In this document: positions 1 to 64,000 of the stretch, piece by piece | Layout of the letters: each line of letters starts with the position of its first letter | Numbering within the stretch: position 1 is the first letter of the stretch | NCBI RefSeq assembly: GCF_018069705.1 | Contig: NZ_CP072943.1 | Location: 2,859,668-2,923,667, forward strand | DNA length: 64,000 nt | Direction of reading: 5' to 3' | Source: Aminithiophilus ramosus | GTDB taxonomy: Bacteria; Synergistota; Synergistia; Synergistales; Aminithiophilaceae | The notes under the pieces: model-generated | Told to the model about the DNA's origin: nothing | Database searches by the model: none | The model's input: only the letters and a program-made list of their open reading frames with translations | Translations under genes and position numbers: made by a program

Positions 1-164
1 TCGTCGTCGCCTGGTACGGCGTCGTCCTCATGAGGGGCGAGGCCTTCCAGACGACGCCCGCCCTGGGGATTCCCATGAGCTGGATCTACCTGCTCTACCC
101 CCTGACGGGAGCGGTGACCCTCGTCCACCTCGTCTCGGCCCTCGTCGAGACGCTGAGGAGCTGA
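1..164 (+). CDS. TRAP transporter small permease (DctQ), 3' fragment
   Basis: Only the last 53 codons are in the window (reading frame starts at base 3, TGA at 162-164). The fragment is hydrophobic and ends in a membrane helix typical of the last segment of DctQ subunits. The identification rests mainly on its position: the next gene, a DctM large permease, starts 4 bases after the stop, and DctQ-DctM is the usual order. DctQ and DctM together form the membrane part of a TRAP transporter, which uses a sodium gradient and a periplasmic binding protein to import organic acids. The binding protein would lie upstream, outside the window. Confidence 0.8.
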   Translation, partial: VVAWYGVVLMRGEAFQTTPALGIPMSWIYLLYPLTGAVTLVHLVSALVETLRS

Positions 165-168
165 AACC

Positions 169-1440
169 ATGGGACTTCTGCTGACCGGCTCCTTTCTCCT
201 GTTCATGATTCTCGGCGTTCCCATAGGCCTGGCCATCGGCGCCTCGTCGCTCCTCGTTCTCGTCGTCAGCGGCCTCCCCCTGGAGATGGTCCCCCAGACG
301 ATGTTCGCCGGGACGAGCTCCTTCGCCCTCGTGGCCGTCCCCTTCTTCATCCTCGCCGGCGACATCCTCTCCCGGGGCGGCATATCGGAACGGATCGTGG
401 CCTTCGCCGAGGCCTCGCTGGGCCGCATCCGGGGGGGGCTTTCCATCGTCTCCACCGTGGCCTCCATGTTCATCGCCGCCATATCCGGGTCAGGGGCGGC
501 GACGACGGCCGCCGTCGGTACGGCCCTCCTCCCTCAGCTCAAGGAGAAGGGCTACGACGTCGATTTCTCGGCGGCCCTCATCGCCGCCGCCGGGACCATC
601 GGCGTCGTCATTCCCCCCAGCGTCCCCATGGTGCTTTACGCCGTCATCTCGGGCATCTCGGTGGCCAAGCTCTTCCTGGCCGGATTCATCCCCGGCGCCC
701 TCATGGGACTGGGACTCATCGTCTACGCCCTCTACGTGGCCCGCAGGCGCGGCTACCCGGCCAGCCCGCCCGTCTGTCGGGCCGAGAAATGGCGCCGCTT
801 CCGCCAGGCCCTCTGGGGGCTGATGACGCCCCTCATCATCCTTGGCGGCATCTTCACGGGCTTCTTCACCCCCTCCGAGGCGGCGGCCGTGGCCGTCGTC
901 TACTCCCTGGCGGTGGCCTTCTGCATCTACCGCACCCTGGACCTGAAGGGGATCTACAGCCTCGTCGTCAACGCCGGCGTCACGTCGGCCCTGATCATGT
1001 TCATCATCGCCACGGCCAAGCTCTTCGGCTGGGGGCTGGCCTTCTACCAGATCCCCGAGACGGTGGCCCGCACCGTCCTCGCCCTGGCCGGCAATCAGTC
1101 GGTGCTGATCTACCTCGTCATCGCCGTCATCATCCTCGTGGCGGGCATGTTCATGGAAACGGCCTCGGCCCTGATCATCCTGACGCCCCTCTTCCTGCCC
1201 ACGATCCAGCAGCTCGGCGGCGACCTGATCCACTTCGGCCTCATCATCACCGTGGGGCTCGCCATCGGCATGGCCACGCCGCCCGTGGCCATCGACATCT
1301 ACGTGGCCAGCGCCATCACGGGCCTCACCGTCGAGGAGATCAGCCGCCCCATCGTTCCCATGGTGGCCATCCTCATCGCCGTCCTGCTGCTGATCACCTA
1401 CGTGCCTCAGCTCGTCCTCTTCCTGCCGGGACTCTTCTGA
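169..1440 (+). CDS. TRAP transporter large permease (DctM)
   Basis: A 423-residue, almost entirely hydrophobic protein of the usual DctM length with about 12 membrane segments. It has the family's glycine-rich motifs: [12 protein letters not shown] near residue 107, [10 protein letters not shown] near 145, and the C-terminal [10 protein letters not shown] near 363. DctM is the ion-coupled transport subunit. A GAGGAG ribosome site lies about 8 bases before the ATG. The gene follows the DctQ fragment by 4 bases, and a dihydroxy-acid dehydratase gene follows 38 bases later on the same strand. The substrate cannot be read from the permease; the neighbouring dehydratase hints at a hydroxylated or branched carboxylate. 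Confidence 0.95.
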
Positions 1441-1478
1441 TCCCGCCCCACTCGAAAATCAATGAAGGAGTGATCCTT

Positions 1479-3140
1479 ATGAAAAGCAGTCTGGCCAAAG
1501 AGGGACTCGCCAGGGCCCCCCACCGCTCCCTCCTCAAGGCCTCGGGCTTCACCGACTGGGAGATCGCCCGCCCCTGGATCGGCGTCGTCAACGCCTACAA
1601 CTCCATCATCCCCGGCCACACCCATCTGAACCGCCTCGCCGAGGGGATCAAGAATTCCGTCTACGGCCACGGAGGCCTGCCCCTGGAATTCCCCACCATC
1701 GGCATCTGCGACGGCATCGCCATGAACCACGAGGGGATGAAGTTCTCCCTCCCCAGCCGCGAGCTGATCCGCGACTCCGTCGAGGTCATGGCCCGAGCCC
1801 ACGCCCTCGACGCCCTGGTGCTGCTCACCAACTGCGACAAGATCATCCCCGCCATGGCCATGGCCGCCGCCGAGCTGAACATCCCCGCCATCGTCATCAG
1901 CGGAGGGCCCATGCTGGCCGGCCGCCACAAGGGCAAGGACATCGACCTGAGCAACATCTTCGAGGCCGTCGGGAAGAGGACGGCGGGACTCATCGACGAC
2001 GCCGAGGTCGAGGCCGTCGAGAACGCCTGCTGTCCCACCTGCGGCTCCTGCGCCGGCATGTTCACGGCCAACACGATGAACTGCATGATGGAGGCCCTGG
2101 GCCTGGCCCTTCCCGGCAACGGCACCATTCCCGCCGTCCTCTCGGCCCGGGACCGTCTGGCCAAGGAGGCGGGACGGTACGTCATGATGCTCCTCGAAAA
2201 GGGCATCAGGCCCCGCCAGATCCTGACCAAGCGGGCCTTCCTCAACGCCGCCGCCGTCGACATGGCCCTGGGCGGATCGACGAACACCATGCTCCACCTC
2301 CCCGCCGTGGCCCACTCCGCCGGAGTGGAGCTGACCCTGGCCGAGCTCGATGCCATCAGCGCCAGGACGCCCCACCTGTGCAGCATGAGCCCCGGCGGCA
2401 GCCACCACATCCAGGACCTCTACGGCGCCGGCGGCGTCCAGGCCGTCATGGCCCGCCTCCTCGAAAAGGGGCTCATCGACGGCGGCACCCTCACCGTCAC
2501 GGGCAGAACCGTCGCCGAAAACCTCGAGGGCGTGACCGTCACCGACGAGACCGTCATCCGTCCCCTGGACGACCCCTATCACGCCCAGGGGGGCATCGCC
2601 GTCCTTCGGGGCAATCTGGCCCTTGACGGGTCCGTCGTCAAGCAGTCGGCCGTCGCCCCCGAGATGATGGTCCACAGCGGACCGGCCCGCGTCTTCGACG
2701 GCGAGGAGGCCGCCACGGAGGCCATCATGGCCGAAAAGATCCGCTCCGGCGACGTCGTCGTCATCCGCTACGAAGGCCCCAAGGGCGGGCCGGGCATGAG
2801 AGAGATGCTCACGCCCACGGCCACCCTGGCCGGCATGGGCCTGGACCGCTCCGTGGCCCTCATCACCGACGGCCGCTTCTCCGGCGCCTCGCGGGGCGCC
2901 TCCATCGGCCACGTCTCGCCCGAGGCCGCCACGGGAGGGCTCATCGCCCTCGTCGAGGAGGGCGACACCATCGAGATCGACATCCCCGCCCGGCGCCTCC
3001 ACCTGGCCGTCTCCGACGAGGAGCTCCAGAGACGCCGCCAGGCCTGGCAGCCCCGCCTCCCCGAGACGAAGAGCTCCTTCCTGGACCGCTACCGCGCCTT
3101 CGTCACCTCAGGAGCCCAGGGGGCCGTCTTCGACCGGTAG
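1479..3140 (+). CDS. ilvD: dihydroxy-acid dehydratase (IlvD/Edd family)
   Basis: 553 residues, normal for IlvD. The enzyme removes water from 2,3-dihydroxy acids, giving the 2-keto acids of valine and isoleucine synthesis. The iron-sulfur motifs are clear: [13 protein letters not shown] (75-87), TNCDK (117-121) and CCPTCGSC (184-191). The C-terminal signature [10 protein letters not shown] and GHVSPEA is present. In place of the N-terminal PC cluster ligand of plant-type enzymes it has PGHTHL (45-50), which also occurs in many IlvDs of anaerobes. The start at 1479 follows AAGGAG by 8 bases. Its place right behind a TRAP permease leaves open a catabolic role on an imported sugar acid, because the sugar-acid dehydratases are close paralogues. 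The motifs favour true IlvD. Confidence 0.88.
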
Positions 3141-3180
3141 GCAATCCTCTCGGGAGCCTTCCAGACGACATCCTCCTGAA

Positions 3181-3223
3181 CAGGAAGGGCCTCGGGGAAT
3201 CTCCTTCCCCGAGGCCCTTCCTG
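3181..3223 (+). terminator. hairpin terminator after ilvD
   Basis: Perfect 19-bp inverted repeat (3181-3199 with 3205-3223) with a 5-base loop, 40 bases after the ilvD stop. It lacks a good T-run, so it may act as a weak terminator or as a 3' end protecting the mRNA. Confidence 0.6.
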
Positions 3224-3262
3224 TCGTCTGAAGTTCCTGTTTGCCTGGAGGAAAACCCGTAA

Positions 3263-3297
3263 ACCTTCTCCGGCGCAACGTGCGCCGGGAAGAAGGT
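3263..3297 (+). promoter_or_regulatory. imperfect hairpin just upstream of a small ORF
   Basis: Left arm 3263-3277 pairs with right arm 3281-3297: seven perfect pairs around the ACG loop, a small asymmetric bulge, then another seven pairs. The right arm contains the GAAGAAGG that would serve as ribosome site for the 32-codon ORF at 3307. The structure could therefore hide that site. This is inferred from base pairing only. Confidence 0.35.
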
Positions 3298-3306
3298 GGG
3301 TGCACG

Positions 3307-3405
3307 ATGAACGACGCCGTCAAGGGCATCGTCAAAGTCGTGCTCAAAGCGCTCCTGCAGTTCATCGTAAGCCGCGTCATCACACGCTTCCTCGACGCGC
3401 TCTAG
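3307..3405 (+). CDS. possible 32-residue amphipathic peptide
   Basis: A short ATG-to-TAG ORF encoding MNDAVKGIVKVV at its start and a lysine/arginine-spaced hydrophobic pattern throughout, consistent with one amphipathic helix with a net positive charge. A purine-rich ribosome site (GAAGAAGGTGGG) lies about 6 bases upstream, partly inside a hairpin. It sits alone in a 390-base gap behind ilvD. I do not recognise a family. It could be a small membrane-active or leader peptide, or chance. Confidence 0.35.
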   Translation: MNDAVKGIVKVVLKALLQFIVSRVITRFLDAL

Positions 3406-3451
3406 CGGCGGTCGGAAGGGGTCCCGCTCCGGCGGGGCCGTGCCGCCGACA

Positions 3452-3478
3452 AACCCCGGGGGCTGCAGCCCCCGGGCG
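3452..3478. terminator. GC-rich palindrome between convergent genes
   Basis: A near-perfect palindrome centred on CTGCAG in the space between the rightward small ORF and the leftward cupin gene. A second GC-rich inverted repeat follows at about 3480-3523. Either could end transcription from both sides. No T-run is present, so confidence is modest. Confidence 0.4.
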
Positions 3479-3529
3479 ACCGGTCTTCCCGGTCCGGTCT
3501 CGTCCGCCGGACCGGGGAGACAGGCCCCG

Positions 3530-3904
3530 TCAGAGCTTTCCCTCGTCGAAGGGATCGCCCTTTTTGGGCACCATGCAGATGAACTTCAGGTCTCCCGTCC
3601 CCACGTTTTCGAAGACGTGCTCCACGCCGGGCGGGACATAGGCCCAGCAGCCGCCTTCGAGCTCGCAGGTCCGGCCGTCGATGGTCCCCTTCACCTGCCC
3701 CTCGAGGATGAGGATGTAGTGGGGCCAGTCGTGGCTGTGGAAGGGCGTCCGGCTGCCCGATCGGGTCGTGAAAAACCGGACGACATAGTCGTCCCAGAAG
3801 CGGCCCGGTCCGAAGACGACGCGCTTCGTCGTCCCCTCCATCTCGGGCGTGGCGATGACGGGCAGGTCTTCCAGCCGACCTCCCTTTTCCCGTTCCTTAT
3901 CCAT
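3530..3904 (-). CDS. small cupin-domain protein
   Basis: 124 residues forming a single cupin barrel. The first metal-binding motif appears as PFHSHDWPHY (about 54-63), with histidines followed by an aromatic replacement of the usual glutamate region. The second is seen as the conserved VPPGVEHVFENVG (about 90-102). Single-domain cupins bind a metal or small acid and include isomerases, dioxygenases and sugar-acid lyases, so the reaction cannot be assigned. An AGGGGGGAT ribosome site lies 6 bases before the ATG. It is followed by no co-directional gene nearby and appears to be a single-gene unit. Confidence 0.8.
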   Translation of the reverse strand: MDKEREKGGRLEDLPVIATPEMEGTTKRVVFGPGRFWDDYVVRFFTTRSGSRTPFHSHDWPHYILILEGQVKGTIDGRTCELEGGCWAYVPPGVEHVFENVGTGDLKFICMVPKKGDPFDEGKL

Positions 3905-4087
3905 CTCGATCCCCCCTGGTTCTTCTGTCGTGCTTTTTCCCGTTCCCTTTCTCAGGTTCGTTCTCTGGGCCGATGGCTCCCCCTGTCGGCCTCCCTCGCG
4001 GAAGAGGGCGAGCCGCGCCGGGAGCCGCGAGGGGGAAAAGACCGCCTCCGGACGTCGGGACGGTTCGCCGGACCGGCCGGTCCGAAG

Positions 4088-4122
4088 GGCTGAGCCCCGG
4101 CCTGCGGTCGGGGCTCAGCCGA
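4088..4122 (-). terminator. hairpin terminator of ywbE
   Basis: A 12-base inverted repeat (GGCTGAGCCCCG and its complement) with a 9-base loop. One arm overlaps the ywbE stop codon, so transcription of this minus-strand gene probably ends here. Confidence 0.6.
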
Positions 4123-4318
4123 GGATCTCCTTCACCCGACCGACGAGACCCCCTTCGAGCCTCACCTTGATGCCGTGAGGGTGGGTGGGACTTTTGGTGA
4201 GCAGGTCTCTGACGACGCCCTCCGTGAGGCGCCCCGTGGCCTGGTCGGCCTTCTGGACGACGCGGACTCTCAGGCCGGGGCGGACATGGGCCCTGATCGT
4301 TCCCTCCAGCGTTCTCAC
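4115..4318 (-). CDS. ywbE: YwbE family protein (DUF2196)
   Basis: 67 residues, the normal size for this small conserved family. It shows the family pattern: G-T-I-R-A-x-V-x-P-G-L near the start, then KSPTHPHGIKVRLE (about 42-55) and a final GRVK. The function is unknown; it is probably a small beta-barrel, perhaps nucleic-acid binding, found in many bacteria as a single gene. The start has a GGGAGGTG ribosome site just before the ATG. A TATACT box on the minus strand at 4363-4368 is a possible promoter -10, without an obvious -35. Confidence 0.85.
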   Translation of the reverse strand: MRTLEGTIRAHVRPGLRVRVVQKADQATGRLTEGVVRDLLTKSPTHPHGIKVRLEGGLVGRVKEILG

Positions 4319-4676
4319 CTCCCTTTCGCGGGGGCCTTCGGCGGCCGTCGCGAAGCCCCCTCAGTATAGACGATGCCCGAAAAGCGCGCCGGGCAGGGCG
4401 ATCGAGGAGGGGAACCGGAAGCAGATCCGCTCTCCCCAAGACGCGAAGACACACGACAAAAGCCTCCGGGACCCGGCGCACGACGGCCGCGCCCGAGAGG
4501 GCTCTCCTCCTTCCCTCAGGGGAGCCGCTCCCCCGGAAGTCTGTCGGGCCCGGCCTGGTGACAGCCGATCGGTGCCCTTTCCTGCTATCGGCAAAGAAGC
4601 TCTTTGTCCTTGAAGTCCGTTTTGGGTCCCACCGGTCGGGCCAGAGCGACCTTTTTTCGGAGAATTCCGAAAGCCC
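4319..4676. other. 358-base gap without a gene
   Basis: Holds the ywbE upstream region (TATACT on the minus strand at 4363-4368). At 4628-4656 there is a short plus-strand hairpin (GGTCG and CGACC arms) followed by six T residues. This looks like a rho-independent terminator although no rightward gene precedes it, so a small rightward RNA is conceivable. ORFs here have no ribosome site and look like GC-rich shadows. Confidence 0.5.
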
Positions 4677-6074
4677 CTAGCCGACGTAGCGGAACTTGGT
4701 CCCGCCGAACATCTCCCTGTCGTCGACGAAGCGCAGCCGAGGCAGGGCCTTGGAGCCCTGCTTCTCGCGGACGACGGCGTATTCGGCGCTGGCGGCGGCC
4801 AGGCAGGAGGCCATCAGATCCGAAAGAGCCGCGGCGTCGCCCTCGCCGCCGCGACGGGGTTCGAGGAGGATCTCCAGGACGGGGTCCAGGTCGGCCGCCT
4901 CTTTTTTGCGGATCTGGAACTGCCCCGTGCAGCAGGACCGGAAGGCCTCCTGTCCCTCGACGATCTCCCGGACCTGCTCGACGAGGACGTTGGCGCCGAA
5001 GAAGGAGACGCCGCCGTCGATGCGCCCCCAGACGAGGACGAAGGGCAGATCGCGGACGCGGGAGGGGTCGCCGCCCCTCTCGGCCAGCAGCCTCAGGGGA
5101 TCGACCCCGACAGAGGCGAGGCGCTCCATCATCTCGCCGTAGGCGATGAGGCTGGCCCTGTCGCCGCTGCGGTAGCGCAGGAGGGGGACGGCCTGGTAGC
5201 GGGAGACGACGAGTTCCTCCCCCTCGAGCTCGACGTGGAAGACGGAAGGGTCGTACTGACAGAGGGAGGGGATCTCGTCCCGCCCCAGGACGGCCCTGGC
5301 CAGGCCCCTCTCGTGGAGGAGGCGGCGGATGGCGATGGACAGGGGCGTCTCCTTGCCCAGGCTGCCGAAATCGGTCGAGCCGTAGCCGGAGACGATGCTG
5401 TGGAGGTTCCCCTCGTCGTAGCCCATGAGCCGGTTGAGGTGGTCGCGGTAGCGTTCGCTGTACCCCTCGCCGGCCAGACGAAGTCCCATGCGGTAGGCGG
5501 CCAGGGGAAGGTCCCGGGCGGCGGCCCGTTCGAGGATGGTCCGGGCGAAGGGGGGATAGCTGTAGAGGACCGTCCCCTCGAACTTCCCGGCGAAGGCCTC
5601 GAGCATGTCGACGGCCTCGTCCATGTCGAGTCCCGGCGTGACGAGGGTCAGTCCGCCCCTCTGGACGGCCAGGTTGCGGAGCCCCCAGGAGGTCAGCTCG
5701 CCGCTGATCCAGGACCCCAGGGCCAAAGAGACGACGGCGAAAAGGGGGCGGCTCGAGATGGAGAAGGCCTCGTCGAGATCGCTGTAGAGCCAGTCGGCGA
5801 CGTAGCGCTCCTGCTCGGGAAGCTGGGGCCAGAAGAAGGGCTTGCCCTTCGTCCCCGAGCTGCGGCAGAGGACGTGCTTTCCCCTCAGCGTGCCGTCGAT
5901 GCAGAGAGCTTCCAGCGGGTAGGCCTTGATGTAGTCGGCCTTCGACGTCAGCGGGAGACTTTTGACCTCCTCGGGGCTCCTGATTTCGGGACGGCGGCCG
6001 CATCGTTTTTCGACGTAGTCGCCGTAGGCGGGAACCCGCTCCAGGGCCAGCCGGCAGAGTTCGACGATGTCCAA
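4677..6074 (-). CDS. PaaK-like adenylate-forming enzyme (phenylacetate-CoA ligase family)
   Basis: 465 residues, slightly longer than PaaK. The family activates a carboxylic acid with ATP to an acyl-adenylate and usually transfers it to coenzyme A; coenzyme F390 synthetases also belong here. Visible motifs are the phosphate-binding loop SSGTKGKP (72-79), GYGSTDFG (230-237), where the aspartate replaces the usual glutamate, and YRSGDRA further on. The missing canonical glutamate means the substrate should not be assumed to be phenylacetate. It is transcribed away from the gamma-glutamyltransferase gene on the other strand, with a 137-base divergent region between them. Confidence 0.8.
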   Translation of the reverse strand: MDIVELCRLALERVPAYGDYVEKRCGRRPEIRSPEEVKSLPLTSKADYIKAYPLEALCIDGTLRGKHVLCRSSGTKGKPFFWPQLPEQERYVADWLYSDLDEAFSISSRPLFAVVSLALGSWISGELTSWGLRNLAVQRGGLTLVTPGLDMDEAVDMLEAFAGKFEGTVLYSYPPFARTILERAAARDLPLAAYRMGLRLAGEGYSERYRDHLNRLMGYDEGNLHSIVSGYGSTDFGSLGKETPLSIAIRRLLHERGLARAVLGRDEIPSLCQYDPSVFHVELEGEELVVSRYQAVPLLRYRSGDRASLIAYGEMMERLASVGVDPLRLLAERGGDPSRVRDLPFVLVWGRIDGGVSFFGANVLVEQVREIVEGQEAFRSCCTGQFQIRKKEAADLDPVLEILLEPRRGGEGDAAALSDLMASCLAAASAEYAVVREKQGSKALPRLRFVDDREMFGGTKFRYVG

Positions 6075-6211
6075 GGGCTTCAGCTCCTCTCGGGTCCGTT
6101 CCCTCTGAGGGAACGGTTGTTTTTTCGTGATGCCTCCAGTATGGACCTTCCGGGAGAGCCTGACCAGAGGTGTATGATGGGAGGAAATTTCCCGGCAAGG
6201 AGGTCTTTCCC

Positions 6212-7822
6212 GTGCAGATCGACGCCCTCACCTATCGCTATCCCTCGCGGCGGAACGTCGTCTTCGCCTCGCGGGGCATGGTGGCCACGAGCCATCCCCT
6301 GGCGGCCCAGGCCGGACTGGAGATTCTGAAAAAGGGGGGCAACGCCGTCGACGCCGCCCTGGCCACGGCCGCCGCCCTGACCGTCGTCGAGCCCACGTCG
6401 AACGGCCTGGGCGGAGACGCCTTCGCCCTCGTCTGGCACGAGGGACGCCTCGAGGGCCTCAACGGAAGCGGTCCCGCTCCGTCGGGCCTCGACGCCGGGC
6501 CCTTCCGGGCCGGAGGGCTGAAGGCCCTGCCCGCCTACGGCTGGCCGGCCGTCACCGTCCCCGGCCTTCCGGCGACGTGGGGGGCCCTCTCGAAACGCTA
6601 CGGCCGCCTCTCCCTCAAGGAGGTCCTGGCCCCGGCCGCGGCCTGCGCCGAGGAGGGCCATCCCGTGGCGCCCAACGTGGCCCGCCTCTGGCACAGGGCG
6701 GCCTCCCTCTTCGGCACGAACCTCAGGGGAGATCTCTTCCGCCCCTGGTTCGAGACCTTCTGTCCCGGCGGCAGGCCGCCACGGCCGGGCGAGCTCTTTC
6801 GCAACCCCGATCAGGCCCGGACCCTGGCCGCCCTGGCCGAGACGAAGGGACGGGATTTCTACGAGGGGGAGCTGGCCCGGCGGATCGTCGCCTTCGCCGA
6901 GGCGACGGGAGGCTACCTGAAGCCGGGCGATCTGGCCGCCTTCGAGCCCCAGTGGGTCGAACCCCTGGGCGTCGACTATCGGGGCTACAGGGTCTGGGAG
7001 ATCCCTCCCAACGGCCAGGGCCTCGTCGTCCTCATGGCCCTCAAGATCCTCGAGGGCTTCGAGTTCGCCCACCGCGACGACCCGCGGACCTTCCATCTCC
7101 AGCTGGAGGCGATGAAGCTGGCCTTCGCCGACGGGGCCCGCCACATCGCCGACAGGCGTTTCGCCGACGTCCCCGTCGAGGAGCTCCTCGGCGACGCCCA
7201 CGCCGCCAGGCGGCGGGCCCTCGTCGCCGAGGACGAGGCCCGTCCCCCTCGGGCCGACCTGACCGACCAGGGAGGAACGGTCTACCTGGCCGCCGCCGAC
7301 GGCGAGGGGATGATGGTCTCCTACATCCAGAGCAACTTCTGGGGCTTCGGCTCGGGCCTCGTCGTCCCCGGAACGGGAGTGGCCCTCCACAACCGGGGAC
7401 TGGGATTCAGCCTCGAAAAGGACCACCCCAACGTCCTCGAGCCGGGCAAACGTCCCTACCACACCATCATCCCCGGATTCCTGACCTGCCGAGGCGAGGC
7501 CGTCGGCCCCTTCGGCGTCATGGGCGCCTTCATGCAGCCTCAGGGCCACGTCCAGGTCGTCATGAACAGCGTCGACTTCGGCCTCAACCCCCAGGAGGCC
7601 CTCGACGCCCCCCGCTGGCAGTGGACGTCGGGCAAGACCGTCGAAGTCGAGCCGGGCTTTCCCCATCCGGCGGCCCTCGATCTGGCCCGGCGCGGCCACG
7701 ACGTGAGGCAGGCCCTGGAATCGACCTCTTTCGGGCGGGGGCAGATCATCTGGCGCAGCGACGAGGGAAGCCTCGCCGGAGGGACGGAGCCGAGGGCCGA
7801 CGGCACCATCGCCGCCTGGTAG
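6212..7822 (+). CDS. gamma-glutamyltransferase-like Ntn hydrolase (YwrD type)
   Basis: 536 residues from the GTG at 6212, which follows AAGGAGG by 8 bases; an in-frame ATG at 6170 lacks a ribosome site. The family is made as one chain that cuts itself before a threonine, which becomes the nucleophile. Here that residue is Thr356 in DQGGTVYLAAAD. The N-terminal GNAVDAALA and GLGGDAFALV, and the later SYIQSNFWGFGSGLVVPGTG, match the YwrD branch rather than classic periplasmic Ggt. No signal peptide is seen, so the enzyme is probably cytoplasmic. It would hydrolyse gamma-glutamyl or related amides. A strong shared terminator follows. Confidence 0.88.
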   Translation: MQIDALTYRYPSRRNVVFASRGMVATSHPLAAQAGLEILKKGGNAVDAALATAAALTVVEPTSNGLGGDAFALVWHEGRLEGLNGSGPAPSGLDAGPFRAGGLKALPAYGWPAVTVPGLPATWGALSKRYGRLSLKEVLAPAAACAEEGHPVAPNVARLWHRAASLFGTNLRGDLFRPWFETFCPGGRPPRPGELFRNPDQARTLAALAETKGRDFYEGELARRIVAFAEATGGYLKPGDLAAFEPQWVEPLGVDYRGYRVWEIPPNGQGLVVLMALKILEGFEFAHRDDPRTFHLQLEAMKLAFADGARHIADRRFADVPVEELLGDAHAARRRALVAEDEARPPRADLTDQGGTVYLAAADGEGMMVSYIQSNFWGFGSGLVVPGTGVALHNRGLGFSLEKDHPNVLEPGKRPYHTIIPGFLTCRGEAVGPFGVMGAFMQPQGHVQVVMNSVDFGLNPQEALDAPRWQWTSGKTVEVEPGFPHPAALDLARRGHDVRQALESTSFGRGQIIWRSDEGSLAGGTEPRADGTIAAW

Positions 7823-7860
7823 AGCCTCCGGCCCGGACGCAAAAAGAAAACAAGAAAAAA

Positions 7861-7892
7861 AGAAGAGGCCTCCCGATCGGGAGGCCTCTTCT
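7861..7892. terminator. bidirectional terminator
   Basis: A perfect 32-base palindrome centred on CCCGATCGGG, with an A-rich stretch on its left and TTTCATTTTT on its right. It therefore works in both directions and separates the rightward gamma-glutamyltransferase gene from the leftward EamA gene. Confidence 0.9.
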
Positions 7893-7893
7893 T

Positions 7894-8802
7894 TCATTTT
7901 TCCCCTTTCGGCCGGAGGGGCCCCGGAGAGGCAAGGGACTCCCACTCGGCGAGGATCACGCCGGCCATGACGAGGAGACCGCCGAGGGCGAACTGGACGT
8001 TCCAGCTGTCGCGCCCCATGAGAATGGCCAGCAGGAAGCCGAAGGGACTCTCCAGGGCCAGGAGGATGGCGGCGTGCGTCTCCGGCGTGTAGCGCTGGGC
8101 CACGGTCTGGACGAGAAAGGCCAGGACCGTCGCCCCCAGGGAGACGAAGAGGATCGCGCCCCAAAGGGGCAAGGCCAGGCGCAGGCCGGGGAAGGGCTCC
8201 ACGGCCAGAGCCGACAGGACGAGGACCAGGCAGGCCACGTCGATCTGGATCACCGTCAGAGCCAGGGGGTCCATGCGGCGGCTGAAGAAGCCGATGGCGA
8301 TGAAGTGGAGGGCGATGAGGAAGGCCATGGCGGCCGAGAGGGCGTCTCCGGCGTTGAAGCGCATGCCCGGCGAGAAGGCCATGACGAGAAGGCCCGCCGT
8401 CGTCGCCGTCGCCCCGGCCAGGGCCCAGGAAGAGGGCAGGCGGCGGTAGATGAGGGCGAAGAGGAAGGGGACGATGACGACGTTGGTCCCGGCGATGAAG
8501 GCCTGCTTGCCCGGCGTCGAGAGCTTGAGTCCCCAGACGTGACAGAGGAAGAGGAGGGCGACGAGGAGCCCCACCAGGGCGCCGCCGAAAAGATCGCTCC
8601 TTTCCAGGCGCGCCAGACGTCGGTGGAAGAGAAGGGTCAGCAGGACGGAGCTGATGGAAAAGCGGAAGGCCAGCACCCAGAGGGGGGAGAGGTGCTGGAG
8701 GAGATAGTCCGTGACGGGATAGCCGCCGCCCCAGACGAGGGCGATGAGGACCATGGCCCCGTCGGCGACGAGAGTCTGGAACGACGACAGTTTCTTATCC
8801 AT
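7894..8802 (-). CDS. EamA/DMT family transporter
   Basis: 302 residues with about ten membrane segments arranged as two EamA repeats, the normal size for drug/metabolite exporters. Typical family features are WGGGYPVTDYLL in the first helix and the second-half ALTVIQID and TPETHAAILLALESPFG. Members export amino acids, nucleosides or other small metabolites; which one cannot be told. The ATG at 8802 follows GGAGAGGAG closely. It lies 68 bases downstream of another EamA gene on the same strand, and the two are probably co-transcribed. Confidence 0.9.
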   Translation of the reverse strand: MDKKLSSFQTLVADGAMVLIALVWGGGYPVTDYLLQHLSPLWVLAFRFSISSVLLTLLFHRRLARLERSDLFGGALVGLLVALLFLCHVWGLKLSTPGKQAFIAGTNVVIVPFLFALIYRRLPSSWALAGATATTAGLLVMAFSPGMRFNAGDALSAAMAFLIALHFIAIGFFSRRMDPLALTVIQIDVACLVLVLSALAVEPFPGLRLALPLWGAILFVSLGATVLAFLVQTVAQRYTPETHAAILLALESPFGFLLAILMGRDSWNVQFALGGLLVMAGVILAEWESLASPGPLRPKGEK

Positions 8803-8870
8803 CACGGCTCCTCTCCTTCCGGCGACGTCGCCTCTTCCCCGGTCCGGACCCAAGGGAGAAATCGCCTCTT

Positions 8871-9779
8871 TCAGCCCTCCCTCAGGGGGGCCCGGGCATT
8901 GAGGACGAGGCCGACGATGATGGCCAGGCAGCCCCAGACCTCCGTTTCCTGGGGGATCTGGCCCAGGATGAAGGCCGTCAGGGCCACGCCGCCGACGATC
9001 TCGACCGTGGCGGCCAGGCTGGCCGTCGAGGCGTCGACGTGGCGCAGGCCGAAGTAGAAGACGGCGTAGGGCAGAAGGCTGCCGAAGACGCCCAGAGTGG
9101 CGATGAGAAGCCACTGGCGGCCACCGACGAGGGCCAGGTCGGACCAGCCCTGTCCCACCGTCTTGCCCAGGCCGAGGACGATTCCGGCGAAAAGGTGGGC
9201 GTAGAAAAAGAGGGTCTCCGTCGAGAAGGGCGCCCCCCCCTTGCCGGTCAGACGTCCGAAGAGGGACTGCATGGCCATGGCCATGGCGGCGAGAAGCCCC
9301 CAGAGCAGACCGGGGAGGGAGAAACAGCCCGACAGGGAGGAATCGGAGCCGATCATGGGAAGAGCCACGCCGGAGAGGATGAAGAGGGCCGCGAAAAGCT
9401 GGCCCTTCAGCGGACGCTCTCCCGTGATCAGCGAGGCCCCCAGGAGGGTCATGATGGGGAAGGTGTAGTGAAGAAGGAGGGCGAAGGGGACGGAGAGCCA
9501 GTGAAGGGACATGAGGTAGCCCACGTAGCTGGCGGCGACGCCCACGCCTCCGTAGAGGAAGAGGAAGCCCAGCTGGGACGGAGTGACCCGAAAGGCCTGA
9601 CGGCGAAAGAGGAACAGAAAGGGTCCGGTCAGGGCGAGAACGGTGATGACGCGGAAAAAGGCGATCGTCGGCGCCTCGACGCCGTCTTGAATGAGCATCT
9701 TCCCCGCCGGGGCCAGCAGGGCCCAGAGAAGCCCGGCGAAGGCCACGGCGAAAAGGCCTTTCCGATGGGAACGATCCAC
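8871..9779 (-). CDS. EamA/DMT family transporter
   Basis: 302 residues, ten predicted membrane segments in two EamA halves. The first half contains SLHWLSVPFALLLHYTFPIM, and the second has the family's ETLFFYAHLFAG and ASTASLAATVEIVGGV. It is a paralogue of the next gene downstream, but the two are clearly diverged, so they may have different substrates. Its promoter is easy to see (9824-9853), so this is the first gene of the two-gene unit. Confidence 0.9.
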   Translation of the reverse strand: MDRSHRKGLFAVAFAGLLWALLAPAGKMLIQDGVEAPTIAFFRVITVLALTGPFLFLFRRQAFRVTPSQLGFLFLYGGVGVAASYVGYLMSLHWLSVPFALLLHYTFPIMTLLGASLITGERPLKGQLFAALFILSGVALPMIGSDSSLSGCFSLPGLLWGLLAAMAMAMQSLFGRLTGKGGAPFSTETLFFYAHLFAGIVLGLGKTVGQGWSDLALVGGRQWLLIATLGVFGSLLPYAVFYFGLRHVDASTASLAATVEIVGGVALTAFILGQIPQETEVWGCLAIIVGLVLNARAPLREG

Positions 9780-9823
9780 GATAATCCCTCTCTCTCGCGA
9801 AAAGCATTACATGCATCGAAGGG

Positions 9824-9853
9824 ATTATAGACCTTTCTCCCCCCAGGGAACAA
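9824..9853 (-). promoter_or_regulatory. promoter of the EamA pair
   Basis: On the minus strand a TTGTTC -35 box (9848-9853) and a perfect TATAAT -10 box (9824-9829) are separated by 18 bases, about 45 bases before the EamA ATG at 9779. Confidence 0.75.
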
Positions 9854-9857
9854 CGGC

Positions 9858-10865
9858 TCAGAGCCCGTCGAAGTGAGAGGGCCCCCCTTCCCGTCCGTCA
9901 TGGCCGTCGTCGAGCTCGGGCGATCCGGCCAGGCCCAGCCCCGTCAGCGGCTCGACGTGAAGGGTGATGAAGGTCTCCTCGCCGAAGACCTCCCGCAGGC
10001 GCCGCTCGACATCGACGGTGATGTCGTGGGCCTCGACGACGGTCAGCTCGGGGCGGACCAGGATATGGACGTCGACGGCGATCTGACAGCCGATGGAGCG
10101 GGTCCGCAGGTTGTGGGCCCCCTCGACGCCGTCGACGGCGACGATGAGGGCTTTCATGGCCGCCTCCGTCTCGGCGCTGAGCGAAGCCTCGAGGAGCTCG
10201 TTCAGCGAGCCCCTGACGACGGACCAGGCGACGCGGGCGACGGCGACGGCGACGACGAGGGCCGCCAGAGGATCGAGGATCAGGGCCTTCGGTCCGAAGA
10301 GCATGGCGCCGCCGATGCCGAAGAAGGTGACGGCCGAGGCGAGGACATCGGAACGGTGATCCCAGGCCTTGGCCCTCAGGGCAGGGCTGTTGAGGCGTTC
10401 CGAGGCCCCGCGGGTGTAGCGGAAAAGCCCCTCCTTGAGGACGATGGAGACGAGGGCCGCCCCGAGGGCGACGGCCGTCGGCCGCGGGGGAAGTTGGCCG
10501 CCGACGATGAGAACGATCCGTGCGATGCCCGTCCGGAAAAGGAGGGCGGCGACGGCCAAAAGAGAAAAGCCGACGAGAGCGGCCGTCAGAGTCTCCACCT
10601 TGCCGTGACCGTAGTCGTGGGAGGCATCGACGGGGCGGGCCACGAAGCGGAAGCCGACGAGGGCGACGACATCGGTGACGCAATCGGACAGGGAGTTGAC
10701 GCCGTCGGCCGTGACGGCCACGCTTCGGCCCAGGAAGCCGGCGGTGAACTTGAGGACGGCCAGGAAGAGGTTGGCACCCAGCCCCAGCAGAGAGACGGCA
10801 AAGGCCCTGTCGGCCCGGGCCTTCAGGAAAGAGGAGGCACCCGAACCGGACTGTTCAGAGCCCAA
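9858..10865 (-). CDS. cation diffusion facilitator (CDF) metal exporter
   Basis: 335 residues with six membrane segments and a C-terminal cytoplasmic domain. CDF proteins export Zn, Mn, Fe or Cd in exchange for protons. Metal-site motifs are present: ADGVNSLSD (53-61), HDYGHGK (83-89) and DHRSD (169-173). The D-D/H-D arrangement suggests a manganese/iron or zinc type, but specificity cannot be assigned. The only in-frame start is a TTG at 10865, since a stop precedes it; a GAGAGAGA stretch may be its ribosome site. It lies 21 bases behind the M23 peptidase gene and probably shares its mRNA. Confidence 0.88.
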   Translation of the reverse strand: MGSEQSGSGASSFLKARADRAFAVSLLGLGANLFLAVLKFTAGFLGRSVAVTADGVNSLSDCVTDVVALVGFRFVARPVDASHDYGHGKVETLTAALVGFSLLAVAALLFRTGIARIVLIVGGQLPPRPTAVALGAALVSIVLKEGLFRYTRGASERLNSPALRAKAWDHRSDVLASAVTFFGIGGAMLFGPKALILDPLAALVVAVAVARVAWSVVRGSLNELLEASLSAETEAAMKALIVAVDGVEGAHNLRTRSIGCQIAVDVHILVRPELTVVEAHDITVDVERRLREVFGEETFITLHVEPLTGLGLAGSPELDDGHDGREGGPSHFDGL

Positions 10866-10886
10866 GGCAGCCGCGTCTCTCTCTCA

Positions 10887-11669
10887 TCAGGGCAGGAAGC
10901 CCTGGGGATCGCGGGCCTTGCCGCCGACGAAGACGGAGAAGTGGAGGTGATTGCAGGTGGCCCGGCCCGTGCGCCCCACGGTGGCGATCTTCTGCCCCTG
11001 GCGGACCCACTCGCCCTTCTTGGCGAGAAGGGCCGTGCAGTGGGCGTAGAGCGTCTCCACTCCGTTTCCGTGGTCGACGCGGATCGTCTTGCCGAAGCCG
11101 CGGATGGAACCGACGAAGACGACCCGTCCCGAACGGGCGGCCACGATGGGCGATCCCTTGGGGGCGGGGATGTCGATGCCGTTGTGGAAGGAACGGCCCC
11201 GCCTGCCGAAACCGGAGCTGACCTCTCCCTTGAGGGGCCAGATGAAGGCCTGCTCCTTCTGATGGGACCGGGACTCGGTCGAGGGCGCGACGGGAGAGGC
11301 GGCCGCGGCCTGCATCTCGAGGATGGGGAAGGTGAAACCCTTCCTCTCGGCGTGGAGTGCTTCCGTCGTCTCGCCTCGGCTGCGGGCACGGACCTCCAGC
11401 AGGGTGGCCAGGAGCTCCTCTCCGGAGCGGGGGACGAGAAGCGTCATGCCCGCCTCGAGGTCCCCGCCCCGACGGAAGTCGTTGGCCCAGAGGAGATCGG
11501 CCTCGGAGAGGGAGAAGCGGAGGGCCACCTCCTGGGCCGTCTCCCCCGGCAGAAGGCTGTATTCCTTCCAGGGAAGCTCCGCGGCGGCGGGCGATGTCTG
11601 AAACAGAAGGGGAAGGGCGGCCAGGAGGGCGAGACGCCCGAGGGGGGGACGGGGAAACGACACTCTCAT
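10887..11669 (-). CDS. LysM and M23 peptidase (murein endopeptidase)
   Basis: 260 residues. Order: signal peptide (about 1-30, ending SPAAA), a LysM-like cell-wall-binding domain (about 36-80, with a typical LLPGETAQEVA start), a linker, then an M23 domain (about 140-260). All zinc and catalytic residues are present: H162 and D166 in HNGID, H210, and the HLHF pair at 241-244. The protein is exported and should cut or remodel peptidoglycan cross-links. The chosen ATG follows GAAAGGAG by about 10 bases; a longer upstream reading frame lacks a signal peptide and crosses into the divergent promoter region. Confidence 0.9.
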   Translation of the reverse strand: MRVSFPRPPLGRLALLAALPLLFQTSPAAAELPWKEYSLLPGETAQEVALRFSLSEADLLWANDFRRGGDLEAGMTLLVPRSGEELLATLLEVRARSRGETTEALHAERKGFTFPILEMQAAAASPVAPSTESRSHQKEQAFIWPLKGEVSSGFGRRGRSFHNGIDIPAPKGSPIVAARSGRVVFVGSIRGFGKTIRVDHGNGVETLYAHCTALLAKKGEWVRQGQKIATVGRTGRATCNHLHFSVFVGGKARDPQGFLP

Positions 11670-11830
11670 GCGATCCGGGCTCCTTTCGGGAAGCGGCGGG
11701 CATTGCGCCGATGAAGGCACCTTCGCCGGAGCGCCGGTGGAAGCGCAAGCGACGAGGGGACCACGACGACTTTCGGCCTCCGGGAACAGGCACCCGGCGG
11801 AGGCGACGATGGAGTTTCGACGACCCTTAC

Positions 11831-11859
11831 ATTGTACGACGGTTTCGTCCCTCTCCCAA
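11831..11859 (-). promoter_or_regulatory. promoter for the M23-CDF unit
   Basis: Minus-strand TTGGGA (11854-11859) and TACAAT (11831-11836) with a 17-base spacer. It would give a leader of about 155 bases before the M23 start. It is back-to-back with the yedE promoter. Confidence 0.5.
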
Positions 11860-11868
11860 GGGGGGCGA

Positions 11869-11897
11869 TTGAATATCCTATGCCTTATATCTATACT
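11869..11897 (+). promoter_or_regulatory. promoter for yedE-tusA
   Basis: TTGAAT (11869-11874), 17-base spacer, TATACT (11892-11897). It lies in the only AT-rich stretch of the 328-base divergent region, about 95 bases before the yedE-like ATG. Confidence 0.65.
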
Positions 11898-11997
11898 ACT
11901 TATGACAAAACGAAGAAAGGGGGGCTGACCGGATCCTCCGGGGCCGTCGGGCCCTTCAAGAATCGGAACCTCAATCTCAATCAAAGGAGCGTCAGCC

Positions 11998-13086
11998 ATG
12001 AAGAGCCTCAACGGCATCCTGATGTCCCGTCTCGGCCCGATCGTCACGGGAGCGGTCGTCGGCATCCTGGCTCCCCTTCTCGTCTGGAAGGGGAACCCCG
12101 GCAACATGGGAATCTGCGTCGCCTGCTTCACCCGCGACATCGCCGGCGCCCTGGGGCTGCACCGGGCCGCCGTCGTCCAGTACCTGCGCCCCGAGATTCC
12201 GGGCTTCATCCTCGGTTCCTTCGTCTCGGCCCTCGCCTTCGGCGAGTACCGTCCCCGGTCGGGCTCGTCGCCGGTGATCCGTTTCTTTCTGGGCCTCTTC
12301 GCCATGATCGGCGCCCTCATCTTCCTCGGCTGTCCCTGGCGAGCCTATCTTCGCCTGGCCGGAGGGGACTGGAACGCCCTGGCCGGCATCGCCGGACTGC
12401 TGGCCGGCATCGCCATAGGCATCGCCTTCCTCTGGAAGGGATTCAGCCTTGGCCGGAGCCACGGCTCGGAAAAGGGATCGGGGCTGGCCATGCCCGTCGC
12501 CGCCCTGGCCCTGCTGGCCCTTCTCGTCCTGGCTCCCGTCTTCGGTGAAGAGGGAAAGAGCGCCGTCTTCTTCTCCGCAAGCGGCCCCGGATCGCAGCAC
12601 GCGCCCCTGGCCATGGCCCTCGGCGTGGGCCTTGTCGTCGGCTGGATGGCCCAGAGAAGCCGATTTTGCACCGTCGGCGCCCTCCGCGATCTCGTCATGC
12701 TCCGCGATTCCCACCTGGCGAGCGGCGTGGCCGCCTTCGTCGCCGCCGCCTTCGTCACGAGCCTGGCCCTGGGGCTCTTCAAGCCCGGATTCGAGGGACA
12801 GCCCGTGGCCCACACGTCCCAGACATGGAACTTCCTCGGCATGGTCCTCTCGGGCCTGGCCTTCACCCTGGCCGGAGGCTGTCCCGGCCGTCAGCTCATC
12901 ATGAGCGGCGAAGGCGACGGCGACGCCGCCGTCTTCGTCCTGGGCATGCTCGTCGGAGCCGCCGTGGCCCACAACTTCAACCTGGCCAGCTCCCCGGCAG
13001 GGGCCACGCCCTTCACTTCAGGAGCCTTCGTCACGGGAATGGCCTTCTGTCTTTCCGTCGGCTTCCTGATGCGCCAGAAGATCTGA
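11998..13086 (+). CDS. yedE: YeeE/YedE family transporter (YedE selenium/sulfur type)
   Basis: 362 residues, about ten membrane segments in two repeats. These permeases bring in thiosulfate or, for the YedE branch, are linked by genome context to selenium metabolism. Conserved cysteines are visible in GNMGICVACFTRDI (about 36-49), FLGCPWR, RSRFCTVGALRD and AGGCPGRQLI. The first of these motifs is typical of the YedE (selenium-linked) branch. An AAAGGAG site precedes the ATG. A TusA-like carrier gene follows 19 bases later, the usual pairing, so the two probably pass sulfur or selenium from membrane to cytoplasm. Confidence 0.88.
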   Translation: MKSLNGILMSRLGPIVTGAVVGILAPLLVWKGNPGNMGICVACFTRDIAGALGLHRAAVVQYLRPEIPGFILGSFVSALAFGEYRPRSGSSPVIRFFLGLFAMIGALIFLGCPWRAYLRLAGGDWNALAGIAGLLAGIAIGIAFLWKGFSLGRSHGSEKGSGLAMPVAALALLALLVLAPVFGEEGKSAVFFSASGPGSQHAPLAMALGVGLVVGWMAQRSRFCTVGALRDLVMLRDSHLASGVAAFVAAAFVTSLALGLFKPGFEGQPVAHTSQTWNFLGMVLSGLAFTLAGGCPGRQLIMSGEGDGDAAVFVLGMLVGAAVAHNFNLASSPAGATPFTSGAFVTGMAFCLSVGFLMRQKI

Positions 13087-13105
13087 TTTCCTGGGAGGGA
13101 TCGTC

Positions 13106-13327
13106 ATGAGCGACCATCTTGTCGTCGATGCCCGGGGGCTTTCCTGCCCCCAGCCCGTTCTGCGGACCCGAGAGGCCCTGGCCGGCAGGACCGCCGGCGC
13201 CGTCGAGATTCTCGTCGACACCGTCACGTCCCGGGAGAACGTGAGCCGCTTCGCCCGCAACCAGGGGTGGCAGTGCCGCAGCGAGGAGCAAAAGGACGGG
13301 ACCTACCGCGTCATCGCCACGCGGTAG
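13106..13327 (+). CDS. TusA-like sulfur/selenium carrier
   Basis: 73 residues, a single TusA/SirA domain. The carrier cysteine is in the family motif DARGLSCPQPVL (about 8-19; the cysteine is residue 15). These proteins accept a persulfide (or possibly selenide) on this cysteine and hand it on. The related YedF protein has an extra DsrE domain, absent here. It directly follows the YedE-like transporter and has a GGGAGGG ribosome site. Confidence 0.9.
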   Translation: MSDHLVVDARGLSCPQPVLRTREALAGRTAGAVEILVDTVTSRENVSRFARNQGWQCRSEEQKDGTYRVIATR

Positions 13328-13342
13328 GTCCCGTCCCGACCG

Positions 13343-13395
13343 CCGCCGCAACGCGAGGGGCCGCCCCCAGGGGGCGGCCCCTCGCGTTGCGGCGG
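13343..13395. terminator. very stable hairpin terminator
   Basis: A perfect 26-bp stem (13343-13368 with 13370-13395). It lies between the end of the tusA-like gene and the end of the convergent binding-protein gene, so it probably insulates both. Confidence 0.8.
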
Positions 13396-13406
13396 GCTCA
13401 TTCAGC

Positions 13407-14546
13407 TCAAGGGGAGAAGGAGTCTGAGGAGACCTCCGGAAACGCCAGAGGGGGCACGATCTCGAAGGTCCGCCACCGCCCCTGGCGCAGCTCGAGGAGG
13501 TGAAGGGGCTGCGCGCCGTCGCCCGCCTCGTCGAGGGGGAAATCCCATCCCCAGCGGTCGACGTGCCTCATCGCCGACAGGGCCGCCGCAACGCCGCCCC
13601 GGAGGGGGCCGCCGACGGACACGGCCTGATCGACCATGGCCAGGGCGGCATGGGCCGGACCGAGCAGCTCGAAGGGAGGACGTTCGCCGTAAAGCGCCTT
13701 CAGGCGGGAAGAGAGGGCTTCGAGATGAGGCTCCGTCTCGGGGGCGAAGAAGGAGAGCCCCCAGACGCCGTCGCCGGGGCTTCCCGCCAAAGAGGAGGTG
13801 CGGGACGAGACGCCCCAGTCGGAGACGTAGATCTGAAGGCCCGGCCAGAAATCGCGCAAAAGCTGAACGGCCAGGGCGGAGAAGAAATCGGGCAGAAGCA
13901 GCAGGGCTCCCTTCATCCGGGGGTGGTGATCCAGCAGATGGATGATCTGGGCCCGTTCCAGCCCACGTTCCAGACGGATGACGTCGAGGGGGGCCTCGCC
14001 GAGGGTTTCGACGAAATCGGGGAGGAAGGAATCGACGTACTGGTAGTTGTTGCCGTCGGCCAGAACGACGAAGTCGTGAAAGCCCTGCTCGCGGGCGAAC
14101 CGGCCCGCCCTCCGGGCTCCCGTGCTGGCCAGGACCCGGAAGAGACGGTCGCCCGAGAGGGCGAGGCGGCGGGAGTTGGCCCTCGGCGAGACGCAGGAGA
14201 TATGCCCCTTCTCGGCGGCGAGAAGGAGACGCCCCGTGAAGGTCGACGTTCCCCCTCCCAGGATGGCCACGGCCCCGGCCTCGACGGCCTGTCGCACGGC
14301 CTCGTCGAGGTTCACGGAGGAGAAAACCAGCGGCTGGTAGCGGGCGATCTTCTGTTCCCGGGCGTCGTCGATGATCCGCAGGAGGGTCTGCTGCAACCTC
14401 CGGCCCAGCGACGCGCCGCTCCCCTCTTCCTCGAAGATGAGGGCTACGGGAATTCCCCTGTCGATGTCCCGAAGGAGCAGCTGCGCTCCGAGGGCGACGA
14501 CGACGGTCAGGACGACGGAGACGACGACGAGCGAAAGGGCGCGCAA
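13407..14546 (-). CDS. periplasmic binding-like protein (Leu/Ile/Val-binding fold)
   Basis: 379 residues with one N-terminal membrane segment (about 4-25) that serves as a signal or anchor. The rest has the alternating pattern of a type I periplasmic binding protein: IPVALIFEEEGSGASLG opens the first lobe, and VAILGGGTSTFTGRLLLAAEK and FRVLASTG follow as in branched-chain amino-acid receptors. No ABC permease or ATPase genes are nearby, so it could be an orphan sensor or receptor. The start is TTG at 14546, supported by GGGGGAGG 5 bases upstream. Confidence 0.7.
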   Translation of the reverse strand: MRALSLVVVSVVLTVVVALGAQLLLRDIDRGIPVALIFEEEGSGASLGRRLQQTLLRIIDDAREQKIARYQPLVFSSVNLDEAVRQAVEAGAVAILGGGTSTFTGRLLLAAEKGHISCVSPRANSRRLALSGDRLFRVLASTGARRAGRFAREQGFHDFVVLADGNNYQYVDSFLPDFVETLGEAPLDVIRLERGLERAQIIHLLDHHPRMKGALLLLPDFFSALAVQLLRDFWPGLQIYVSDWGVSSRTSSLAGSPGDGVWGLSFFAPETEPHLEALSSRLKALYGERPPFELLGPAHAALAMVDQAVSVGGPLRGGVAAALSAMRHVDRWGWDFPLDEAGDGAQPLHLLELRQGRWRTFEIVPPLAFPEVSSDSFSP

Positions 14547-14699
14547 GGGAACCTCCCCCTGAAGGCGAATTTACGGTTCGGTTCCATTCTACCGCAAAAA
14601 GGGCTGCCATAATCGCCGGCGCGACGAGGGGCGGAACCCGTCTGGCAAAAGGGAGAAAGATATGGTAACGTTCAGTAACTAAAGGAGGTGAAGGCTGCC

Positions 14700-15914
14700 A
14701 TGGATGGGGAGAGAAAACTGGCCGTTCTGGGCGAGGCGGCCCGCCACGACGTCTCCTGCTCCTCCAGCGGAAGCGCCCGCAGGGGAGCCTTCCCCGGGGG
14801 GATCTGCCACAGCTGGACTGCCGACGGCCGCTGCGTGAGCCTTCTCAAAGTGCTTCTCAGCAACCGCTGCCGCTACGACTGCGCCTACTGCGCCAACCGG
14901 GCCTCGGCCGACGTGGAGAGGACCGAGTTCGCTCCCGCCGAGCTGGCCGAGCTGACCGTGGCCTTCCACCGCCGCAACTACATCGAGGGGCTCTTCCTCA
15001 GCTCGGCCGTCGTCGTCTCTCCCGACGCCACGATGGAGCGCATCGTCGCCACCCTCAGGCTGCTGCGCACCGTCCACCGCTTCAGGGGCTACATCCACGC
15101 CAAGGTCATCCCCGGCGCCGACAGGGACCTCGTCCGCCTCGCCGCCCTCTACGCCGACCGGGTCAGCGTCAACATCGAGCTCCCCTCGGAGGCGAGTCTT
15201 CTCCGGCTGGCCCCTCAGAAGAGCGGCCCCTCCATCCTGGGACCCATGGCCACTCTGGCGACGACGCTGGCCGAGGGGGCCGAGGCGCGGCGCCGGTCGC
15301 CGAAGGCGCCTCCCGTGGCCGTCGGCCAGAGCACGCAGCTCATCGTCGGCGCCTCGCCCGAGACGGACCGGACCATCCTCACTTTGACTCAGGCCCTCTA
15401 CCGCAAGTTCCATCTGAGCCGCGTCTACTACTCGGCCTACGTCCCCGTGGGCTCCAGCCCCTTCCTGCCCGGCCCCGAAAAGGCCCCTCCCCTGCGGCGG
15501 GAGCATCGCCTCTACCAGGCCGACTGGCTCCTGCGCCTTTACGGCTTCGACGTCGACGAACTGGTCGACGAAGGGTCGCCCCTTCTCGACGACGATCTCG
15601 ACCCCAAGGCCCGATGGGCCCTGAACCACCTGGAGCGCTTCCCGCTGGAGGTGAACGACGCCGACTACTCCCAGCTGCTGCGCGTTCCCGGCCTGGGACG
15701 GACGACGGCCCGACGCATCGTCGAGGCCCGCCGGACGAGGCGCCTCGACGCCGACGCCCTCCCCCGCCTCGGCCTGGCCCTCAAGCGGGCCCGTCACTTC
15801 CTGACCTGCGACGGCCGATTCCTCGGCGACGGTCCTCTCGACGCGGCCCGGCTCCGACGACGTCTCTCCGACGGCCCCGACGGGGAGAGCCGCCAGCTCC
15901 GCCTCTTCCCATGA
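14700..15914 (+). CDS. putative DNA modification/repair radical SAM protein
   Basis: 404 residues. The radical-SAM cysteines are C57, C61 and C64 in CRYDCAYC, binding a 4Fe-4S cluster that cleaves S-adenosylmethionine. A helix-hairpin-helix DNA-binding motif (RVPGLGRTTARRIVEARR, about 327-344) lies near the C-terminus. This combination marks the family found next to a uracil-DNA-glycosylase-like protein and thought to act in DNA repair. The ATG at 14700 is preceded by AAAGGAGG at a good distance; the GTG at 14688 is too close to that site. It overlaps the next gene by 4 bases (ATGA), implying coupled translation. Confidence 0.88.
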   Translation: MDGERKLAVLGEAARHDVSCSSSGSARRGAFPGGICHSWTADGRCVSLLKVLLSNRCRYDCAYCANRASADVERTEFAPAELAELTVAFHRRNYIEGLFLSSAVVVSPDATMERIVATLRLLRTVHRFRGYIHAKVIPGADRDLVRLAALYADRVSVNIELPSEASLLRLAPQKSGPSILGPMATLATTLAEGAEARRRSPKAPPVAVGQSTQLIVGASPETDRTILTLTQALYRKFHLSRVYYSAYVPVGSSPFLPGPEKAPPLRREHRLYQADWLLRLYGFDVDELVDEGSPLLDDDLDPKARWALNHLERFPLEVNDADYSQLLRVPGLGRTTARRIVEARRTRRLDADALPRLGLALKRARHFLTCDGRFLGDGPLDAARLRRRLSDGPDGESRQLRLFP

Positions 15915-16660
15915 CCGTCATCCGTCACGACGGCACCTTCGACGGGCTCCTCTGCGCCCTCGACGAGGCGCTCCGCTCCGGCGGCGACGGCGTGGCCCCG
16001 GCGGAGGAGGGGCTCCGCCTCTTCTCCCGGACCGTCGACAGCGACGGAGAACGGGCCCGCCGCTTCGCCGAAAGCCTGGCCCGAGCCTCTTCCGGGGAGG
16101 TCCTGCGCCGTCTCCTCCTGGCCTCTCTGTCGTCGACGCCCTGCGGCGACGGGCTTTTCGTGGCCTACTGCCGCCGCGCCTTCGCCGTCGGAGAGGCCGT
16201 CCTCGGCGATCACGGCGCCCCTTCCGTCCGGGCCGTCGAAGGGCTGGCCCGCTCCGTCGGCGTCGAGGCCCACCGCCTGACGGGCTTTCTCCGATTCTCC
16301 TTCAGGAAGACCTTCTGGTACGCCCCCTGCGAGCCCGATCACGACGTGCTTCCCCTGCTGGGACGTCACTTCGCCCGCCGCTTTCCCGACGACGACCGGA
16401 TCGTCCACGACCTGAGGCGGGAACGGAGCGCCCTCTGCCGCGGCGGCCTCTGGAAAATCGTCCCCCTGGCCCGGTCCGCCTCCCTTCCCGACGAGAACGA
16501 GCCGGGCTTCGCCCGGCTCTGGCAGATCTATTTCGCGGCGACGACGAACGGGGCCCGAAGGAACGAGAAGCTCCAGCGAAGCCGCATGCCCCGCCGCTAC
16601 TGGAAGCACCTCGTCGAGGACCCCGGCGGCACCGCCCCGGAAGGCGGAGAAAGCCTCTGA
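15911..16660 (+). CDS. DUF4130 / UDG-superfamily-linked DNA repair protein
   Basis: 249 residues, partner of the radical-SAM gene it overlaps. Family features are RHDGTFDGLLCAL at the start, FLRFSFRKTFWYAPCEPDHDVLP compressed in the middle (only its pattern matters: an aromatic-rich segment followed by PDHDV), and the C-terminal RRNEKLQRSRMPRRYWKHL. These proteins are always found with, or fused to, the partner and are proposed to act together on damaged DNA; the chemistry is not established. Confidence 0.85.
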   Translation: MTVIRHDGTFDGLLCALDEALRSGGDGVAPAEEGLRLFSRTVDSDGERARRFAESLARASSGEVLRRLLLASLSSTPCGDGLFVAYCRRAFAVGEAVLGDHGAPSVRAVEGLARSVGVEAHRLTGFLRFSFRKTFWYAPCEPDHDVLPLLGRHFARRFPDDDRIVHDLRRERSALCRGGLWKIVPLARSASLPDENEPGFARLWQIYFAATTNGARRNEKLQRSRMPRRYWKHLVEDPGGTAPEGGESL

Positions 16661-16697
16661 GATCCGCTCCGTCCTCGCCGGGAGCCGAAGAAGCGTC

Positions 16698-16724
16698 GCG
16701 GCGCCGGAGACACTCCGGCGCCGC
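16698..16724. terminator. hairpin terminator between convergent units
   Basis: Perfect 12-bp stem (GCGGCGCCGGAG and its complement) with a 3-base loop, between the repair pair and the leftward TRAP operon. Confidence 0.7.
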
Positions 16725-16776
16725 AAGCCGGCGGATCGGGAAGCCGAGCGCCGCAGCCGGAGGCCTCGGCCTTTCC

Positions 16777-18063
16777 TCAACCCCTGCGGAAAAGCTCGAC
16801 GAGCCCCATACTCGTGGCCGGCACGAAGGTCAGAAGGAGAAGGCAGGCCACCATGGCCAGGACGAAGGGAACGATGTCCCGCGAGATCCCCTCGATCGAC
16901 TCGTCGGAGATGGCCGAGGCCACGAAGAGGTTGATCCCGTAGGGCGGCGTGATGAAGCCCACGGCCAGGTTGACGGTGATGATGAGGCCGAACTGGACGG
17001 GATCGATGCCGAGCTGGGTCACGACGGGCAGAAGGATCGGCGTGAGGATGATGACGGCGGCAATGTTGTCGACGAAGCAGCCGATGATGAGGAGAAAGGC
17101 GTTGATGATGAGGAGCGTCACCACCGGACTGGAAGAGATCCCCATGAGCCAGGCCCCCATCTTGGCGGGGATCTGGGCCATGGAGAGGTAGGCGGCGAAG
17201 GCCATGGACAGGCCGATCATGAACGAGGTGGCCCCGTTGACGAGGACCGAATCCTTCAGGGCCTCGTAGAGGGTGCGGAAGTCGAGCTCGCGGTAGACGA
17301 AGCGGCCGATGAGGACCGAGTAGACGACGGCCACGACGGCCGCCTCTGTGGGCGTGAAGACGCCGCCGTAGATGCCCCCGAGGATGATGAAGGGGACGAT
17401 GAGGGCCCAGATGGCCTCCCGGAAGGCCCGGACCACCTTGGCCAGCGACGGCCTTTCGGCGGAGCTCAGGTAGTGCCGTTTCCTGGCGACGAGGAAGCAG
17501 ACCGCCATCAGAGAAAGGCCGATGAGGATACCGGGGACGATGCCGGCTATGAAAAGCTCGCCGACGGAGGTTCCCGAGACGACGGCGTAGATGACGAAGG
17601 GAATCGACGGCGGGATGATGACGCCGATCGTCCCCGACGCGGCCGTGACGGCCGCCGCGAAGGAGCCGTGATAGCCGCGCTCCCTCATGGCGGGAATCAT
17701 GAAGGAGCCGATGGCCGAGACCGTCGCCGGCCCCGATCCGGAGATGGCCGCGAAGAACATGCAGGCCAGGACGGTCACCATGGCCAGGCCGCCGACGATG
17801 AAGCCGACGAGGGCGTCGGCCAGGGCCACGAGCCTCTTGGAGATGCCGCCGTAGCTCATGAGCGCCCCGGCAAGGATGAAGAAGGGAATGGCCAGGAGGG
17901 GGAAGGAGTCGAGGGCCGAAAAGGACTTCTGGGCCACGATGACGAGGGGGATCCGCGTCGTCAGGGCCAGGGAGATGGCCGTGGCGATCCCCAGGGTGAT
18001 GCCGATGGGAATCGACAGGGCGATGAGGATGATGAGAAGGCCGAACAGGATGAGGGCTTCCAC
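16777..18063 (-). CDS. TRAP transporter large permease (DctM)
   Basis: 428 residues, about 12 membrane segments, with the usual motifs SGSGPATVSAIG, GVIIPPSIPFVIYA and GFITPPYGINLFVASA. This is the ion-coupled translocation subunit of the second TRAP system. It ends the operon that starts with the 2-hydroxyacid dehydrogenase gene at 22432, and follows the DctQ gene by 2 bases. Confidence 0.95.
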   Translation of the reverse strand: MEALILFGLLIILIALSIPIGITLGIATAISLALTTRIPLVIVAQKSFSALDSFPLLAIPFFILAGALMSYGGISKRLVALADALVGFIVGGLAMVTVLACMFFAAISGSGPATVSAIGSFMIPAMRERGYHGSFAAAVTAASGTIGVIIPPSIPFVIYAVVSGTSVGELFIAGIVPGILIGLSLMAVCFLVARKRHYLSSAERPSLAKVVRAFREAIWALIVPFIILGGIYGGVFTPTEAAVVAVVYSVLIGRFVYRELDFRTLYEALKDSVLVNGATSFMIGLSMAFAAYLSMAQIPAKMGAWLMGISSSPVVTLLIINAFLLIIGCFVDNIAAVIILTPILLPVVTQLGIDPVQFGLIITVNLAVGFITPPYGINLFVASAISDESIEGISRDIVPFVLAMVACLLLLTFVPATSMGLVELFRRG

Positions 18064-18065
18064 GG

Positions 18066-18542
18066 CTAAACCGCCTCCTCTTCGAGACGCCTGAGGACGA
18101 GCCGGACCTCGCCGACGAGCCTCAAGGCCATCATGGCGCAGCCGACGGGCACGGAGGCATAGGCCCAGGAGATGGGGATCCTCATGGCCGCGCTGAGCTG
18201 CCCCGTCCTGACGAGGAAGAGGGTCATCCGGCTGCCCTGGTAGGCGAGGAAGAGGCTGAAGGCGAACCAGACGACGAGGACGAACAGCTCGAAACGGACC
18301 CGGTTCCTGCCCCGGAACCGGTCGGCCACCATCTCGACCCGGAGGTGGCGGCGCTGCCTCACGGCGTAGCTCGCCCCGAGCCAGGTCTGCCAGAGGAAGA
18401 TGTAGCGGGCCAGCTCTTCGCTCCAGGAGAGGGAGTTGTGGAAGACGTAGCGCATCACCACCTGGAAGAAGACGAGGAGGACGTTGAAGGCCATGCTCCC
18501 CACGAGAAGATACTCTTCGGCGTCATTGATTTTTTTCCACAT
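18066..18542 (-). CDS. TRAP transporter small permease (DctQ)
   Basis: 158 residues with four membrane segments, the usual DctQ layout. Typical features are VMRYVFHNSLSWSEELARY (about 29-47) and LGASYAVRQRRHLRVEM. The ATG at 18542 follows AAAGAGG. It lies between the binding-protein gene and the DctM gene, with a hairpin separating it from the binding-protein gene. Confidence 0.92.
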   Translation of the reverse strand: MWKKINDAEEYLLVGSMAFNVLLVFFQVVMRYVFHNSLSWSEELARYIFLWQTWLGASYAVRQRRHLRVEMVADRFRGRNRVRFELFVLVVWFAFSLFLAYQGSRMTLFLVRTGQLSAAMRIPISWAYASVPVGCAMMALRLVGEVRLVLRRLEEEAV

Positions 18543-18569
18543 CGGCAGAACCTCTTTTCCCGGCAGGAG

Positions 18570-18603
18570 GTGCCGGAGCGGGCTTGTGGCCCCGCTCCGG
18601 CAC
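18570..18603 (-). terminator. intercistronic hairpin between dctP and dctQ
   Basis: Perfect 13-bp stem (18570-18582 with 18591-18603) around an 8-base loop, directly after the dctP stop codon. Such a structure would protect or end part of the mRNA and so give more binding protein than permease. Confidence 0.6.
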
Positions 18604-18618
18604 AAAACGAGAGAGGAG

Positions 18619-19623
18619 CTACTCGCTGGCCACCTTCTTGGCCATGTCGACGAGCTCGTCGCCGATTTCGCCGCGGAACCGGTCATAGACGGGCAGGGTG
18701 GCCTCGACGAAGAGGGATTTCTCTCCGTCGGTCAGCTCGTTGATCTCCATGCCCGTCGCTTTGAGGGCCTCGAGGAACTCCTTCTCCTGAACGTCGGCCA
18801 TCTTCCTCTGTTCGAGGCAGTAGTGCCGGGCGGCGTCTTCGACGATCTTCCTCAGATCGTCGGGAAGGCCGTCGAGGAAGGCCTTGTTGGTCACCAGCAT
18901 GGTGGCGCTGAAGACATGTCCCGTCAGGGAGTAGAACTTCTGGACCTCGAAGAACTTGGAGGTGTAGACGAGGACGACGGGGTTCTCCTGGGCGTCGACG
19001 ATCCCCTGCTGAAGGGCCGTGTAGAGCTCGCCGAAGTTCATGGGCGTCGGGTTCGCCCCGAGAAGGCTGAAGAAGGCCATGTGGAGGGGGTTCTCCATGG
19101 TCCGCAGCTTGAGACCCTTAAGGTCTTCGGGGCTGTGGATGGGTCTGCGGCTGTTGGTGATGTGGCGGAAGCCGTTCTCGGCGTAGCCCAGGTTGACCAT
19201 CCCCTTGGGGGGCAGGAGCTCGTTCAGCTTGAGCCCCAGCTCGCCGTCGAGAACCTGGAAGGCCTTCTCCTTGGACTTGAAGAGGAAGGGCAGGTCGAAG
19301 ACCTGGAAGCGCTTCTCGAAACCGGCGATGGCCGACGTGGCGGGGATGGCCATCTCCAGAGTGCCGAGCTGGACCGATTCGATCAGCTCCCGGTCGCCGC
19401 CGAGCTGGGCGTTGGGGTAGAGCTCGACGGCGATCTGTCCCTTCGAGAGTTCCTCGACGTCCTTCTTGAAGACGTCGCGCATGATGATGTGGTCGGACTG
19501 GGTCTCGGGCAGGATGTAGCCGACCTTGAGGATGTACTTGGCCCCGGCGGCGGCGGGCATGGCGGCGACGGCGATGAAGGCGGTCACGAGAAGCAGGCTG
19601 ACGAGAAGTCTCTTGCTGCGCAT
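18619..19623 (-). CDS. TRAP transporter substrate-binding protein (DctP)
   Basis: 334 residues. The signal peptide covers about 1-26 (MRSKRLLVSLLL, then AAMPAAAGA). The mature part has the DctP pattern: KVGYILPETQSDH, ELYPNAQLGGDRELIESVQLG, and NFGELYTALQQGIVDAQENP with the region that orders the carboxylate-binding arginine before it. It binds an organic acid in the periplasm for the DctQM pair downstream. The start at 19623 has a GGGAGG site. The AcnX genes upstream suggest the cargo is a hydroxylated acid or a hydroxyproline-type compound. Confidence 0.93.
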   Translation of the reverse strand: MRSKRLLVSLLLVTAFIAVAAMPAAAGAKYILKVGYILPETQSDHIIMRDVFKKDVEELSKGQIAVELYPNAQLGGDRELIESVQLGTLEMAIPATSAIAGFEKRFQVFDLPFLFKSKEKAFQVLDGELGLKLNELLPPKGMVNLGYAENGFRHITNSRRPIHSPEDLKGLKLRTMENPLHMAFFSLLGANPTPMNFGELYTALQQGIVDAQENPVVLVYTSKFFEVQKFYSLTGHVFSATMLVTNKAFLDGLPDDLRKIVEDAARHYCLEQRKMADVQEKEFLEALKATGMEINELTDGEKSLFVEATLPVYDRFRGEIGDELVDMAKKVASE

Positions 19624-19761
19624 AACATTCCCTCCCTGTTTTCTCTCGGTCAGGTCCCGCGAGGGACCTCTTCGGCGAGACGACGCGGCGGACGGACTCA
19701 CGACCTCAAAAGAGACGGACCACCTCCTCCGTTCACCCCTGCGGGGCCCGGCGGTTCTTTT

Positions 19762-20184
19762 TCAGGAGGACTTGCGGACGACGATCTCCTCCCTGTCGGC
19801 GTCGACGCGGACCCAGTCGCCGTCGGCGATGGCCTCGAAAGGATCGACCTCCATGCGGTCCACCATGGGCTCGTCGACGACGACAGAGGACGAGACCAGG
19901 ACGGGCTCCGTGTCGGCGACGATGATGGCCTTGGGCAGAGTGCCCTTCACCGAAAGCTGGTAGAAGCCGTCGACCTGGACGACGGAGCTGCCCTTGCCCG
20001 ACTTGAGCACCAGGATCTTGCCGGCGATGCTCCTCCCCTGGAGGGGGTGGCCCTTCTCGATGACCGTCCCCGTCTCGGGATCGCAGAGGTAGAAGCACAT
20101 CGCCTCGGGCGAGACGATGGCCTCACCCTCGCCGCCGCCGGCGACGATGCGGCGACACCTGAAACGCCTCTCCACCGATTCCAT
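19762..20184 (-). CDS. aconitase X small subunit (AcnX swivel domain, DUF126)
   Basis: 140 residues, the usual size. It has the swivel-domain pattern: FRCRRIVAGGGEGEAIVS at the N-terminus and DPETGTVIEKGHPLQGRSIAGKIL (positions about 34-57) with the conserved G-x-S-x-A-G-K. The AcnX enzymes are dehydratases of the aconitase superfamily; bacterial two-subunit forms act on cis-3-hydroxy-L-proline, and archaeal ones on phosphomevalonate. It begins on the last base of the large-subunit stop (TGATG), so translation is coupled. Confidence 0.9.
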   Translation of the reverse strand: MESVERRFRCRRIVAGGGEGEAIVSPEAMCFYLCDPETGTVIEKGHPLQGRSIAGKILVLKSGKGSSVVQVDGFYQLSVKGTLPKAIIVADTEPVLVSSSVVVDEPMVDRMEVDPFEAIADGDWVRVDADREEIVVRKSS

Positions 20185-21404
20185 CACTGAACCTCTCCCT
20201 TCACGGCCGCCTCGACGCACTCCGCAAGACGGCGGACGACGAAGGGCTGGCCCCGGCGCTCCCGGTAGTACATGCACTTGGGCGAATCGGTGACGCCCAG
20301 CCCCCCCTCGAAACTCTTCCAGCAGGGCTCGTCGATGCAGGTATCGGGGACCAGACGGACTCCGGCCTCCTCGAGGCGACGGCGCTCGCCGGAGCGCTCG
20401 GCCAGTTCGAGGGCGTCGAAGGAGGTGAGGACCCAGAAGGCCACGCCGTCGCGGACCTTCCTGCCCCGCATGAGGACCTCCAGCTCGCGGATCTGGTCGT
20501 GGCTGTAGTGGGGACAGCCGAGCATGACGAGGTTGATCGGCCCCCCCTCTTCGGAGAGCTCCTCCTCCTTGGCCTTCAGGTCGGCCATAACGATCGGACG
20601 CGACGAGGCGGGGACGGGATTTCCGCCGAAGGCGGCCTCGAGCGTCGGCGCCTCGGGCGTGACGCCGACGATGTGGTACATGGCGACGGCGCCGCTGGTG
20701 TTCAGTTCCGCCCCGAGGTAGAGGAGGGCCTCCGGCGAGGGACGGCGCGGCATGTGGCGGAAGCGCAGGACGGGGACGGCGCTCCCGGCGAACTCGCCGA
20801 TGCACCAGCCCAGAAGGCCCCAGTCGTAGGGCTCCTCGGGCCAGAAATCGACGTCGACGAGCAGGGTACCCCGGCGGTTCTCCTCGAAGTGGAGGCCGTA
20901 GAGGGGCGTCTTGCCCGTCACGGCCGCAGCCAGGGCGCTCACCGAGGACTCCCGGCTCGACCGGGCCCCCAGGACGGAGTTGACGTAGGGCGTGGCGCTC
21001 GACTCGGAGAAGGCCACGTGCTCGCCGAAGGAGGGAACGTTTCCGGCCAGCTCGGGCGTGCAGCAGAAGGTGAGCCTGGCCCCGATCCGGCGGTAGACGT
21101 CGATCGTCCTCAAAGCCAGATCGAGCTCGGCCTGGCTCACGCCGTAATGGTTCGTCAGGTTTCGGACGTCCCAGCAGGGGTTCGTCGTCGGCGTCACCCT
21201 GCAGACGGCGCCGCCGTTCACGAGGAGCTCGCACCAGTAGGTGTCCCCCTCCTGACCGCTGAGGGCGACGTGGGCCCGGGAGACGTCGATCATGCGCTCG
21301 GCGTCGAAGGCCTTGCCCAGGGCGACCTGGAGCTCCATCGCCTTCTGGACGCCCGGCCCGCAGGAACCGTCGAGCATTCGTTTTTCATCGTCGCTGAGAA
21401 TCAT
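20184..21404 (-). CDS. aconitase X large subunit (AcnX catalytic domain, DUF521)
   Basis: 406 residues. It holds the catalytic part of the enzyme with conserved cysteines that bind an iron-sulfur cluster. C77 is in NPCWD, C114-C115 in LTFCCTPE, and C297 in LGCPHYS. Other family signatures are FSESSATPYVNSVLGARSSR and the C-terminal DSPKCMYY. With the small subunit it forms a hydro-lyase; cis-3-hydroxy-L-proline is the best-known bacterial substrate, but this operon has no proline-specific enzyme to confirm it. The ATG has a perfect AAGGAGG site. Confidence 0.92.
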   Translation of the reverse strand: MILSDDEKRMLDGSCGPGVQKAMELQVALGKAFDAERMIDVSRAHVALSGQEGDTYWCELLVNGGAVCRVTPTTNPCWDVRNLTNHYGVSQAELDLALRTIDVYRRIGARLTFCCTPELAGNVPSFGEHVAFSESSATPYVNSVLGARSSRESSVSALAAAVTGKTPLYGLHFEENRRGTLLVDVDFWPEEPYDWGLLGWCIGEFAGSAVPVLRFRHMPRRPSPEALLYLGAELNTSGAVAMYHIVGVTPEAPTLEAAFGGNPVPASSRPIVMADLKAKEEELSEEGGPINLVMLGCPHYSHDQIRELEVLMRGRKVRDGVAFWVLTSFDALELAERSGERRRLEEAGVRLVPDTCIDEPCWKSFEGGLGVTDSPKCMYYRERRGQPFVVRRLAECVEAAVKGEVQ

Positions 21405-21457
21405 CGCAGAGGCCTCCTTGAAGATAGACGTGTCCGGAAAAAGGGACGAAAAAGCCG

Positions 21458-22432
21458 TCACTTCGAATCGACGCGATCCCGGACGGGCCGTCCCTGAAGG
21501 ACGTCGATGACGTTCTCCGTCGCCCGCCGCCTCAACTCGCCGAAGGACTGTTCGGAAAGGTAGGAGATGTGGGGCGTCACCAGGATCGGGGGACAGTGGA
21601 AGACGGGATCGGAAAGGCAGGGCGGCTCGCGGCGGACGACGTCCAGAGAGGCCCCGGCCAGACGGCCTCCGTTCACGGCGTCGACGAGGGCCTCCTCGTC
21701 GACGATGGCGCCCCGGGCCGTGTTGATGACGTAGGCCGTCGGCTTCATCAGGGCGAGGGCGGCGCCGTCGATCATCCCCTCCGTCTCGGCCGTCAGCTTG
21801 GCGTTGACGCTGAGAAAATCGGCCTGGCGGAACCCCTCCTCCCAGGCGACGGGAAGAACGCCGAGCGACTCGAAACGGGAGGGCTCCACGTAAGGATCGA
21901 AGGCCAGAACGTCCATGCCCAGGGCCTTGGCCTTGCGGGCCACGGTGCCGCCGATGCGCCCCAGACCGACGACGAAGAGGGTCGACCCGGCGATGCGCCT
22001 CACGGGATCCTTCACGGCCGGAGCCCCCCAGAGTCCCGCCTCCAGGGCCGGACCGTAGGCGGTGATCTTTTTGTTGGCGTGGTAGATGGAGGCGATCACG
22101 TGGTCCGAAACGTCCTCGACGCAGTAGCCGGGGACGAAGGTGACCTCGATCCCCCTCTCGCGGGCCGCCCGGTAATCGACGCGGTCGTAGCCGCCGCCGA
22201 AGACGGAGAGGATCCGGCAGCGGTCGAGGCGCTCGATCGTCTCCCGGGGCATGTCGACGTACACCTGACAGAGAATCCCCTCGGCCTCGGAGCCGAAGGC
22301 GTCGAGATCGGCCCCGTAGTCGTTGCCCGAGAAGCGAAGGTCGCAGCCGGGAAAGGCCTTTTCGAGAAGGGCCTTTTCGACGTCGTAATCGGGCCACTCT
22401 TCGTCGATGATCCAGATCAAGGGTTTGCTCAT
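21458..22432 (-). CDS. D-isomer-specific 2-hydroxyacid dehydrogenase
   Basis: 324 residues. The NAD-binding loop is GLGRIGG (156-162). The conserved INTARGAIVDEEALVDAV carries the catalytic arginine, and PHISYLS the catalytic histidine. It interconverts a 2-hydroxy acid and a 2-keto acid using NAD(H). As the first structural gene of the operon, ahead of AcnX and TRAP genes, it may reduce or oxidise the product of the dehydratase. The start at 22432 follows GGGAGGA; the in-frame extension upstream runs through the operator and is not used. Confidence 0.9.
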   Translation of the reverse strand: MSKPLIWIIDEEWPDYDVEKALLEKAFPGCDLRFSGNDYGADLDAFGSEAEGILCQVYVDMPRETIERLDRCRILSVFGGGYDRVDYRAARERGIEVTFVPGYCVEDVSDHVIASIYHANKKITAYGPALEAGLWGAPAVKDPVRRIAGSTLFVVGLGRIGGTVARKAKALGMDVLAFDPYVEPSRFESLGVLPVAWEEGFRQADFLSVNAKLTAETEGMIDGAALALMKPTAYVINTARGAIVDEEALVDAVNGGRLAGASLDVVRREPPCLSDPVFHCPPILVTPHISYLSEQSFGELRRRATENVIDVLQGRPVRDRVDSK

Positions 22433-22484
22433 CGCGATGCGTCCTCCCATCGTCCTGGCGTCGCCGCACAGGGGATACTTTTGA

Positions 22485-22502
22485 AATACTGCCGGTATAC
22501 CG
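22485..22502 (-). promoter_or_regulatory. putative GntR/FCD operator in front of the TRAP-AcnX operon
   Basis: Contains a 10-bp palindrome (CGGTATACCG, 22493-22502), the kind of GTATAC core bound by FCD-type GntR repressors. On the plus strand the site reads AATACTGCCGGTATAC, matching 12 of 16 positions of a site that overlaps the gntR promoter (23205-23220). It lies about 55 bases before the dehydrogenase start, so it could control the structural genes. Confidence 0.6.
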
Positions 22503-22519
22503 ACGGAGCGCAAAAAAAT

Positions 22520-23179
22520 TTAGGGCTTGAGGTACCGTTCGAAGATGTAGCGTTCGCTCTGGCGGATGTGCCGCGTCAGAAGCTCGTGGAGGACCTCCTC
22601 GTCGCGGTTGCGGAGGGCCTCCAGAATCTCCAGGTGCTGGCCGACGCTGTTGCGGGCGTCGGCCAGGGAACGGGCCGAGAGAAGCTGAAAGCGCTGGATC
22701 TGACTGAAAAAGGTCTCCAGGATCTGGCGCAGTCTGCCGTTGGCCGTCCTGGCGACGATGAGGGAATGAAACCTGCCGTCGAGATCGTTCAGCTCTCCCC
22801 AGGGCGCCGTCTCTCCCGCCTCGATCTTTTCCAGCAGGGCCTTCCAGCCCGCCTGAAGTTCGTCGATCTCCCCTTCGGTGATCCGGTGAACGGCCGAACG
22901 GGCCGCCAGAGGCTCCAGGTGGACGCGGATCTCGTAGATCTCCTTCACGTCCTCCAGGGAGATTTCGGCGACGAAGGCCCCCTTCCCCGGGACGAGGCGG
23001 ACGAAGCCCTCCCGTTCGAGCTGACGCAGGACCTCCCGGACGGGCGTCCGGCTGATGTCGAGCTCCTGGGCCAGGCGGTTTTCGCTGAGAGGCTCCCCCT
23101 CGTGGAAGCGGTTTTTCAAAATGGCCTCTTTGATCCATTCGTAGGCCTTGACGGAAAGGCGGGGGTCTTTTTTCTGCAT
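22520..23179 (-). CDS. GntR-family regulator with FCD domain
   Basis: 219 residues. A winged helix-turn-helix (about 9-76, with RLAQELDISRTPVREVLRQL) is followed by an all-helical FCD ligand domain with its acidic and histidine metal site. These proteins repress catabolic genes until a carboxylic acid ligand binds. The gene is directly upstream of the dehydrogenase-AcnX-TRAP operon on the same strand. Two similar sequence motifs lie at its own promoter and before the operon, so it probably controls both. The MQKK start has GAGGAGG upstream; a longer frame starting at 23263 would overlap the promoter. Confidence 0.88.
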   Translation of the reverse strand: MQKKDPRLSVKAYEWIKEAILKNRFHEGEPLSENRLAQELDISRTPVREVLRQLEREGFVRLVPGKGAFVAEISLEDVKEIYEIRVHLEPLAARSAVHRITEGEIDELQAGWKALLEKIEAGETAPWGELNDLDGRFHSLIVARTANGRLRQILETFFSQIQRFQLLSARSLADARNSVGQHLEILEALRNRDEEVLHELLTRHIRQSERYIFERYLKP

Positions 23180-23204
23180 CGAAACGGAAGGCCTCCTCGG
23201 CTTG

Positions 23205-23242
23205 AATACTGACAAAATACACTCTGGATTCTGATCTGTCAA
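23205..23242 (-). promoter_or_regulatory. gntR promoter with overlapping operator
   Basis: Minus-strand -35 TTGACA (23237-23242), 17-base spacer, -10 TATTTT (23214-23219). The motif AATACTGACAAAATAC (plus strand, 23205-23220) covers the -10 and resembles the operator at 22485-22500, which suggests autoregulation. Confidence 0.65.
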
Positions 23243-23624
23243 TCTTGAGCGCCTTTCAGACAACGGTCCGATCCGATGACAGGAAAGAGGACCGACAGCA
23301 AACGCCTCGGGAGGCGACGGGAATACCCCTCGGAAGCCCTCTGTCGTCGGCTCCCGGCCAAAGGGAGACCTTCCCGGCGGAGCCGACTCGTGCCTGCCAT
23401 GCCGATGACGGGAAAGCCCCTTGGGACCGACAGACTCCCGGAAGAGAAAGGAGTCCCTCCGCCGGAAGTTCCTCCCGTCTCCGCCCCCCGGGAGAGAGTC
23501 GGAACGGAAAAAGAGCCGCCTCGAGGCCGGCTCTTTTTCCGCGATTCTTTCACCCTTTCCGCCCCTCCGGGCTCTGAAAGGGCCTCGAAGACCTCCGGTA
23601 AGGAGGAGAGGAAACCGTTCCGCG
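23243..23624. other. gap between gntR promoter and patB
   Basis: About 380 bases with no credible gene. It holds the patB terminator at 23506-23540 and otherwise GC-rich non-coding sequence. The open frames that cross it lack ribosome sites. Confidence 0.6.
23506..23540. terminator. rho-independent terminator of patB
   Basis: A 13-bp stem (23506-23518 with 23528-23540), with A5 on one side and T5 on the other, so it works in either direction. It follows the minus-strand patB stop by about 85 bases. Confidence 0.85.
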
Positions 23625-24800
23625 TCAGCGGGGAAGCGCCCTGACGGCCCTTTCGATCCGCCTCAGCGCCTCTTCCAGCGTCGACCGGGGACAGGCGAGG
23701 ACGAGACGCTCGAAACCCGCTCCGGCGGGGCCGAAGATGTGCCCCTCGTCCAGCCAGACCCGGGCATCGTGAAGCATGAGGGCCTCCAGTTCCGAGGCCG
23801 ACAGCCCCAGCTCCCGGCAGTCGACCCAGGCCAGGTAGGTCCCCTCGGGTTCGATGAGGCGGAGCTCGGGGAGACGTTCGGCCAGGAAGGAGCGCAGAAA
23901 GGCGATGTTCCCCTCGATGTAGCGGAGGAGATCTTCGAGCCAGGCCTCGCCGTGGAGGTAGGCCGCCTCGGCGGCGACTTGGGCGAAGACGTTGGGCCTC
24001 TTGAGCCCCAGGGCGAACATGTGGTCGCGGAAGCGCTCTCTCCGGCTCTCGTCGGCGAGGATGACCGTCGAGTACTGGAGACCGGCCAGGTTGAAGGTCT
24101 TGCTGGGGGCGACGCAGAGGGCCGACGAGGCGGCAAAGGCCTCTCCCAGGGAGGCGAAGGGGATCTGACGGTTCGGCGCGTAGACGAGGTCGCCGTGGAT
24201 CTCGTCGGCGATGATGAAAAGGCCGTGACGGAAGGCGATCTCCCCCAGGCGGCGCAGCTCCTCCTCGGTCCAGACGCGGCCCACCGGATTGTGGGGACTG
24301 CAGAGGACGAGGGCCGTCGTCTGCGGATCGGCGGCCTTGCGCTCGAGGTCGTCGAAGTCCATGACGTAGCGCTCTCCGTCGAAGACGAGGGGATTCTCGA
24401 CGATGTGGCGGCCGTTGCGCTTCACGCAGTCGTAGAAGGGGTAGTAGACGGGCGTCTGAAGGATGACGCCCTCGCCGGGAAGGGTGAAGAGGCCGATGAG
24501 GAGGCTCACGGCGGGAACGACGCCGGGACAGAAGGAAAGCCATTCCGGATCGGGTCGCCACCCCTGGCGGCGGCCCAGCCAGTCGGCCAGGGCCTCGTCG
24601 CAGCGGGGCGCCGGGGCGCCGTAACCGAAGATCCCGTGACGGGCCCTCTCGACGAGGGCCTCCCTCACGGCCGCGGGAGCCTCGAAATCCATGTCGGCCA
24701 CCCAGAGGGGCAGGAGATCGGCCTCGGCCAGATCCCATTTCATCGAACCCGTGCCGCGCCGCTCGATGACGCGGTCGAAGACGCTGTCGTGCAGATCCAC
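23625..24800 (-). CDS. patB: MalY/PatB-type PLP enzyme (cystathionine beta-lyase or aminotransferase)
   Basis: 391 residues, fold-type I PLP enzyme. Family signatures are PLWVADMDFEAP near residue 31, SPHNPVGRVW, ADEIHGDLVY, and the PLP lysine K234 in APSKTFNLAGLQ. PatB/MalY proteins cleave cystathionine, cysteine or similar C-S bonds, releasing thiol and ammonia; some act as aminotransferases. AGGAGGA lies about 11 bases before the ATG. It stands alone, terminated by a strong hairpin. Confidence 0.88.
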   Translation of the reverse strand: MDLHDSVFDRVIERRGTGSMKWDLAEADLLPLWVADMDFEAPAAVREALVERARHGIFGYGAPAPRCDEALADWLGRRQGWRPDPEWLSFCPGVVPAVSLLIGLFTLPGEGVILQTPVYYPFYDCVKRNGRHIVENPLVFDGERYVMDFDDLERKAADPQTTALVLCSPHNPVGRVWTEEELRRLGEIAFRHGLFIIADEIHGDLVYAPNRQIPFASLGEAFAASSALCVAPSKTFNLAGLQYSTVILADESRRERFRDHMFALGLKRPNVFAQVAAEAAYLHGEAWLEDLLRYIEGNIAFLRSFLAERLPELRLIEPEGTYLAWVDCRELGLSASELEALMLHDARVWLDEGHIFGPAGAGFERLVLACPRSTLEEALRRIERAVRALPR

Positions 24801-24849
24801 AACAATTCCTCCTCAGCAGAAAGACGGATCGGAAGACGGGGCCCGAAGG

Positions 24850-26388
24850 TCAGGCCCCGCCGCTTCGGGAAAGGACGCGCAGAAGGGCCTCGCCGGGAGA
24901 GAGGAAGCGGAGGGAGAGGGCTTCGATCCTTTCGGCTATGGCTTCCAGCAGTTGGGCCGCCCGGGCGAGTCGGTCGTCGAGGGGGGCCAGGCGAAGGAGC
25001 AGAGGGGTCAGGGCCTCGTCCAGCCGGGCCGTGGAGAGGTAGAAGCCGCCGTAGCCGTCGGGATCGAGAGGCTCCCGGAAGGGGCCCGTCTCCTCGACCG
25101 GAAGGGGCAGGCCGGCCGGATCGAGAATCCCCAGGAGGAGTCGTTTCGGGTCGGCGGCGACGGTGACGTCGGCAAAGGCCTGGAGCGTCGCAGCCCGCGA
25201 CCAGCCTTCGGCCGTCACGTCACCGAAGGGGATGGGCTGGGGGAGGGAGAGGACTCTTTCGAGAAGCGTCTCGGCCAGATCGGGCCGGGAGGGATGCAGG
25301 AGGAGGTAGAGCCCCGGAGTCTCGCCCAGAGGCGAGTGGGCCCTTCCGCCGACGACGGCGACGACGGGCCCGGCGAAAAGGGATTCCCTCTCCTCGCGAG
25401 TCAGGTGGAAGAGTCCGTCGAGGAAGGAGGCGATTTCGTCCGCCCCGGCCTCCTCCCCGGCACGGGAAAGGAGGTCCGCGACGCCTCCGAAATCGACGTT
25501 CCGCAGGCGGCCGGCCGCGACGACCAGGGGAGAGCCGCCGCCGACGAGGGGCGATATCTCCCCGAGAGGGAGCGAGCCCCCTCTCTCGGCCTCCGTGGCC
25601 AGCAGATCCCAGGCGTTGGTCTTCAGCCGGACGAGGCCGTCGCCTCCCTGTCGATCGAAGGCGACCGAAAGGAGAAGGCGGCTCCCCTCGGGCAGAGACC
25701 GCGAGGCGAAGAGCGGCTCGGCCTCGACGAGGGCCGAAGACAGGGAGAGGGCGATGTCGACGAGCCCCGCCGGGGGCGCGTCGACAGGATGGCGACACGC
25801 CTCATCGCCGGCGGCCTCGACCATGGCCGCCAGGACCTCGGGGGTGGAGGCCGCCAGGAGGAGGGCCCTGCCGCGATCCTCCCAGAGGGCGAAGTAGGTG
25901 GCCAGAAGACGTTTCTCGTCCTTCAGGACGCCCAGGGGGCTGACGTGGGGCAGATCGAGCGCAAAGGGCTCCAGGGCCAGGCCGGAGTGGGCCGCCGCCG
26001 CCTGAAGGAGCAGGCCCCTGACGAGAGGTTCGGGCTCGCGGGAGGTCACGGCATAGGCCCCCTCGAGACGGGCCGTCCCGTCGCCGGAGAGGGCGAGGCG
26101 GACGGCGAAGGGCCCCAGGTGGGACAGGACGTCGCCGAACTTGAGGACCAGAAGGCCCGGAAGAGGATCGTCTCCCTCGAGTCCTCCGGCGAGGGCCTCC
26201 AGCGCGGGAGAGGCCCAGGCGCCGAGGGCCGCTCCGTCGGGAGAGCGCAAAGAGACCTCCAGATCGCCCGAGAGGGCCCGGGTCATGAAGAGGGCGGGGT
26301 CCGGCGGCCCCTCCCGAAGACGCTGGTGAATCAGGAGCCCGACGAGAAGGGCGGCGACGGCCGCCAGCATCAGCACGGCTTTTTTCAT
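24850..26388 (-). CDS. unknown membrane-anchored extracytoplasmic protein
   Basis: 512 residues. An N-terminal helix (about 3-20, after MKK) serves as signal anchor; there is no lipobox cysteine. The rest is a soluble, leucine-rich mixed alpha/beta sequence without cysteine pairs or a motif I know. It resembles in overall design large anchored proteins such as DUF3352, but that is only an impression. It lies between the patB and biotin genes on the same strand with gaps on both sides. The start at 26388 is chosen because the lysine-rich signal follows it, and GGGAGG is about 13 bases upstream. Confidence 0.6.
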   Translation of the reverse strand: MKKAVLMLAAVAALLVGLLIHQRLREGPPDPALFMTRALSGDLEVSLRSPDGAALGAWASPALEALAGGLEGDDPLPGLLVLKFGDVLSHLGPFAVRLALSGDGTARLEGAYAVTSREPEPLVRGLLLQAAAAHSGLALEPFALDLPHVSPLGVLKDEKRLLATYFALWEDRGRALLLAASTPEVLAAMVEAAGDEACRHPVDAPPAGLVDIALSLSSALVEAEPLFASRSLPEGSRLLLSVAFDRQGGDGLVRLKTNAWDLLATEAERGGSLPLGEISPLVGGGSPLVVAAGRLRNVDFGGVADLLSRAGEEAGADEIASFLDGLFHLTREERESLFAGPVVAVVGGRAHSPLGETPGLYLLLHPSRPDLAETLLERVLSLPQPIPFGDVTAEGWSRAATLQAFADVTVAADPKRLLLGILDPAGLPLPVEETGPFREPLDPDGYGGFYLSTARLDEALTPLLLRLAPLDDRLARAAQLLEAIAERIEALSLRFLSPGEALLRVLSRSGGA

Positions 26389-26579
26389 CTTGTGAGACAG
26401 GCCTCCCTGCGGAAATGATGGCGCTCCCACTAAAGCACAGTCGCCCTCTCCGGGCAAGACGGGAAGAGACGACGTGACGTCATCGGACAGGGCGTCGTTT
26501 CGGGAGGAGACCCAACACCTCACCTTCCCTTCCCTTCCGGACCAGTCTACACCGCTCCTTTCGGCCCCTCAAGATTCCC

Positions 26580-27920
26580 TCAGGCCAGGACGTCTCCCAG
26601 GGCTCCTCGGGCGCCGTCGACCATGAAAAGAATCTCCTCTTCGGAAATGACATAGGGCGGCATGAAGTAGAGGACGTCGCCGAGAGGACGGAGCAGAACG
26701 CCCCTTTCAAGGGCCCTGCGGTAGACGGCATGGCCCATGCGGCGCGACCTGTCGAAGGGCCTCTTTTCCGGCCCTTCGACGAGCTCGACGGCCGTCACCA
26801 TGCCGAGACGGCGGACCTCCCCCACATGACGGTGTCCCTCGAAACGGCTCCGGACAGCCTCTTCGAGGAAGGCTCCCCTGACGGCGTTGGCCTCCAGAAC
26901 CCCCTCGCCGAAGAGATCGAGGGTCCTGCAGGCCAGGGCACAGGCCAGGGCATTGCCCGTGTAGCTGTGGCTGTGGAGAAAGGCCTTCCCCTCGCCGTAG
27001 TCGCCGTAGAAGGCGCCATAGACGTCCTCCGTCGTCACCGTCAGGGAGAGGGGGAGATAGCCCCCGGTGATCCCCTTGGAGACGAGGAGGAAATCGGGCG
27101 AGACCGAGGCCTGCTCGCAGGCGAAAAGGGTGCCCGATCGGCCCATGCCGACGGCGATCTCGTCGGCGATGAGATGGACTCTGGCCTCGTCGCAGGCCCT
27201 CCGGAGACGGGAGAGATAGGTCGGCGGATACATCTTCATCCCCGCCGCCCCCTGAAGAAGAGGCTCGACGATGACGGCGCAGATCTCCCGGCCCCTTTCG
27301 GCGAGACAGGCCTCCATGGCCGAAAAGCAGGGGGCGTCGCAGCCCTGTCGCTCCCTGCCGAAGGGACAGCGGAAGCAGTCCGGCGACGGGACCTTGACCG
27401 TCTCCATCAGAAGGGGGCGGAAGACCTCGCCGTAGAGGCCGATCCCCCCCACGGCCAGGGCGCCGAGGGTCTCGCCGTGGTAGCCGTCGGAGAAGGAGAG
27501 AAAGAGACGGCGCCCGTCGCCGCGAAGGCGATGGTACTGAAAGCTCATCTTGAGGGCCACCTCGACGGCGGCCGATCCGTTATCGGCGAAAAAGACCCGG
27601 CTCAGCCCCGGCGGGGCCAGGGCGACGAGGCGTTCGGCCAGTTCGATGGCCCCTTCGTGGCTGAAGTCGCTGAAGATGCAGTGAGCCACCTTCTCCGCCT
27701 GACGGCGGAGGGCCTCGTTGAGGTCCTCGTTGCCGTGGCCGAAGAGGTTGACCCACCAGGAGGAGACGGCGTCGAGACAGCGCCTCCCCTCGACGTCGTA
27801 GAGCCAGACGCCCCGGCCGCAGTCGACGATGAAGGGCGGATGGGCCTCGTAGTCTTTCATCTGAGAACAGGGGTGCCAGATGCGGGCCCGATCGCGGCGC
27901 TGAAGGTCGTGGACGCTCAC
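26580..27920 (-). CDS. bioA: adenosylmethionine-8-amino-7-oxononanoate aminotransferase
   Basis: 446 residues. BioA transfers the amino group of S-adenosylmethionine to 7-keto-8-aminopelargonate in biotin synthesis. Signatures are IWHPCSQMKDYE near the start, SWWVNLFGHGN, the PLP-pocket GYHGETLGALAVGG, ADEIAVGMGRSG, and the PLP lysine K282 in VSKGITGGYLP. The GTG at 27920 has AAAGGAG 9 bases upstream and overlaps the bioD stop by 4 bases. It is the last gene of bioYBDA; no bioF, bioC or bioH is seen here. Confidence 0.95.
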   Translation of the reverse strand: MSVHDLQRRDRARIWHPCSQMKDYEAHPPFIVDCGRGVWLYDVEGRRCLDAVSSWWVNLFGHGNEDLNEALRRQAEKVAHCIFSDFSHEGAIELAERLVALAPPGLSRVFFADNGSAAVEVALKMSFQYHRLRGDGRRLFLSFSDGYHGETLGALAVGGIGLYGEVFRPLLMETVKVPSPDCFRCPFGRERQGCDAPCFSAMEACLAERGREICAVIVEPLLQGAAGMKMYPPTYLSRLRRACDEARVHLIADEIAVGMGRSGTLFACEQASVSPDFLLVSKGITGGYLPLSLTVTTEDVYGAFYGDYGEGKAFLHSHSYTGNALACALACRTLDLFGEGVLEANAVRGAFLEEAVRSRFEGHRHVGEVRRLGMVTAVELVEGPEKRPFDRSRRMGHAVYRRALERGVLLRPLGDVLYFMPPYVISEEEILFMVDGARGALGDVLA

Positions 27921-28633
27921 GGCTGAAAACTCCTTTCGGACGGACGGCGTCCCAGGCCGAACCACTCGCGGAGCCTGGACGGAAAAAGGACGGCCTCGAC
28001 GGCGTCGAAGAAGGCTCCCGACGTCGTCCCCTCTTCGACGTGGGGAACGGGGCCCAAGGTCTCAAGGGCCGTGAGTCGGCCGATCTGGAGGACGTTGTCG
28101 GCCTCGCAGAGTTCCCCCCTGCCGCCGTTGAGGACGACGGCCTTCAGGGTCAGTCCCTGCGCGGCGGCGAACTGGGCCGAAAGAAGGGTCTCGTTGATCG
28201 TCCCCAGACCGGCCCGTCCGACGAGGATCGCCTCAAGGCCGAGGCGGAGGGGGATGTGGACGACGAGAGATCCCCCCTCGTCGAGGGGAACGGCCAGGCC
28301 TCCCGCTCCCTCGACGACGAGAAGGTCGTGGCGCCTCAGGAGCTCCCTCCAGGCCCTCTCGACGCCGTCCCACAGGAAGGCCCTTCCTTCGAGACGGGCC
28401 GCCAGATGGGGCGAGAGGGGAGGGCCGAAGAGAAAGGGGCACATGAGCTCGACGGCGTCGTCGAGGCCCGTAGCGGCCCGGACGACCTCCACGTCGGGAG
28501 CGATTCTTCCCGTCCCGACGGGCTTGAACCACCCGGCGTCGACGCCTCGACGGCGCAGGGCCACGACGAGGGCCGCCGAGAGGGCCGTCTTGCCCACATC
28601 CGTCGCCGTTCCCGCCACGAAAAGGGACTTCAC
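27917..28633 (-). CDS. bioD: dethiobiotin synthetase
   Basis: 238 residues. BioD closes the ureido ring of dethiobiotin using ATP and CO2. The ATP-binding loop is GTATDVGKT (8-16), the family signature VVEGAGGLAVPLD follows near residue 103, and PVGTG is near residue 39. The GTG start overlaps the bioB stop by 4 bases (GTGA), and its own stop overlaps bioA the same way, so the operon is tightly coupled. Confidence 0.95.
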   Translation of the reverse strand: MKSLFVAGTATDVGKTALSAALVVALRRRGVDAGWFKPVGTGRIAPDVEVVRAATGLDDAVELMCPFLFGPPLSPHLAARLEGRAFLWDGVERAWRELLRRHDLLVVEGAGGLAVPLDEGGSLVVHIPLRLGLEAILVGRAGLGTINETLLSAQFAAAQGLTLKAVVLNGGRGELCEADNVLQIGRLTALETLGPVPHVEEGTTSGAFFDAVEAVLFPSRLREWFGLGRRPSERSFQP

Positions 28634-29592
28634 GGTGCCGCCTCCAGCCCCAGAGAGACCAGAAGGGCCCTGTCCTTCGCCACGTCGCTTCCCGTCGTCG
28701 TCAGATAGTCGCCCGTCAGAAGGCCGTCGACGGGCCCCTTCAGCGCCGCAGCCAGAGCGTCGCCCAGGGCCGATCGTCCTCCGGCGAGACGCAGACGGCT
28801 CCGGGGAAGCAGAAAGCGCCAGAGGGCGCAGAGGCGGAGAACGGCGTCGGCCTCCGGCCGGGACCGTCCGGCCAGAGGCGTTCCGGCCAGGGGGTGCAGA
28901 AGATTGACGGGAACCGACTCGGGCCCGATCTCGGCGAGTGCCAGGCCGAGATCGAGGCGATCGGCGTCGCTCTCGCCGAGGCCGATGATCCCTCCCGAAC
29001 AGAGGGATAGCCCCCCCTGGCGGGCGGCGCGCAGCGTCCTCACCTTCTCCCGGAAGGAATGGGAGCCGCAGAGGGAGGGAAAAAAGGACTCCGACGTCTC
29101 GAGATTGCAGTGGTAGCGAGAAAGACCGGCCGCCTTGAGGCGTCGGGCCTCCTCGACGTCGATGAGGCCGAAGGAGGCGCAGAGGGAAAGGCCCGTCGCC
29201 TTCCCGAGGCGGGCGATGAGATCGAGCCATCGGTCCAGATCCCCGCCGGGCGATCTTCCCGAGGCGACGAGGGAAAAGCGCCTCACGCCCGAGGCCTCGA
29301 TGGCCCGGGCCCGATCGACGAGGGCCTCGTCGGAAAGGGACGACGGATCCAGGAAAGCCACGCTCCGCGACGACTGGGCGCAGAAGAGGCAATCCTCGCT
29401 GCAGCGGGCCGTCCTGACGGAATGGATGGCGCACAAGGAGACGCCCCGGCGGCCGAAGCGGCGGCGCACCTCGGCGGCCCCGGCCAGGAGAGCCTCCGTC
29501 GAGGGGCTTTCATAGAGAAAAAGGGCCTCCTCCCGAGAGAGGGAGAGCCCCGCCTCGAGACGGTCGAGGGCGTCGCCGACGGAGGTGATCAC
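28630..29592 (-). CDS. bioB: biotin synthase
   Basis: 320 residues. BioB is a radical-SAM enzyme that inserts sulfur into dethiobiotin. The 4Fe-4S cysteines are C64, C68 and C71 in CSEDCLFC. The residues for the sacrificial 2Fe-2S cluster are seen in the LCASFG, YHCNLETS and LAGGR segments. The start is GTG at 29592 within the bioY stop (GTGA); it has no clear ribosome site of its own, so it depends on bioY translation. Confidence 0.95.
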   Translation of the reverse strand: MITSVGDALDRLEAGLSLSREEALFLYESPSTEALLAGAAEVRRRFGRRGVSLCAIHSVRTARCSEDCLFCAQSSRSVAFLDPSSLSDEALVDRARAIEASGVRRFSLVASGRSPGGDLDRWLDLIARLGKATGLSLCASFGLIDVEEARRLKAAGLSRYHCNLETSESFFPSLCGSHSFREKVRTLRAARQGGLSLCSGGIIGLGESDADRLDLGLALAEIGPESVPVNLLHPLAGTPLAGRSRPEADAVLRLCALWRFLLPRSRLRLAGGRSALGDALAAALKGPVDGLLTGDYLTTTGSDVAKDRALLVSLGLEAAP

Positions 29593-30146
29593 GAGGAAAG
29601 GGCCCGGGTCCGCAGAAGGGGGACGAGACGGCGCGAGACGGCGGCGACGAGGCCGCAGAGGAGCAGATCGCCGCCGACGCAGAGCAGAAAGCCGTAGGTC
29701 AGGGCCCACAGAAGGCCCCGGGGGTCGTCGAGCCAGAAGCGGTAGACGGCCCAGAGCCAGGAGACGCCCCAGAGATAGACGACGGCCAGGCCGGCCAGAG
29801 CGGCGCCGAAGGCCCCGGAGAGACGCGCCCCCCACCGTCGGGAGAGGAGGCTCGTCAGAGGGGCGCAAAGACAGAAACCGACGAGATAGCCGAAGGTGGG
29901 CTGAAACACGTAGGCCGGACCGCCTCCTCCCGAAAAGAGGGGAAGGCCGGCCAGGCCCAGGGCCACGTAGAGGATCTGAGAGCGGAAGGCCCACCTGGGA
30001 GGAAGAAGAAAACCTGCCAGGGCACAGAAAAAAAACTGGAGCGTGAAGGGAACGAAGGGAAGGGGCACGCGAATGAAAGCGCCCACGGCCGTCAGGGCGG
30101 CGAAAAGGGCCGCCGCCACGGCGTGGCGCCGATCGGAAAGGACCAC
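29589..30146 (-). CDS. bioY: biotin transporter BioY
   Basis: 185 residues, six membrane segments, the substrate-binding S component of biotin ECF transporters. The VPLPFVPFTLQFFF segment (about 27-40) and the GGGGPAYVFQPTFGYLVGF region match BioY. ECF ATPase and EcfT genes are not present here. The GTG start is the first of bioYBDA, so biotin uptake and synthesis are regulated together. Confidence 0.93.
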   Translation of the reverse strand: MVLSDRRHAVAAALFAALTAVGAFIRVPLPFVPFTLQFFFCALAGFLLPPRWAFRSQILYVALGLAGLPLFSGGGGPAYVFQPTFGYLVGFCLCAPLTSLLSRRWGARLSGAFGAALAGLAVVYLWGVSWLWAVYRFWLDDPRGLLWALTYGFLLCVGGDLLLCGLVAAVSRRLVPLLRTRALSS

Positions 30147-30202
30147 GGAAAAACCCCGCTTTCCTCAAGGGATTCGGAACCCGCCCTGCAGGAGCGGGCT
30201 CC

Positions 30203-30254
30203 AAAATAACCGCCCCGGCCCCTCGTGTCAAGTATAAAATAAATAGGTTGACAC
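30203..30254 (-). promoter_or_regulatory. bioY promoter with overlapping inverted-repeat operator
   Basis: Minus-strand -35 TTGACA (30226-30231), 17-base spacer, -10 TATTTT (30203-30208). A 7-bp inverted repeat (GTGTCAA 30225-30231 and TTGACAC 30248-30254, 16 bases apart) includes the -35 box. Its layout resembles BirA operators, which are two TGT-AAC type arms about 16 bases apart. A biotin repressor such as BirA is a good guess but not proven. Confidence 0.65.
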
Positions 30255-30264
30255 TAGGGAAAAG

Positions 30265-30300
30265 AAAAACCGCCGCCCCCGAAGGGGCGACGGTCGGCCA
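30265..30300 (-). terminator. rho-independent terminator of hsp20
   Basis: On the minus strand a GC-rich hairpin (CCGTCGCCCC, TTC loop, GGGGGCGGCGG) runs straight into TTTTTCTTTT. It ends the hsp20 transcript just before the bioY promoter. Confidence 0.9.
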
Positions 30301-30344
30301 AAGGAGAGGAAGGAAGGGAGACGCCTCGACGTCCCCCGAAGGGC

Positions 30345-30776
30345 TCAGCCCTTGAGCTGAAGGAGACGACCCTCCTCCTTGGCCTTCTTGGGAAGGCGGA
30401 GGGAGACGACGCCGTTCTCGAACTTCGCCTCGGCGCGATCGGCATCGACCTCGGTGGGAAGGCTCAGGCTGTAGTTGACCTCGCTGCGGCGGCGGCAGCA
30501 GTGATAGGTCCGTCCCTCCTTCTCGCCCTGGGGCTCCTCGGACTGGCTCTTCCCCTTCAGGACGAGGTGGTCGGGGAAAAGACGGATCTCCACATCTTCG
30601 GGGGCGAGGCCGGGCGCGTCGACTTTGACGAAAAGATCGTCGCCCTCCTCGTAGATTTCAATGGGGAGATCCCGTCCGGCGGCGGAGTAGAGATTGCCGA
30701 AGCTCCGGAAGAAATCGTCGACCTCGGGGAAGACGGAAAGGGCACTGGGCCTGGACCAGCGGACTAAACTTCTCAT
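30345..30776 (-). CDS. small heat-shock protein (Hsp20 / alpha-crystallin)
   Basis: 143 residues. After an N-terminal arm the alpha-crystallin domain covers about 38-130, with VDAPGLAPEDVEIRL and the closing motif FENGVVSLRLPKK (about 119-131). These chaperones hold unfolding proteins in oligomers. The segment HCCRRRSEVNYSLSLP carries two adjacent cysteines where the typical form has a single aromatic residue. AAGGAGG precedes the ATG. No CIRCE heat-shock site is seen. Confidence 0.93.
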   Translation of the reverse strand: MRSLVRWSRPSALSVFPEVDDFFRSFGNLYSAAGRDLPIEIYEEGDDLFVKVDAPGLAPEDVEIRLFPDHLVLKGKSQSEEPQGEKEGRTYHCCRRRSEVNYSLSLPTEVDADRAEAKFENGVVSLRLPKKAKEEGRLLQLKG

Positions 30777-30816
30777 GACTCATACCTCCTTGACGGGGTG
30801 ATTTCGAACTAGATCA

Positions 30817-30846
30817 AGGATAGTCAAAAGATCAGCTTTAGTCAAA
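30817..30846 (-). promoter_or_regulatory. hsp20 promoter with 8-bp direct repeats
   Basis: Minus-strand TTGACT (30840-30845), 17-base spacer, TATCCT (30817-30822). On the plus strand TAGTCAAA occurs twice (30821-30828 and 30839-30846), 18 bases apart, one copy on each promoter box. The repeats could be a regulator site or chance. Confidence 0.55.
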
Positions 30847-30952
30847 CATCAAAAAAGAGCCGGAATCGCCCCTCGTCGCGACAGGGAGAAATTATCGCCG
30901 GTTTTGGTCGGCTATCTCCTTTTTCCTCTCTTTTTCGCCTCTTTTACTCCCC

Positions 30953-32185
30953 CTAGCCTGCGCCTATCCGGAAGGCATCGAAAAGGGTCGAGAAGGAGAA
31001 GTTCCCCACGGTCAGGTTGCGGTGCGTCCCCGCCTCGTCCGTGTTGGCCATGCCCTGGCGGAGGGCGGGAGAGGTGATGCCCGTGCGGATGGAAAAGGAG
31101 GCCTCGATGTAGGCCGCCAGTTTGTCGCAGGATTTGAGGATCTTCCCGTCCAGGGGGAGCGAGCCCTCCCGTCGGGAGAGATGCTCCAGCTCGTCGAAGG
31201 AGAGCCCGCGCCGCTCTTCGCCCGAGGCGAAACGGATCTTGTTCTCGAACTCGTCTTCGGTGAAAAAGCGCAGCTCCTCCTGCCAGTGGAGGGGCAGAAG
31301 GGGGTAGATCCGCTCCTCCATGGCCTGACGCTCATACTTTTTGACGAGCTCGTCGAGGCCTTCGATGGAGTTCTTCACCGGTGAGATGATGTCCCGCGTC
31401 AGCACCTCGGGCAGGTCATGGAAAAGGCCGCCCAGAAAGCCTCCGACTCGCCTTCGCGGCGAGGCGTCGATTTCGAGGGCCACAAGGTGGAAGAGGATGG
31501 CGACGAAGAGAAGGTGTTCGAGGACGGAGGTCTGGGGGATGCGGGGCGTCTGGGCCCAGCGTTTCTGGAAGCGGAGCTGGCCGACGAGGTCGACGAATTC
31601 GTAAACGCCTCTGTTCCTTCCGGCCAGGCCCCTCTGGAGAAGCATCTCCTCCACGGCCGCCAGGTCGCGGTGCTCGTTGATCTGCGACTCGATCTCCTCC
31701 CGCGTCTTCTCGATGCCCGATAGGGGACGGCTCAGGTCGTAGACGAGATCGAACTCCCACTGGGTGGCCATGTAGTGGGCTCCCTTGAGAAGGGCCTTTT
31801 CCCTGCGCCACCCGTCGGGATCGAGGAGATAGCGCCGGAATCGGCCGAAGAAGTTTCCGGCCAGCCCCGACAGATCGCCTTCGAGCTGGTCGAGGACCCA
31901 GAGGTTCACCCTCTCGCCCTGTTCGGCCATCATGCGGTGAAAGACGGGAGGCTTGATGTCGGTGAGGACGATGCGGTGGAGAAGCTCGAAGATCCCCCCC
32001 TCCAGCAGGGCCTCTCGGTCGACGGGACGCCCCCGGTCCTCTTCCGTGCGGGCGATGACGTAGGCGATGATCATTTTGTGGGCCTGTTTGGCCATCTCGG
32101 TGAACTGGATGGGACGGGGATGGTCGTTCCACCGTTCGATGGTGGAGGCCGAGAAAATCCTTTCGACGAGGGAGGGAGCGATCAC
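30953..32185 (-). CDS. HD-domain phosphohydrolase (YfbR-like)
   Basis: 410 residues. The HD motif is seen as EHLLFVAILFHL followed by LFHDLPEVLTRDIISPVK (split here for length; about 222-270). The HDLPE...T-x-D-I-x-x-P-V-K pattern is that of YfbR-type 5'-deoxynucleotidases. The N-terminal half is not recognisable but is helical. HD enzymes of this class use divalent metal to remove phosphate from nucleotides. The GTG at 32185 has AAAGGAGGT 7 bases upstream. The length, about twice YfbR, points to an added domain. Confidence 0.75.
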   Translation of the reverse strand: MIAPSLVERIFSASTIERWNDHPRPIQFTEMAKQAHKMIIAYVIARTEEDRGRPVDREALLEGGIFELLHRIVLTDIKPPVFHRMMAEQGERVNLWVLDQLEGDLSGLAGNFFGRFRRYLLDPDGWRREKALLKGAHYMATQWEFDLVYDLSRPLSGIEKTREEIESQINEHRDLAAVEEMLLQRGLAGRNRGVYEFVDLVGQLRFQKRWAQTPRIPQTSVLEHLLFVAILFHLVALEIDASPRRRVGGFLGGLFHDLPEVLTRDIISPVKNSIEGLDELVKKYERQAMEERIYPLLPLHWQEELRFFTEDEFENKIRFASGEERRGLSFDELEHLSRREGSLPLDGKILKSCDKLAAYIEASFSIRTGITSPALRQGMANTDEAGTHRNLTVGNFSFSTLFDAFRIGAG

Positions 32186-32254
32186 CGCGGGTACCTCCTT
32201 TGTGCCTTTTCCCCCATAAGGGCCCGGAGCCGCGCCGCTGGGCGGAACCCTCTC

Positions 32255-33022
32255 TCAGGGAACGGGCCTTTCCGCGACGATCAGGAAGCGATGGAAGAGA
32301 AAATCCGCATATCCCCTTTCCTCCATCTCCTCGTTCAAGAGGCAAAGACGTCTGAAATAGCGGTCGACGGAAAAGTCCCCGATCTGCCAGGGAATGCATT
32401 TCAGGTAGTAGGCGAGGCTGTAGATGTCGTAGAACCTCATTTTACCGATATATTCATCGCATTTTGAAATTTTGAATCCGGCATCGAGAAGGCTCTCCTT
32501 CGCCTCGAGCAGGCACCAGCCGTAATCGTCGGGCAGCGGCGCGCCGAGCGATGCGTTGATGTCCAGCCCGTTCATGCCGCCGACCTGCTGCGTGACGAAT
32601 CTCGCCGGCTCTCGCGCGACCCTGGCGACTTCCCGGGCGGAAAAGGACTCGTGTCGGTTGATCACCAGGTCGAAAGAGCGGCTCTCGAAGGGAAGGACAT
32701 CGCCATCGGCGATCTCGGCGACCCGGACGTTTTTCCGGCTCAGGCGCTCCCTCGCGATGGGGACGTTGGGGGCATACCCCTCCGTCGCGCAGGCGATCGG
32801 AGGCAGGAGGGGCAGGGAATCGAGGAATTCGCCGCCTCCCGTTCCCATGTCCAGGAGGGCGTCGGCGCACGCCAGGGCCTCCGTAACGATCCGACGGTAA
32901 CTCCAGGGCAGGGGATCTTCGATCACCCTGTCGCGAATGCGGGAGAAATCCCATCCCGAAAAGGGCTGGGCATATTCGGCTTCAAGCGCCGCGTGGAATT
33001 CCCGCTCGGTCACGCCTGCCAT
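32255..33022 (-). CDS. class I SAM-dependent methyltransferase
   Basis: 255 residues. The SAM-binding motif I is LLDMGTGGGEFL (57-68), followed by a Rossmann-type pattern with ARERLSRKNVRVAEIADGDV and LPFESRSFDLVINRHESF (motifs II to IV). The substrate is unknown. The ATG at 33022 has GGAGG 9 bases upstream. It is 69 bases upstream of the HD gene on the same strand and they may be co-transcribed. Codon use seems a little less GC-extreme than its neighbours. Confidence 0.82.
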   Translation of the reverse strand: MAGVTEREFHAALEAEYAQPFSGWDFSRIRDRVIEDPLPWSYRRIVTEALACADALLDMGTGGGEFLDSLPLLPPIACATEGYAPNVPIARERLSRKNVRVAEIADGDVLPFESRSFDLVINRHESFSAREVARVAREPARFVTQQVGGMNGLDINASLGAPLPDDYGWCLLEAKESLLDAGFKISKCDEYIGKMRFYDIYSLAYYLKCIPWQIGDFSVDRYFRRLCLLNEEMEERGYADFLFHRFLIVAERPVP

Positions 33023-33310
33023 CTCCTCTCTTCCTCCGCCGGGACGGTCTCTGGGATGGCCGCACCGCCAGGTGTTCGAGGCCACCGGTACCTGCGGCGT
33101 CTCATGCCGCAATCCTACACAAAACACCGGGACAGGGCAAGGTTCGTCGGCCCCGCCGAGGCCCCACGAAAAGGGGGGAACGGCCCCTTCCCGGTCATCC
33201 GACCGACAGGCGGCCTCGGCTTGCCTCGTGAATCGATCCCTCCTCCGCCCCTTTCCTCGACGCGCGGCAGGCCTTCCTCCCGAAGGCAAGGGCTTGAAAA
33301 AGGGGGCCGC

Positions 33311-34093
33311 TCAGGCAGGGAAGAAGGCCGTGACGACGAGGCTCATGCCCATGAGGAGAAGGAGCCCCAGGGCCACGGCGCGGAAGACCCTTTCGGGAAG
33401 GCGGCGGGCCAGCCGCAGCCCCAGCCAGGTCCCGGCGAGGAGGGCCGGCAGGCTCGCCGCCGCCAGCAGGAGCAGGGGACCGTCGAAGAGCCCCCGCAGG
33501 AGGAAGAGCAGCGACGTGACGACGTTGAGGCTGAGGAAATAGGCGGCCAGAGTGGCTCGGAAGGCCTCCTTCCCCACCTCCTGGTTCGCCAGGAAAAGGA
33601 TGACCGGCGGCCCGCTCATGGAGAGGCTGCCGTTGAGGATGCCGCTGAGAAGGCCGACGCCAAAAAGCGTCCCCCGCCCGGGCGTAAGGGGACGGCGAAA
33701 GCCGAAGGAAAGGGCCAGGGCCGATCCCGTCACGAAGAGACCGGCGACGAGGCGAAAAAGAGAGGCCGGCAGAAGGGCAAGGGCCGCCATCCCCAGGGGA
33801 AGGCCCGAGACGCCTCCCAGAAGGAGGCCCAGGACCGTCGCCCCCGTGGCGTGACGTCGGCTCTCGCCGAAGAGGAGGCCGTTCATGGCCAGACTGAGGA
33901 GGACCAGGAGGGGAACGACGACGTGGCGAGGGAAGAAAGGAAGCAGAAGGAGAACGGCGAAAAGGGAGAAGCCGAATCCCGAGCAGCCCTGGAGAAGGCT
34001 GCCGAAAAAGACGGGACCGACCGCGTGCAGGACCTCCAGGATGGAAAACCTCCCCCTTCTCCCCCGCCGCTTTCGGGTTCTTTCCGGCGGCAA
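33311..34093 (-). CDS. TSUP family permease (TauE/SafE-like)
   Basis: Up to 260 residues, eight or so membrane segments. Features are GSLLQGCSGFGFSLFAV in the first helix and GLLSGILNGSLSMSGPPVILFL in the second half, both typical of TSUP proteins that move sulfite, sulfonates or organic sulfur compounds. The reading frame opens with a TTG at 34093 without a ribosome site. GGGGAGG lies inside it at about 34046, so the real start may be a few codons before LEVLHAVGPVFFG; the first 15 or so residues given here may not be translated. Confidence 0.8.
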   Translation of the reverse strand: MPPERTRKRRGRRGRFSILEVLHAVGPVFFGSLLQGCSGFGFSLFAVLLLLPFFPRHVVVPLLVLLSLAMNGLLFGESRRHATGATVLGLLLGGVSGLPLGMAALALLPASLFRLVAGLFVTGSALALSFGFRRPLTPGRGTLFGVGLLSGILNGSLSMSGPPVILFLANQEVGKEAFRATLAAYFLSLNVVTSLLFLLRGLFDGPLLLLAAASLPALLAGTWLGLRLARRLPERVFRAVALGLLLLMGMSLVVTAFFPA

Positions 34094-34240
34094 CGATCCG
34101 CGCCGCAGAGCCGACGGGGCCTTACGTCCTTATTGTAGCCCCAGGGCTCGCTGGGGGCACTCCTCCTTTTTCCTGCCGACGGCGACGCTCGACGGAAAAG
34201 GCCTCTCCCGCTTCGGACTTCCGATATTTCAGCAAAGACT

Positions 34241-34279
34241 TTGACAAAGCCCGTCAACGAAGCCATTGTCTGCTACAAT
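34241..34279 (+). promoter_or_regulatory. possible promoter of TRAP operon 3
   Basis: A perfect TTGACA (34241-34246) and a good TACAAT (34274-34279) lie upstream of the dctP start, but 27 bases apart instead of about 17. Either the -10 works with a weak -35, or an activator is needed. Confidence 0.4.
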
Positions 34280-34320
34280 GCTCTGTAAAAGTTCATCCTA
34301 CTCTTTTGGAGGCGATTGAC

Positions 34321-35298
34321 GTGAAAAAAAGTTTATCGGCGCTTTTCATCCTGGCATTCTGCATCTTCTCCCTGCCCGTCGCCGGCCAAGCCGCGATGAC
34401 CATCAAGATCGGCCACGTCCTCAACACCGACCACTCCTGGAACACCTGCCTTCTGGGACTGGCCGAGGACGTGAAGAACGCCACGGAGGGACGGGTCCTC
34501 ATTCAGGTCTACCCCAGCAGCCAGCTGGGAAACGAGAAGGACCTCATCGAAGGCCTTACCCTTCAGACCGTCGACGGAGGGCTCATCGGCGGCGGTTCCT
34601 TCCAGTCCATCGAACCCAAGCTGGGCATCGAGGCTCTTCCCTACGCCTGGCCGACTCACGAGGCCGCCTACCGCGCCCTCGACGGGGAGCTGGGCGATCG
34701 CCTGCTCAAGCTTCTGGCCGATAAGGGCGTCGTGGGGCTCTCCTGGTGGGAGAACGGCTTCCGCCATCTGACGAACAGCAAGAAGCCCATCGTCGTTCCC
34801 GCCGACCTCCAGGGGATGAAGATCCGCGTCACGCCCGACAAGATGCGTCTCGACACCTTCGAGACGCTGGGCGCCTCTCCTATGCCCATCAACTTCGGGG
34901 AACTTTACACGGCTCTTCAGCAGGGCGTCGTCGACGGCCAGGAAAACCCCTTCGCCATCATCTATTCCAGCGCCTTCTACGAGGTCCAGAAGTACCTCTC
35001 CCTGTCGGGCCATATCTGGGGATCGGCCCTCCTCTGCGTCAACCCCTCGGTCTGGGCCAAGCTCTCCCCTCAGGATCAGGCGACGGTGCGCGAGCTGGCC
35101 GCCAAGTGGCGCGACGAACAGCGCCGTCAGACAATCGCCCAGGAGGAGGAGTTCCTGGCCAAGCTCAAGGAAAAGGGCATGGAAATCAACGAAGTCGATA
35201 AAGGAGCTTTCCAGGCGGCCGTTCAGGAGGTCTGGGGACGTTACGAGGATGTCTTCGGCGCCGACCTGCTCGACCTGGTCCGGAAATACGGGCATTAA
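34321..35298 (+). CDS. TRAP transporter substrate-binding protein (DctP)
   Basis: 325 residues with a signal peptide (about 1-24, cleaved after AGQA). The mature part matches DctP: KIGHVLNTDHSW, VYPSSQLGNEKDLIEGL, FRHLTNSKKPIV, and NFGELYTALQQGVVDGQENP, the hinge signature also present in the second TRAP system. GTG start with GGAGG 8 bases upstream. This is the first gene of the third TRAP operon (dctP-dctQ-dctM). No enzyme genes accompany it, so the cargo is unknown. Confidence 0.94.
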   Translation: MKKSLSALFILAFCIFSLPVAGQAAMTIKIGHVLNTDHSWNTCLLGLAEDVKNATEGRVLIQVYPSSQLGNEKDLIEGLTLQTVDGGLIGGGSFQSIEPKLGIEALPYAWPTHEAAYRALDGELGDRLLKLLADKGVVGLSWWENGFRHLTNSKKPIVVPADLQGMKIRVTPDKMRLDTFETLGASPMPINFGELYTALQQGVVDGQENPFAIIYSSAFYEVQKYLSLSGHIWGSALLCVNPSVWAKLSPQDQATVRELAAKWRDEQRRQTIAQEEEFLAKLKEKGMEINEVDKGAFQAAVQEVWGRYEDVFGADLLDLVRKYGH

Positions 35299-35307
35299 CC
35301 CGGCTCC

Positions 35308-35787
35308 ATGACAACCCGAAAGAAAAACGGTCTCGAGAGGGCCCTGCGCCCTCTCGAGATTCTGCTCACTCTGGCCCTCATCGGCGTCTTTTTCGAGGTC
35401 ATCCTGGAAGTCTCCTTCCGTTACCTCCTCCATCGCCCCCTGGCCTGGGGAAGCGAGTTTTCCCAGACGGTCCTCGTCTGGATCACCTTCGTCGGATCGG
35501 CCCTGGCCCTCTTCCGGGGGGAGCACATGTCCGTCAACCTGGTCATGAACTGCGTCCGATCGCCGAGGAAACGGCTTGTCCTTCAGATCATCGGCGGTCT
35601 GTCCGTTCTCGCCTTCCTTGTCATCGCCTTCCACGGAGGCATCCAGGTCACCCAGAGGACGTGGACGATGAAGACGACGGCCCTCCAGATGCCGGCCGGC
35701 ATCCTCTACCTGGCCTTCCCCGTCGGCTGTCTCATCATGGTCCCCGCCGTTCTCCGCGACCTCTACCTGAAAATCCGCAAGGAGTGA
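35308..35787 (+). CDS. TRAP transporter small permease (DctQ)
   Basis: 159 residues, four membrane segments. The conserved FRYLLHRPLAWGSEFSQ region (about 40-56) and the final PVGCLIMVPAVLRDL are typical. It follows dctP by 9 bases; the ribosome site is weak, so translation may be coupled. Confidence 0.93.
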   Translation: MTTRKKNGLERALRPLEILLTLALIGVFFEVILEVSFRYLLHRPLAWGSEFSQTVLVWITFVGSALALFRGEHMSVNLVMNCVRSPRKRLVLQIIGGLSVLAFLVIAFHGGIQVTQRTWTMKTTALQMPAGILYLAFPVGCLIMVPAVLRDLYLKIRKE

Positions 35788-35794
35788 GCCCCTC

Positions 35795-37069
35795 ATGCTG
35801 ACCCTCATGGGCGTCCTCTCCATAGCCATCCTGCTGGGCATTCCCATCGCTTTCGCCATCGCCCTTTCCGGAACGGCCTACCTGCTCTTCGAATCGACGG
35901 TGCCCGTTCTCGTCGTCGCCCAGAGGATGGTCGTCGGCGTCGACTCCTTCACCCTTCTGGCCATCCCTCTCTTCCTTCTGGCGGGAGCCCTCATGGCCGA
36001 GGGCGACATCACGCCCCGCATCATGCGCTTCGCCTCCAGCCTGGTCGGCCACATCCCCGGCGGCCTTGCCATGGTCATGATCGTCTCCTGCATGCTCTTC
36101 GGGGCCATCTCCGGATCGGGGGTGGCCGACGTGGCCGCCATCGGCTCCATCATGCTTCCGGCCATGAAAAACCAGGGCTACAAAGTGCCCTTCAGCGCCG
36201 CCCTTCTGGGCTGCGCCGGCTCTCTGGGGACGATCATCCCCCCCAGCATCGTCATGGTCGTTCTCGGCGTCAGCATGGGAACGTCCATCGGCAAGCTCTT
36301 TCTGGGCGGGATCATCCCCGGCCTGCTCACCGGCGGCGCCCTCATGCTCATCTCCTATCTCTTCGCCATCAAGGACAGGTACCCGCGCATGGCGCGCGCC
36401 TCGGCCAGAGAGGTTTTCGACGCCTTCCGAGGCGCCATCCTGCCTCTGATGACGCCGGCCATCATCATCGGAGGCATCCTGGAGGGCATCTTCACCGCCA
36501 CGGAGGCAGGGGCCGTCGCGGCCCTCTACGCCCTGGTCCTCTCCGTTTTCGTCTACCGCAAGGTCACCTGGCGCCGCGTTCTGGAGATCGCCTTCGACGT
36601 GGCCCGCACGAGCGCCGTCGTCCTTTTCATCATCTCCGCCGCCAACCTTTTCGGCTGGGTCCTGACGGCGGAGGACATCCCCCAGAAGGTGGCCTCGGCC
36701 ATCCTCGCCCTTTCCGACAACTACTGGGTCATTCTTCTGCTCTTCAACCTTCTTCTGCTGGTGCTGGGAATGTTCATGGAGACCATCGCCATCGTCATCA
36801 TCCTCATTCCCATCTTCTTCCCCATCATGCAGCAGCTGGGCGTCGACCCCGTCCATCTGGGCGTCATGATCTGCGTCAATCTGGCCATCGGCGCCAACAC
36901 GCCGCCGCTGGGAATCGACCTGATTACGGCCTGCAAGGTCGCCGATATTCCCTACGAGGATTCTTTCCGCTACATCTTTCCCTTCCTGGCGGCCATGGCC
37001 TTCGCCCTGATCCTGATCCTCTTCTTCCCGGCCCTCGTCACGTTCATTCCCAACCACGTTTTCTCCTGA
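35795..37069 (+). CDS. TRAP transporter large permease (DctM)
   Basis: 424 residues, about 12 membrane segments, with the family's SGSGVADVAAIGSI, GTIIPPSIVMVV and GANTPPLGIDLITA. It starts 7 bases after dctQ, with a GGAGTGAG site. It ends the third TRAP operon and is followed by a short shared terminator. Confidence 0.95.
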   Translation: MLTLMGVLSIAILLGIPIAFAIALSGTAYLLFESTVPVLVVAQRMVVGVDSFTLLAIPLFLLAGALMAEGDITPRIMRFASSLVGHIPGGLAMVMIVSCMLFGAISGSGVADVAAIGSIMLPAMKNQGYKVPFSAALLGCAGSLGTIIPPSIVMVVLGVSMGTSIGKLFLGGIIPGLLTGGALMLISYLFAIKDRYPRMARASAREVFDAFRGAILPLMTPAIIIGGILEGIFTATEAGAVAALYALVLSVFVYRKVTWRRVLEIAFDVARTSAVVLFIISAANLFGWVLTAEDIPQKVASAILALSDNYWVILLLFNLLLLVLGMFMETIAIVIILIPIFFPIMQQLGVDPVHLGVMICVNLAIGANTPPLGIDLITACKVADIPYEDSFRYIFPFLAAMAFALILILFFPALVTFIPNHVFS

Positions 37070-37074
37070 TCGAC

Positions 37075-37102
37075 AAAGGGGCGGCCCGAAGGCCGCCCCT
37101 TT
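37075..37102. terminator. bidirectional terminator
   Basis: Perfect 12-bp stem (37075-37086 with 37091-37102) and a CGAA loop. AAA on the left and TTTCATTT on the right let it serve both the TRAP operon and the convergent cupin gene. Confidence 0.85.
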
Positions 37103-37446
37103 CATTTCCGCGCCACGACGGCGAAAAAGATCAACGCTCCCTTTCCCGTGTTCCGGAGGCCGTGCGAACTTCCCCTCTGCGTGACGAAAAGGTCGCCCGG
37201 CCCGACAGGACAGGAGCCCTCGTCGGAGAGAAAGATCCCCTCCCCGGAAAGGATGGCGTAGACCTCCTCGTCGTCGTCGTGCCGGTGAAAGCCGACGGAG
37301 CTCCCCGGCTCCAGCTCGATCCGCGCCGCCAGCGTCACGGCGCCCTCTCCTCCCGCCAGGGGAGCGGGAAACAACGTGGCGCGTCCCTCTCCGCCACGAA
37401 GCTTTTCCCCGACGACGCCCTCTTTCGACTGCCCGATCGAGGCCAT
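37102..37446 (-). CDS. small cupin-domain protein
   Basis: 114 residues, one cupin barrel. The first motif is GFHRHDDDEEVYAILSGEG (about 52-70), with the metal-binding histidines and glutamate of cupin motif 1. The second is GDLFVTQRGSSHGLRN (about 83-98). It lies 26 bases downstream of the mini-ATPase gene in the ArsR-controlled operon, so it may be a metal-binding or metal-dependent partner. The AAAGGAGGAGGAGG before the ATG is strong. Confidence 0.85.
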   Translation of the reverse strand: MASIGQSKEGVVGEKLRGGEGRATLFPAPLAGGEGAVTLAARIELEPGSSVGFHRHDDDEEVYAILSGEGIFLSDEGSCPVGPGDLFVTQRGSSHGLRNTGKGALIFFAVVARK

Positions 37447-37472
37447 AAACCTCCTCCTCCTTTCGCTTTCCT

Positions 37473-37793
37473 CTACTCCTTTTCCCTCCAGGTCAGCAGC
37501 CGCGACGAATTGACGATGACGGCGACGGACCCCACGTTGTGCACCAAAGCTCCCGTGACGGGGCTGAGAAGGCCCGAAACGGCCAGGGAGACCAGGACGT
37601 CGGCCCTCACATCGAAGGCCGTCACAAGGCCGACGACGGCTCCCCTCACGATGGGAGCGCCGCAGAGGACGATGGCGATCCAGGCCGGATCGAAGGGAAG
37701 AGGGTCTACGCGGAAAAAACTCGCCGCCAGGGCGGGAAGGGAAACGGAGAGGAACAGGAGGGTCCTCCTCTCCTCGTCTTTCAGAAATCGCAT
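37473..37793 (-). CDS. miniature P-type metal ATPase (catalytic core missing)
   Basis: 106 residues, about three or four membrane segments. The first two thirds look like the N-terminal membrane entry of heavy-metal P-type ATPases (PFDPAWIAIVLCGAPIVRGA, then FDVRADVLVSLA). The last third looks like the C-terminal helix (SPVTGALVHNVGSVAVIVNS). The full enzymes are about 700 residues; the phosphorylation site DKTGT, the nucleotide domain and the CPx helix are absent. The join is in frame. It is the third gene of the ArsR operon with an intact start and ribosome site. It could be a functional membrane peptide or an old in-frame deletion. Confidence 0.7.
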   Translation of the reverse strand: MRFLKDEERRTLLFLSVSLPALAASFFRVDPLPFDPAWIAIVLCGAPIVRGAVVGLVTAFDVRADVLVSLAVSGLLSPVTGALVHNVGSVAVIVNSSRLLTWREKE

Positions 37794-37862
37794 CCGTCGA
37801 TGACGCTCCTCTCCATGTCGTCTGTCGGGCCCCGCCTCGGGAGCGGCGAGACCCGGCCCGGT

Positions 37863-38900
37863 TCAGTGGTGGCAGTGGCCGCCGCAGCCGCAGCCCGTCG
37901 GGGCGGGGCGAAAACGACGGCGCAGGGCGGGCAGGGCCGCGGCGACGAGAAGCAGCGCGGCGGGAAGGCCGATCCAGAGGGGCAGGACCTCCGAGGCGGT
38001 CCCGAGAGTGGCCGTCGCCGTCCGACCCCATAGGGAGTAGAGACCGTCGACGGCGAGACCGAAGGCGAAGGCGACGGCGGCGATGGCCCCGAGATAGACG
38101 GCGACGAAGCGTCTGCCGTAGGTGCGAAGCAGCACCGACAGAGAGGCCAGGTTCGTCGCCGGACCGGCCAGGAGGAAGACCAGGGCGGCACCGGGAGAGA
38201 CGCCCTTGAGGATCAGCGCCGCCGCCAGGGGCGTCGACGACGTGGCGCAGACATAGAGGGGCACGCCGACGACGAACATGACGGCCATGGAGAGAGGACC
38301 GCCGCCGAGGAATCGCCCCAGAAAGTCGTCGGGGATGAAGGCCGCCACGGCTCCCGAGAGGAGGACGCCGACGAAGAAGGCCCCGGCCATGTCGGCCCAG
38401 AGCTCGCCGAAGGCGTAGCGGACCCCCGAGGCCAGGCTCTCCCGACGGAACGCCTTCCCCTCGGCGGGAGCCGTCGCCGCCTCGGGCAGATCTTGGGTGA
38501 AGTTGATCGTCAGGCCCGCCGCGGCGGCGGAGACGAAGGCCGCCAGAGGCCGGGCGAGGGCCAGAAGCGGGTCGAGAAGGGCGTAGCTGACGGCGATGGA
38601 GTCGACGCCCGACTCGGGCGTGGCGATGAGAAAGGAGGCGACGGCTCCCGGCGTGGCGCCCTGGCGCCCCAGGGACTGGGCCACGGGCAAAACGCCGCAG
38701 GAACAGAGGGGCATGGGAACGCCGACGAGGGCCGCCTTGAAGACCGAGGCCACTCTCCCCCGCCCCAGGGTACGGCTCACCGTCTCGGGACGGAGAAGGA
38801 CCTTGAGCAGTCCGGCGACGACGAGGCCGAAGACCATGAAGGGAGCGGCGGCAAGGAACATGGAAAAGGAGCTGCGGAGCAGTTCTTCGAGGAATTTCAT
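37863..38900 (-). CDS. SO_0444-type metal efflux permease (ArsP/DUF318 family)
   Basis: 345 residues, about ten membrane segments. PMPLCSCGVLPVAQSLG (about 63-79) and the later YVCATSSTPLAAALI are the cysteine motifs of this permease family, which exports copper, zinc or organoarsenic compounds. The C-terminus ends in a cysteine/histidine metal-binding tail (GCGCGGHCHH). It overlaps the arsR stop by 4 bases (ATGA), so translation is coupled. Confidence 0.88.
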   Translation of the reverse strand: MKFLEELLRSSFSMFLAAAPFMVFGLVVAGLLKVLLRPETVSRTLGRGRVASVFKAALVGVPMPLCSCGVLPVAQSLGRQGATPGAVASFLIATPESGVDSIAVSYALLDPLLALARPLAAFVSAAAAGLTINFTQDLPEAATAPAEGKAFRRESLASGVRYAFGELWADMAGAFFVGVLLSGAVAAFIPDDFLGRFLGGGPLSMAVMFVVGVPLYVCATSSTPLAAALILKGVSPGAALVFLLAGPATNLASLSVLLRTYGRRFVAVYLGAIAAVAFAFGLAVDGLYSLWGRTATATLGTASEVLPLWIGLPAALLLVAAALPALRRRFRPAPTGCGCGGHCHH

Positions 38901-39310
38901 CGGGCCGACCTTCCTTCGCTGTGGGCCTGGTGCTCCAGGCCGATTTTCAGGATCGCCTCGACGTGATCGTCGTCGAGGGAGTAGAAGAGCATCTGCCCCT
39001 GGCGGCGACGCCGGACCAGGGCCAACTGGCGGAGATGACGAAGGTGATGGGAGATGGCCGACTCGCTGGCCCCCAGGAACTGGGCCAGGTGGCCGACGCA
39101 CATCTCACCGCCCATGAGGGCCAGGAGGAGGCGGAGCCGGGTCGGGTCGCCGAGGGCCTTGAACATGCGGGCCAGGCTCTCGGCCTGAGGCCCTTCGGGC
39201 ATGAGGGCCTGCGCCCTGGCCGTCCAGTCGGTGCGGCCGCAGCAGGTCGCCGAAGGGAAGGAGGACAGCTCTTCCGACGAGACGTCGTCGGGCGGAACGG
39301 TACGGGTCAT
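38897..39310 (-). CDS. ArsR-family metal-responsive repressor
   Basis: 137 residues with the winged helix of ArsR/SmtB proteins (LARMFKALGDPTRLRLLLAL, then LGASESAISHHLRHLR). It has an N-terminal CCGRTDW and an ...EMCVGHL site, giving cysteines for metal sensing as in CadC/ArsR. It releases its operator when metal binds. It is the first gene of the efflux operon and lies under an AT-rich promoter (39325-39367). AAGGAGGG precedes the ATG. Confidence 0.92.
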   Translation of the reverse strand: MTRTVPPDDVSSEELSSFPSATCCGRTDWTARAQALMPEGPQAESLARMFKALGDPTRLRLLLALMGGEMCVGHLAQFLGASESAISHHLRHLRQLALVRRRRQGQMLFYSLDDDHVEAILKIGLEHQAHSEGRSAR

Positions 39311-39324
39311 CGATCTCCCTCCTT

Positions 39325-39367
39325 ATATATTTGAACATATAATCATATATCGAAATTTGTTTGTCAA
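39325..39367 (-). promoter_or_regulatory. arsR promoter/operator
   Basis: The most AT-rich stretch in this region. A minus-strand TTGACA (39362-39367) is followed about 17-19 bases later by TTATAT-like -10 candidates. The ATATAATCATATAT region (from about 39336) has the dyad pattern of ArsR/SmtB operators. The exact repressor footprint cannot be set. Confidence 0.6.
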
Positions 39368-39851
39368 GAGCTCCCGCGTCCCGCGTCCTCGGGCTCTTCA
39401 AAAGGAACTCCGTCGGGTCCGCCGATTCGAGGTCCCCTCACCGATTCAGGTTCAAGGCAGAGGCCTAAGCCCCCCAGCCGTTTCACGGCAGAGCCGGGAC
39501 CGCTACCCCTCTCCGTTTGCCGATTCGATCGTCTCCGCGCCACAGGCAGAGGTCGTCCGGCCACGGAACGCTCCGAGCGTCGAGGGGCTTGCACCGGATC
39601 AGCGGACCCCGGCCAGGTTGTCTCCGACGGACCCCTTGGGGTCGCCTCGATCGTCGTCCTTTCGAGGGACCGATCTTGAGGCTCTCCCCCTTTTCAGCCC
39701 CTCTCGGCGACCTCGGAAGAGCGTTTTCACCTCCGTCTCCTTAGACTTTTACCTTTTCGTGACCGTGACGGAAGAGCGGGGAAAGGGCCTCGCCCTAAAC
39801 TGGCATCGGCGCCCCTCGGCCACAAGGCTCCGCTGAGAAAGGAGAAAGACC
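39368..39851. other. 480-base gap before the chemoreceptor
   Basis: No gene with a ribosome site. CCGATTC occurs three times (about 39421, 39442 and 39520), part of longer GCCGATTCGA at two of them; I cannot tie this to a sigma factor or regulator. The strand-specific features are the arsR promoter on the left and a GAAAGGAGAAAG ribosome site for the chemoreceptor on the right. Confidence 0.5.
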
Positions 39852-41993
39852 ATGACCGTCAGGACTCGGCTCTGGATGCTCGTTTCCGTCTTCATCGTCG
39901 TCACCTCGGGCCTCTGCCTGAGCGCCTACCTCAAGGGAGGGGCCGTCATCGAAGAGGCCGTCAACCGATTGGGGATCGACAAGGCCCGCTCGACGGCCCT
40001 ATCTGTGGAACGCTATCTCGATAGGATCGACCTTCTCGTCGAGACCGTCGGTCTGGGACTGGCCGGCAACTGGCCCGAAAAGCTCGATGACGAGGCCGCA
40101 GGCCACATCGAAGCGACGCTGGCGACCCACCTCGACAAGAGCGGGCTCGCCCTGGGCGTCCAAGATCTCTTCTTCGCCGCAGCCAGAGGCAGAACCTTCA
40201 TCGCCGCCGCGGGCCGAGAGAACCCCGAGAACCCCAAAGAACTGCCCTGGTATCAGGCGGCCATCGACGCCGGCCACGGGACCCTCTCCCCGCCCCGCCG
40301 CGACGCCGTCACGGGAGAGCTCGTCGTGACCGTGTCGGCCCCTCTCTTCAACAGCCGTCGGATGCTGCTGGGCGTCCTGGGAGCCGACGTGGGCCTGAAG
40401 CGACTCGAGGCCCTCCTGGAGGGAGAGAAGGTGCTCGGCTGCGGCTCAAGTCTCCTTCTCGACGGGAGCGGACGCTTCGTCGTCGCCGCCCGCCAGGACT
40501 GGCCCATGGAGGAGAACATCCTCGTCCCCTCCGAACGGATCCCGGCCGAGCTGGCCGAGCTGGGGCAGAAGGTCCTCGCCGAAAGGGAGGGGATGGGCGA
40601 TTTCGTCCTCGACGGCCAGAGGGAACGCCTCTTCTACGGCTATACGCGCTTCGGCTACATCGTGGCTCTCGAGTTCCCTCTGACGACGATCGGAGAGATG
40701 GCCGGGACCTTCACCCGTTCCCTGATCCTGTTGGGCACGGGAGCCCTTCTCCTCGTCCTGGCCCTCGTCGTCCCGACGACGCTCCGTCTCGGCCGAGGGC
40801 TGACATCGCTCCAGTCGGGAACGGAGCGCCTCGCCGAGGGAGATCTGACCGTCTCTTTCGACGAAAGCGCCTCCGACGAAATGGGGACGATGGGGAAACT
40901 CCTGACGGCAATGACGGGCCGTTTCGCCCTCTCGCTCCGACAGACGCGGACCCTCATGGAAGAGGCCTCCCTTCTGGCCTTCGGCCTCGTCGGCGAGGCC
41001 GAAGGCTCCCGCTCGGCGGCCCTGCGGACGGCCGAAGCCCTCGACGAGGCCTCGGCCAGGCTCCAGGACAGCGTCTCGGCCCTCGAAGAGATCAACGCCG
41101 GCGTCGAGGAGACGGCGGGAGGAACGGCCGAGGCGGCTCAACTGGCCTCCCGCTGCGCCGCCGGAGCGGAGAAGACCCTCTCCGTCGTTCGAGAGGGGAT
41201 CGAATCCGTCGAGGCGCTGCTCCAGGGTCTCGACGAGGCCACGGGGCGCAGCGAGGCGAGCAGTCTCCGCATCGAGACGCTGCAGCAGGCCATCGCCTCC
41301 GTCTCGCGTTTCGCCGGAACGATCGCCACCATCGCCGATCAGACGAACCTTCTGGCCCTCAACGCGGCCATCGAGGCGGCCCGGGCCGGAGAGGCCGGAC
41401 GGGGCTTCGCCGTCGTCGCCCGCTCCGTGCGGGACCTTTCGGAGGCGTCGGGTCGGGCCGCCGGGGAGATCCAGGCGCTGACGAAGGAACTTCGGGAGGA
41501 GTCCCTTCTGAGCCTGAAGGAGGCCCAGGAGGCCCGCGATTCCCTGCGGCAGATCGCCTCAGGCGCGGACAAGACGCGATCGGACCTGCACGGCGGACGG
41601 CGCGAAGTGGAGGCCATCGCCGCGGCGACGGGCGAGATCGCCGCCCTGGTCCAGCAGCAGGCCGCCGCCGCCCAGCAGATGACGGTCTCTCTCGGCGAGG
41701 CCGTGGGAGGGGCCACGACGGCCACGGAACGCATCGAGATCCTCCGCCGCGTCACGGAAGAGACGCGCGACGGGGCCGCCAGGACGGCCGCGGCGGCGGA
41801 GGAGATGGGGGCCAAGGCCTTCCAGGTTCGCGAGGCCTTCGACCGCTTCCGCCTTCCCGAGGAGAGGCCCCGACCGACCGAGGACGACGGAGAAGAGGCG
41901 CTGCCCGACGAAGCCGCCGTCCCCGCCGCCCTGCCGTCCAAGTCGGCGGTGGAGACGCCCCGACCGGTCAAGGTCGCCCTGGGACGCTGCTGA
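39852..41993 (+). CDS. methyl-accepting chemotaxis protein
   Basis: 713 residues. Order: membrane segment 1 (about 7-27), a Cache-type sensor domain (30-288), membrane segment 2 (290-312), HAMP (312-365), and the methyl-accepting signalling domain. The tip signature is around residues 490-520 ([20 protein letters not shown] split, then [16 protein letters not shown]). It relays a periplasmic signal to CheA/CheW. The Cache part suggests a small acid or amino acid ligand. No che or flagellar genes are near. It is followed by a very long hairpin. Confidence 0.93.
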
Positions 41994-42001
41994 ACGGAAA
42001 C

Positions 42002-42054
42002 CGGCGGCAGGAGGGGGGAGAGGGACGATGTCCCTCTCCCCCCTCCTGCCGCCG
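42002..42054. terminator. long hairpin terminator after the chemoreceptor
   Basis: A perfect 24-bp stem (42002-42025 with 42031-42054) and a CGATG loop, 8 bases after the stop codon. It ends the chemoreceptor transcript and may also block read-through from the leftward DUF4276 gene. Confidence 0.85.
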
Positions 42055-42288
42055 AAAGGGCCTTTACATACGCTCGGCAAATCCGGCCTCCGGGCCCCCT
42101 CTTTTCTGAAAACATCGTCCATTTCCGATGGCAGGGCGCAAACTCAACGGGATCATCAGGGCAAACTCCGCCGATCCGCGGCAACGTTCTTTGGCCCTCC
42201 GCCGCCTCGTGCCCGTGCAAGAACGTTTCCGTCCCTTTCCACCTGCGGATCGGGCTCATAAGGAACAGTTCCGCGGAGAAACGGCCTG

Positions 42289-42852
42289 TCACTCTTGCGA
42301 CACGATGGCCCTTATGCCCGACACCAGCACGTTGAAACTCCTCGAACAGTTCCCCTCCAGGCTCAAGTGGGGCCCGATGGCCCGAGACCCCGCTATTTTC
42401 TGATACCTGTTTTTCGTCAATTTTTCGAGCTCTCCCGATGGGCTTCCCAGTTGATCGGGAGAGCGGAACTTTCTCTTCTGCTGCTGCCTCCCGATTCCCC
42501 CGACGTCGAGCCCCTTCTCCACGGCAGCCAGATCGCCCAGGTAGAAACTCTCCAGCTCGCGGCAGGCGATGCGGACCAGGGCATGCTCTTTCCCCGCCTG
42601 GCGGCAGAGCTTCGCAAGTCCCTCCTTGATGACCCGGCAGTCACCCGAATCCTGATCGCGCATGACCACGAAGGCCGAGTCAGGCTCCCGCCAGCCCTTG
42701 AGCCTCTTCTCCAGGTTCTTCTCCAGATCCTGCTTCCCCTGAAAAGTGACGTATCGGACGGCGACCCCGCAGGGAAGGAACCGAGGCAGAAGTCCCTGGA
42801 GCATCTCCTTGGCCGAAGGCTCTTCGAGGAAGGAGACGATCGCCTTCACCAT
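42289..42852 (-). CDS. DUF4276 family protein, TOPRIM-like nuclease partner
   Basis: 187 residues. Family features are SFLEEPSAKEMLQGLLP at the start, VMRDQDSGDC (63-72) and CRELESFYLGD (97-107). An acidic residue pair near position 10-11 and D66-x-D68 together resemble the E and DxD of a TOPRIM nuclease site. DUF4276 genes commonly follow AAA_21 ATPase genes, as here (7-base overlap), and such pairs resemble the OLD/PARIS type of phage-defence systems. A defence role is an inference. Confidence 0.75.
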   Translation of the reverse strand: MVKAIVSFLEEPSAKEMLQGLLPRFLPCGVAVRYVTFQGKQDLEKNLEKRLKGWREPDSAFVVMRDQDSGDCRVIKEGLAKLCRQAGKEHALVRIACRELESFYLGDLAAVEKGLDVGGIGRQQQKRKFRSPDQLGSPSGELEKLTKNRYQKIAGSRAIGPHLSLEGNCSRSFNVLVSGIRAIVSQE

Positions 42853-44033
42853 GGATCGGCGTCCTCGAAAAAGCCCTGGCTCCAGAGATAGCCCATCTGA
42901 TCGCCCTCTGCCATGTAGGCCGCCAGCTGTGCGTCATCCCTCGCACGAAAGATCCGGGTATACCCCTCTTTCTTGGCCAGCCAGAAGACCTCGTCGAGCC
43001 TCACGGCGTTGAGGAAATCGGGGGAATGGGTGGAGACGAAGACCTGGCCGCCTCGCTCGGCATAGGCCCGGAACTCCTCGGCCAGCTCCCCGAGGAGCTT
43101 CGGGTAGAGCTGATTTTCCGGCTCCTCCACGCAGAGCAGAGGGTGGGGCTTGGGGTCGTAGAGAAGCGTGAGGTAGGCCAGCATCTTGATCGTCCCGTCG
43201 GAGACATGACGGGCCAGGAAGGGATCCTCAAAGGCTCCGTCCTGAAATTTGAGGAGAAGCCGCCCCTCCTCGGTCACTTTGGGCTGCACGTCGGTCACGC
43301 CGGGAACGCGCCGCTTCAGACTCTCCAGAATCCTTTCGAAGACGGCCCGTTCGTTGTTGTAGAGGTATTCGATGACCTGAGAGAGGTTCTCTCCCTCTCG
43401 GGAAAGGTGCTCGGAGTAGCCCGTTTCCTGCTCGGGACGGGCCTTGCTGATGTGAAAATCGGAGAGGTGCCAGTTTTCTATGAAATCGCCCAGTGCCATC
43501 ACGGCGGGAAAACGCTCGAACTGGGCCAGTCCCTTGACGGCAAGGATGTCGGGCGCCTTGAGGTTCTGCGTCTCCCGGTTCAACTCGCTCACGTCCGACA
43601 CCGAATCGAGCTCGTTGGTGACGGCCGATCCCCGGCCTTCGGAGAAGTCGAGAAAATGCCAGGGGCGGCCGCTGCTGCCTCGCCGGTACTTGAGGATCTC
43701 CTTTTCGACGACGGCCCGGCCCTCCTTCTCGCCGATCTGGAGGAAATAGGTCGTCAGAGGGCCACCGGGTCTGACGCGGAACTTCAGCTCGATTTCCATG
43801 GGCCCCTCCGCGTTGCGGCTTCGCACCTCCTTGAAGCCTCGGGCGCCGCCCAGACGGGAAAGGGCCGCGTTGACATTGTTCGTCATGGCGTCACGGAGAA
43901 AATCGAAGAGTTTGAAGATCGTCGACTTGCCCGTTCCGTTGGCGCCGACGATGACGCAGAAATTCGGCAGGTCGGCCATTTCGGCCTCTCGGAAGGACTT
44001 GAAATTCTTCAACCGGATGGCCTCGATTTTCAT
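42846..44033 (-). CDS. AAA_21/SMC-like ATPase, partner of DUF4276
   Basis: 395 residues. Walker A GANGTGKST (30-38) near the N-terminus, then a long insert, the ABC-like signature VSDGTIKML (277-285), Walker B LLCVEEPEN (299-307) and STHSPDFL (334-341). This is the ABC/SMC-type head of OLD-like and RecF-like ATPases. MKIEAIRLKNFKSF is the standard start, with GAGGAGG before it; a longer frame reaching 44228 is arginine-rich and rejected. It begins the two-gene module with DUF4276. Confidence 0.85.
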   Translation of the reverse strand: MKIEAIRLKNFKSFREAEMADLPNFCVIVGANGTGKSTIFKLFDFLRDAMTNNVNAALSRLGGARGFKEVRSRNAEGPMEIELKFRVRPGGPLTTYFLQIGEKEGRAVVEKEILKYRRGSSGRPWHFLDFSEGRGSAVTNELDSVSDVSELNRETQNLKAPDILAVKGLAQFERFPAVMALGDFIENWHLSDFHISKARPEQETGYSEHLSREGENLSQVIEYLYNNERAVFERILESLKRRVPGVTDVQPKVTEEGRLLLKFQDGAFEDPFLARHVSDGTIKMLAYLTLLYDPKPHPLLCVEEPENQLYPKLLGELAEEFRAYAERGGQVFVSTHSPDFLNAVRLDEVFWLAKKEGYTRIFRARDDAQLAAYMAEGDQMGYLWSQGFFEDADPW

Positions 44034-44371
44034 CGTTCGCCTCCTCTCTCTCCGACGCCGTCCCTCACGAAGGAGAAACGGACCCTTCCCTGTCCCGCTT
44101 GCGGCCCCGACGCGTCGTCGGCAGTTCCCGAAGGGGAACGTCCCGATTTCGCCTCTGCCGACGAGCCGCACCGCAAAAGGAGCGACCACGCCCCTCAAGC
44201 GACGGCCCCGGGAATGAACGCTCTTCATCTTCGATCAACCTTACTGCGGGGGGAAGGCCACCGTCAACAACGAGGGCCGGATTGCGTCTCCGGCGGCCCT
44301 TCCGGGAAGGGGGCGAGGCCGGAAGAGGGGGAAAGACAGGGCGCCTTATCGGTGGCCCTAAGGCCGCCGCG
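44034..44371. other. gap upstream of the ATPase gene
   Basis: Non-coding, about 340 bases. A possible minus-strand promoter is TTGACG (about 44264) with a weak TAAGGT 18 bases later; nothing stronger is visible. Open frames here are GC-rich shadows. Confidence 0.4.
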
Positions 44372-44423
44372 CAGACTCGAGGGGAGGTCGCCGACTCCCG
44401 TCGGCGACCTCCCCTCGGGTCTG
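44372..44423. terminator. hairpin terminator of the amino-acid operon
   Basis: A 23-bp stem (44372-44394 with 44401-44423; one G-T pair) and a 6-base loop, 25 bases after the gntR stop. Confidence 0.8.
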
Positions 44424-44447
44424 CGGATCGACGGGGCCCTCCGCCCC

Positions 44448-45089
44448 CTAGCGTCCCCGGCGGGATCGGGTCCGCTCGAGCACGGCCAGGCCGAGGCGAA
44501 GATGGGCCGCCATGAGGCGGCAGGCCTCTTCCCCGTCCCCTCGTTTCAGGGCCGCGACGATCCGGCCGTGTTCGACGTCGCTGGAGGCCTCCTCTTCGGC
44601 CGGGGCGGGAAAGAGGAGGTGGTAGACGGCCGTCCGGGCCAGCAGGGGGGCCAGCGTCTCGGCGAGGACGGCGTTGCCTCCCGATCGGGCCAGAAGGAGA
44701 TGGAAGTCGGCGACGCCGCCGAAGAGCGACGGGGTTTTTTTCGCCTCCCACCCGAGAGAGGCGTCCAGTTCGGCCAGGGCGACGGGGTCGGGATGGGCGA
44801 CGGCCCGTCGGACGGCCAGGAGTTCGAGGTTGATCCTGACCTCGTAGGCCCCACGGATCTCCTCGATGGAGGGGTCGCGAAGGCGGGCGCCGCCGCCGGG
44901 CAGCAGAAGGGCGATGCCCTCGGCGGCAAGGCGCTTGAGGGCCTCCCGGACCGGAGTCCGGCTGACGCCGAGCCTTTCGGCGAGGGGCAGGGCGGCAAGG
45001 CGTTCGCCGGGACCGATCTGCCCCTCCCTGACGAGGCCGACGATGGCCTCGTAGGCCCTGGCGTCGGCCGAACGGTCGTCGAGGGCCAC
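44448..45089 (-). CDS. GntR-family regulator with FCD domain
   Basis: 213 residues. A winged helix (with PLAERLGVSRTPVREALKRL, about 29-48) and an FCD domain with the usual DFHLLLARSGG and a later histidine. It is the last of six genes and starts on the last base of the preceding stop (TAGTG), so its level follows the operon. The natural target is the operon's own promoter, where an overlapping palindrome is found (50453-50473). The ligand is probably an amino or keto acid. Confidence 0.85.
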   Translation of the reverse strand: MALDDRSADARAYEAIVGLVREGQIGPGERLAALPLAERLGVSRTPVREALKRLAAEGIALLLPGGGARLRDPSIEEIRGAYEVRINLELLAVRRAVAHPDPVALAELDASLGWEAKKTPSLFGGVADFHLLLARSGGNAVLAETLAPLLARTAVYHLLFPAPAEEEASSDVEHGRIVAALKRGDGEEACRLMAAHLRLGLAVLERTRSRRGR

Positions 45090-46222
45090 TAGAGTCCCGA
45101 GGCCTCCAGCCTGCGCAGGAAGGCCGATATGCGGTCCAAGCCCTGGCGGAGCATGACGGGATCGAAGGCGTAGCCGATGCGGAACCAGCGGTCCCGGTCG
45201 AAGGCGCTTCCCGGGACGATGAAGGTGCCGTCGCCCTCGAAGAGCCTCCGGCAGAAGGTCTCCGACGGGAGGTCGTAGTCGTAGCGGATGAAGGCCGTCG
45301 TCCCCGCCTTGGGGGGAACCCAGTCGAGGCGGGCCTCGCCGTCGACCCATTCCCGGAGAACGGCGGCGCTCCGGCGGACGATGGAGAGATTGCGCTCCAG
45401 CAGCGCCTCCCGCGCCTCGAGGGCGACCGATCCGAGAAGGTCGTCGATGCGGCCGCAGCTGATGGTGGTGTAGTCGCGACGGGAGAAGCATCGGGCGATG
45501 AAGTCGGCGGGGCCGACGATCCAGCCCAGGCGAAGGCCCGCCAGGGAATAGGTCTTGGAGAGGCTTCCCGTGCTGATGCCTTTTTCGTAGAGGTCGGCCA
45601 CGGAGGGGATGTCCAGGCCGGGCTCGTGGACGAGCCCCCGGTAGACTTCGTCGCAGTGGATCCAGGCGCCGACGGAGCGGGCCACGTCGACGACGGCCTC
45701 GAGAAGGGGGCCTTCCATGAGGGCTCCCGTGGGGTTGTTGGGGTTGTTGATGCAGATGAGGCGCGTCTTTTCCGAGACGAGGGCTTTCAGCCTCTCCACG
45801 TCGGGGAGGAAGGCCCCTTCGGGCTCGAGGGGAAGGAGCTTCACCGTGGCGCCGAAGGATTCGGGGATGGAGGTGAGCTGCTGGTAGGTGGGCCAGACGG
45901 AGACGACTTCGTCGCCGGCCTCGACGAGGGTGTAGAGGGAGAGGAAGTTGGCCGCCGCCCCTCCGTTCATGATGAGGACGTTGTCGCGACTCTGGCGCGC
46001 GTAGAGTCCGGCCACGAGATCCCGCAGGCGGTCGCTGCCGGGGATGTCGCCGTAGGAGAGGCGCAGGGACCGGATCTGTTCGAGAAGCGGCTCCTTCCGT
46101 CCCGACAGATCGAGAAGGGCCTCGACGGTGAGGGAGTCGACACAGGTCTCGGCGATGTTGGCGACGGCGTCGTTTTCGTAGGTGTTCATCCACTCTTCGA
46201 CGCCGAAGGGTCTGATTTTCAT
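45089..46222 (-). CDS. class I/II PLP aminotransferase
   Basis: 377 residues. The PLP lysine is K223 in GSLSKTYSLAGLRLG, after INNPNNPTG and CDEVYRG. The N-terminal VEEWMNTYENDAVANIAE is unlike common aspartate aminotransferases, so the subfamily is unusual. It starts within the stop of the dehydratase gene upstream (ATGA overlap). Substrate unknown; it probably transaminates an intermediate made by the neighbouring enzymes. Confidence 0.85.
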   Translation of the reverse strand: MKIRPFGVEEWMNTYENDAVANIAETCVDSLTVEALLDLSGRKEPLLEQIRSLRLSYGDIPGSDRLRDLVAGLYARQSRDNVLIMNGGAAANFLSLYTLVEAGDEVVSVWPTYQQLTSIPESFGATVKLLPLEPEGAFLPDVERLKALVSEKTRLICINNPNNPTGALMEGPLLEAVVDVARSVGAWIHCDEVYRGLVHEPGLDIPSVADLYEKGISTGSLSKTYSLAGLRLGWIVGPADFIARCFSRRDYTTISCGRIDDLLGSVALEAREALLERNLSIVRRSAAVLREWVDGEARLDWVPPKAGTTAFIRYDYDLPSETFCRRLFEGDGTFIVPGSAFDRDRWFRIGYAFDPVMLRQGLDRISAFLRRLEASGL

Positions 46223-47220
46223 CGTGCGGAACCTCCTTGTCCTTTGCCGCCCCGGCGGAGGAGGATCTCCACGAGACGGTCGTCGTCGACGTTGCCGCCG
46301 GAGATGACGAGGCCCACCTTCTTCCCCGCCAGGTCGAGACGGCCCGAGAGGAGGGCCGCCACCACGGTGGCCGCTCCTCCCTCGATGACTTCGTGATGGT
46401 GGCGGTGAACGAAGGCCATGGCCGATTCCAGGGCCTCTTCCGAGGCGGCGGCGAGGCCGTCGAGGCGGTCTTTGAGGTATTCGAAAAGAAGCGGCGAGGC
46501 TCCGCCGCAGAGGGCATCGGCCACGGTCTCCTTTTCGCTGACGGGGAGGACCTTCCCGGCGCGGAAGGCCTCGGGCCAGGAGGGGTTGGCCTCGGCATGG
46601 GTGCCGTAGATCCCGATGGAGGGACTGAGCCCTTTGGCCGCGGCCGTGACGCCCGAGATGAGCCCCCCTCCGCTGATGGGGCAGAGGATCACGTCCAGAT
46701 CGGGCTCGTCTTCGAGCATCTCCAGGGCCAGGGTGCCCTGGCCGGAGACGATCTGAAGGTCCTCGAAGGCCGAGACGTAGGTGAGGCCCTCTTCGTCGCG
46801 AAGACGGAAGGATTCGGCCTCTGCGTCGTCGTAGACGGCGCCGACGACGCGCAGGTCGACGAAGGGACCTCCGTAGTTTCGGATGGCCTGCCGCTTCGTC
46901 TCGGGACAGGCGCCGGGGACGCAGATGACGGCGCGCGTCTCGAGGATCCGGGCCGCCGTGGCCAGTCCCTGGGCGTGGTTGCCGCTGGAGGCGGTGACGA
47001 CGCCCCGGGCGCGCTCCGCCTCGGAGAGGGAGAACATCTTGTTGAGGGCGCCGCGGATCTTGAAGGAGCGGCATTTCTGCCGGTTTTCCCACTTGACGTA
47101 GACGGAGGCTCCGCAGGCCTCGCTCAGAGGATAGGAATATTCCAGGGGCGTCCTGTAGATTCTTCCCCGGAGGAAACGGGCCGCCCTGAGGACGTCGATC
47201 AGTCTGGGCTCGATTTTCAC
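46219..47220 (-). CDS. threonine/serine dehydratase-like PLP enzyme
   Basis: 333 residues, the length of the short catabolic type that lacks the regulatory ACT domain. The PLP lysine is K54 in SFKIRGALN, and the phosphate and cofactor sites are SSGNHAQG and PISGGGLISG. It removes water and ammonia from threonine, serine or a hydroxy amino acid, giving a keto acid. The related EutB (hydroxyectoine) and BhcB (beta-hydroxyaspartate) enzymes share this fold and also occur with cyclodeaminase-like genes, so the substrate is open. GTG start overlapping the upstream stop (GTGA). Confidence 0.88.
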   Translation of the reverse strand: MKIEPRLIDVLRAARFLRGRIYRTPLEYSYPLSEACGASVYVKWENRQKCRSFKIRGALNKMFSLSEAERARGVVTASSGNHAQGLATAARILETRAVICVPGACPETKRQAIRNYGGPFVDLRVVGAVYDDAEAESFRLRDEEGLTYVSAFEDLQIVSGQGTLALEMLEDEPDLDVILCPISGGGLISGVTAAAKGLSPSIGIYGTHAEANPSWPEAFRAGKVLPVSEKETVADALCGGASPLLFEYLKDRLDGLAAASEEALESAMAFVHRHHHEVIEGGAATVVAALLSGRLDLAGKKVGLVISGGNVDDDRLVEILLRRGGKGQGGSAR

Positions 47221-48254
47221 GGTTCTTCACCCTTTCTTTCCGCTGTTCCGGCGATCTCCATGAGGTCGTTGAGAACGCCGTAGGCCGTGTCCATCACTTC
47301 GGGCCCCTCCTGGGTCAGGACAAGGGGATGCATGAGGTCCGTCTCGATTCTCAGGATGGCGCCGTAGGCATCGACGAGGGAGAAGGGATCGTCGGCGGCC
47401 ACCTCTTCGACGGCGACGGACGTTTGGATCGCTCCTTCCCGACGACAGGCCCGGCAGACGAGTTTAAGGCGCCGTCCTGCGGCAAGGGCTCTGCGGACCT
47501 CGCCGACGGAAACCGATCCGATTCCCCTTCGTTCGACGTCGAAGGGCGTCACGTCGGCCTCCATGAGAACGTTGGCCAGGGCGGCCGTTTTGGCGGCGCC
47601 GTCCCAGCCGTCGACGTCGTGGGAGGGATCGGCCTCGGCGATGCCCGCGGCCTGTGCGGCGGCGATGCCCTCTTCCAGGGAGCCGCCCCGTTCCATGTGA
47701 CAGAGGATGGCGTTCGTCGTCCCGTTGAGGATCCCTGCGAAGGCCTCGACGCGGCAGCCTCGAAGGGCCACTCGGGCCATGTTGAAGAGAGGGGCCCCAT
47801 CCATGACGGACGACTCGAAGAGGAAGCGGACGCCCTGTGTCTCGGCCAGGGCGGCCAGCTTTCTGTAGGCGAAGGCCACGGGCCCCTTGTTGGCCGTCAC
47901 GACATGACGGCCCCGGGCAAGGGCCGAGGCGATGTGAGAGACGGCAGGTTCACCCCTTGCCTCGATGGCGAGGGGCGAGAGTTCGACGAGGACGTCGTAG
48001 TCGAGGTTTCGGCTGGCCTCCAGAGGCGTCATGTCCGTCCGGAGGGGATGACGGGCGTCGAAGCGGCCTGTGGCCTCCAGCTCGGCCCTGGCCCGGGCGA
48101 GATCGACGGCCCCGGCCAGGGAACCCCGGCTGGCGGTGAAAAGGCCGACGACCTCGACGGGAAAGGTTCCCCGCCGGGAAGGCCACCCCTCGTCGGTGAC
48201 GATGGCGGCAAGTCTGCGGGCCACGTTGCCGAAGCCCAGGAAGAGAATTTTCAT
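47217..48254 (-). CDS. homoserine dehydrogenase-like enzyme
   Basis: 345 residues. The NAD-binding loop is GFGNVA (7-12). Conserved features are TANKGPVAF, the substrate site GILNGTTNAIL, and EADPSHDVDGWDGAAK, all of homoserine dehydrogenases. No ACT domain. Placed between two aminotransferases and a dehydratase, it suggests the operon handles a four-carbon amino-acid aldehyde or alcohol. ATG with GGGGGAAGA upstream. Confidence 0.88.
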   Translation of the reverse strand: MKILFLGFGNVARRLAAIVTDEGWPSRRGTFPVEVVGLFTASRGSLAGAVDLARARAELEATGRFDARHPLRTDMTPLEASRNLDYDVLVELSPLAIEARGEPAVSHIASALARGRHVVTANKGPVAFAYRKLAALAETQGVRFLFESSVMDGAPLFNMARVALRGCRVEAFAGILNGTTNAILCHMERGGSLEEGIAAAQAAGIAEADPSHDVDGWDGAAKTAALANVLMEADVTPFDVERRGIGSVSVGEVRRALAAGRRLKLVCRACRREGAIQTSVAVEEVAADDPFSLVDAYGAILRIETDLMHPLVLTQEGPEVMDTAYGVLNDLMEIAGTAERKGEEP

Positions 48255-48274
48255 CTCCGTCTTCCCCCTTTCCG

Positions 48275-49444
48275 TCAGTCTCTCATCGCCTCCCGCACGG
48301 CTTTCGACAGAGAGGCCAGACCGTCCTCGAGCTCCTCTTCGAGGGGCCAGCCGTAGCCGATGCGCATGTGGCGTCGATCCATCTCGAACCAGTGGCCGGG
48401 CCCCACGTAGGTGCCGTATTTCTCGTTGAGGATCCGGTAGAAGGCGTCGATGTCGACGGGCAGGTCCGGACGGATCCGGGGAAAGCAGACGCAGCCGCCG
48501 GCAGGTCGGACCCATTCGAAATGGCCCTCGCCCTCCATCCACGTCCTGACGCGGTCGAAGGCTCTGGCGATGCGCCCGTCGTTTTCGGGAAGCCACGTCC
48601 GACGCTGCGCGAGGGCATGGAAGGCCACGGTCTCATCGAGGACGCTGCCGCAGATGCCGATCTGCTCCTTGCCGCAGAGGAACCGTTCCATCAGCTCCCG
48701 GTTCCGGCAGGCGATCCACCCCGTGCGGATGCCCGGAATGCCGTAGGTTTTCGAGAGGGAGGAAACGCTGACGACGCGGTCGCTGAGGGAGGCAGCCACG
48801 GGAAGGGGACGGCCGAAGGCCATTTCCCTGTAGGTCTCGTCGAGAAGCAGGAGAGAGCCTCGGCTCTCCACGAGGGCGATCAGTTCCTTCAGCTCGCCCT
48901 CGGTGAAGGTGACGCCTGTGGGATTGTGAGGGGCGGTAAGGCTGACATATTTCGTTTCGGGGCCGATGAGACGGGCCAGACGCCCCATGTCGAGGCGGAA
49001 GCCCTCTTCGAAAGTCAGGTCGAGGAAGGAGATGGAGGCACCGATGGCCCGGGGAGTCTCGATGTTGGTGGCGTAGTTGGGACGGGCCACGACGAGGTGA
49101 TCGCCCCTCTCGAGAAGGGCCGTGGCGATGATGAAAAGGGCCGCCGAGGCTCCGGCCGTGACGAGAATGTCGTCGCCTTCAAGACGGCTCATTTCGGCGA
49201 TGGCATCCCGCAGACGGCGATCGCCCCGGTGATCGGGATAGGGAAGAAGAAGGTCGTCGAGGACGACGCCCAGATCCTTCAGCGAACGGTCCCTGACGGA
49301 GCTCTCCGTCAGGTTGTTCTTGATGCGGTCATAGCCGAGCTGCTCCGGCGATTCTTTCTCGATGGCCATGCGGATGTAGCGCAAGGGAAATCCCTCCTGA
49401 CGGTCGAAGAAGGCCAAAGACAGCGGCCTTTCGCGGAGCCTCAC
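48275..49444 (-). CDS. class I/II PLP aminotransferase
   Basis: 389 residues. The PLP lysine is K232 in SVSSLSKTYGIPGIRTG, preceded by TAPHNPTGV and LLDETYREM. Its N-terminal part has a TESSVRD stretch comparable to the other aminotransferase in this operon, so the two are distant paralogues. GTG start overlapping the cyclodeaminase-like stop by 4 bases. Confidence 0.87.
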   Translation of the reverse strand: MRLRERPLSLAFFDRQEGFPLRYIRMAIEKESPEQLGYDRIKNNLTESSVRDRSLKDLGVVLDDLLLPYPDHRGDRRLRDAIAEMSRLEGDDILVTAGASAALFIIATALLERGDHLVVARPNYATNIETPRAIGASISFLDLTFEEGFRLDMGRLARLIGPETKYVSLTAPHNPTGVTFTEGELKELIALVESRGSLLLLDETYREMAFGRPLPVAASLSDRVVSVSSLSKTYGIPGIRTGWIACRNRELMERFLCGKEQIGICGSVLDETVAFHALAQRRTWLPENDGRIARAFDRVRTWMEGEGHFEWVRPAGGCVCFPRIRPDLPVDIDAFYRILNEKYGTYVGPGHWFEMDRRHMRIGYGWPLEEELEDGLASLSKAVREAMRD

Positions 49445-50436
49445 ATGTCGACGACGACGCCGACGCCTCTTTCCTCGGCCCGGCGAAGGGCCAGGTCGGC
49501 GGTGACGATGTCCTGAAGGGCCATGCCCGTGCTGTCGAAAAGGGTCACGTCGTCGTCGGACCGCCTTCCTGCGGCCCGCCCCAGGAGGACCGCTCCGATC
49601 TCCGTCACCGCGTCGGGACCGATGAGGCCCCGTTCGAAGGCCCGCCGGACCTCGCCGTGGTCGAGGGTCTGAGCCCGGGAGTCGACGAAGAGGGAGGCCC
49701 GGGCCGCCAGAGCCTCGTCGAGTTCGCCCTTGTCCTTCGAGTCGGCCCCGATGGCGTTGACGTGCGTCCCCGGCCTCACCCAGTCGGCATCGATGAAGGG
49801 CTCCCGGGCGGGGGTGCAGGTGACGACGACGTCGGCCTCGGAGACGGCCTCCGCCAGGGCGCCCCAGGGAGCGACGGACAGAAGGAGGCGGGGAAAGCGA
49901 GACCTCATCTCCTCGACGTAGAGACCGTTCATCCTCTCGTCGGGGCTCGTGACGGCCACCTCCTTCAGCTCCGGCAGGACCTCGACGAGTCCCTCCAGCT
50001 GAGCCCTGCCCTGGGCCCCGGCGCCGGCGATGAGGGCCCGTCGGCTGTCGCGGCGGGCCAGGGTGCGGGCACCGAGGGCCCCGGCCGCGCCGGTGCGCAG
50101 ATTCGTCAGAGCCATGCCGTCGACGATGCCCAGGGGCACGCCCCTTTCGGAGCTCATGACCAGGACCAGACCGGCCAGGGCCGGCAGCCCCCGCAGAAGG
50201 GGGTTGTCGGCGACCCAGGAGACGACTTTGAGGCCGAAAAGCCCCGCCCCCTCCATGTGGCCCGATTTGATGTCCATGTCGCGACGGCCCGCCTCGAAAT
50301 CGTGATAGATCGTCGGCCAGAGAGAGGCCTGACCGTCGCTGTAGAGACGATAGGCCCTCTCGACGCAGTCGACGGCGTCGGCCATGGAGACGAGAGAACC
50401 CACCTGAGCGGCGTTGAGAACGCGCATGCGATACAT
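49441..50436 (-). CDS. ornithine cyclodeaminase / mu-crystallin family protein
   Basis: 331 residues. The family uses NAD(P) to deaminate cyclic or open amino acids or to reduce ketimines. Signatures are GLKVVSWVADNP near residue 68, ALTNLRTGAAGALGA (about 108-122), the cofactor loop IAGAGAQGRAQ, and GTHVNAIGADSKDKGELD. Members include proline-forming, alanine and imine reductases, so the reaction is not fixed. It is the first gene of the six-gene operon and has the operon promoter directly upstream. ATG with GAGGGGGC. Confidence 0.87.
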   Translation of the reverse strand: MYRMRVLNAAQVGSLVSMADAVDCVERAYRLYSDGQASLWPTIYHDFEAGRRDMDIKSGHMEGAGLFGLKVVSWVADNPLLRGLPALAGLVLVMSSERGVPLGIVDGMALTNLRTGAAGALGARTLARRDSRRALIAGAGAQGRAQLEGLVEVLPELKEVAVTSPDERMNGLYVEEMRSRFPRLLLSVAPWGALAEAVSEADVVVTCTPAREPFIDADWVRPGTHVNAIGADSKDKGELDEALAARASLFVDSRAQTLDHGEVRRAFERGLIGPDAVTEIGAVLLGRAAGRRSDDDVTLFDSTGMALQDIVTADLALRRAEERGVGVVVDM

Positions 50437-50452
50437 GATCTGCCCCCTCGCA

Positions 50453-50499
50453 ACTGAATTCAGTGAATTCAGTTTAGCCCTCCCCCTCGATCCTGTAAA
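50453..50499 (-). promoter_or_regulatory. amino-acid operon promoter with 21-bp near-palindrome
   Basis: Minus-strand -35 TTTACA (50494-50499), 17-base spacer, -10 TAAACT (50471-50476). A 21-bp near-palindrome made of two TGAATTCA boxes (50453-50473) overlaps the end of the -10 and the start of transcription. The repressor is probably the GntR protein encoded at the far end of the operon. Confidence 0.65.
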
Positions 50500-50517
50500 G
50501 CCGCCGGCAACGACGGA

Positions 50518-50550
50518 ACGAGGGGCCCGGCACGAAGCCGGACCCCTCGT
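50518..50550 (-). terminator. hairpin terminator
   Basis: 14-bp stem with one mismatch (50518-50531 with 50537-50550), after the unknown gene at 50577-51026 and just before the amino-acid operon promoter. Confidence 0.65.
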
Positions 50551-50576
50551 CGAAAGGAACGGAAAGCGAAACCGTC

Positions 50577-51026
50577 TCAGTTCGTCGGGGCGGGCGCGGG
50601 CTCGGCCTTGGGGGCCATGAGGCTCTTGAGGAGCTCGGCGTTGCGCTGAAGCTCCTTGTCGAGAACGCCCGAGAGATGACGGATGCTCTCGTCGGCGGCG
50701 GCGTCACGGCCGGCCACCTGCCGCTGGGCCTCCACATGGGCGGCCATGGCCTGAAGGGCCTCCTGATTGGCGATCAGGGCCGCCTCGAGCCTTTCAAGGC
50801 CTCCGGCAAGCTCTTCGACCTGAGCCGCGTTCCCGTCGAGAGCGGCGTTGATGCGATCTTCCATGCTCCCCAGACGGAAGATGACGGCCGAGAAAAGGGC
50901 CAGGCAGAGAATGACGAGAAAGGCCATGAACATGACGCGCTCCATGGGGCGCCCCGTTCCCGGCTCTCCCTCTCCACCACCGCAAAGTCCGAGTTTTTTG
51001 CCCAGGGCCTCAAGCTGATCCCACAT
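50577..51026 (-). CDS. unknown single-pass membrane protein with coiled coil
   Basis: 149 residues. A soluble N-terminus of about 27 residues with LCGGGEGEPG, one membrane helix (about 31-50), then a long coiled coil (about 55-135, with RINAALDGNAAQVEELAGGL), ending in a proline/alanine tail. No family recognised. It is transcribed divergently from the SPFH gene. Such proteins can be membrane scaffolds, so a link with the SPFH module is possible. AGGAGGA before the ATG is a good ribosome site. Confidence 0.75.
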   Translation of the reverse strand: MWDQLEALGKKLGLCGGGEGEPGTGRPMERVMFMAFLVILCLALFSAVIFRLGSMEDRINAALDGNAAQVEELAGGLERLEAALIANQEALQAMAAHVEAQRQVAGRDAAADESIRHLSGVLDKELQRNAELLKSLMAPKAEPAPAPTN

Positions 51027-51151
51027 TTAAGATCCTCCTCTCAATTCGAAAAAGAGCGATAAAGCCTCGCAGATAGAATAGTGGAAAAAAGGGCTTCTGC
51101 CAAGGAGCGGCGCCCCGATCCCCTCGGGATTTCCCCAGCCCCTTCGAGGCG

Positions 51152-51157
51152 TATAAT
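51152..51157 (+). promoter_or_regulatory. -10 box of the SPFH operon
   Basis: Perfect TATAAT, 31 bases before the SPFH GTG start. The -35 position (about 51129-51134) has no good match, so an extended or activator-dependent promoter is likely. Confidence 0.5.
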
Positions 51158-51187
51158 GGGGCATATCGCCCAAAGGGGAGATGGCTC

Positions 51188-52516
51188 GTGGCTGTCGTTA
51201 AAGTCGTTGAGTACAACGGACCCGATCCGCATGAGGCCCTGGCCTGGAAGTTCGTCGACGGCAGCGGCCGCTCCGACGAGCTGGGGACGTGGACGCAGCT
51301 CGTCGTCCGCGAGGGACAGCAGGCCCTGCTTTTCAGGGACGGCAGGGCTTTGGACCTTTTCGGCCCCGGAAGACACACGCTGAGCACGGACAACATCCCC
51401 CTGCTGCGGGATTTCGTCAGCCTGCCCTTCGGCGGGAAATCGCCGTTCAAGGCCGAGATCTGGTACATCAACACCGTCCACTCCCTCGACGTCAAGTGGG
51501 GAACGACGAGTCCCATTCAGATCCAGGACCCCCGTTACGGGGTCTTTCTGCCCGTCAGGGCCTACGGCCAGTTCGGCATCCGCGTCGACGACGGGCGCAA
51601 GTTTCTCGTCAAGCTCGTCGGAGCCGCCAAGGCCTTCGACAGGGAGGCTCTCGTCGGCCACTTCCGAGGTCTTCTGGTGAGCCGCATCAAAGATCTCATC
51701 TCGACGTTCATCGTCGTCGAGAAGCGGAGCATCCTGGAGCTGAACGCCCACCTCAACGCGATCTCGGCCCACATGGAGACGACGCTCGCCCCGGCCCTCG
51801 AAACCTTCGGTCTGACCCTGGTCAACTTCTTCGTCACCTCCGTCAACGTGCCCGAGGAGGACCCGGCCGTCGCCCAGCTCAAGAGCGCCCTGGCCCGACG
51901 GGCCGAGCTGGAGATTCTGGGGACGGACTACCGTCAGCAGCGCTCCTTCGACGTCCTCGACAGGGCCGCCGCCAACGAGGGCGGAGGCGGGACGATGCAG
52001 GCGGGAATGGGACTCGGCATGGGGTTCGGCATCGGAGGCGCCCTGGGGGCGTCGGCCCGGGATCTGGCCGGCGACCTGACCGTCGCCGACGTGCAGCCCT
52101 GCCCGGCCTGCGGCACGGACAACGCCAGGGGAGCCGCCTTCTGCTCCCGCTGCGGCCAAAGCCTGCAAAAGGCCCGGACGGGACGGTGCAGCGCCTGCTC
52201 GGCTCCCCTTCAGCCCGAAGCCACCTTCTGTCCGGCCTGCGGAAGGGCCCTGAGGCGCTGTGCCTCCTGCGGCAGCGACGTGCCCGACGGCTCGGCGCGC
52301 TGCCCCGACTGCGGCGCCCCTCAGCCGATACCCTGCCCCCACTGTCAGGCCCCCGTCACGGAGGAGATGCGCTTCTGCCCCCGCTGCGGAAAGGCCCTGA
52401 CGGAGAGCTGCCCCGGCTGCGGAAAGGCCCTGACGGAGAGCTGCCCCGGCTGCGGAACGCCCCTTCCCCGGGAGGCCCTTTTCTGCCCCCGCTGCGGCCA
52501 CAAGGTCCGAGACTGA
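51188..52516 (+). CDS. SPFH-domain protein with C-terminal zinc ribbons (YdjI-like)
   Basis: 442 residues. Order: SPFH/virion-core-like domain (about 20-260; SPIQIQDPRYGVFLPVRAYG is typical), a glycine/methionine-rich linker (about 268-300), then at least five CxxC zinc-ribbon pairs (about 305-440: CPACG, CSRCG, CSACS, CPACG, CASCG, CPDCG and more). B. subtilis YdjI has this design and works with membrane partners in envelope-stress response. Near the end the unit CGKALTESCPG is present twice as an exact 33-base tandem repeat. GTG start with GGGGAG; the frame cannot begin at the ATG just upstream, which is in another frame. Confidence 0.85.
   Translation: MAVVKVVEYNGPDPHEALAWKFVDGSGRSDELGTWTQLVVREGQQALLFRDGRALDLFGPGRHTLSTDNIPLLRDFVSLPFGGKSPFKAEIWYINTVHSLDVKWGTTSPIQIQDPRYGVFLPVRAYGQFGIRVDDGRKFLVKLVGAAKAFDREALVGHFRGLLVSRIKDLISTFIVVEKRSILELNAHLNAISAHMETTLAPALETFGLTLVNFFVTSVNVPEEDPAVAQLKSALARRAELEILGTDYRQQRSFDVLDRAAANEGGGGTMQAGMGLGMGFGIGGALGASARDLAGDLTVADVQPCPACGTDNARGAAFCSRCGQSLQKARTGRCSACSAPLQPEATFCPACGRALRRCASCGSDVPDGSARCPDCGAPQPIPCPHCQAPVTEEMRFCPRCGKALTESCPGCGKALTESCPGCGTPLPREALFCPRCGHKVRD
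52385..52450 (+). repeat. 33-bp tandem repeat inside the SPFH gene
   Basis: Two exact adjacent copies of a 33-base unit (52385-52417, 52418-52450) that encodes an 11-residue zinc-knuckle segment. Being identical in DNA, it arose recently, adds one more CxxC half-site and could vary in number between strains. Confidence 0.9.
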
Positions 52517-52532
52517 CCGGGAGGTCCTCACG

Positions 52533-53255
52533 ATGGCACGAAACCGTCGATTCAACTGGATCCTGCTCTTCATGGCCCTCGTCGTTTTGGCGGCGATGGC
52601 CACGGTCCTCTTCGTCACCCATCCCTCCGAGGAGAGGACGAGCTCTTTCTGGGTCACCCTCGCCTTCCTCTCCCTGGCCGTCGTCGTCACCTTCGCCGCC
52701 GCCGCCCTGCAGAACAGCCTCGACCTCGACGGGAAGAACCTTCCTCTGCCCCTGTTCATGGGGCTGACGTCGATCGTCGTCGTCTACGATCTCTTCGTCG
52801 CCGCCACCCCCCTTCTGCTCTGGAAGGGCCTCGGCCTGTCGCCGACGACCTACGTCCTGACCCACATCGTGGGGCTGGCCCTCTTCCTCGTCCTGGGCGG
52901 CTCGGCTCTCATGGCCTCCCTGGCCTCGACGGAGCGGGCGGAGCGGGGACAGGGCGGCTCGACCGCCTTCGCCCGTCGTGCCGACGAGGCCAGGGAGCTC
53001 TCCCGAAGGGCCGCGTCATGCGGTGACGACGCCCTGGCCCGCGCATGGGAGAAGGCCGCAGAGGGCCTCCTCTACGCCGATCCGATGGGCACGGAAGGTT
53101 CCGCATCGCTGGAGGGCTCCCTCGACCAGACCCTGACCGACGCCCTGGCCCTCGATCTCGGCGGCGAGGGGGCCAGGAAGACCTCCCGGCTCCTGGCCCA
53201 GACCCTTTCGGAGAACCTTCTCCGCCGCAGGGCCCTGCTTCTGCGCGAAAAATGA
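52533..53255 (+). CDS. unknown four-helix membrane protein
   Basis: 240 residues. Four membrane helices in the first 130 residues (first about 10-27, then 40-60, 73-95, 107-130), followed by a soluble, alanine/leucine-rich helical domain to the end. No family recognised. It starts 16 bases after the SPFH stop and ends 20 bases before a zinc-ribbon membrane protein, so the three probably form one complex. The ATG has GGGAGG upstream. Confidence 0.75.
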   Translation: MARNRRFNWILLFMALVVLAAMATVLFVTHPSEERTSSFWVTLAFLSLAVVVTFAAAALQNSLDLDGKNLPLPLFMGLTSIVVVYDLFVAATPLLLWKGLGLSPTTYVLTHIVGLALFLVLGGSALMASLASTERAERGQGGSTAFARRADEARELSRRAASCGDDALARAWEKAAEGLLYADPMGTEGSASLEGSLDQTLTDALALDLGGEGARKTSRLLAQTLSENLLRRRALLLREK

Positions 53256-53275
53256 CGTTGAAAGGAGCTCCCCCC

Positions 53276-53893
53276 ATGGATCAGGAAAGGCCCTCTTCTG
53301 CCCCCGTCGCGTGCCGCTCCTGCGGCGCCGACAACCCCGCCGATTCGACGTACTGCGCCTATTGCGGCAGCCTTTTGCCTCGGCCGGAAAAAGAGGAGGC
53401 GCAAAGGCCCGACGATCGAGAAGGCTCCGTCGGGGCCGGTCCCATCGGACGACGGTTTTCCGCGCCCAAGGCGGGCTTCAAGCGCATCTCCGTCGCCTGG
53501 TTCCTCGTCCTCTCCGTCGTCACGCTGGGCATCTACCCGTCGCTGTGGGTCTTCCTGCGCCGCCGGGACTTCAACTCCCTGTCCTCGACGGAGAAGCTCT
53601 CCGACGTCGTCGCCGTCCTCCCCCTGGGCGTGACCTTGCTCGCCTTCGCCACCGGCTCCTCCCTGGGGGAGAACGGACAGGGGGGGATCAACTTGGTCTG
53701 CCTCGGCCTCTGGATCTGGATCGCCTTCAAAATGCGGACCATGCTCCGCGACCACGTGGCCGGCATCGCCCCCGACTACGCCGCGACCAACGTGGCCCCC
53801 TCCCCCCTGTGGACCGTCCTCTTCACGTCGGCCTACATCCAGCACCAGATCAACCGCCTCATCGACGCCGATATCCTGCGACGGACGAACTGA
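53276..53893 (+). CDS. zinc-ribbon membrane protein (DUF4234-like)
   Basis: 205 residues. A zinc ribbon (C13, C16, C27, C30), an acidic linker, then a membrane part of three or four helices beginning ISVAWFLVLSVVTLGIYPSLWVFLRR compressed here; its GIYPSLWVFLRRRDFN portion resembles DUF4234. Last gene of the SPFH operon. The shared use of zinc ribbons supports a joint function with the SPFH protein. AAAGGAG lies 8 bases before the ATG. Confidence 0.78.
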   Translation: MDQERPSSAPVACRSCGADNPADSTYCAYCGSLLPRPEKEEAQRPDDREGSVGAGPIGRRFSAPKAGFKRISVAWFLVLSVVTLGIYPSLWVFLRRRDFNSLSSTEKLSDVVAVLPLGVTLLAFATGSSLGENGQGGINLVCLGLWIWIAFKMRTMLRDHVAGIAPDYAATNVAPSPLWTVLFTSAYIQHQINRLIDADILRRTN

Positions 53894-53895
53894 AG

Positions 53896-53964
53896 GACGC
53901 GAAAAGGGCGGAAGAAGGGGGGGAAGGCCAGGCCTTCCCCCCCTTCTTCCGCCCTTTTCGCGTC
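53896..53964. terminator. 34-bp perfect-stem bidirectional terminator
   Basis: A perfect inverted repeat of 34 bases (53896-53929 with 53931-53964), separated by one base, containing AAAA/TTTT segments. It lies between the convergent SPFH and envelope operons and must terminate both. Confidence 0.9.
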
Positions 53965-53969
53965 GCGCC

Positions 53970-54455
53970 TCAGGAACCGGTCAGTTCCAGGACGATCTGG
54001 TCGGCCAGAAGACGCGCGGCCTCGAAAAGCCCCTCCTGGCCATCGGCGCTCGTCGTCTCGAATCCCACGAGAGCCACGGCGCTCTCGACGTCGACGAGGC
54101 GTGCCGAGAGGGTATAGAGGCCGCCCGCGGCGTTGACGGAGCCGACGAGGACGTAGCGTGCCCCCAGATGGCGCCCCACCTTGACGGCCGTGGCGTCGTC
54201 GACGAGGCCCGAGAGGTTGAGGCGCTGCTCGGCGGCGACGGCCGCGACCTGGGACGATTCGACGACGGTCCAATGGGGCTCCTCGGAAAGCCGCCCCCGA
54301 AGCTGCTCGGCCACGGCTCCTCCCAGGAAAAAGGGGCAGCCGACGGCGCGGAAGTCCGTCACGGCCAGGGTCATCTCGGCCCGAGCCGGAGCGCCGACCG
54401 CCGCGAGAGCCAGGACGGCGGCCAGAATGACGAGAAGCCTTCTCACGGACGACAT
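53970..54455 (-). CDS. CsgG/FlgO-like periplasmic protein
   Basis: 161 residues. A signal peptide (about 1-26, ending APARAE) and one CsgG/FlgO-type domain: LAVTDFRAVGCPFFLGGAVAEQL at the start (compressed), VVESSQ in the middle and LGARYVLVGSVNAAGGLYTL, the pattern that closes the fold. CsgG-like domains assemble outer-membrane channels or rings, FlgO the flagellar H-ring. The homologous pattern recurs in the gene at 56398. AAAGGGGG before the ATG. It is the last gene of the envelope cluster. Confidence 0.75.
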   Translation of the reverse strand: MSSVRRLLVILAAVLALAAVGAPARAEMTLAVTDFRAVGCPFFLGGAVAEQLRGRLSEEPHWTVVESSQVAAVAAEQRLNLSGLVDDATAVKVGRHLGARYVLVGSVNAAGGLYTLSARLVDVESAVALVGFETTSADGQEGLFEAARLLADQIVLELTGS

Positions 54456-54486
54456 CGGTCGTCCCCCTTTCGAAGGGCCCTGCGCC

Positions 54487-55215
54487 TCAGACGGAGGCGA
54501 GGAAGAAGAGACGGGCCACGCCGCCGAGCTCGGTCTGGAGCCTGGCCACGGCGTCCTGGAGTCCCTGGACCTCTCCGTCGACGAAGATCTTTCCCGAGGC
54601 GAAGGAGAGCTCGGCCAGGACCTCCTTGGCGCGGGCCTGGTCATCTTCGTTGATGAAGGCCCTGGCCTTGTGGAAGCGGAGAACGTCGCGCAGCTTGGTC
54701 TTCCCCGCCAGAAGGCCCTTGCCGTCGCGGACGAGGAGCTGATCGGTGACGAGATCCCCTCCCAGGCGTTCCTCGATCCAGAGGATGATCTCCGAGTCAC
54801 CCTCGCGCCCCGCGTGGTAGGCCAGCTCGGAGGCCGCCAGGGTGCGCAGTTTCTCCACGTCGCCCCAGAAGGAGACGGTCCTGTCGAAGGCCCTGTCGAG
54901 GACCTCGGACAGAAGGGCCTTGCCCTTCCGGTACTGACCGCTTCGCATGTAGCTGGCGCCGACCATGTAGGCCAGGTCGGCGTTGGCCGCCGTGACCTGA
55001 GTCACCAGGGCCTCGGCGTCGGCCAGAGCCTTCCCCCCGAGGGATCCCTGGGAGGTGAAGCGGGGGATGGCCTTCTCCGTCTGCTGCCGGGTGGTCGCAT
55101 CGGACGACGAACCGCCGTCGCCGCCGCCGCCTCAACCGAAGGCCGAGGCGGTGACGAGAAGAAAGACCAGGCCCGTCAGGAAGGCGACGATCGCGCTCTT
55201 TCTCGTTCTCTTCAT
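54487..55215 (-). CDS. lipoprotein with in-frame TGA at the lipobox cysteine (selenoprotein candidate or nonsense mutant)
   Basis: The frame opens with an ATG at 55215 (GGAAAGGGG upstream) and runs to 54487, 242 codons, with one TGA at codon 28 (55132-55134). The first 27 codons form a perfect lipoprotein signal (KRTRK, hydrophobic stretch, then TASAFG). Codon 28, where the acylated cysteine must be, is TGA. Then comes a GGGGDGGSSS linker and a helical body, with YMVGASYMRSGQYRKGKALL resembling a TPR. A hairpin 9-31 bases after the TGA fits the bacterial SECIS pattern. TGA also ends many other genes here, so general recoding is excluded. It could equally be a TGC/TGT to TGA mutation. A downstream GTG (55005) would make only a truncated cytoplasmic form. 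Confidence 0.6.
55101..55123 (-). promoter_or_regulatory. SECIS-like hairpin after the in-frame TGA
   Basis: In RNA sense the stem CGGCGACG pairs with CGUCG-U-CCG (one bulged U) around a 6-base loop GCGGUU. The loop begins 17 bases after the TGA and contains GGU, with the G at +20 and U at +21. The known bacterial SECIS needs a stem-loop at about this distance with a G near the loop start. Found by eye only; GC-rich DNA makes chance hairpins common. Confidence 0.45.
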
Positions 55216-55252
55216 GGTTCGATTCCCCTTTCCTCCCCACTCGTGCTCCCTC

Positions 55253-56398
55253 CTACCGGAGCATCTCCGCCAACTTTTCCGCCAAGGTGCCGTCGAGACG
55301 CTTCAGGGCCGCCACCTCCTCTTCCGCGGCCTTGCGGTTGCCCCTCAGGAATTGGGCCAGGCCCAGAAGGAAGCGAACCTGGGCGTTGTCGGGCTCTTTG
55401 GAGCGGGCCGGCAGAAGGACGCCGACGGCGTCTTCCGCCGCACCCGCCTCGATGAGGATCTGCCCCAGGGAAAGGTAGGCCGGAACGTAATTCTCGTCGG
55501 CGTCGATGGCCGCCACGAGAAGGTCGACGGCCTCGTCGAGGCGCTTGCGGTTCTTGTAGGCCTGCCCCTTGAGGAAGAGGGCCTCGGCCAGGTCGGGCTT
55601 GAGCTCCAGGGCCCTGTCGAGTGCCGGAGTGGCGCCGTGATCGTCGCCCATCATGAAGGAGGCCTTTCCGACGAGGAGATGGGCCTCGGCGAAGGTGGGA
55701 TCCCAGGTGACGGCCTGCTGGGCGGCGAGAAGGCTGTCGCCGTAGCGGCCGGCCTGGTAGTAGACGCCGGCTGTGATGAAGCGCAAGAGGACGTTCTTGG
55801 GGCTCAGTTTGGTCATCTTCTCCCAGTGAGGGATGGAGCGCCGGTAGTCGCCCAGATTATAGTAGCCCAGGGCCTCGTAGAGATAGTAGCGGTAGTCCTC
55901 CATGGGCTTGCCCTCGGGAGGCGTCTCGCCGCTGAAGAAGGCCATCATCTCGGCGGCGAGGTTTTTCGTCGCCAGAGTGACGCCTCTCTCCCCTTCTCGG
56001 GAGATCTGTTCGAAGCTCTTGAGGACGGCCCCCGATTCGACGTCGACCAGCCGGGCCGTCAGGACCAGAAGGCTTCCGAAGCGGCTGACGGCTCCGAGGA
56101 CGAAGTAGCGGGCCCCCACGAGGCGTCCCGCCTCGGCGGCCGTCTCGGCGGGGACGACGCCGGAGAGGGCCAGGCGCTGCTGATCCGCCACGGCGCCGAG
56201 CTGACGGCGCTCGACGACGGTGACCTCGCGGGTCCCGATCAGCTCCGTCCCCAGGATCTCGCTCACGGAAGAGCCCAGGAAGAGGCTCGAGCCCTGGGAG
56301 AGGAAGGTGTTGACGGCCACCGTGAGGGCGGCCTCGGCCGAGGGAAGCGGCCCCAGAAGGGCCAGAAGCAGGGCGGCGAGAGCGACGCGTTTGTTCAC
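55253..56398 (-). CDS. CsgG/FlgO-like protein with TPR repeats
   Basis: 381 residues. A signal peptide (about 1-23), a CsgG/FlgO-type domain (about 24-160: VVERRQLGAV and LVGARYFVLGAVSRFG), then several TPR repeats (about 165-375), for example YYQAGRYGDSLLAAQQAVTWDP. TPR arms bind partner proteins, so this may link the ring or channel to others. The GTG at 56398 has AGGAGG 11 bases upstream; the GTG at 56410 is too close to that site. Confidence 0.78.
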   Translation of the reverse strand: MNKRVALAALLLALLGPLPSAEAALTVAVNTFLSQGSSLFLGSSVSEILGTELIGTREVTVVERRQLGAVADQQRLALSGVVPAETAAEAGRLVGARYFVLGAVSRFGSLLVLTARLVDVESGAVLKSFEQISREGERGVTLATKNLAAEMMAFFSGETPPEGKPMEDYRYYLYEALGYYNLGDYRRSIPHWEKMTKLSPKNVLLRFITAGVYYQAGRYGDSLLAAQQAVTWDPTFAEAHLLVGKASFMMGDDHGATPALDRALELKPDLAEALFLKGQAYKNRKRLDEAVDLLVAAIDADENYVPAYLSLGQILIEAGAAEDAVGVLLPARSKEPDNAQVRFLLGLAQFLRGNRKAAEEEVAALKRLDGTLAEKLAEMLR

Positions 56399-56458
56399 CG
56401 GGACATTCACCTCCTCGATCGGGGCAGGCGGAAAGGGGCAGGGGCCGTCCCTCTCCGC

Positions 56459-57166
56459 CTAGCGGGGAGAGTCGGACCAGCGGTGAGTCATGGCATCGTA
56501 GACGTAGACCTTCTCGGCGCTGTAGATCTGAACCTTGTAGGCCTCGACGATGGCCGCCTGAGGGTTGACGGCCTCCTTCAGGACCCACTGATGGACCGTC
56601 GTGTCGTAGAGAACGACGTCCCGTTCGTCCCAGGCCACGGCGAGGTTGTCGCCCAGTTCGGCATCGCGGACGCGGAAGTCGTCGGCCCTCTGCCAGGCCT
56701 TGAGGAGGGGATCGTAGACGACGAAGCCCTCCTCGCAGATCAGGGCCGCCATTCCCCTGGAAAGAAGGGGGCTCTTGATCGCGCCCGGCAGGGACTCGCC
56801 CACGATCCAGCGGCGCTCGCGGGAGTCGTAGACGGCGACGCGGCCCCGTTCCCAGGCAAGGGCCAGCTCGTCCGACAGGAGACCCGCCAGAGGCCCGAAG
56901 GCCTCCTGGGCCATCCACTGATGGTGCCTGATGTCGTAGACCCAGACGGAACGGTCGTTCCAGACGAGGGCCATGTTGGTGTGCGTTCTGTGTCCCCGGG
57001 GATAGAAGTCGTTGAGGACCGACGGCTGGCCCAGGGCCGGGTCGTCGACGCGGACCGTCACCTTGTCGACGAAAAGGCGGACCTCGGCCCGAGCCGGCGA
57101 CGGGACGCCGCCGAGAACGGAAAGGACAAGAAAAACCGCAAGGGATCGAAGGACTCTGCTTTCCAT
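56459..57166 (-). CDS. exported beta-propeller-like protein
   Basis: 235 residues with a signal peptide (about 1-27, ending SPARAE). The mature part has at least five repeats of about 45 residues of the form W-x-R-x-V-x-V-Y-D-x-x-x-x-x-W: for example WNDRSVWVYDIRHHQW, WERGRVAVYDSRERRW and WDERDVVLYDTTVHQW. This points to a kelch-like beta propeller. It should be a periplasmic or surface scaffold in the envelope cluster. AAAGGGTG before the ATG. Confidence 0.7.
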   Translation of the reverse strand: MESRVLRSLAVFLVLSVLGGVPSPARAEVRLFVDKVTVRVDDPALGQPSVLNDFYPRGHRTHTNMALVWNDRSVWVYDIRHHQWMAQEAFGPLAGLLSDELALAWERGRVAVYDSRERRWIVGESLPGAIKSPLLSRGMAALICEEGFVVYDPLLKAWQRADDFRVRDAELGDNLAVAWDERDVVLYDTTVHQWVLKEAVNPQAAIVEAYKVQIYSAEKVYVYDAMTHRWSDSPR

Positions 57167-57192
57167 GGACCTCACCCTTTCTCCCGAAACGA

Positions 57193-58047
57193 TCAGCGAC
57201 GACTGAGGCGGATTCTGTCGGCCTCGACGCCCTCCAATCGGAGGTCGCTTCGCTGCTGAAGGAGGGCCCGGGCCAGGGCCTCGGCGCTTCCCGGATAGAG
57301 GGCCGAGACGAGGGCCACCCCGGCGGAGAAGCGGTCGAGCCGGGCCGAGGCGGAACCGGCACGGGTGCAGCTTTCGACGATGCCGTGGGCCTCGACGAAG
57401 GAACGGAGACCCGCGACTTCGACGAGGAGGTTCTGGAGATCGGCCGCGGCCGTCTCGGCCGGAGCGCCTTCGACCATCCGTCCTGCGGCCAGGCGCGTCG
57501 CCGAATCGAGGGCCTTCCGGGCGGCCTCGGCGGCGCTGTAGCCCACCTCTTTGGCCGTCGTGGCGTCGGCATAGATCTGCCGTCCGTTCGATCCCAGACA
57601 GGCCGTGAGGGCCAGCTCGGCCGTGGCCGTGAAAAGGCCGAACTCGTTTTTTACGGGAGGGGGGACGGAGATCCTCCCCGAGAGGAGGACCTGAAAGCCG
57701 AAGGAGCGACTCAGCTCCAGTATGGCCTCGACGTCGCCCTCCAGGGCCAGCGCCGCCGCCTTGGCCTGGCGAATCCTCTCGAGCTGCCTCTGATCGACGG
57801 CGCGGAAGCCGCCGTCGATCAGAGTTCCGATGAGAATGGCCTCGGCGGCCGCACTCTCCTGGGCCGACGGAGAGCGGACAAGGACGGCGACGCTCTTGTC
57901 CCGGGGCAGGGGCGGAGCGGCCTGAAGGGGGGAGACCGTCAGGACCAGGAGGACCAGAGCGAGGAGCCACGGGGCACGGGGAAAGCGCTTCCCCGGGGCG
58001 GCACGACCCGCCCCGTCGCGCCCTCCCGACGGCCGAAGGCGACGCAC
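57193..58047 (-). CDS. exported CsgG-like protein
   Basis: 284 residues. A long positive N-terminus, a hydrophobic segment (about 28-42) ending at PLQA, then an alpha/beta domain. KSVAVLVRSPSAQE, GFRAVDQRQLERIRQ and FGFQVLLSGRI are in the order seen in CsgG/FlgO/TolB-N domains. The tail is helical. The GTG at 58047 has AAAGG 8 bases upstream; a GTG three codons earlier is possible. It follows the small exported protein by 11 bases. Confidence 0.65.
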   Translation of the reverse strand: MRRLRPSGGRDGAGRAAPGKRFPRAPWLLALVLLVLTVSPLQAAPPLPRDKSVAVLVRSPSAQESAAAEAILIGTLIDGGFRAVDQRQLERIRQAKAAALALEGDVEAILELSRSFGFQVLLSGRISVPPPVKNEFGLFTATAELALTACLGSNGRQIYADATTAKEVGYSAAEAARKALDSATRLAAGRMVEGAPAETAAADLQNLLVEVAGLRSFVEAHGIVESCTRAGSASARLDRFSAGVALVSALYPGSAEALARALLQQRSDLRLEGVEADRIRLSRR

Positions 58048-58058
58048 GTCTCTCACCT

Positions 58059-58514
58059 TTAGCGGACGACGGCCTCGAAGAGGACGCATTCGTCGAAGAG
58101 GCGCTCCAGGGGGAGCGTCACCTCCAGGACGTAGCGGCCCTCCCGGACGCCGGCGAAATCGACGTGCCCCTCGACGACGCTCCCCGAGACGTCGATGGAG
58201 CGGAGCCGTTCGGGCAGGCCGTAACGGATCTCGTAGAGGAGCAGGAGAAGCCTCTTTTTCGCCTCCAGGGAGGCTCCCTGCCGGGCCAGAAGACGGGCCT
58301 GGGCCGAACTGTCCCTCAGAGGAACCGCCCCCTCCACGGAGGCGGAGCGGCCGGACCAGTCGACGAGGCCGAAGCGGAAGATCTGAATCCCCTCGACGGA
58401 GCCGTTGTTGCGCCAGATCCTCGAAAGGTCGGCCTCGGAGAGGGCCCCGGCCGAGAGGGACAGGAAGGGCAGCAGGAGGAGGGCCAGGGTCCCCCTCGCG
58501 ACAAGGCGCCTCAC
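58059..58514 (-). CDS. small exported protein of unknown function
   Basis: 151 residues with a clear signal peptide (about 1-24, ending SAGA). The mature protein is alpha/beta and has the closing stretch YVLEVTLPLERLFDECVL. I recognise no family. It overlaps the FlgT-like stop by 4 bases (GTGA) and so must be made with it; an accessory subunit of the same complex is a fair guess. Confidence 0.7.
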   Translation of the reverse strand: MRRLVARGTLALLLLPFLSLSAGALSEADLSRIWRNNGSVEGIQIFRFGLVDWSGRSASVEGAVPLRDSSAQARLLARQGASLEAKKRLLLLLYEIRYGLPERLRSIDVSGSVVEGHVDFAGVREGRYVLEVTLPLERLFDECVLFEAVVR

Positions 58515-59647
58515 GGCGCTCGCTTCCCTTCGACGGTGTTGGCCGTCAGCCCCGTCACCTCGACGGAGAGCTTTTCCAGCTCGACGGCCAGGTCCTCGGC
58601 CGTCTTTTCCGTCACGACGTCCAGTTCGGCCCTCCCCTGTCCGAAGGCCCTCTGGTAGACGCCGACGACGCCGCCCGCTCCCTCGAGGGCGGATTTTATC
58701 TCGCGGAGCTGGGCGAAGGAGACCTTGTCGATGACGATCTTGACGGTCCGTCCCGCCATGGCTCCCGCCGAACCGCTCACCAGGGAGTAGGCCACCTTGT
58801 TGACCAGGGCCGAGGCCGCCCCCCGAGAGATGGGCTTGAAGGCCTTGACGGCGCCGTCCTGGGCCGACGTCCCCTTGTCGCGGGCCTCGAAAGCCTCCGT
58901 CCCCAGGACATAGGCCGTCTGGGCGATGACGGCCTTGAGCTGGACCTGGGAGCGGACGCCGTAGAGATCGACGCCGGCGACCTTCTGCCTGGCGTAGGAG
59001 AGCCCCTGGGCCTTGCCGTAGATGAGGACGTCGGCCCGGAAGGAACGGGCCAGCTCCTGCAGAAGGGTCACGTCTCCCGTCTCCCGCGCCAGGTCGATCT
59101 GGCGCCGATCGAGGTCGCCCGCCTGCCCGGCGTCGACGAGGAGGTAGCCCGCCCTCTCGAAAACCTGGAGGACCTCGCCCTCGACGGTGGAGAGGAAGGG
59201 ACGCTCGCCCTCGATGGACTCGTCGACGAGGACCATGACGCGGGGATTGCCCAGGGCATCGATGACGGCAGGTCCCAGAACGCCGTCGAGGGCCGCCGTG
59301 GCGACGAGGCAGTCGGCCTCCACGGTGTAGATGCCCTCCGCTTCTCCCTCACGGGTTATCGTGAAAGAGGTGACGATTCCCTGCGACTGGGAGAAGACCT
59401 TGTCGCGGACGACCTCGAAGTCCTTCATCTCCGTGATGCCCTGGACGTAGGCCCCGACGCCCTTTTCCAGGGCGTCCCGGTAGGCTTGGCGCTTGGCCTC
59501 GGCCCGGGCCCGGGGAAGGTCGCCCCCCTCGACGGCGGCCGAGCCCTCGGCCGAGACGCGGATCGTCTCCTGGGCCAGGGAGGAAGAGCTCCAGAGCAGG
59601 AGGATCGACAGCAGCAGCAGGGGGGCGAAACGACGGGCCCCGCCCAT
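58511..59647 (-). CDS. FlgT-like exported protein
   Basis: 378 residues. A signal peptide (about 1-25, ending SLAQE), a FlgT N-terminal domain (about 30-115: RAEAKRQAYRDALEKGVGAY and VFSQSQGIVTSFTI), then a CsgG/FlgT-middle-like part (VMVLVDESIEGERP, YLLVDAGQ, FRADVLIYGKAQG) and a C-terminal third with KIVIDKVSFAQLREIKSAL. In Vibrio FlgT builds the H-ring of the flagellar motor; but similar domains are widespread in other lipoproteins, so a flagellar role is not certain. Confidence 0.75.
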   Translation of the reverse strand: MGGARRFAPLLLLSILLLWSSSSLAQETIRVSAEGSAAVEGGDLPRARAEAKRQAYRDALEKGVGAYVQGITEMKDFEVVRDKVFSQSQGIVTSFTITREGEAEGIYTVEADCLVATAALDGVLGPAVIDALGNPRVMVLVDESIEGERPFLSTVEGEVLQVFERAGYLLVDAGQAGDLDRRQIDLARETGDVTLLQELARSFRADVLIYGKAQGLSYARQKVAGVDLYGVRSQVQLKAVIAQTAYVLGTEAFEARDKGTSAQDGAVKAFKPISRGAASALVNKVAYSLVSGSAGAMAGRTVKIVIDKVSFAQLREIKSALEGAGGVVGVYQRAFGQGRAELDVVTEKTAEDLAVELEKLSVEVTGLTANTVEGKRAP

Positions 59648-59653
59648 GGGCCT

Positions 59654-60523
59654 CTACCTCTTCACGACGGAGACGCGGCAGGGGACGCGGAAGTCGTAGG
59701 CGCTTCCCCTGATCCTGGCTCCGTCCTTGTTGGAGACGACGATGTCGACGTTCTCCGGTCCCTCGACGCGGAGGGCCTTGACGACGAGAGGGCCGTCGCT
59801 GACGCGCGGGGCTCCCTTGGCATAGTCGAGGCTGCTGTGGTAGTCGCAGAGCCCCGAGGAGAGGAAACGTTCCTTGTCCACGGAGGCGAGGCCGTAGACC
59901 TCCTTGCCCGACTCGTCGACGATGCGGAAGGTCATGGCCGGAATGAGGGGCAGATCGCGGGCGTCGACGACGAGGCCCGTGTAGCTGGCCGATCCCTTTT
60001 TGGCCGGAGCCGGAGGGGACGGCAGAGGGCGGGGATGAGGCTTTTCGGGCAGGGCAGGTTCGAGGGCCCTGCGGAGCTGTTCCAGTCTGATGCGGCCGAC
60101 GACGGTATAGACCTCGCCGTCCCAGGTGGCCTCGAGGATCTCCACGCCCTGGACCATCCCCTGGACCTCGGTACGGACGATATCGGTGGCCATGAAGTCC
60201 TTCATCGTCGTCTTCGCGTCGACGCGTACGCCCTGCAGGTATTCGAGGAGATTGCGCTGAAGGTCGACGAGAGCGCCGCGACGGGCCAACAGCTTGCCCT
60301 GAGCCAGTTTTTCCTTGCCGGCGGGAGGAACGGCCTGTCCCCGTGCCTCGATGTAGCTCTCCGTCCAATTGGTGCGGGCCGATTCCGTCTCGTCGACGAC
60401 GGCAAAAGCCGACGGCGCGGCCTCGACCGCCACCGTCTCGACGACGGCCTGGACCGCCTGGGCCTCGACGGCACAGGGGAACAGGCCCGCGACGAGAATC
60501 AAAAGCAGGACTCTCCTGATCAT
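59654..60523 (-). CDS. LPP20/FlgP-like exported protein
   Basis: 289 residues. A signal peptide (about 1-21). The middle (about 75-150: KLLARRGALVDLQRNLLEYL and VRTEVQGMVQGVEIL) matches the LPP20 domain, known from FlgP of Vibrio and lipoproteins of Helicobacter. A proline-rich linker (PHPRPLPSPPAP) leads to a second domain with SYTGLVVDARDLPLIPAM. The ATG at 60523 is better placed than the one at 60529 relative to GGAGAGG. It is the first gene of the eight-gene envelope cluster and lies 6 bases before the FlgT-like gene. Confidence 0.75.
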   Translation of the reverse strand: MIRRVLLLILVAGLFPCAVEAQAVQAVVETVAVEAAPSAFAVVDETESARTNWTESYIEARGQAVPPAGKEKLAQGKLLARRGALVDLQRNLLEYLQGVRVDAKTTMKDFMATDIVRTEVQGMVQGVEILEATWDGEVYTVVGRIRLEQLRRALEPALPEKPHPRPLPSPPAPAKKGSASYTGLVVDARDLPLIPAMTFRIVDESGKEVYGLASVDKERFLSSGLCDYHSSLDYAKGAPRVSDGPLVVKALRVEGPENVDIVVSNKDGARIRGSAYDFRVPCRVSVVKR

Positions 60524-60779
60524 CCCCATCCTCTCCTTTCCTCTCGTCGGAGCGGGGGAACCGCCCCGACGGCCTCTCCAGAGAGACGCCATGAACTGTT
60601 TTTCTTTCAATTTAGCACAGGCAAGGCCGAAAGAACATAGGCAGTCGCGGCTGCCGGACCGGACAGACCGGCCGCCGTGACGCGGACCGTCCTCACCCTC
60701 CCTTCGGCCCGCCGACGCAGGGCGAAGGAGACGTTCCAGGCGGAACCCCTCGGGCGACGGTCGACGCGGCGACAGACCT

Positions 60780-61373
60780 TCAAAAGGCTCCCATCTCCAT
60801 TTTTTGGTAGCCCTCGGGTACCTGAAAGACGTCGTCGGCCACGTTGCCCTCGACGATATTGCGATACTCCACCGTCGACGTCCCCTCCGGCGATTCGTGG
60901 ATGGCCTTGAGGGGCATGGAGAGATCGTGGGAGAACCAGATCAGCGTCGAGACGTCGCCGTTCTCCTCGTCGACGAGACGGATCTTCTCGCAGACGTAGC
61001 CGGCGACGGTCTCGCTGCCCAGATTCTGCATCTTCATCCCCTCCGGAGCCGCTCCCTCCCGGGGGACCGAGTCGGCATCGAGGCCCCCCATGTCGGCCAT
61101 GGGAAAGGCGGCGGCCTCCATCTCCATATAGGCCTTCCTGTCGTGAAGAAGAATGAGCGACGAGCGGTCCTCCCCCAAGGTGATGACGCCCGTCCGTCCC
61201 ATGGCCCCCTCCATATCCTGACGCTGTCTGTCTCCTTTGACGTAGATCTTCCCCGTCATGGCCCCCATGGGTCCCTCGATGACCATGTCGGCCTCGAAAT
61301 TGGCCGCCCAGGCCCCCCCCGCCACAAGGCAGAGAGAGAGGATCACAAAGAATCGTACCGCTGCCGTTTTCAC
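60780..61373 (-). CDS. DUF4412-like exported protein
   Basis: 197 residues with a signal peptide (about 1-24, ending AWAA). The mature part is beta-rich (KIYVKGDRQRQDM, ITLGEDRSSLILLHDRKAYM, YVCEKIRLVDEENGDVSTL), the layout of DUF4412 and related LolA-fold proteins that may bind lipid or detect surface. GTG start with AAGGGGG. It lies upstream of the envelope cluster with a 256-base gap, so probably a separate unit. Confidence 0.7.
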   Translation of the reverse strand: MKTAAVRFFVILSLCLVAGGAWAANFEADMVIEGPMGAMTGKIYVKGDRQRQDMEGAMGRTGVITLGEDRSSLILLHDRKAYMEMEAAAFPMADMGGLDADSVPREGAAPEGMKMQNLGSETVAGYVCEKIRLVDEENGDVSTLIWFSHDLSMPLKAIHESPEGTSTVEYRNIVEGNVADDVFQVPEGYQKMEMGAF

Positions 61374-61504
61374 TGCCCAATCCCCCTTTCCTTCTCCAAG
61401 ATTTTTCCGATAAACATTCTAGCCCCTAGGAAGGGACGACGCCAAGGGAGAAAAACGTCCGTACCGGGCGAAAGGGGTACGGAGAGGAAGGAGGAACCCT
61501 TCGG

Positions 61505-61513
61505 TGTTATAAT
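61505..61513 (+). promoter_or_regulatory. extended -10 promoter of the GGDEF gene
   Basis: TGTTATAAT: perfect TATAAT (61508-61513) with the TGn extension, 33 bases before the ATG. Extended -10 boxes work without a good -35. Confidence 0.65.
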
Positions 61514-61545
61514 TAACCGATAGGATCGAAAAGGAGGGGTCGATC

Positions 61546-63114
61546 ATGAACCGTCTGCGGAGCGTCTCGAAAAAAGCCCTCATTCCGCTCATCCCCGGCC
61601 TGATCCTCCTTCTGGGATTTCTGATCCTCTTCGCCCTCTCCCTGGATCACCGCCTCCGCCGCGACGCCTACCTGGAGGCCCGGACCACGGAGGCCGAACA
61701 GAGCCTTCTCGCCGTCATCGGCGCCTTCCGTCCCTTCGCCGAGACCATCGCCGAGAAGGATCTCTTCTCCCCCTCCATCCGCTCCCGCATCGAGACGGCC
61801 TGGGACGCCGGGCCAGGCCCCTACAGGGAGGGGGTCGCCCGCGAGATCGCTCGGGAAATCGGCCCCCTCTACGCCATCGTCGACGCCAAGGGATTTCGCC
61901 AGATCCAGTACCACCTGCCCGACGCCTCTCTCCTCCTCGACCTTTCCCCCCGCCCCGTCCGGCCGTCAGGGGACAGAGGGGACGAGGACGAAGGGGGGCC
62001 TTTCACCGTCCAGCTCGTCAACGCCTCTCTCGAGCCCGTCGAAGGCTTCGAGGCCGACCGGGCCCTCTCGGGCTACCATTTCGCCTACCCCCTCCTCTGC
62101 CCGTCGGGGCGCCCCGTCGGCAGCGTCAGACTCACCCTCTGCCCCGGCAAGATCATCCCCCTGCTGGAGGAGCTGGCGAGGGGAACCTTCTTCTTTCTCG
62201 AATCGAAGGAGGAGCTCGAGGCCAAGGGGCTGACGGCCCTGCGACAGGACCATCTTCCCTTTCCCGGCCTGGACGGCTTCCTCGTCGAACGCTCCTTCCT
62301 CTCCCACCACCGGGCGGCCGAGGGACCGGACGCGAAGACCGTCCAGGATATCTGCCGAGCCCTCGGCCCCCAGGACCGCCAGCGACTCGCCTCGGGAGCC
62401 TCCTTCTCGACGGCCCTGACCCGCGACGGGAAACCCTTCCGGGCCACCTTTCTCCCCCTCCGCTCGCTCCGTCGCGGGCTTGTGGGCTACCTGGCCGGAT
62501 TCACCGTCGACGGGACGATCCAGATCCAGGGCGAGCGCTACCGCTCCCTCATGGTCGCCACGGGCCTCATCTTCGCCCTCCTGGCCCTCCTGACCTGGCT
62601 CGCCCTCCGCAACCATCTGGCCGTCGAACACCTGGCCACCTGGGACACCCTGACGGGAGCTCTCTTCCGGGAGCCCTTCCTGCGCGAGGCCGAGCGGGAG
62701 TTCTCCCGCAGCCTGAGACACGGCCAGTCTCTGGCCTGGATCATGTTCGACGTCGATCATTTCAAGGAGGTCAACGACTCTCTGGGACACGCCGCGGGGG
62801 ACCGCCTCCTCCGGGCCCTGGGCAGGGCCGTCTCCCAGGGCATCCGCACGTCGGACCTCCTGGCCCGCTGGGGAGGCGACGAGTTTCTCGTCCTGGCCCC
62901 GGAGACATCGGAGCGCCAGGCCTTCCGCCTGGCCGAGAGGATCATGGATCTGGCGGCCTCTCTCGACGTTCCCGGAGCCCCTCTGAAACTCAGCGTCGGC
63001 GTCCACGTCCAGGACCCGAAGGAGAGCATCGACGAGAGTCTCCGAAAAGTGGACGAGGCCCTCTACCGGGCCAAGAACCTGGGACGCAACCGCATCTCCC
63101 GATGGAGCCCCTGA
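61546..63114 (+). CDS. membrane-bound diguanylate cyclase (GGDEF)
   Basis: 522 residues. Membrane helix 1 (about 11-33), an extracytoplasmic sensor domain (about 34-325), helix 2 (about 327-350), then GGDEF (355-520). The active site WGGDEF is intact at 442-447, and the inhibitory site R434-T-S-D437 sits the standard 5 residues before it. The enzyme makes cyclic di-GMP and should be active and product-inhibited. No EAL domain. AAAGGAGG before the ATG. Confidence 0.93.
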   Translation: MNRLRSVSKKALIPLIPGLILLLGFLILFALSLDHRLRRDAYLEARTTEAEQSLLAVIGAFRPFAETIAEKDLFSPSIRSRIETAWDAGPGPYREGVAREIAREIGPLYAIVDAKGFRQIQYHLPDASLLLDLSPRPVRPSGDRGDEDEGGPFTVQLVNASLEPVEGFEADRALSGYHFAYPLLCPSGRPVGSVRLTLCPGKIIPLLEELARGTFFFLESKEELEAKGLTALRQDHLPFPGLDGFLVERSFLSHHRAAEGPDAKTVQDICRALGPQDRQRLASGASFSTALTRDGKPFRATFLPLRSLRRGLVGYLAGFTVDGTIQIQGERYRSLMVATGLIFALLALLTWLALRNHLAVEHLATWDTLTGALFREPFLREAEREFSRSLRHGQSLAWIMFDVDHFKEVNDSLGHAAGDRLLRALGRAVSQGIRTSDLLARWGGDEFLVLAPETSERQAFRLAERIMDLAASLDVPGAPLKLSVGVHVQDPKESIDESLRKVDEALYRAKNLGRNRISRWSP

Positions 63115-63122
63115 GAGGCCCC

Positions 63123-64000
63123 TCAGACGTCGGTCCCCAGCAGACGGCGGGCGGCGAGGCCGATGAGGAAGGAGACGGCGGCCACTCCGAGGCTGATGGA
63201 GAGCATCTCGACGAAGTTCCGTCGGAAGGGAACGTCTCTGACGACGGTCATGAAGAAGGTGAAAAGGGCGATGACGGCGACGGCTCCGACCAGGGTGAAG
63301 GCAAGGGCCGTCAGGGGATGGGAGAGGACGAAGAAGGGAAGGACCAGGACGGCGACGGTCATCAGATAGGCCGTCCCGGTGTAGAGGGCGGCCTTGAGCG
63401 GGTGGCCGCCTCCCTCCGATTTCTGCGAGAGATATTCCGACGCCGACATGGAAAGGGCGGCGGCGATGCCCGTGATGAGGCCCGCCAGGGCCACCGTCTC
63501 GGCGTCGGCCAGGGCCAGGCTCAGGCCGGCCAGGGCGCCGGTGAGCTCGACGAGGGCATCGTTGAGGCCGAGAAGGATGGAGCTCATGTAGCGGAGGCGC
63601 TCCTCGTCGAGAAGGCCGATGAGGGCCTTCTCGTGATCCGTCTCGTCGGCGACGATCGCCCCGACCTCGGGGAAGCGGTCGGCGATGTCGCCGTACCCCT
63701 CCTGAGCCCTGTCCTCCCTCTTTTCCAGGAGCTTGACGGCGAAGGTGAAGCCGAAAAGACGGGCCATCAGGAGGTAGAACCACACCCGCCAGCGCTGGGG
63801 CCTCACCTCCACGCCGGTGTGGCGTCGCCAGACGGCGCCGTGGCGCCTCTCGTCGGCGGCGATGCGGAGGAGGACCTCCCCGTTGCGCCCCCCTTCCCTG
63901 CGGGCCAGAGCCTCGTAAAGGGCCGATTCGGTCATTTCCGTCCGCTGGAAGGCCAGAAGACGCCTCCTCAAAGAACGCTCTTCGATGGGTGCGCGCTCCA
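63123..64000 (-). CDS. VIT1/CCC1-type protein with rubrerythrin-like N-terminus, 5' end outside window
   Basis: At least 282 residues. The frame stays open to the window edge; a typical start lies a few codons before LLAFQRTEMTESALYEAL, so the true start may be just beyond 64000, with TTG at 63971 the only candidate inside. The N-terminal half is ferritin-like (E-x-x-E pattern and ADERRHGAVWRRHTG). The C-terminal half has about five VIT1 helices (GLNDALVELTGALAGLS and SMSASEYLSQKSEG). Such fusions move iron or manganese across the membrane. Confidence 0.88.
   Translation of the reverse strand, partial: ERAPIEERSLRRRLLAFQRTEMTESALYEALARREGGRNGEVLLRIAADERRHGAVWRRHTGVEVRPQRWRVWFYLLMARLFGFTFAVKLLEKREDRAQEGYGDIADRFPEVGAIVADETDHEKALIGLLDEERLRYMSSILLGLNDALVELTGALAGLSLALADAETVALAGLITGIAAALSMSASEYLSQKSEGGGHPLKAALYTGTAYLMTVAVLVLPFFVLSHPLTALAFTLVGAVAVIALFTFFMTVVRDVPFRRNFVEMLSISLGVAAVSFLIGLAARRLLGTDV

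Follow-up and report, generated by a model that had tools for sequence, protein, structure and literature searches.

Gene content of the locus and architecture of the two sites

The window (the whole 64,000-nucleotide stretch of DNA that we analyzed) contains a series of genes on the minus strand, whose families we assigned with Pfam and NCBIfam. The series begins with gntR (22520..23179), which encodes an FCD-type GntR regulator of 219 aa. This is followed by the first structural gene, for a D-2-hydroxyacid dehydrogenase family protein (Pfam 2-Hacid_dh and 2-Hacid_dh_C; 21458..22432), by the aconitase X large subunit (Pfam AcnX; 20184..21404) and swivel, or small, subunit (Pfam AcnX_swivel_put; 19762..20184), and by TRAP transporter genes that run to 16777. 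The TRAP genes, identified by family search, encode the solute-binding protein DctP (18619..19623) and the small permease DctQ (18066..18542), both with start codons picked from the ORF, and the large permease DctM (16777..18063). The regulator scored above both Pfam cut-offs, with 65.3 bits for the GntR helix-turn-helix (HTH) domain (PF00392, cut-off 27) and 93.4 bits for FCD (PF07729, cut-off 24.3), and belongs to the FadR/FCD group. Residues D134, H138, H182, and H204, which we take to be the Asp and three His ligands of the FCD metal site, were invariant in all seven aligned regulators; this conservation would suit an organic acid effector. Between a PatB-like gene and gntR, at about 23508-23538, lies an inverted repeat, aaaaagagccgcctcgaggccggctcttttt, that has tails of A and T and looks like a two-way terminator. 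A run of T (22512-22518) occurs close behind the gntR stop and just ahead of the downstream operator described below, as it does in L053, L057, L068, L074, and L075 (L and G mark our labels for loci and genomes).

Two matching 16-mers, AATACTGCCGGTATAC at 22485-22500 and AATACTGACAAAATAC at 23205-23220, frame gntR and, compared directly, are identical at 12 of their 16 positions. The initial annotation placed one on the gntR -10 and the other ahead of the first structural gene, without assigning a coordinate to either role, and both placements held: the 23205 site is the gntR site, and the 22485 site falls past the gntR stop (22520) and ahead of the dehydrogenase start (22432). With up to one mismatch allowed, the 16-mer pattern occurred at only these two places in the genome (one contig of 3,108,337 bases) and the reversed pattern nowhere, so the many random matches in coding DNA that the annotation had named as evidence against the motif were not found. 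The pattern was derived from the two sites themselves, and its presence in the window is thus no test.

Each site is better described as part of a longer row of three GTAT-containing units on the minus strand. At gntR, unit 1 (GAATCCAGAGT, with one mismatch to GTAT; 23221..23231) lies in the promoter spacer, unit 2 (GTATTTTGTCA; 23210..23220) includes the -10 TATTTT at 23219-23214, and unit 3 (GTATTCAAGCC; 23199..23209) lies around the expected transcription start; in the alignment, this row reads GAATCCAGAGT GTATTTTGTCA GTATTCAA. Ahead of the structural genes, unit 1 (GTATACCGGCA; 22490..22500) holds a GTATAC palindrome, unit 2 (GTATTTCAAAA; 22479..22489) contains a possible -10, TATTTC, and unit 3 (GTATCCCCTGT; 22468..22478) has a GTATCCC also found in L053 and L054, with the aligned row reading GTATACCGGCA GTATTTCAAAA GTATCCCC. 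An ATAC-N5-GTAT dyad, without strand (22486..22498), overlaps units 1 and 2 of this second row. The originally marked 23205-23220 corresponds to unit 2 and part of unit 3, and 22485-22500 to unit 1 and part of unit 2. The 16-mer therefore covers two of three units and pairs gntR units 2-3 with downstream units 1-2, and it did not survive as a description of the regulator's site. As an operator, the 16-mer AATACTGnCnnnATAC was ruled out, since what the orthologues retain instead is GTAT units spaced by 11 bp. GTATAC was likewise ruled out as a common core of the window pair; it occurs at the 22485 site alone, the gntR site having none, and it is therefore not what the two sites share. Elsewhere, GTATAC is found as unit 2 in the IlvD-linked clade and as unit 1 of several downstream rows.

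The longer patterns were also rare in this genome. GTATN7GTATN7GTAT with up to one mismatch occurred at four places in 3.1 Mb (reversed control, 0). The only exact copy is the downstream site, and the gntR site is one of the other three, along with positions 730028 and 1896460. The dyad also occurred at four places: beside the downstream site, these were 7303 (intergenic), 1657223 (within an ORF), and 2778448 (within an ORF on one strand and just past an ORF on the other). Position 7303 (L049, ~1501-1513) has ATACTCTTAGTAT ahead of a gene for an NMT1_3/TAXI-type solute receptor. As this sequence was absent from the three other genomes searched, we do not claim a wider regulon. Across the phylum, the exact triple repeat had matches in 32 of 185 genomes and lay at the gntR locus in five (G000, G001, G012, G032, and G121); the reversed control was similar in size, and most of the remaining matches appear to be due to chance. 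In G032, GTATTTTGTCAGTAT, with letters as in the window, also occurs at a second place (L091), between genes without a visible link.

Conservation among orthologous regulators

Orthologues of the regulator, defined by E <= 1e-40, were found in 26 of 185 Synergistota genomes, and three further AcnX-linked ones were added. After near-duplicates were dropped, 25 orthologues remained, giving 50 flanking regions (200 bases upstream of gntR and 250 bases past its stop); these regions are non-independent, as the orthologues are related. Upstream of gntR, 17 of the 25 had the dyad at 7 or more of 8 bases, against a mean of 1.87 and a maximum of 7 over 300 dinucleotide shuffles; the other eight lacked it at this threshold. 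Downstream, the dyad was present in 12 of 25 (shuffle mean 1.43, maximum 6), including 11 of the 15 in which gntR is followed by a dehydrogenase or AcnX gene; L060, L061, L070, and L073 were the four without it. The twelfth case, L065, is followed by neither gene and is probably chance. Conservation before orthologous operons, which the initial annotation had asked for, was thus observed at the same two places, the gntR promoter and the region before the dehydrogenase or AcnX genes.

The spacing of GTAT units was more regular still. Of the 50 regions, 20 had coding-strand GTAT pairs 11 bp apart (200 shuffles: mean 0.11, maximum 2) and seven had pairs 22 bp apart (mean 0.19, maximum 2), and no other spacing between 4 and 33 bp was found in more than two regions. 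This spectrum is the clearest result of our sequence analysis. What the orthologues have in common is a series of GTAT units at 11-bp intervals, in most cases overlapping an ATAC-N5-GTAT dyad. Examples are the row of L054 (GTATACAGGCA GTATGGTGCGA GTATCCCG) and the upstream rows of L053 (GTATCCAAGTG GTATTTTTCTG GTATCCAG, with GTATCCAAGTG aligned to unit 1 of the window gntR site) and L068 (GTATATCGATG GTATTCTGATG GTATTCTA); unit 3 is missing at some orthologue sites. An exact GTATN7GTAT pair was present in 14 of 25 orthologues upstream and 6 of 25 downstream. In contrast, this pair and the dyad at 7/8 were both missing, on either side, from all 18 FCD paralogue loci, which came from four same-genus genomes.

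The same comparison bears on whether the row is needed at all. In the tree, L074, L075, L076, L023, L011, and L004 stand apart from the 22 other rows, including the window (100/100); L011 and L023 are long branches, and L021 was left out as a copy of L073. The dyad seen in the window is common to this more distant clade, in which L074, L075, L023, and L004 have the dyad alone (TAATACnnnnnGTATTA-like), without a direct repeat, which leaves room for more than one recognized geometry. The operator could consist only of the ATAC-N5-GTAT inverted repeat, bound by one GntR dimer, with the third unit and the 11-bp phasing as by-products or weak accessory boxes, a reading we regard as plausible but somewhat less than even. 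The dyad-only sites of L074, L075, and L023 speak for it. So do the weaker extra half-sites that Suvorova et al. (PMC4494728), in the excerpted text, describe at a distance of 7-12 nt from palindromic sites of the GntR family, in each of the three subfamilies studied; their role is left open there, and they resemble the additional units of the window. However, the window gntR site has the dyad at 7/8 only, the IlvD-linked L055, L056, and L063 have GTATN7GTAT with no dyad at 7/8, and GTAT pairs at 22 bp are enriched as well as those at 11 bp. The dyad is probably the shared ancestral element, with the phased row having developed in the other clade.

Close relatives and diverged members illustrate how the sites vary. 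Strain L-13 (Synergistota bacterium, CP074691), whose AcnX is 100% identical to that of the window over the best segment, has a single difference from the window in 151 bases at the gntR promoter, which falls in unit 1 and spares its GTAT letters, and none in 87 bases at the second site. L070, L073, and L021 form a long branch with a diverged HTH region, and between gntR and AcnX they have TTTTGCATGCAA (a GCATGC element) instead of the GTAT row. This is possibly a changed operator, as one might expect if the site shifted with its regulator.

Sites in rearranged and decayed loci

Judging by the loci compared, the site stays with its regulator when the gene order changes. In L016, gntR is followed by a dihydroxyacid-dehydratase-type gene and is divergent from a lactate-racemase-like gene that is followed by AcnX and TRAP genes. 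One site lies at the gntR promoter, and the second, which reads GTATGTAGTCT GTATACATGCA on the strand of gntR, precedes the racemase-like gene of the AcnX operon. It is ~40-65 bp before the start we chose for that gene; the mechanical ORF starts earlier, at TTG, and with that start the site would overlap it. A lactate-racemase-like gene precedes AcnX in L013, L016, and L017, and the regulator heads an IlvD/EDD-type dehydratase there (families checked on L016 only). These neighbors suggest a 2-hydroxyacid or sugar-acid pathway rather than hydroxyproline.

This tracking also bears on which protein binds. Binding by the adjacent GntR is a prediction, and a search with this GntR gave a total of 21 matches in the genome, so the array could be bound by a different regulator. 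We consider this improbable, since the array tracks the GntR clade across dehydrogenase-, AcnX-, and IlvD-linked loci and divergent LarA-linked loci.

The same-genus genome G003 (L110, G003:C15, ~3400-4300) has a gntR 3' remnant and a broken dehydrogenase beside a biotin-type cluster, as in the window, and no AcnX match was present in that genome. In its downstream row, unit 1 is kept as GTATAT and unit 2 as GGATTC, and unit 3 is gone. The locus is consistent with decay and is no evidence of binding.

Promoter overlap and spacer geometry

The gntR row coincides with a strong predicted promoter. A -35 hexamer, TTGACA (23237..23242, minus strand), lies 17 bp from the -10 TATTTT at 23219-23214, and this was the only sigma-70-like match in 22400-23320 (shuffle mean 0.0). 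Among dehydrogenase-linked orthologues, TTGAC[ACT] lies exactly 17 bp before unit 2, with TATNNT as the -10, in seven of eight (the window, L053, L057, L059, L061, L062, and L068; the exception is L060). With the operator covering its own promoter at 17-bp spacing, autorepression is the natural reading.

The two sites might resemble each other only as promoters do, through -10 hexamers and A+T-rich flanks, and unit 2 is indeed the -10 at gntR. We judge this explanation highly improbable, as the hexamers take in neither unit 1 nor unit 3, the 11- and 22-bp spacing is no promoter feature, none of the 18 paralogue loci has the element at its promoter, and the sites are unique genome-wide.

The geometry at the downstream operator was different. 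The scan of 22400-23320 gave no promoter-like match over this operator in the window. A possible -35 of the structural operon, TTGCGC (22508..22513, minus strand), is weak (3/6) and lies 19 bp from the possible -10 at 22483-22488; orthologues have a stronger hexamer here, such as TTGACT in L068. Among 11 downstream regions, -35-like hexamers lay 19 bp before unit 2 in four, 20 bp in three, and 17 bp in none, and base-shuffled segments reached 7 of 11 for some pair of neighboring spacings in 0.0005 of trials. The 17-bp spacing was found in 10 of 21 upstream regions and the 19-20-bp spacing in 7 of 11 downstream regions (shuffle P <= 0.0005), in a post hoc test on related sequences with weak -35 hexamers in several, including the window. 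The loci concerned in the long downstream spacer are the window, L053, L054, L057, L062, L068, L074, and L023. The apparently long spacer of the structural promoter is a lead compatible with dual control. FCD binding could act in two modes set by spacer length, repressing gntR at 17 bp and activating the structural operon at 19-20 bp by twisting the overlong spacer, in a MerR-like manner; we think this doubtful. If true, the same phased three-unit operator would serve two promoter geometries, with the mode set by spacer length alone.

A predicted operator for the adjacent regulator

The features directly seen are that the two sites are present and unique in the genome, that they are conserved along with orthologous regulators and missing from paralogue loci, and that they overlap promoter hexamers. 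We consider it very probable that both sites are operators of the adjacent FCD-type GntR, acting as a local, autoregulated repressor on phased half-sites. The initial annotation had also predicted an autoregulated local repressor. The local FCD regulator, conserved sites at its own promoter and before the structural genes, and paralogues without them bear out most of that prediction; repression itself we infer from the -10 overlap.

In the mechanism we propose, each operator would be made up of three GTAT units that point the same way and follow one another at exactly one helical turn (11 bp). The gntR row would cover the spacer, -10, and start region of TTGACA-17-TATTTT and block RNA polymerase; since the middle unit is the -10 hexamer, binding should switch gntR off. 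The second row, between gntR and the dehydrogenase-AcnX-TRAP genes, may act by blocking a promoter located there or by halting transcription that reads through from gntR. The proposed effector is a small organic acid, either imported by TRAP or derived from the imported compound, whose binding to the FCD domain would free the DNA. Binding, the direction of regulation, cooperativity, and the effector are all what we infer from the features above. The arrangement is ordinary in kind with an unusually regular repeat, and the long downstream spacer is the one surprising lead. It gives a Synergistota FCD regulator a testable predicted operator, tied to a conserved AcnX/2-hydroxyacid dehydrogenase/TRAP operon, and a compound that releases the DNA would offer a route to the operon's substrate.

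Comparison with known systems

The initial annotation called GTATAC typical of FCD regulators. This agrees with the palindromic FadR-subfamily consensus NyGTM-N0-1-KACNy in the excerpted text of PMC4494728, which GTATAC fits at the 22485 site but which has no counterpart at the 23205 site. In the same text, the GT-N2-AC group of the subfamily contains GntR, HpxS, HypR, MdcY, PrpR, and UxuR, and Synergistota do not appear in the table of taxa analyzed (PMC4494728). Like that group, the window combines a GntR HTH and FCD protein, a local operon, and GTATAC (GT-AT-AC) at its downstream site; unlike it, the window has a gntR site without GTATAC and three units at a strict 11-bp period.

Repeated half-sites are known from NanR of E. 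coli. According to the excerpted text of PMC8012715, three NanR dimers bind (GGTATA)3 cooperatively, with one domain on consensus and one on adjacent non-consensus DNA, and the cooperativity needs a 32-residue N-terminal extension. The window regulator is similarly an FCD GntR with a threefold, same-direction, GTAT-containing repeat at its predicted operators. In contrast to NanR, it lacks the N-terminal extension and its repeat period differs, that of NanR being shorter than 11 bp. It scored 62 bits against the NCBIfam NanR model NF003011 (cut-off 260), and its residue 7 aligns with NanR residue 31, leaving few residues before the HTH and no room for the ~32-residue extension. By sequence, the window GntR is like NanR at most in using repeats and is not a NanR. 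The strict 11-bp repeat raises the question of how FCD dimers would sit on same-direction half-sites without that extension.

HypR of Streptomyces coelicolor, also of the FadR subfamily, controls hydroxyproline genes and binds its own promoter (PMC6608401, excerpted text). The window likewise pairs an FCD regulator with a catabolic operon, but HypR recognizes TACAATGTCAC-like sites instead, and an AcnX/TRAP arrangement was not seen in the excerpted text of PMC6608401. In the open-license literature, we found no account of such an operator or of an AcnX-linked GntR, an absence that is weak at that scope.

The window AcnX scored 231.6 bits against the LhpI model, below its cut-off of 700. Its large subunit is closest in sequence to the Thermococcus and Agrobacterium enzymes, with 7cnr and 7d2r/7cnp/7cnq as the best solved relatives. 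In the alignment, it retains a Cys opposite each of Thermococcus Cys110, Cys283, and Cys342; relative to the Agrobacterium enzyme, it has Cys at the Ser449 position and no Cys at the Cys510 position. The iron-sulfur cysteines of this two-gene (large plus swivel) form thus follow the Thermococcus pattern.
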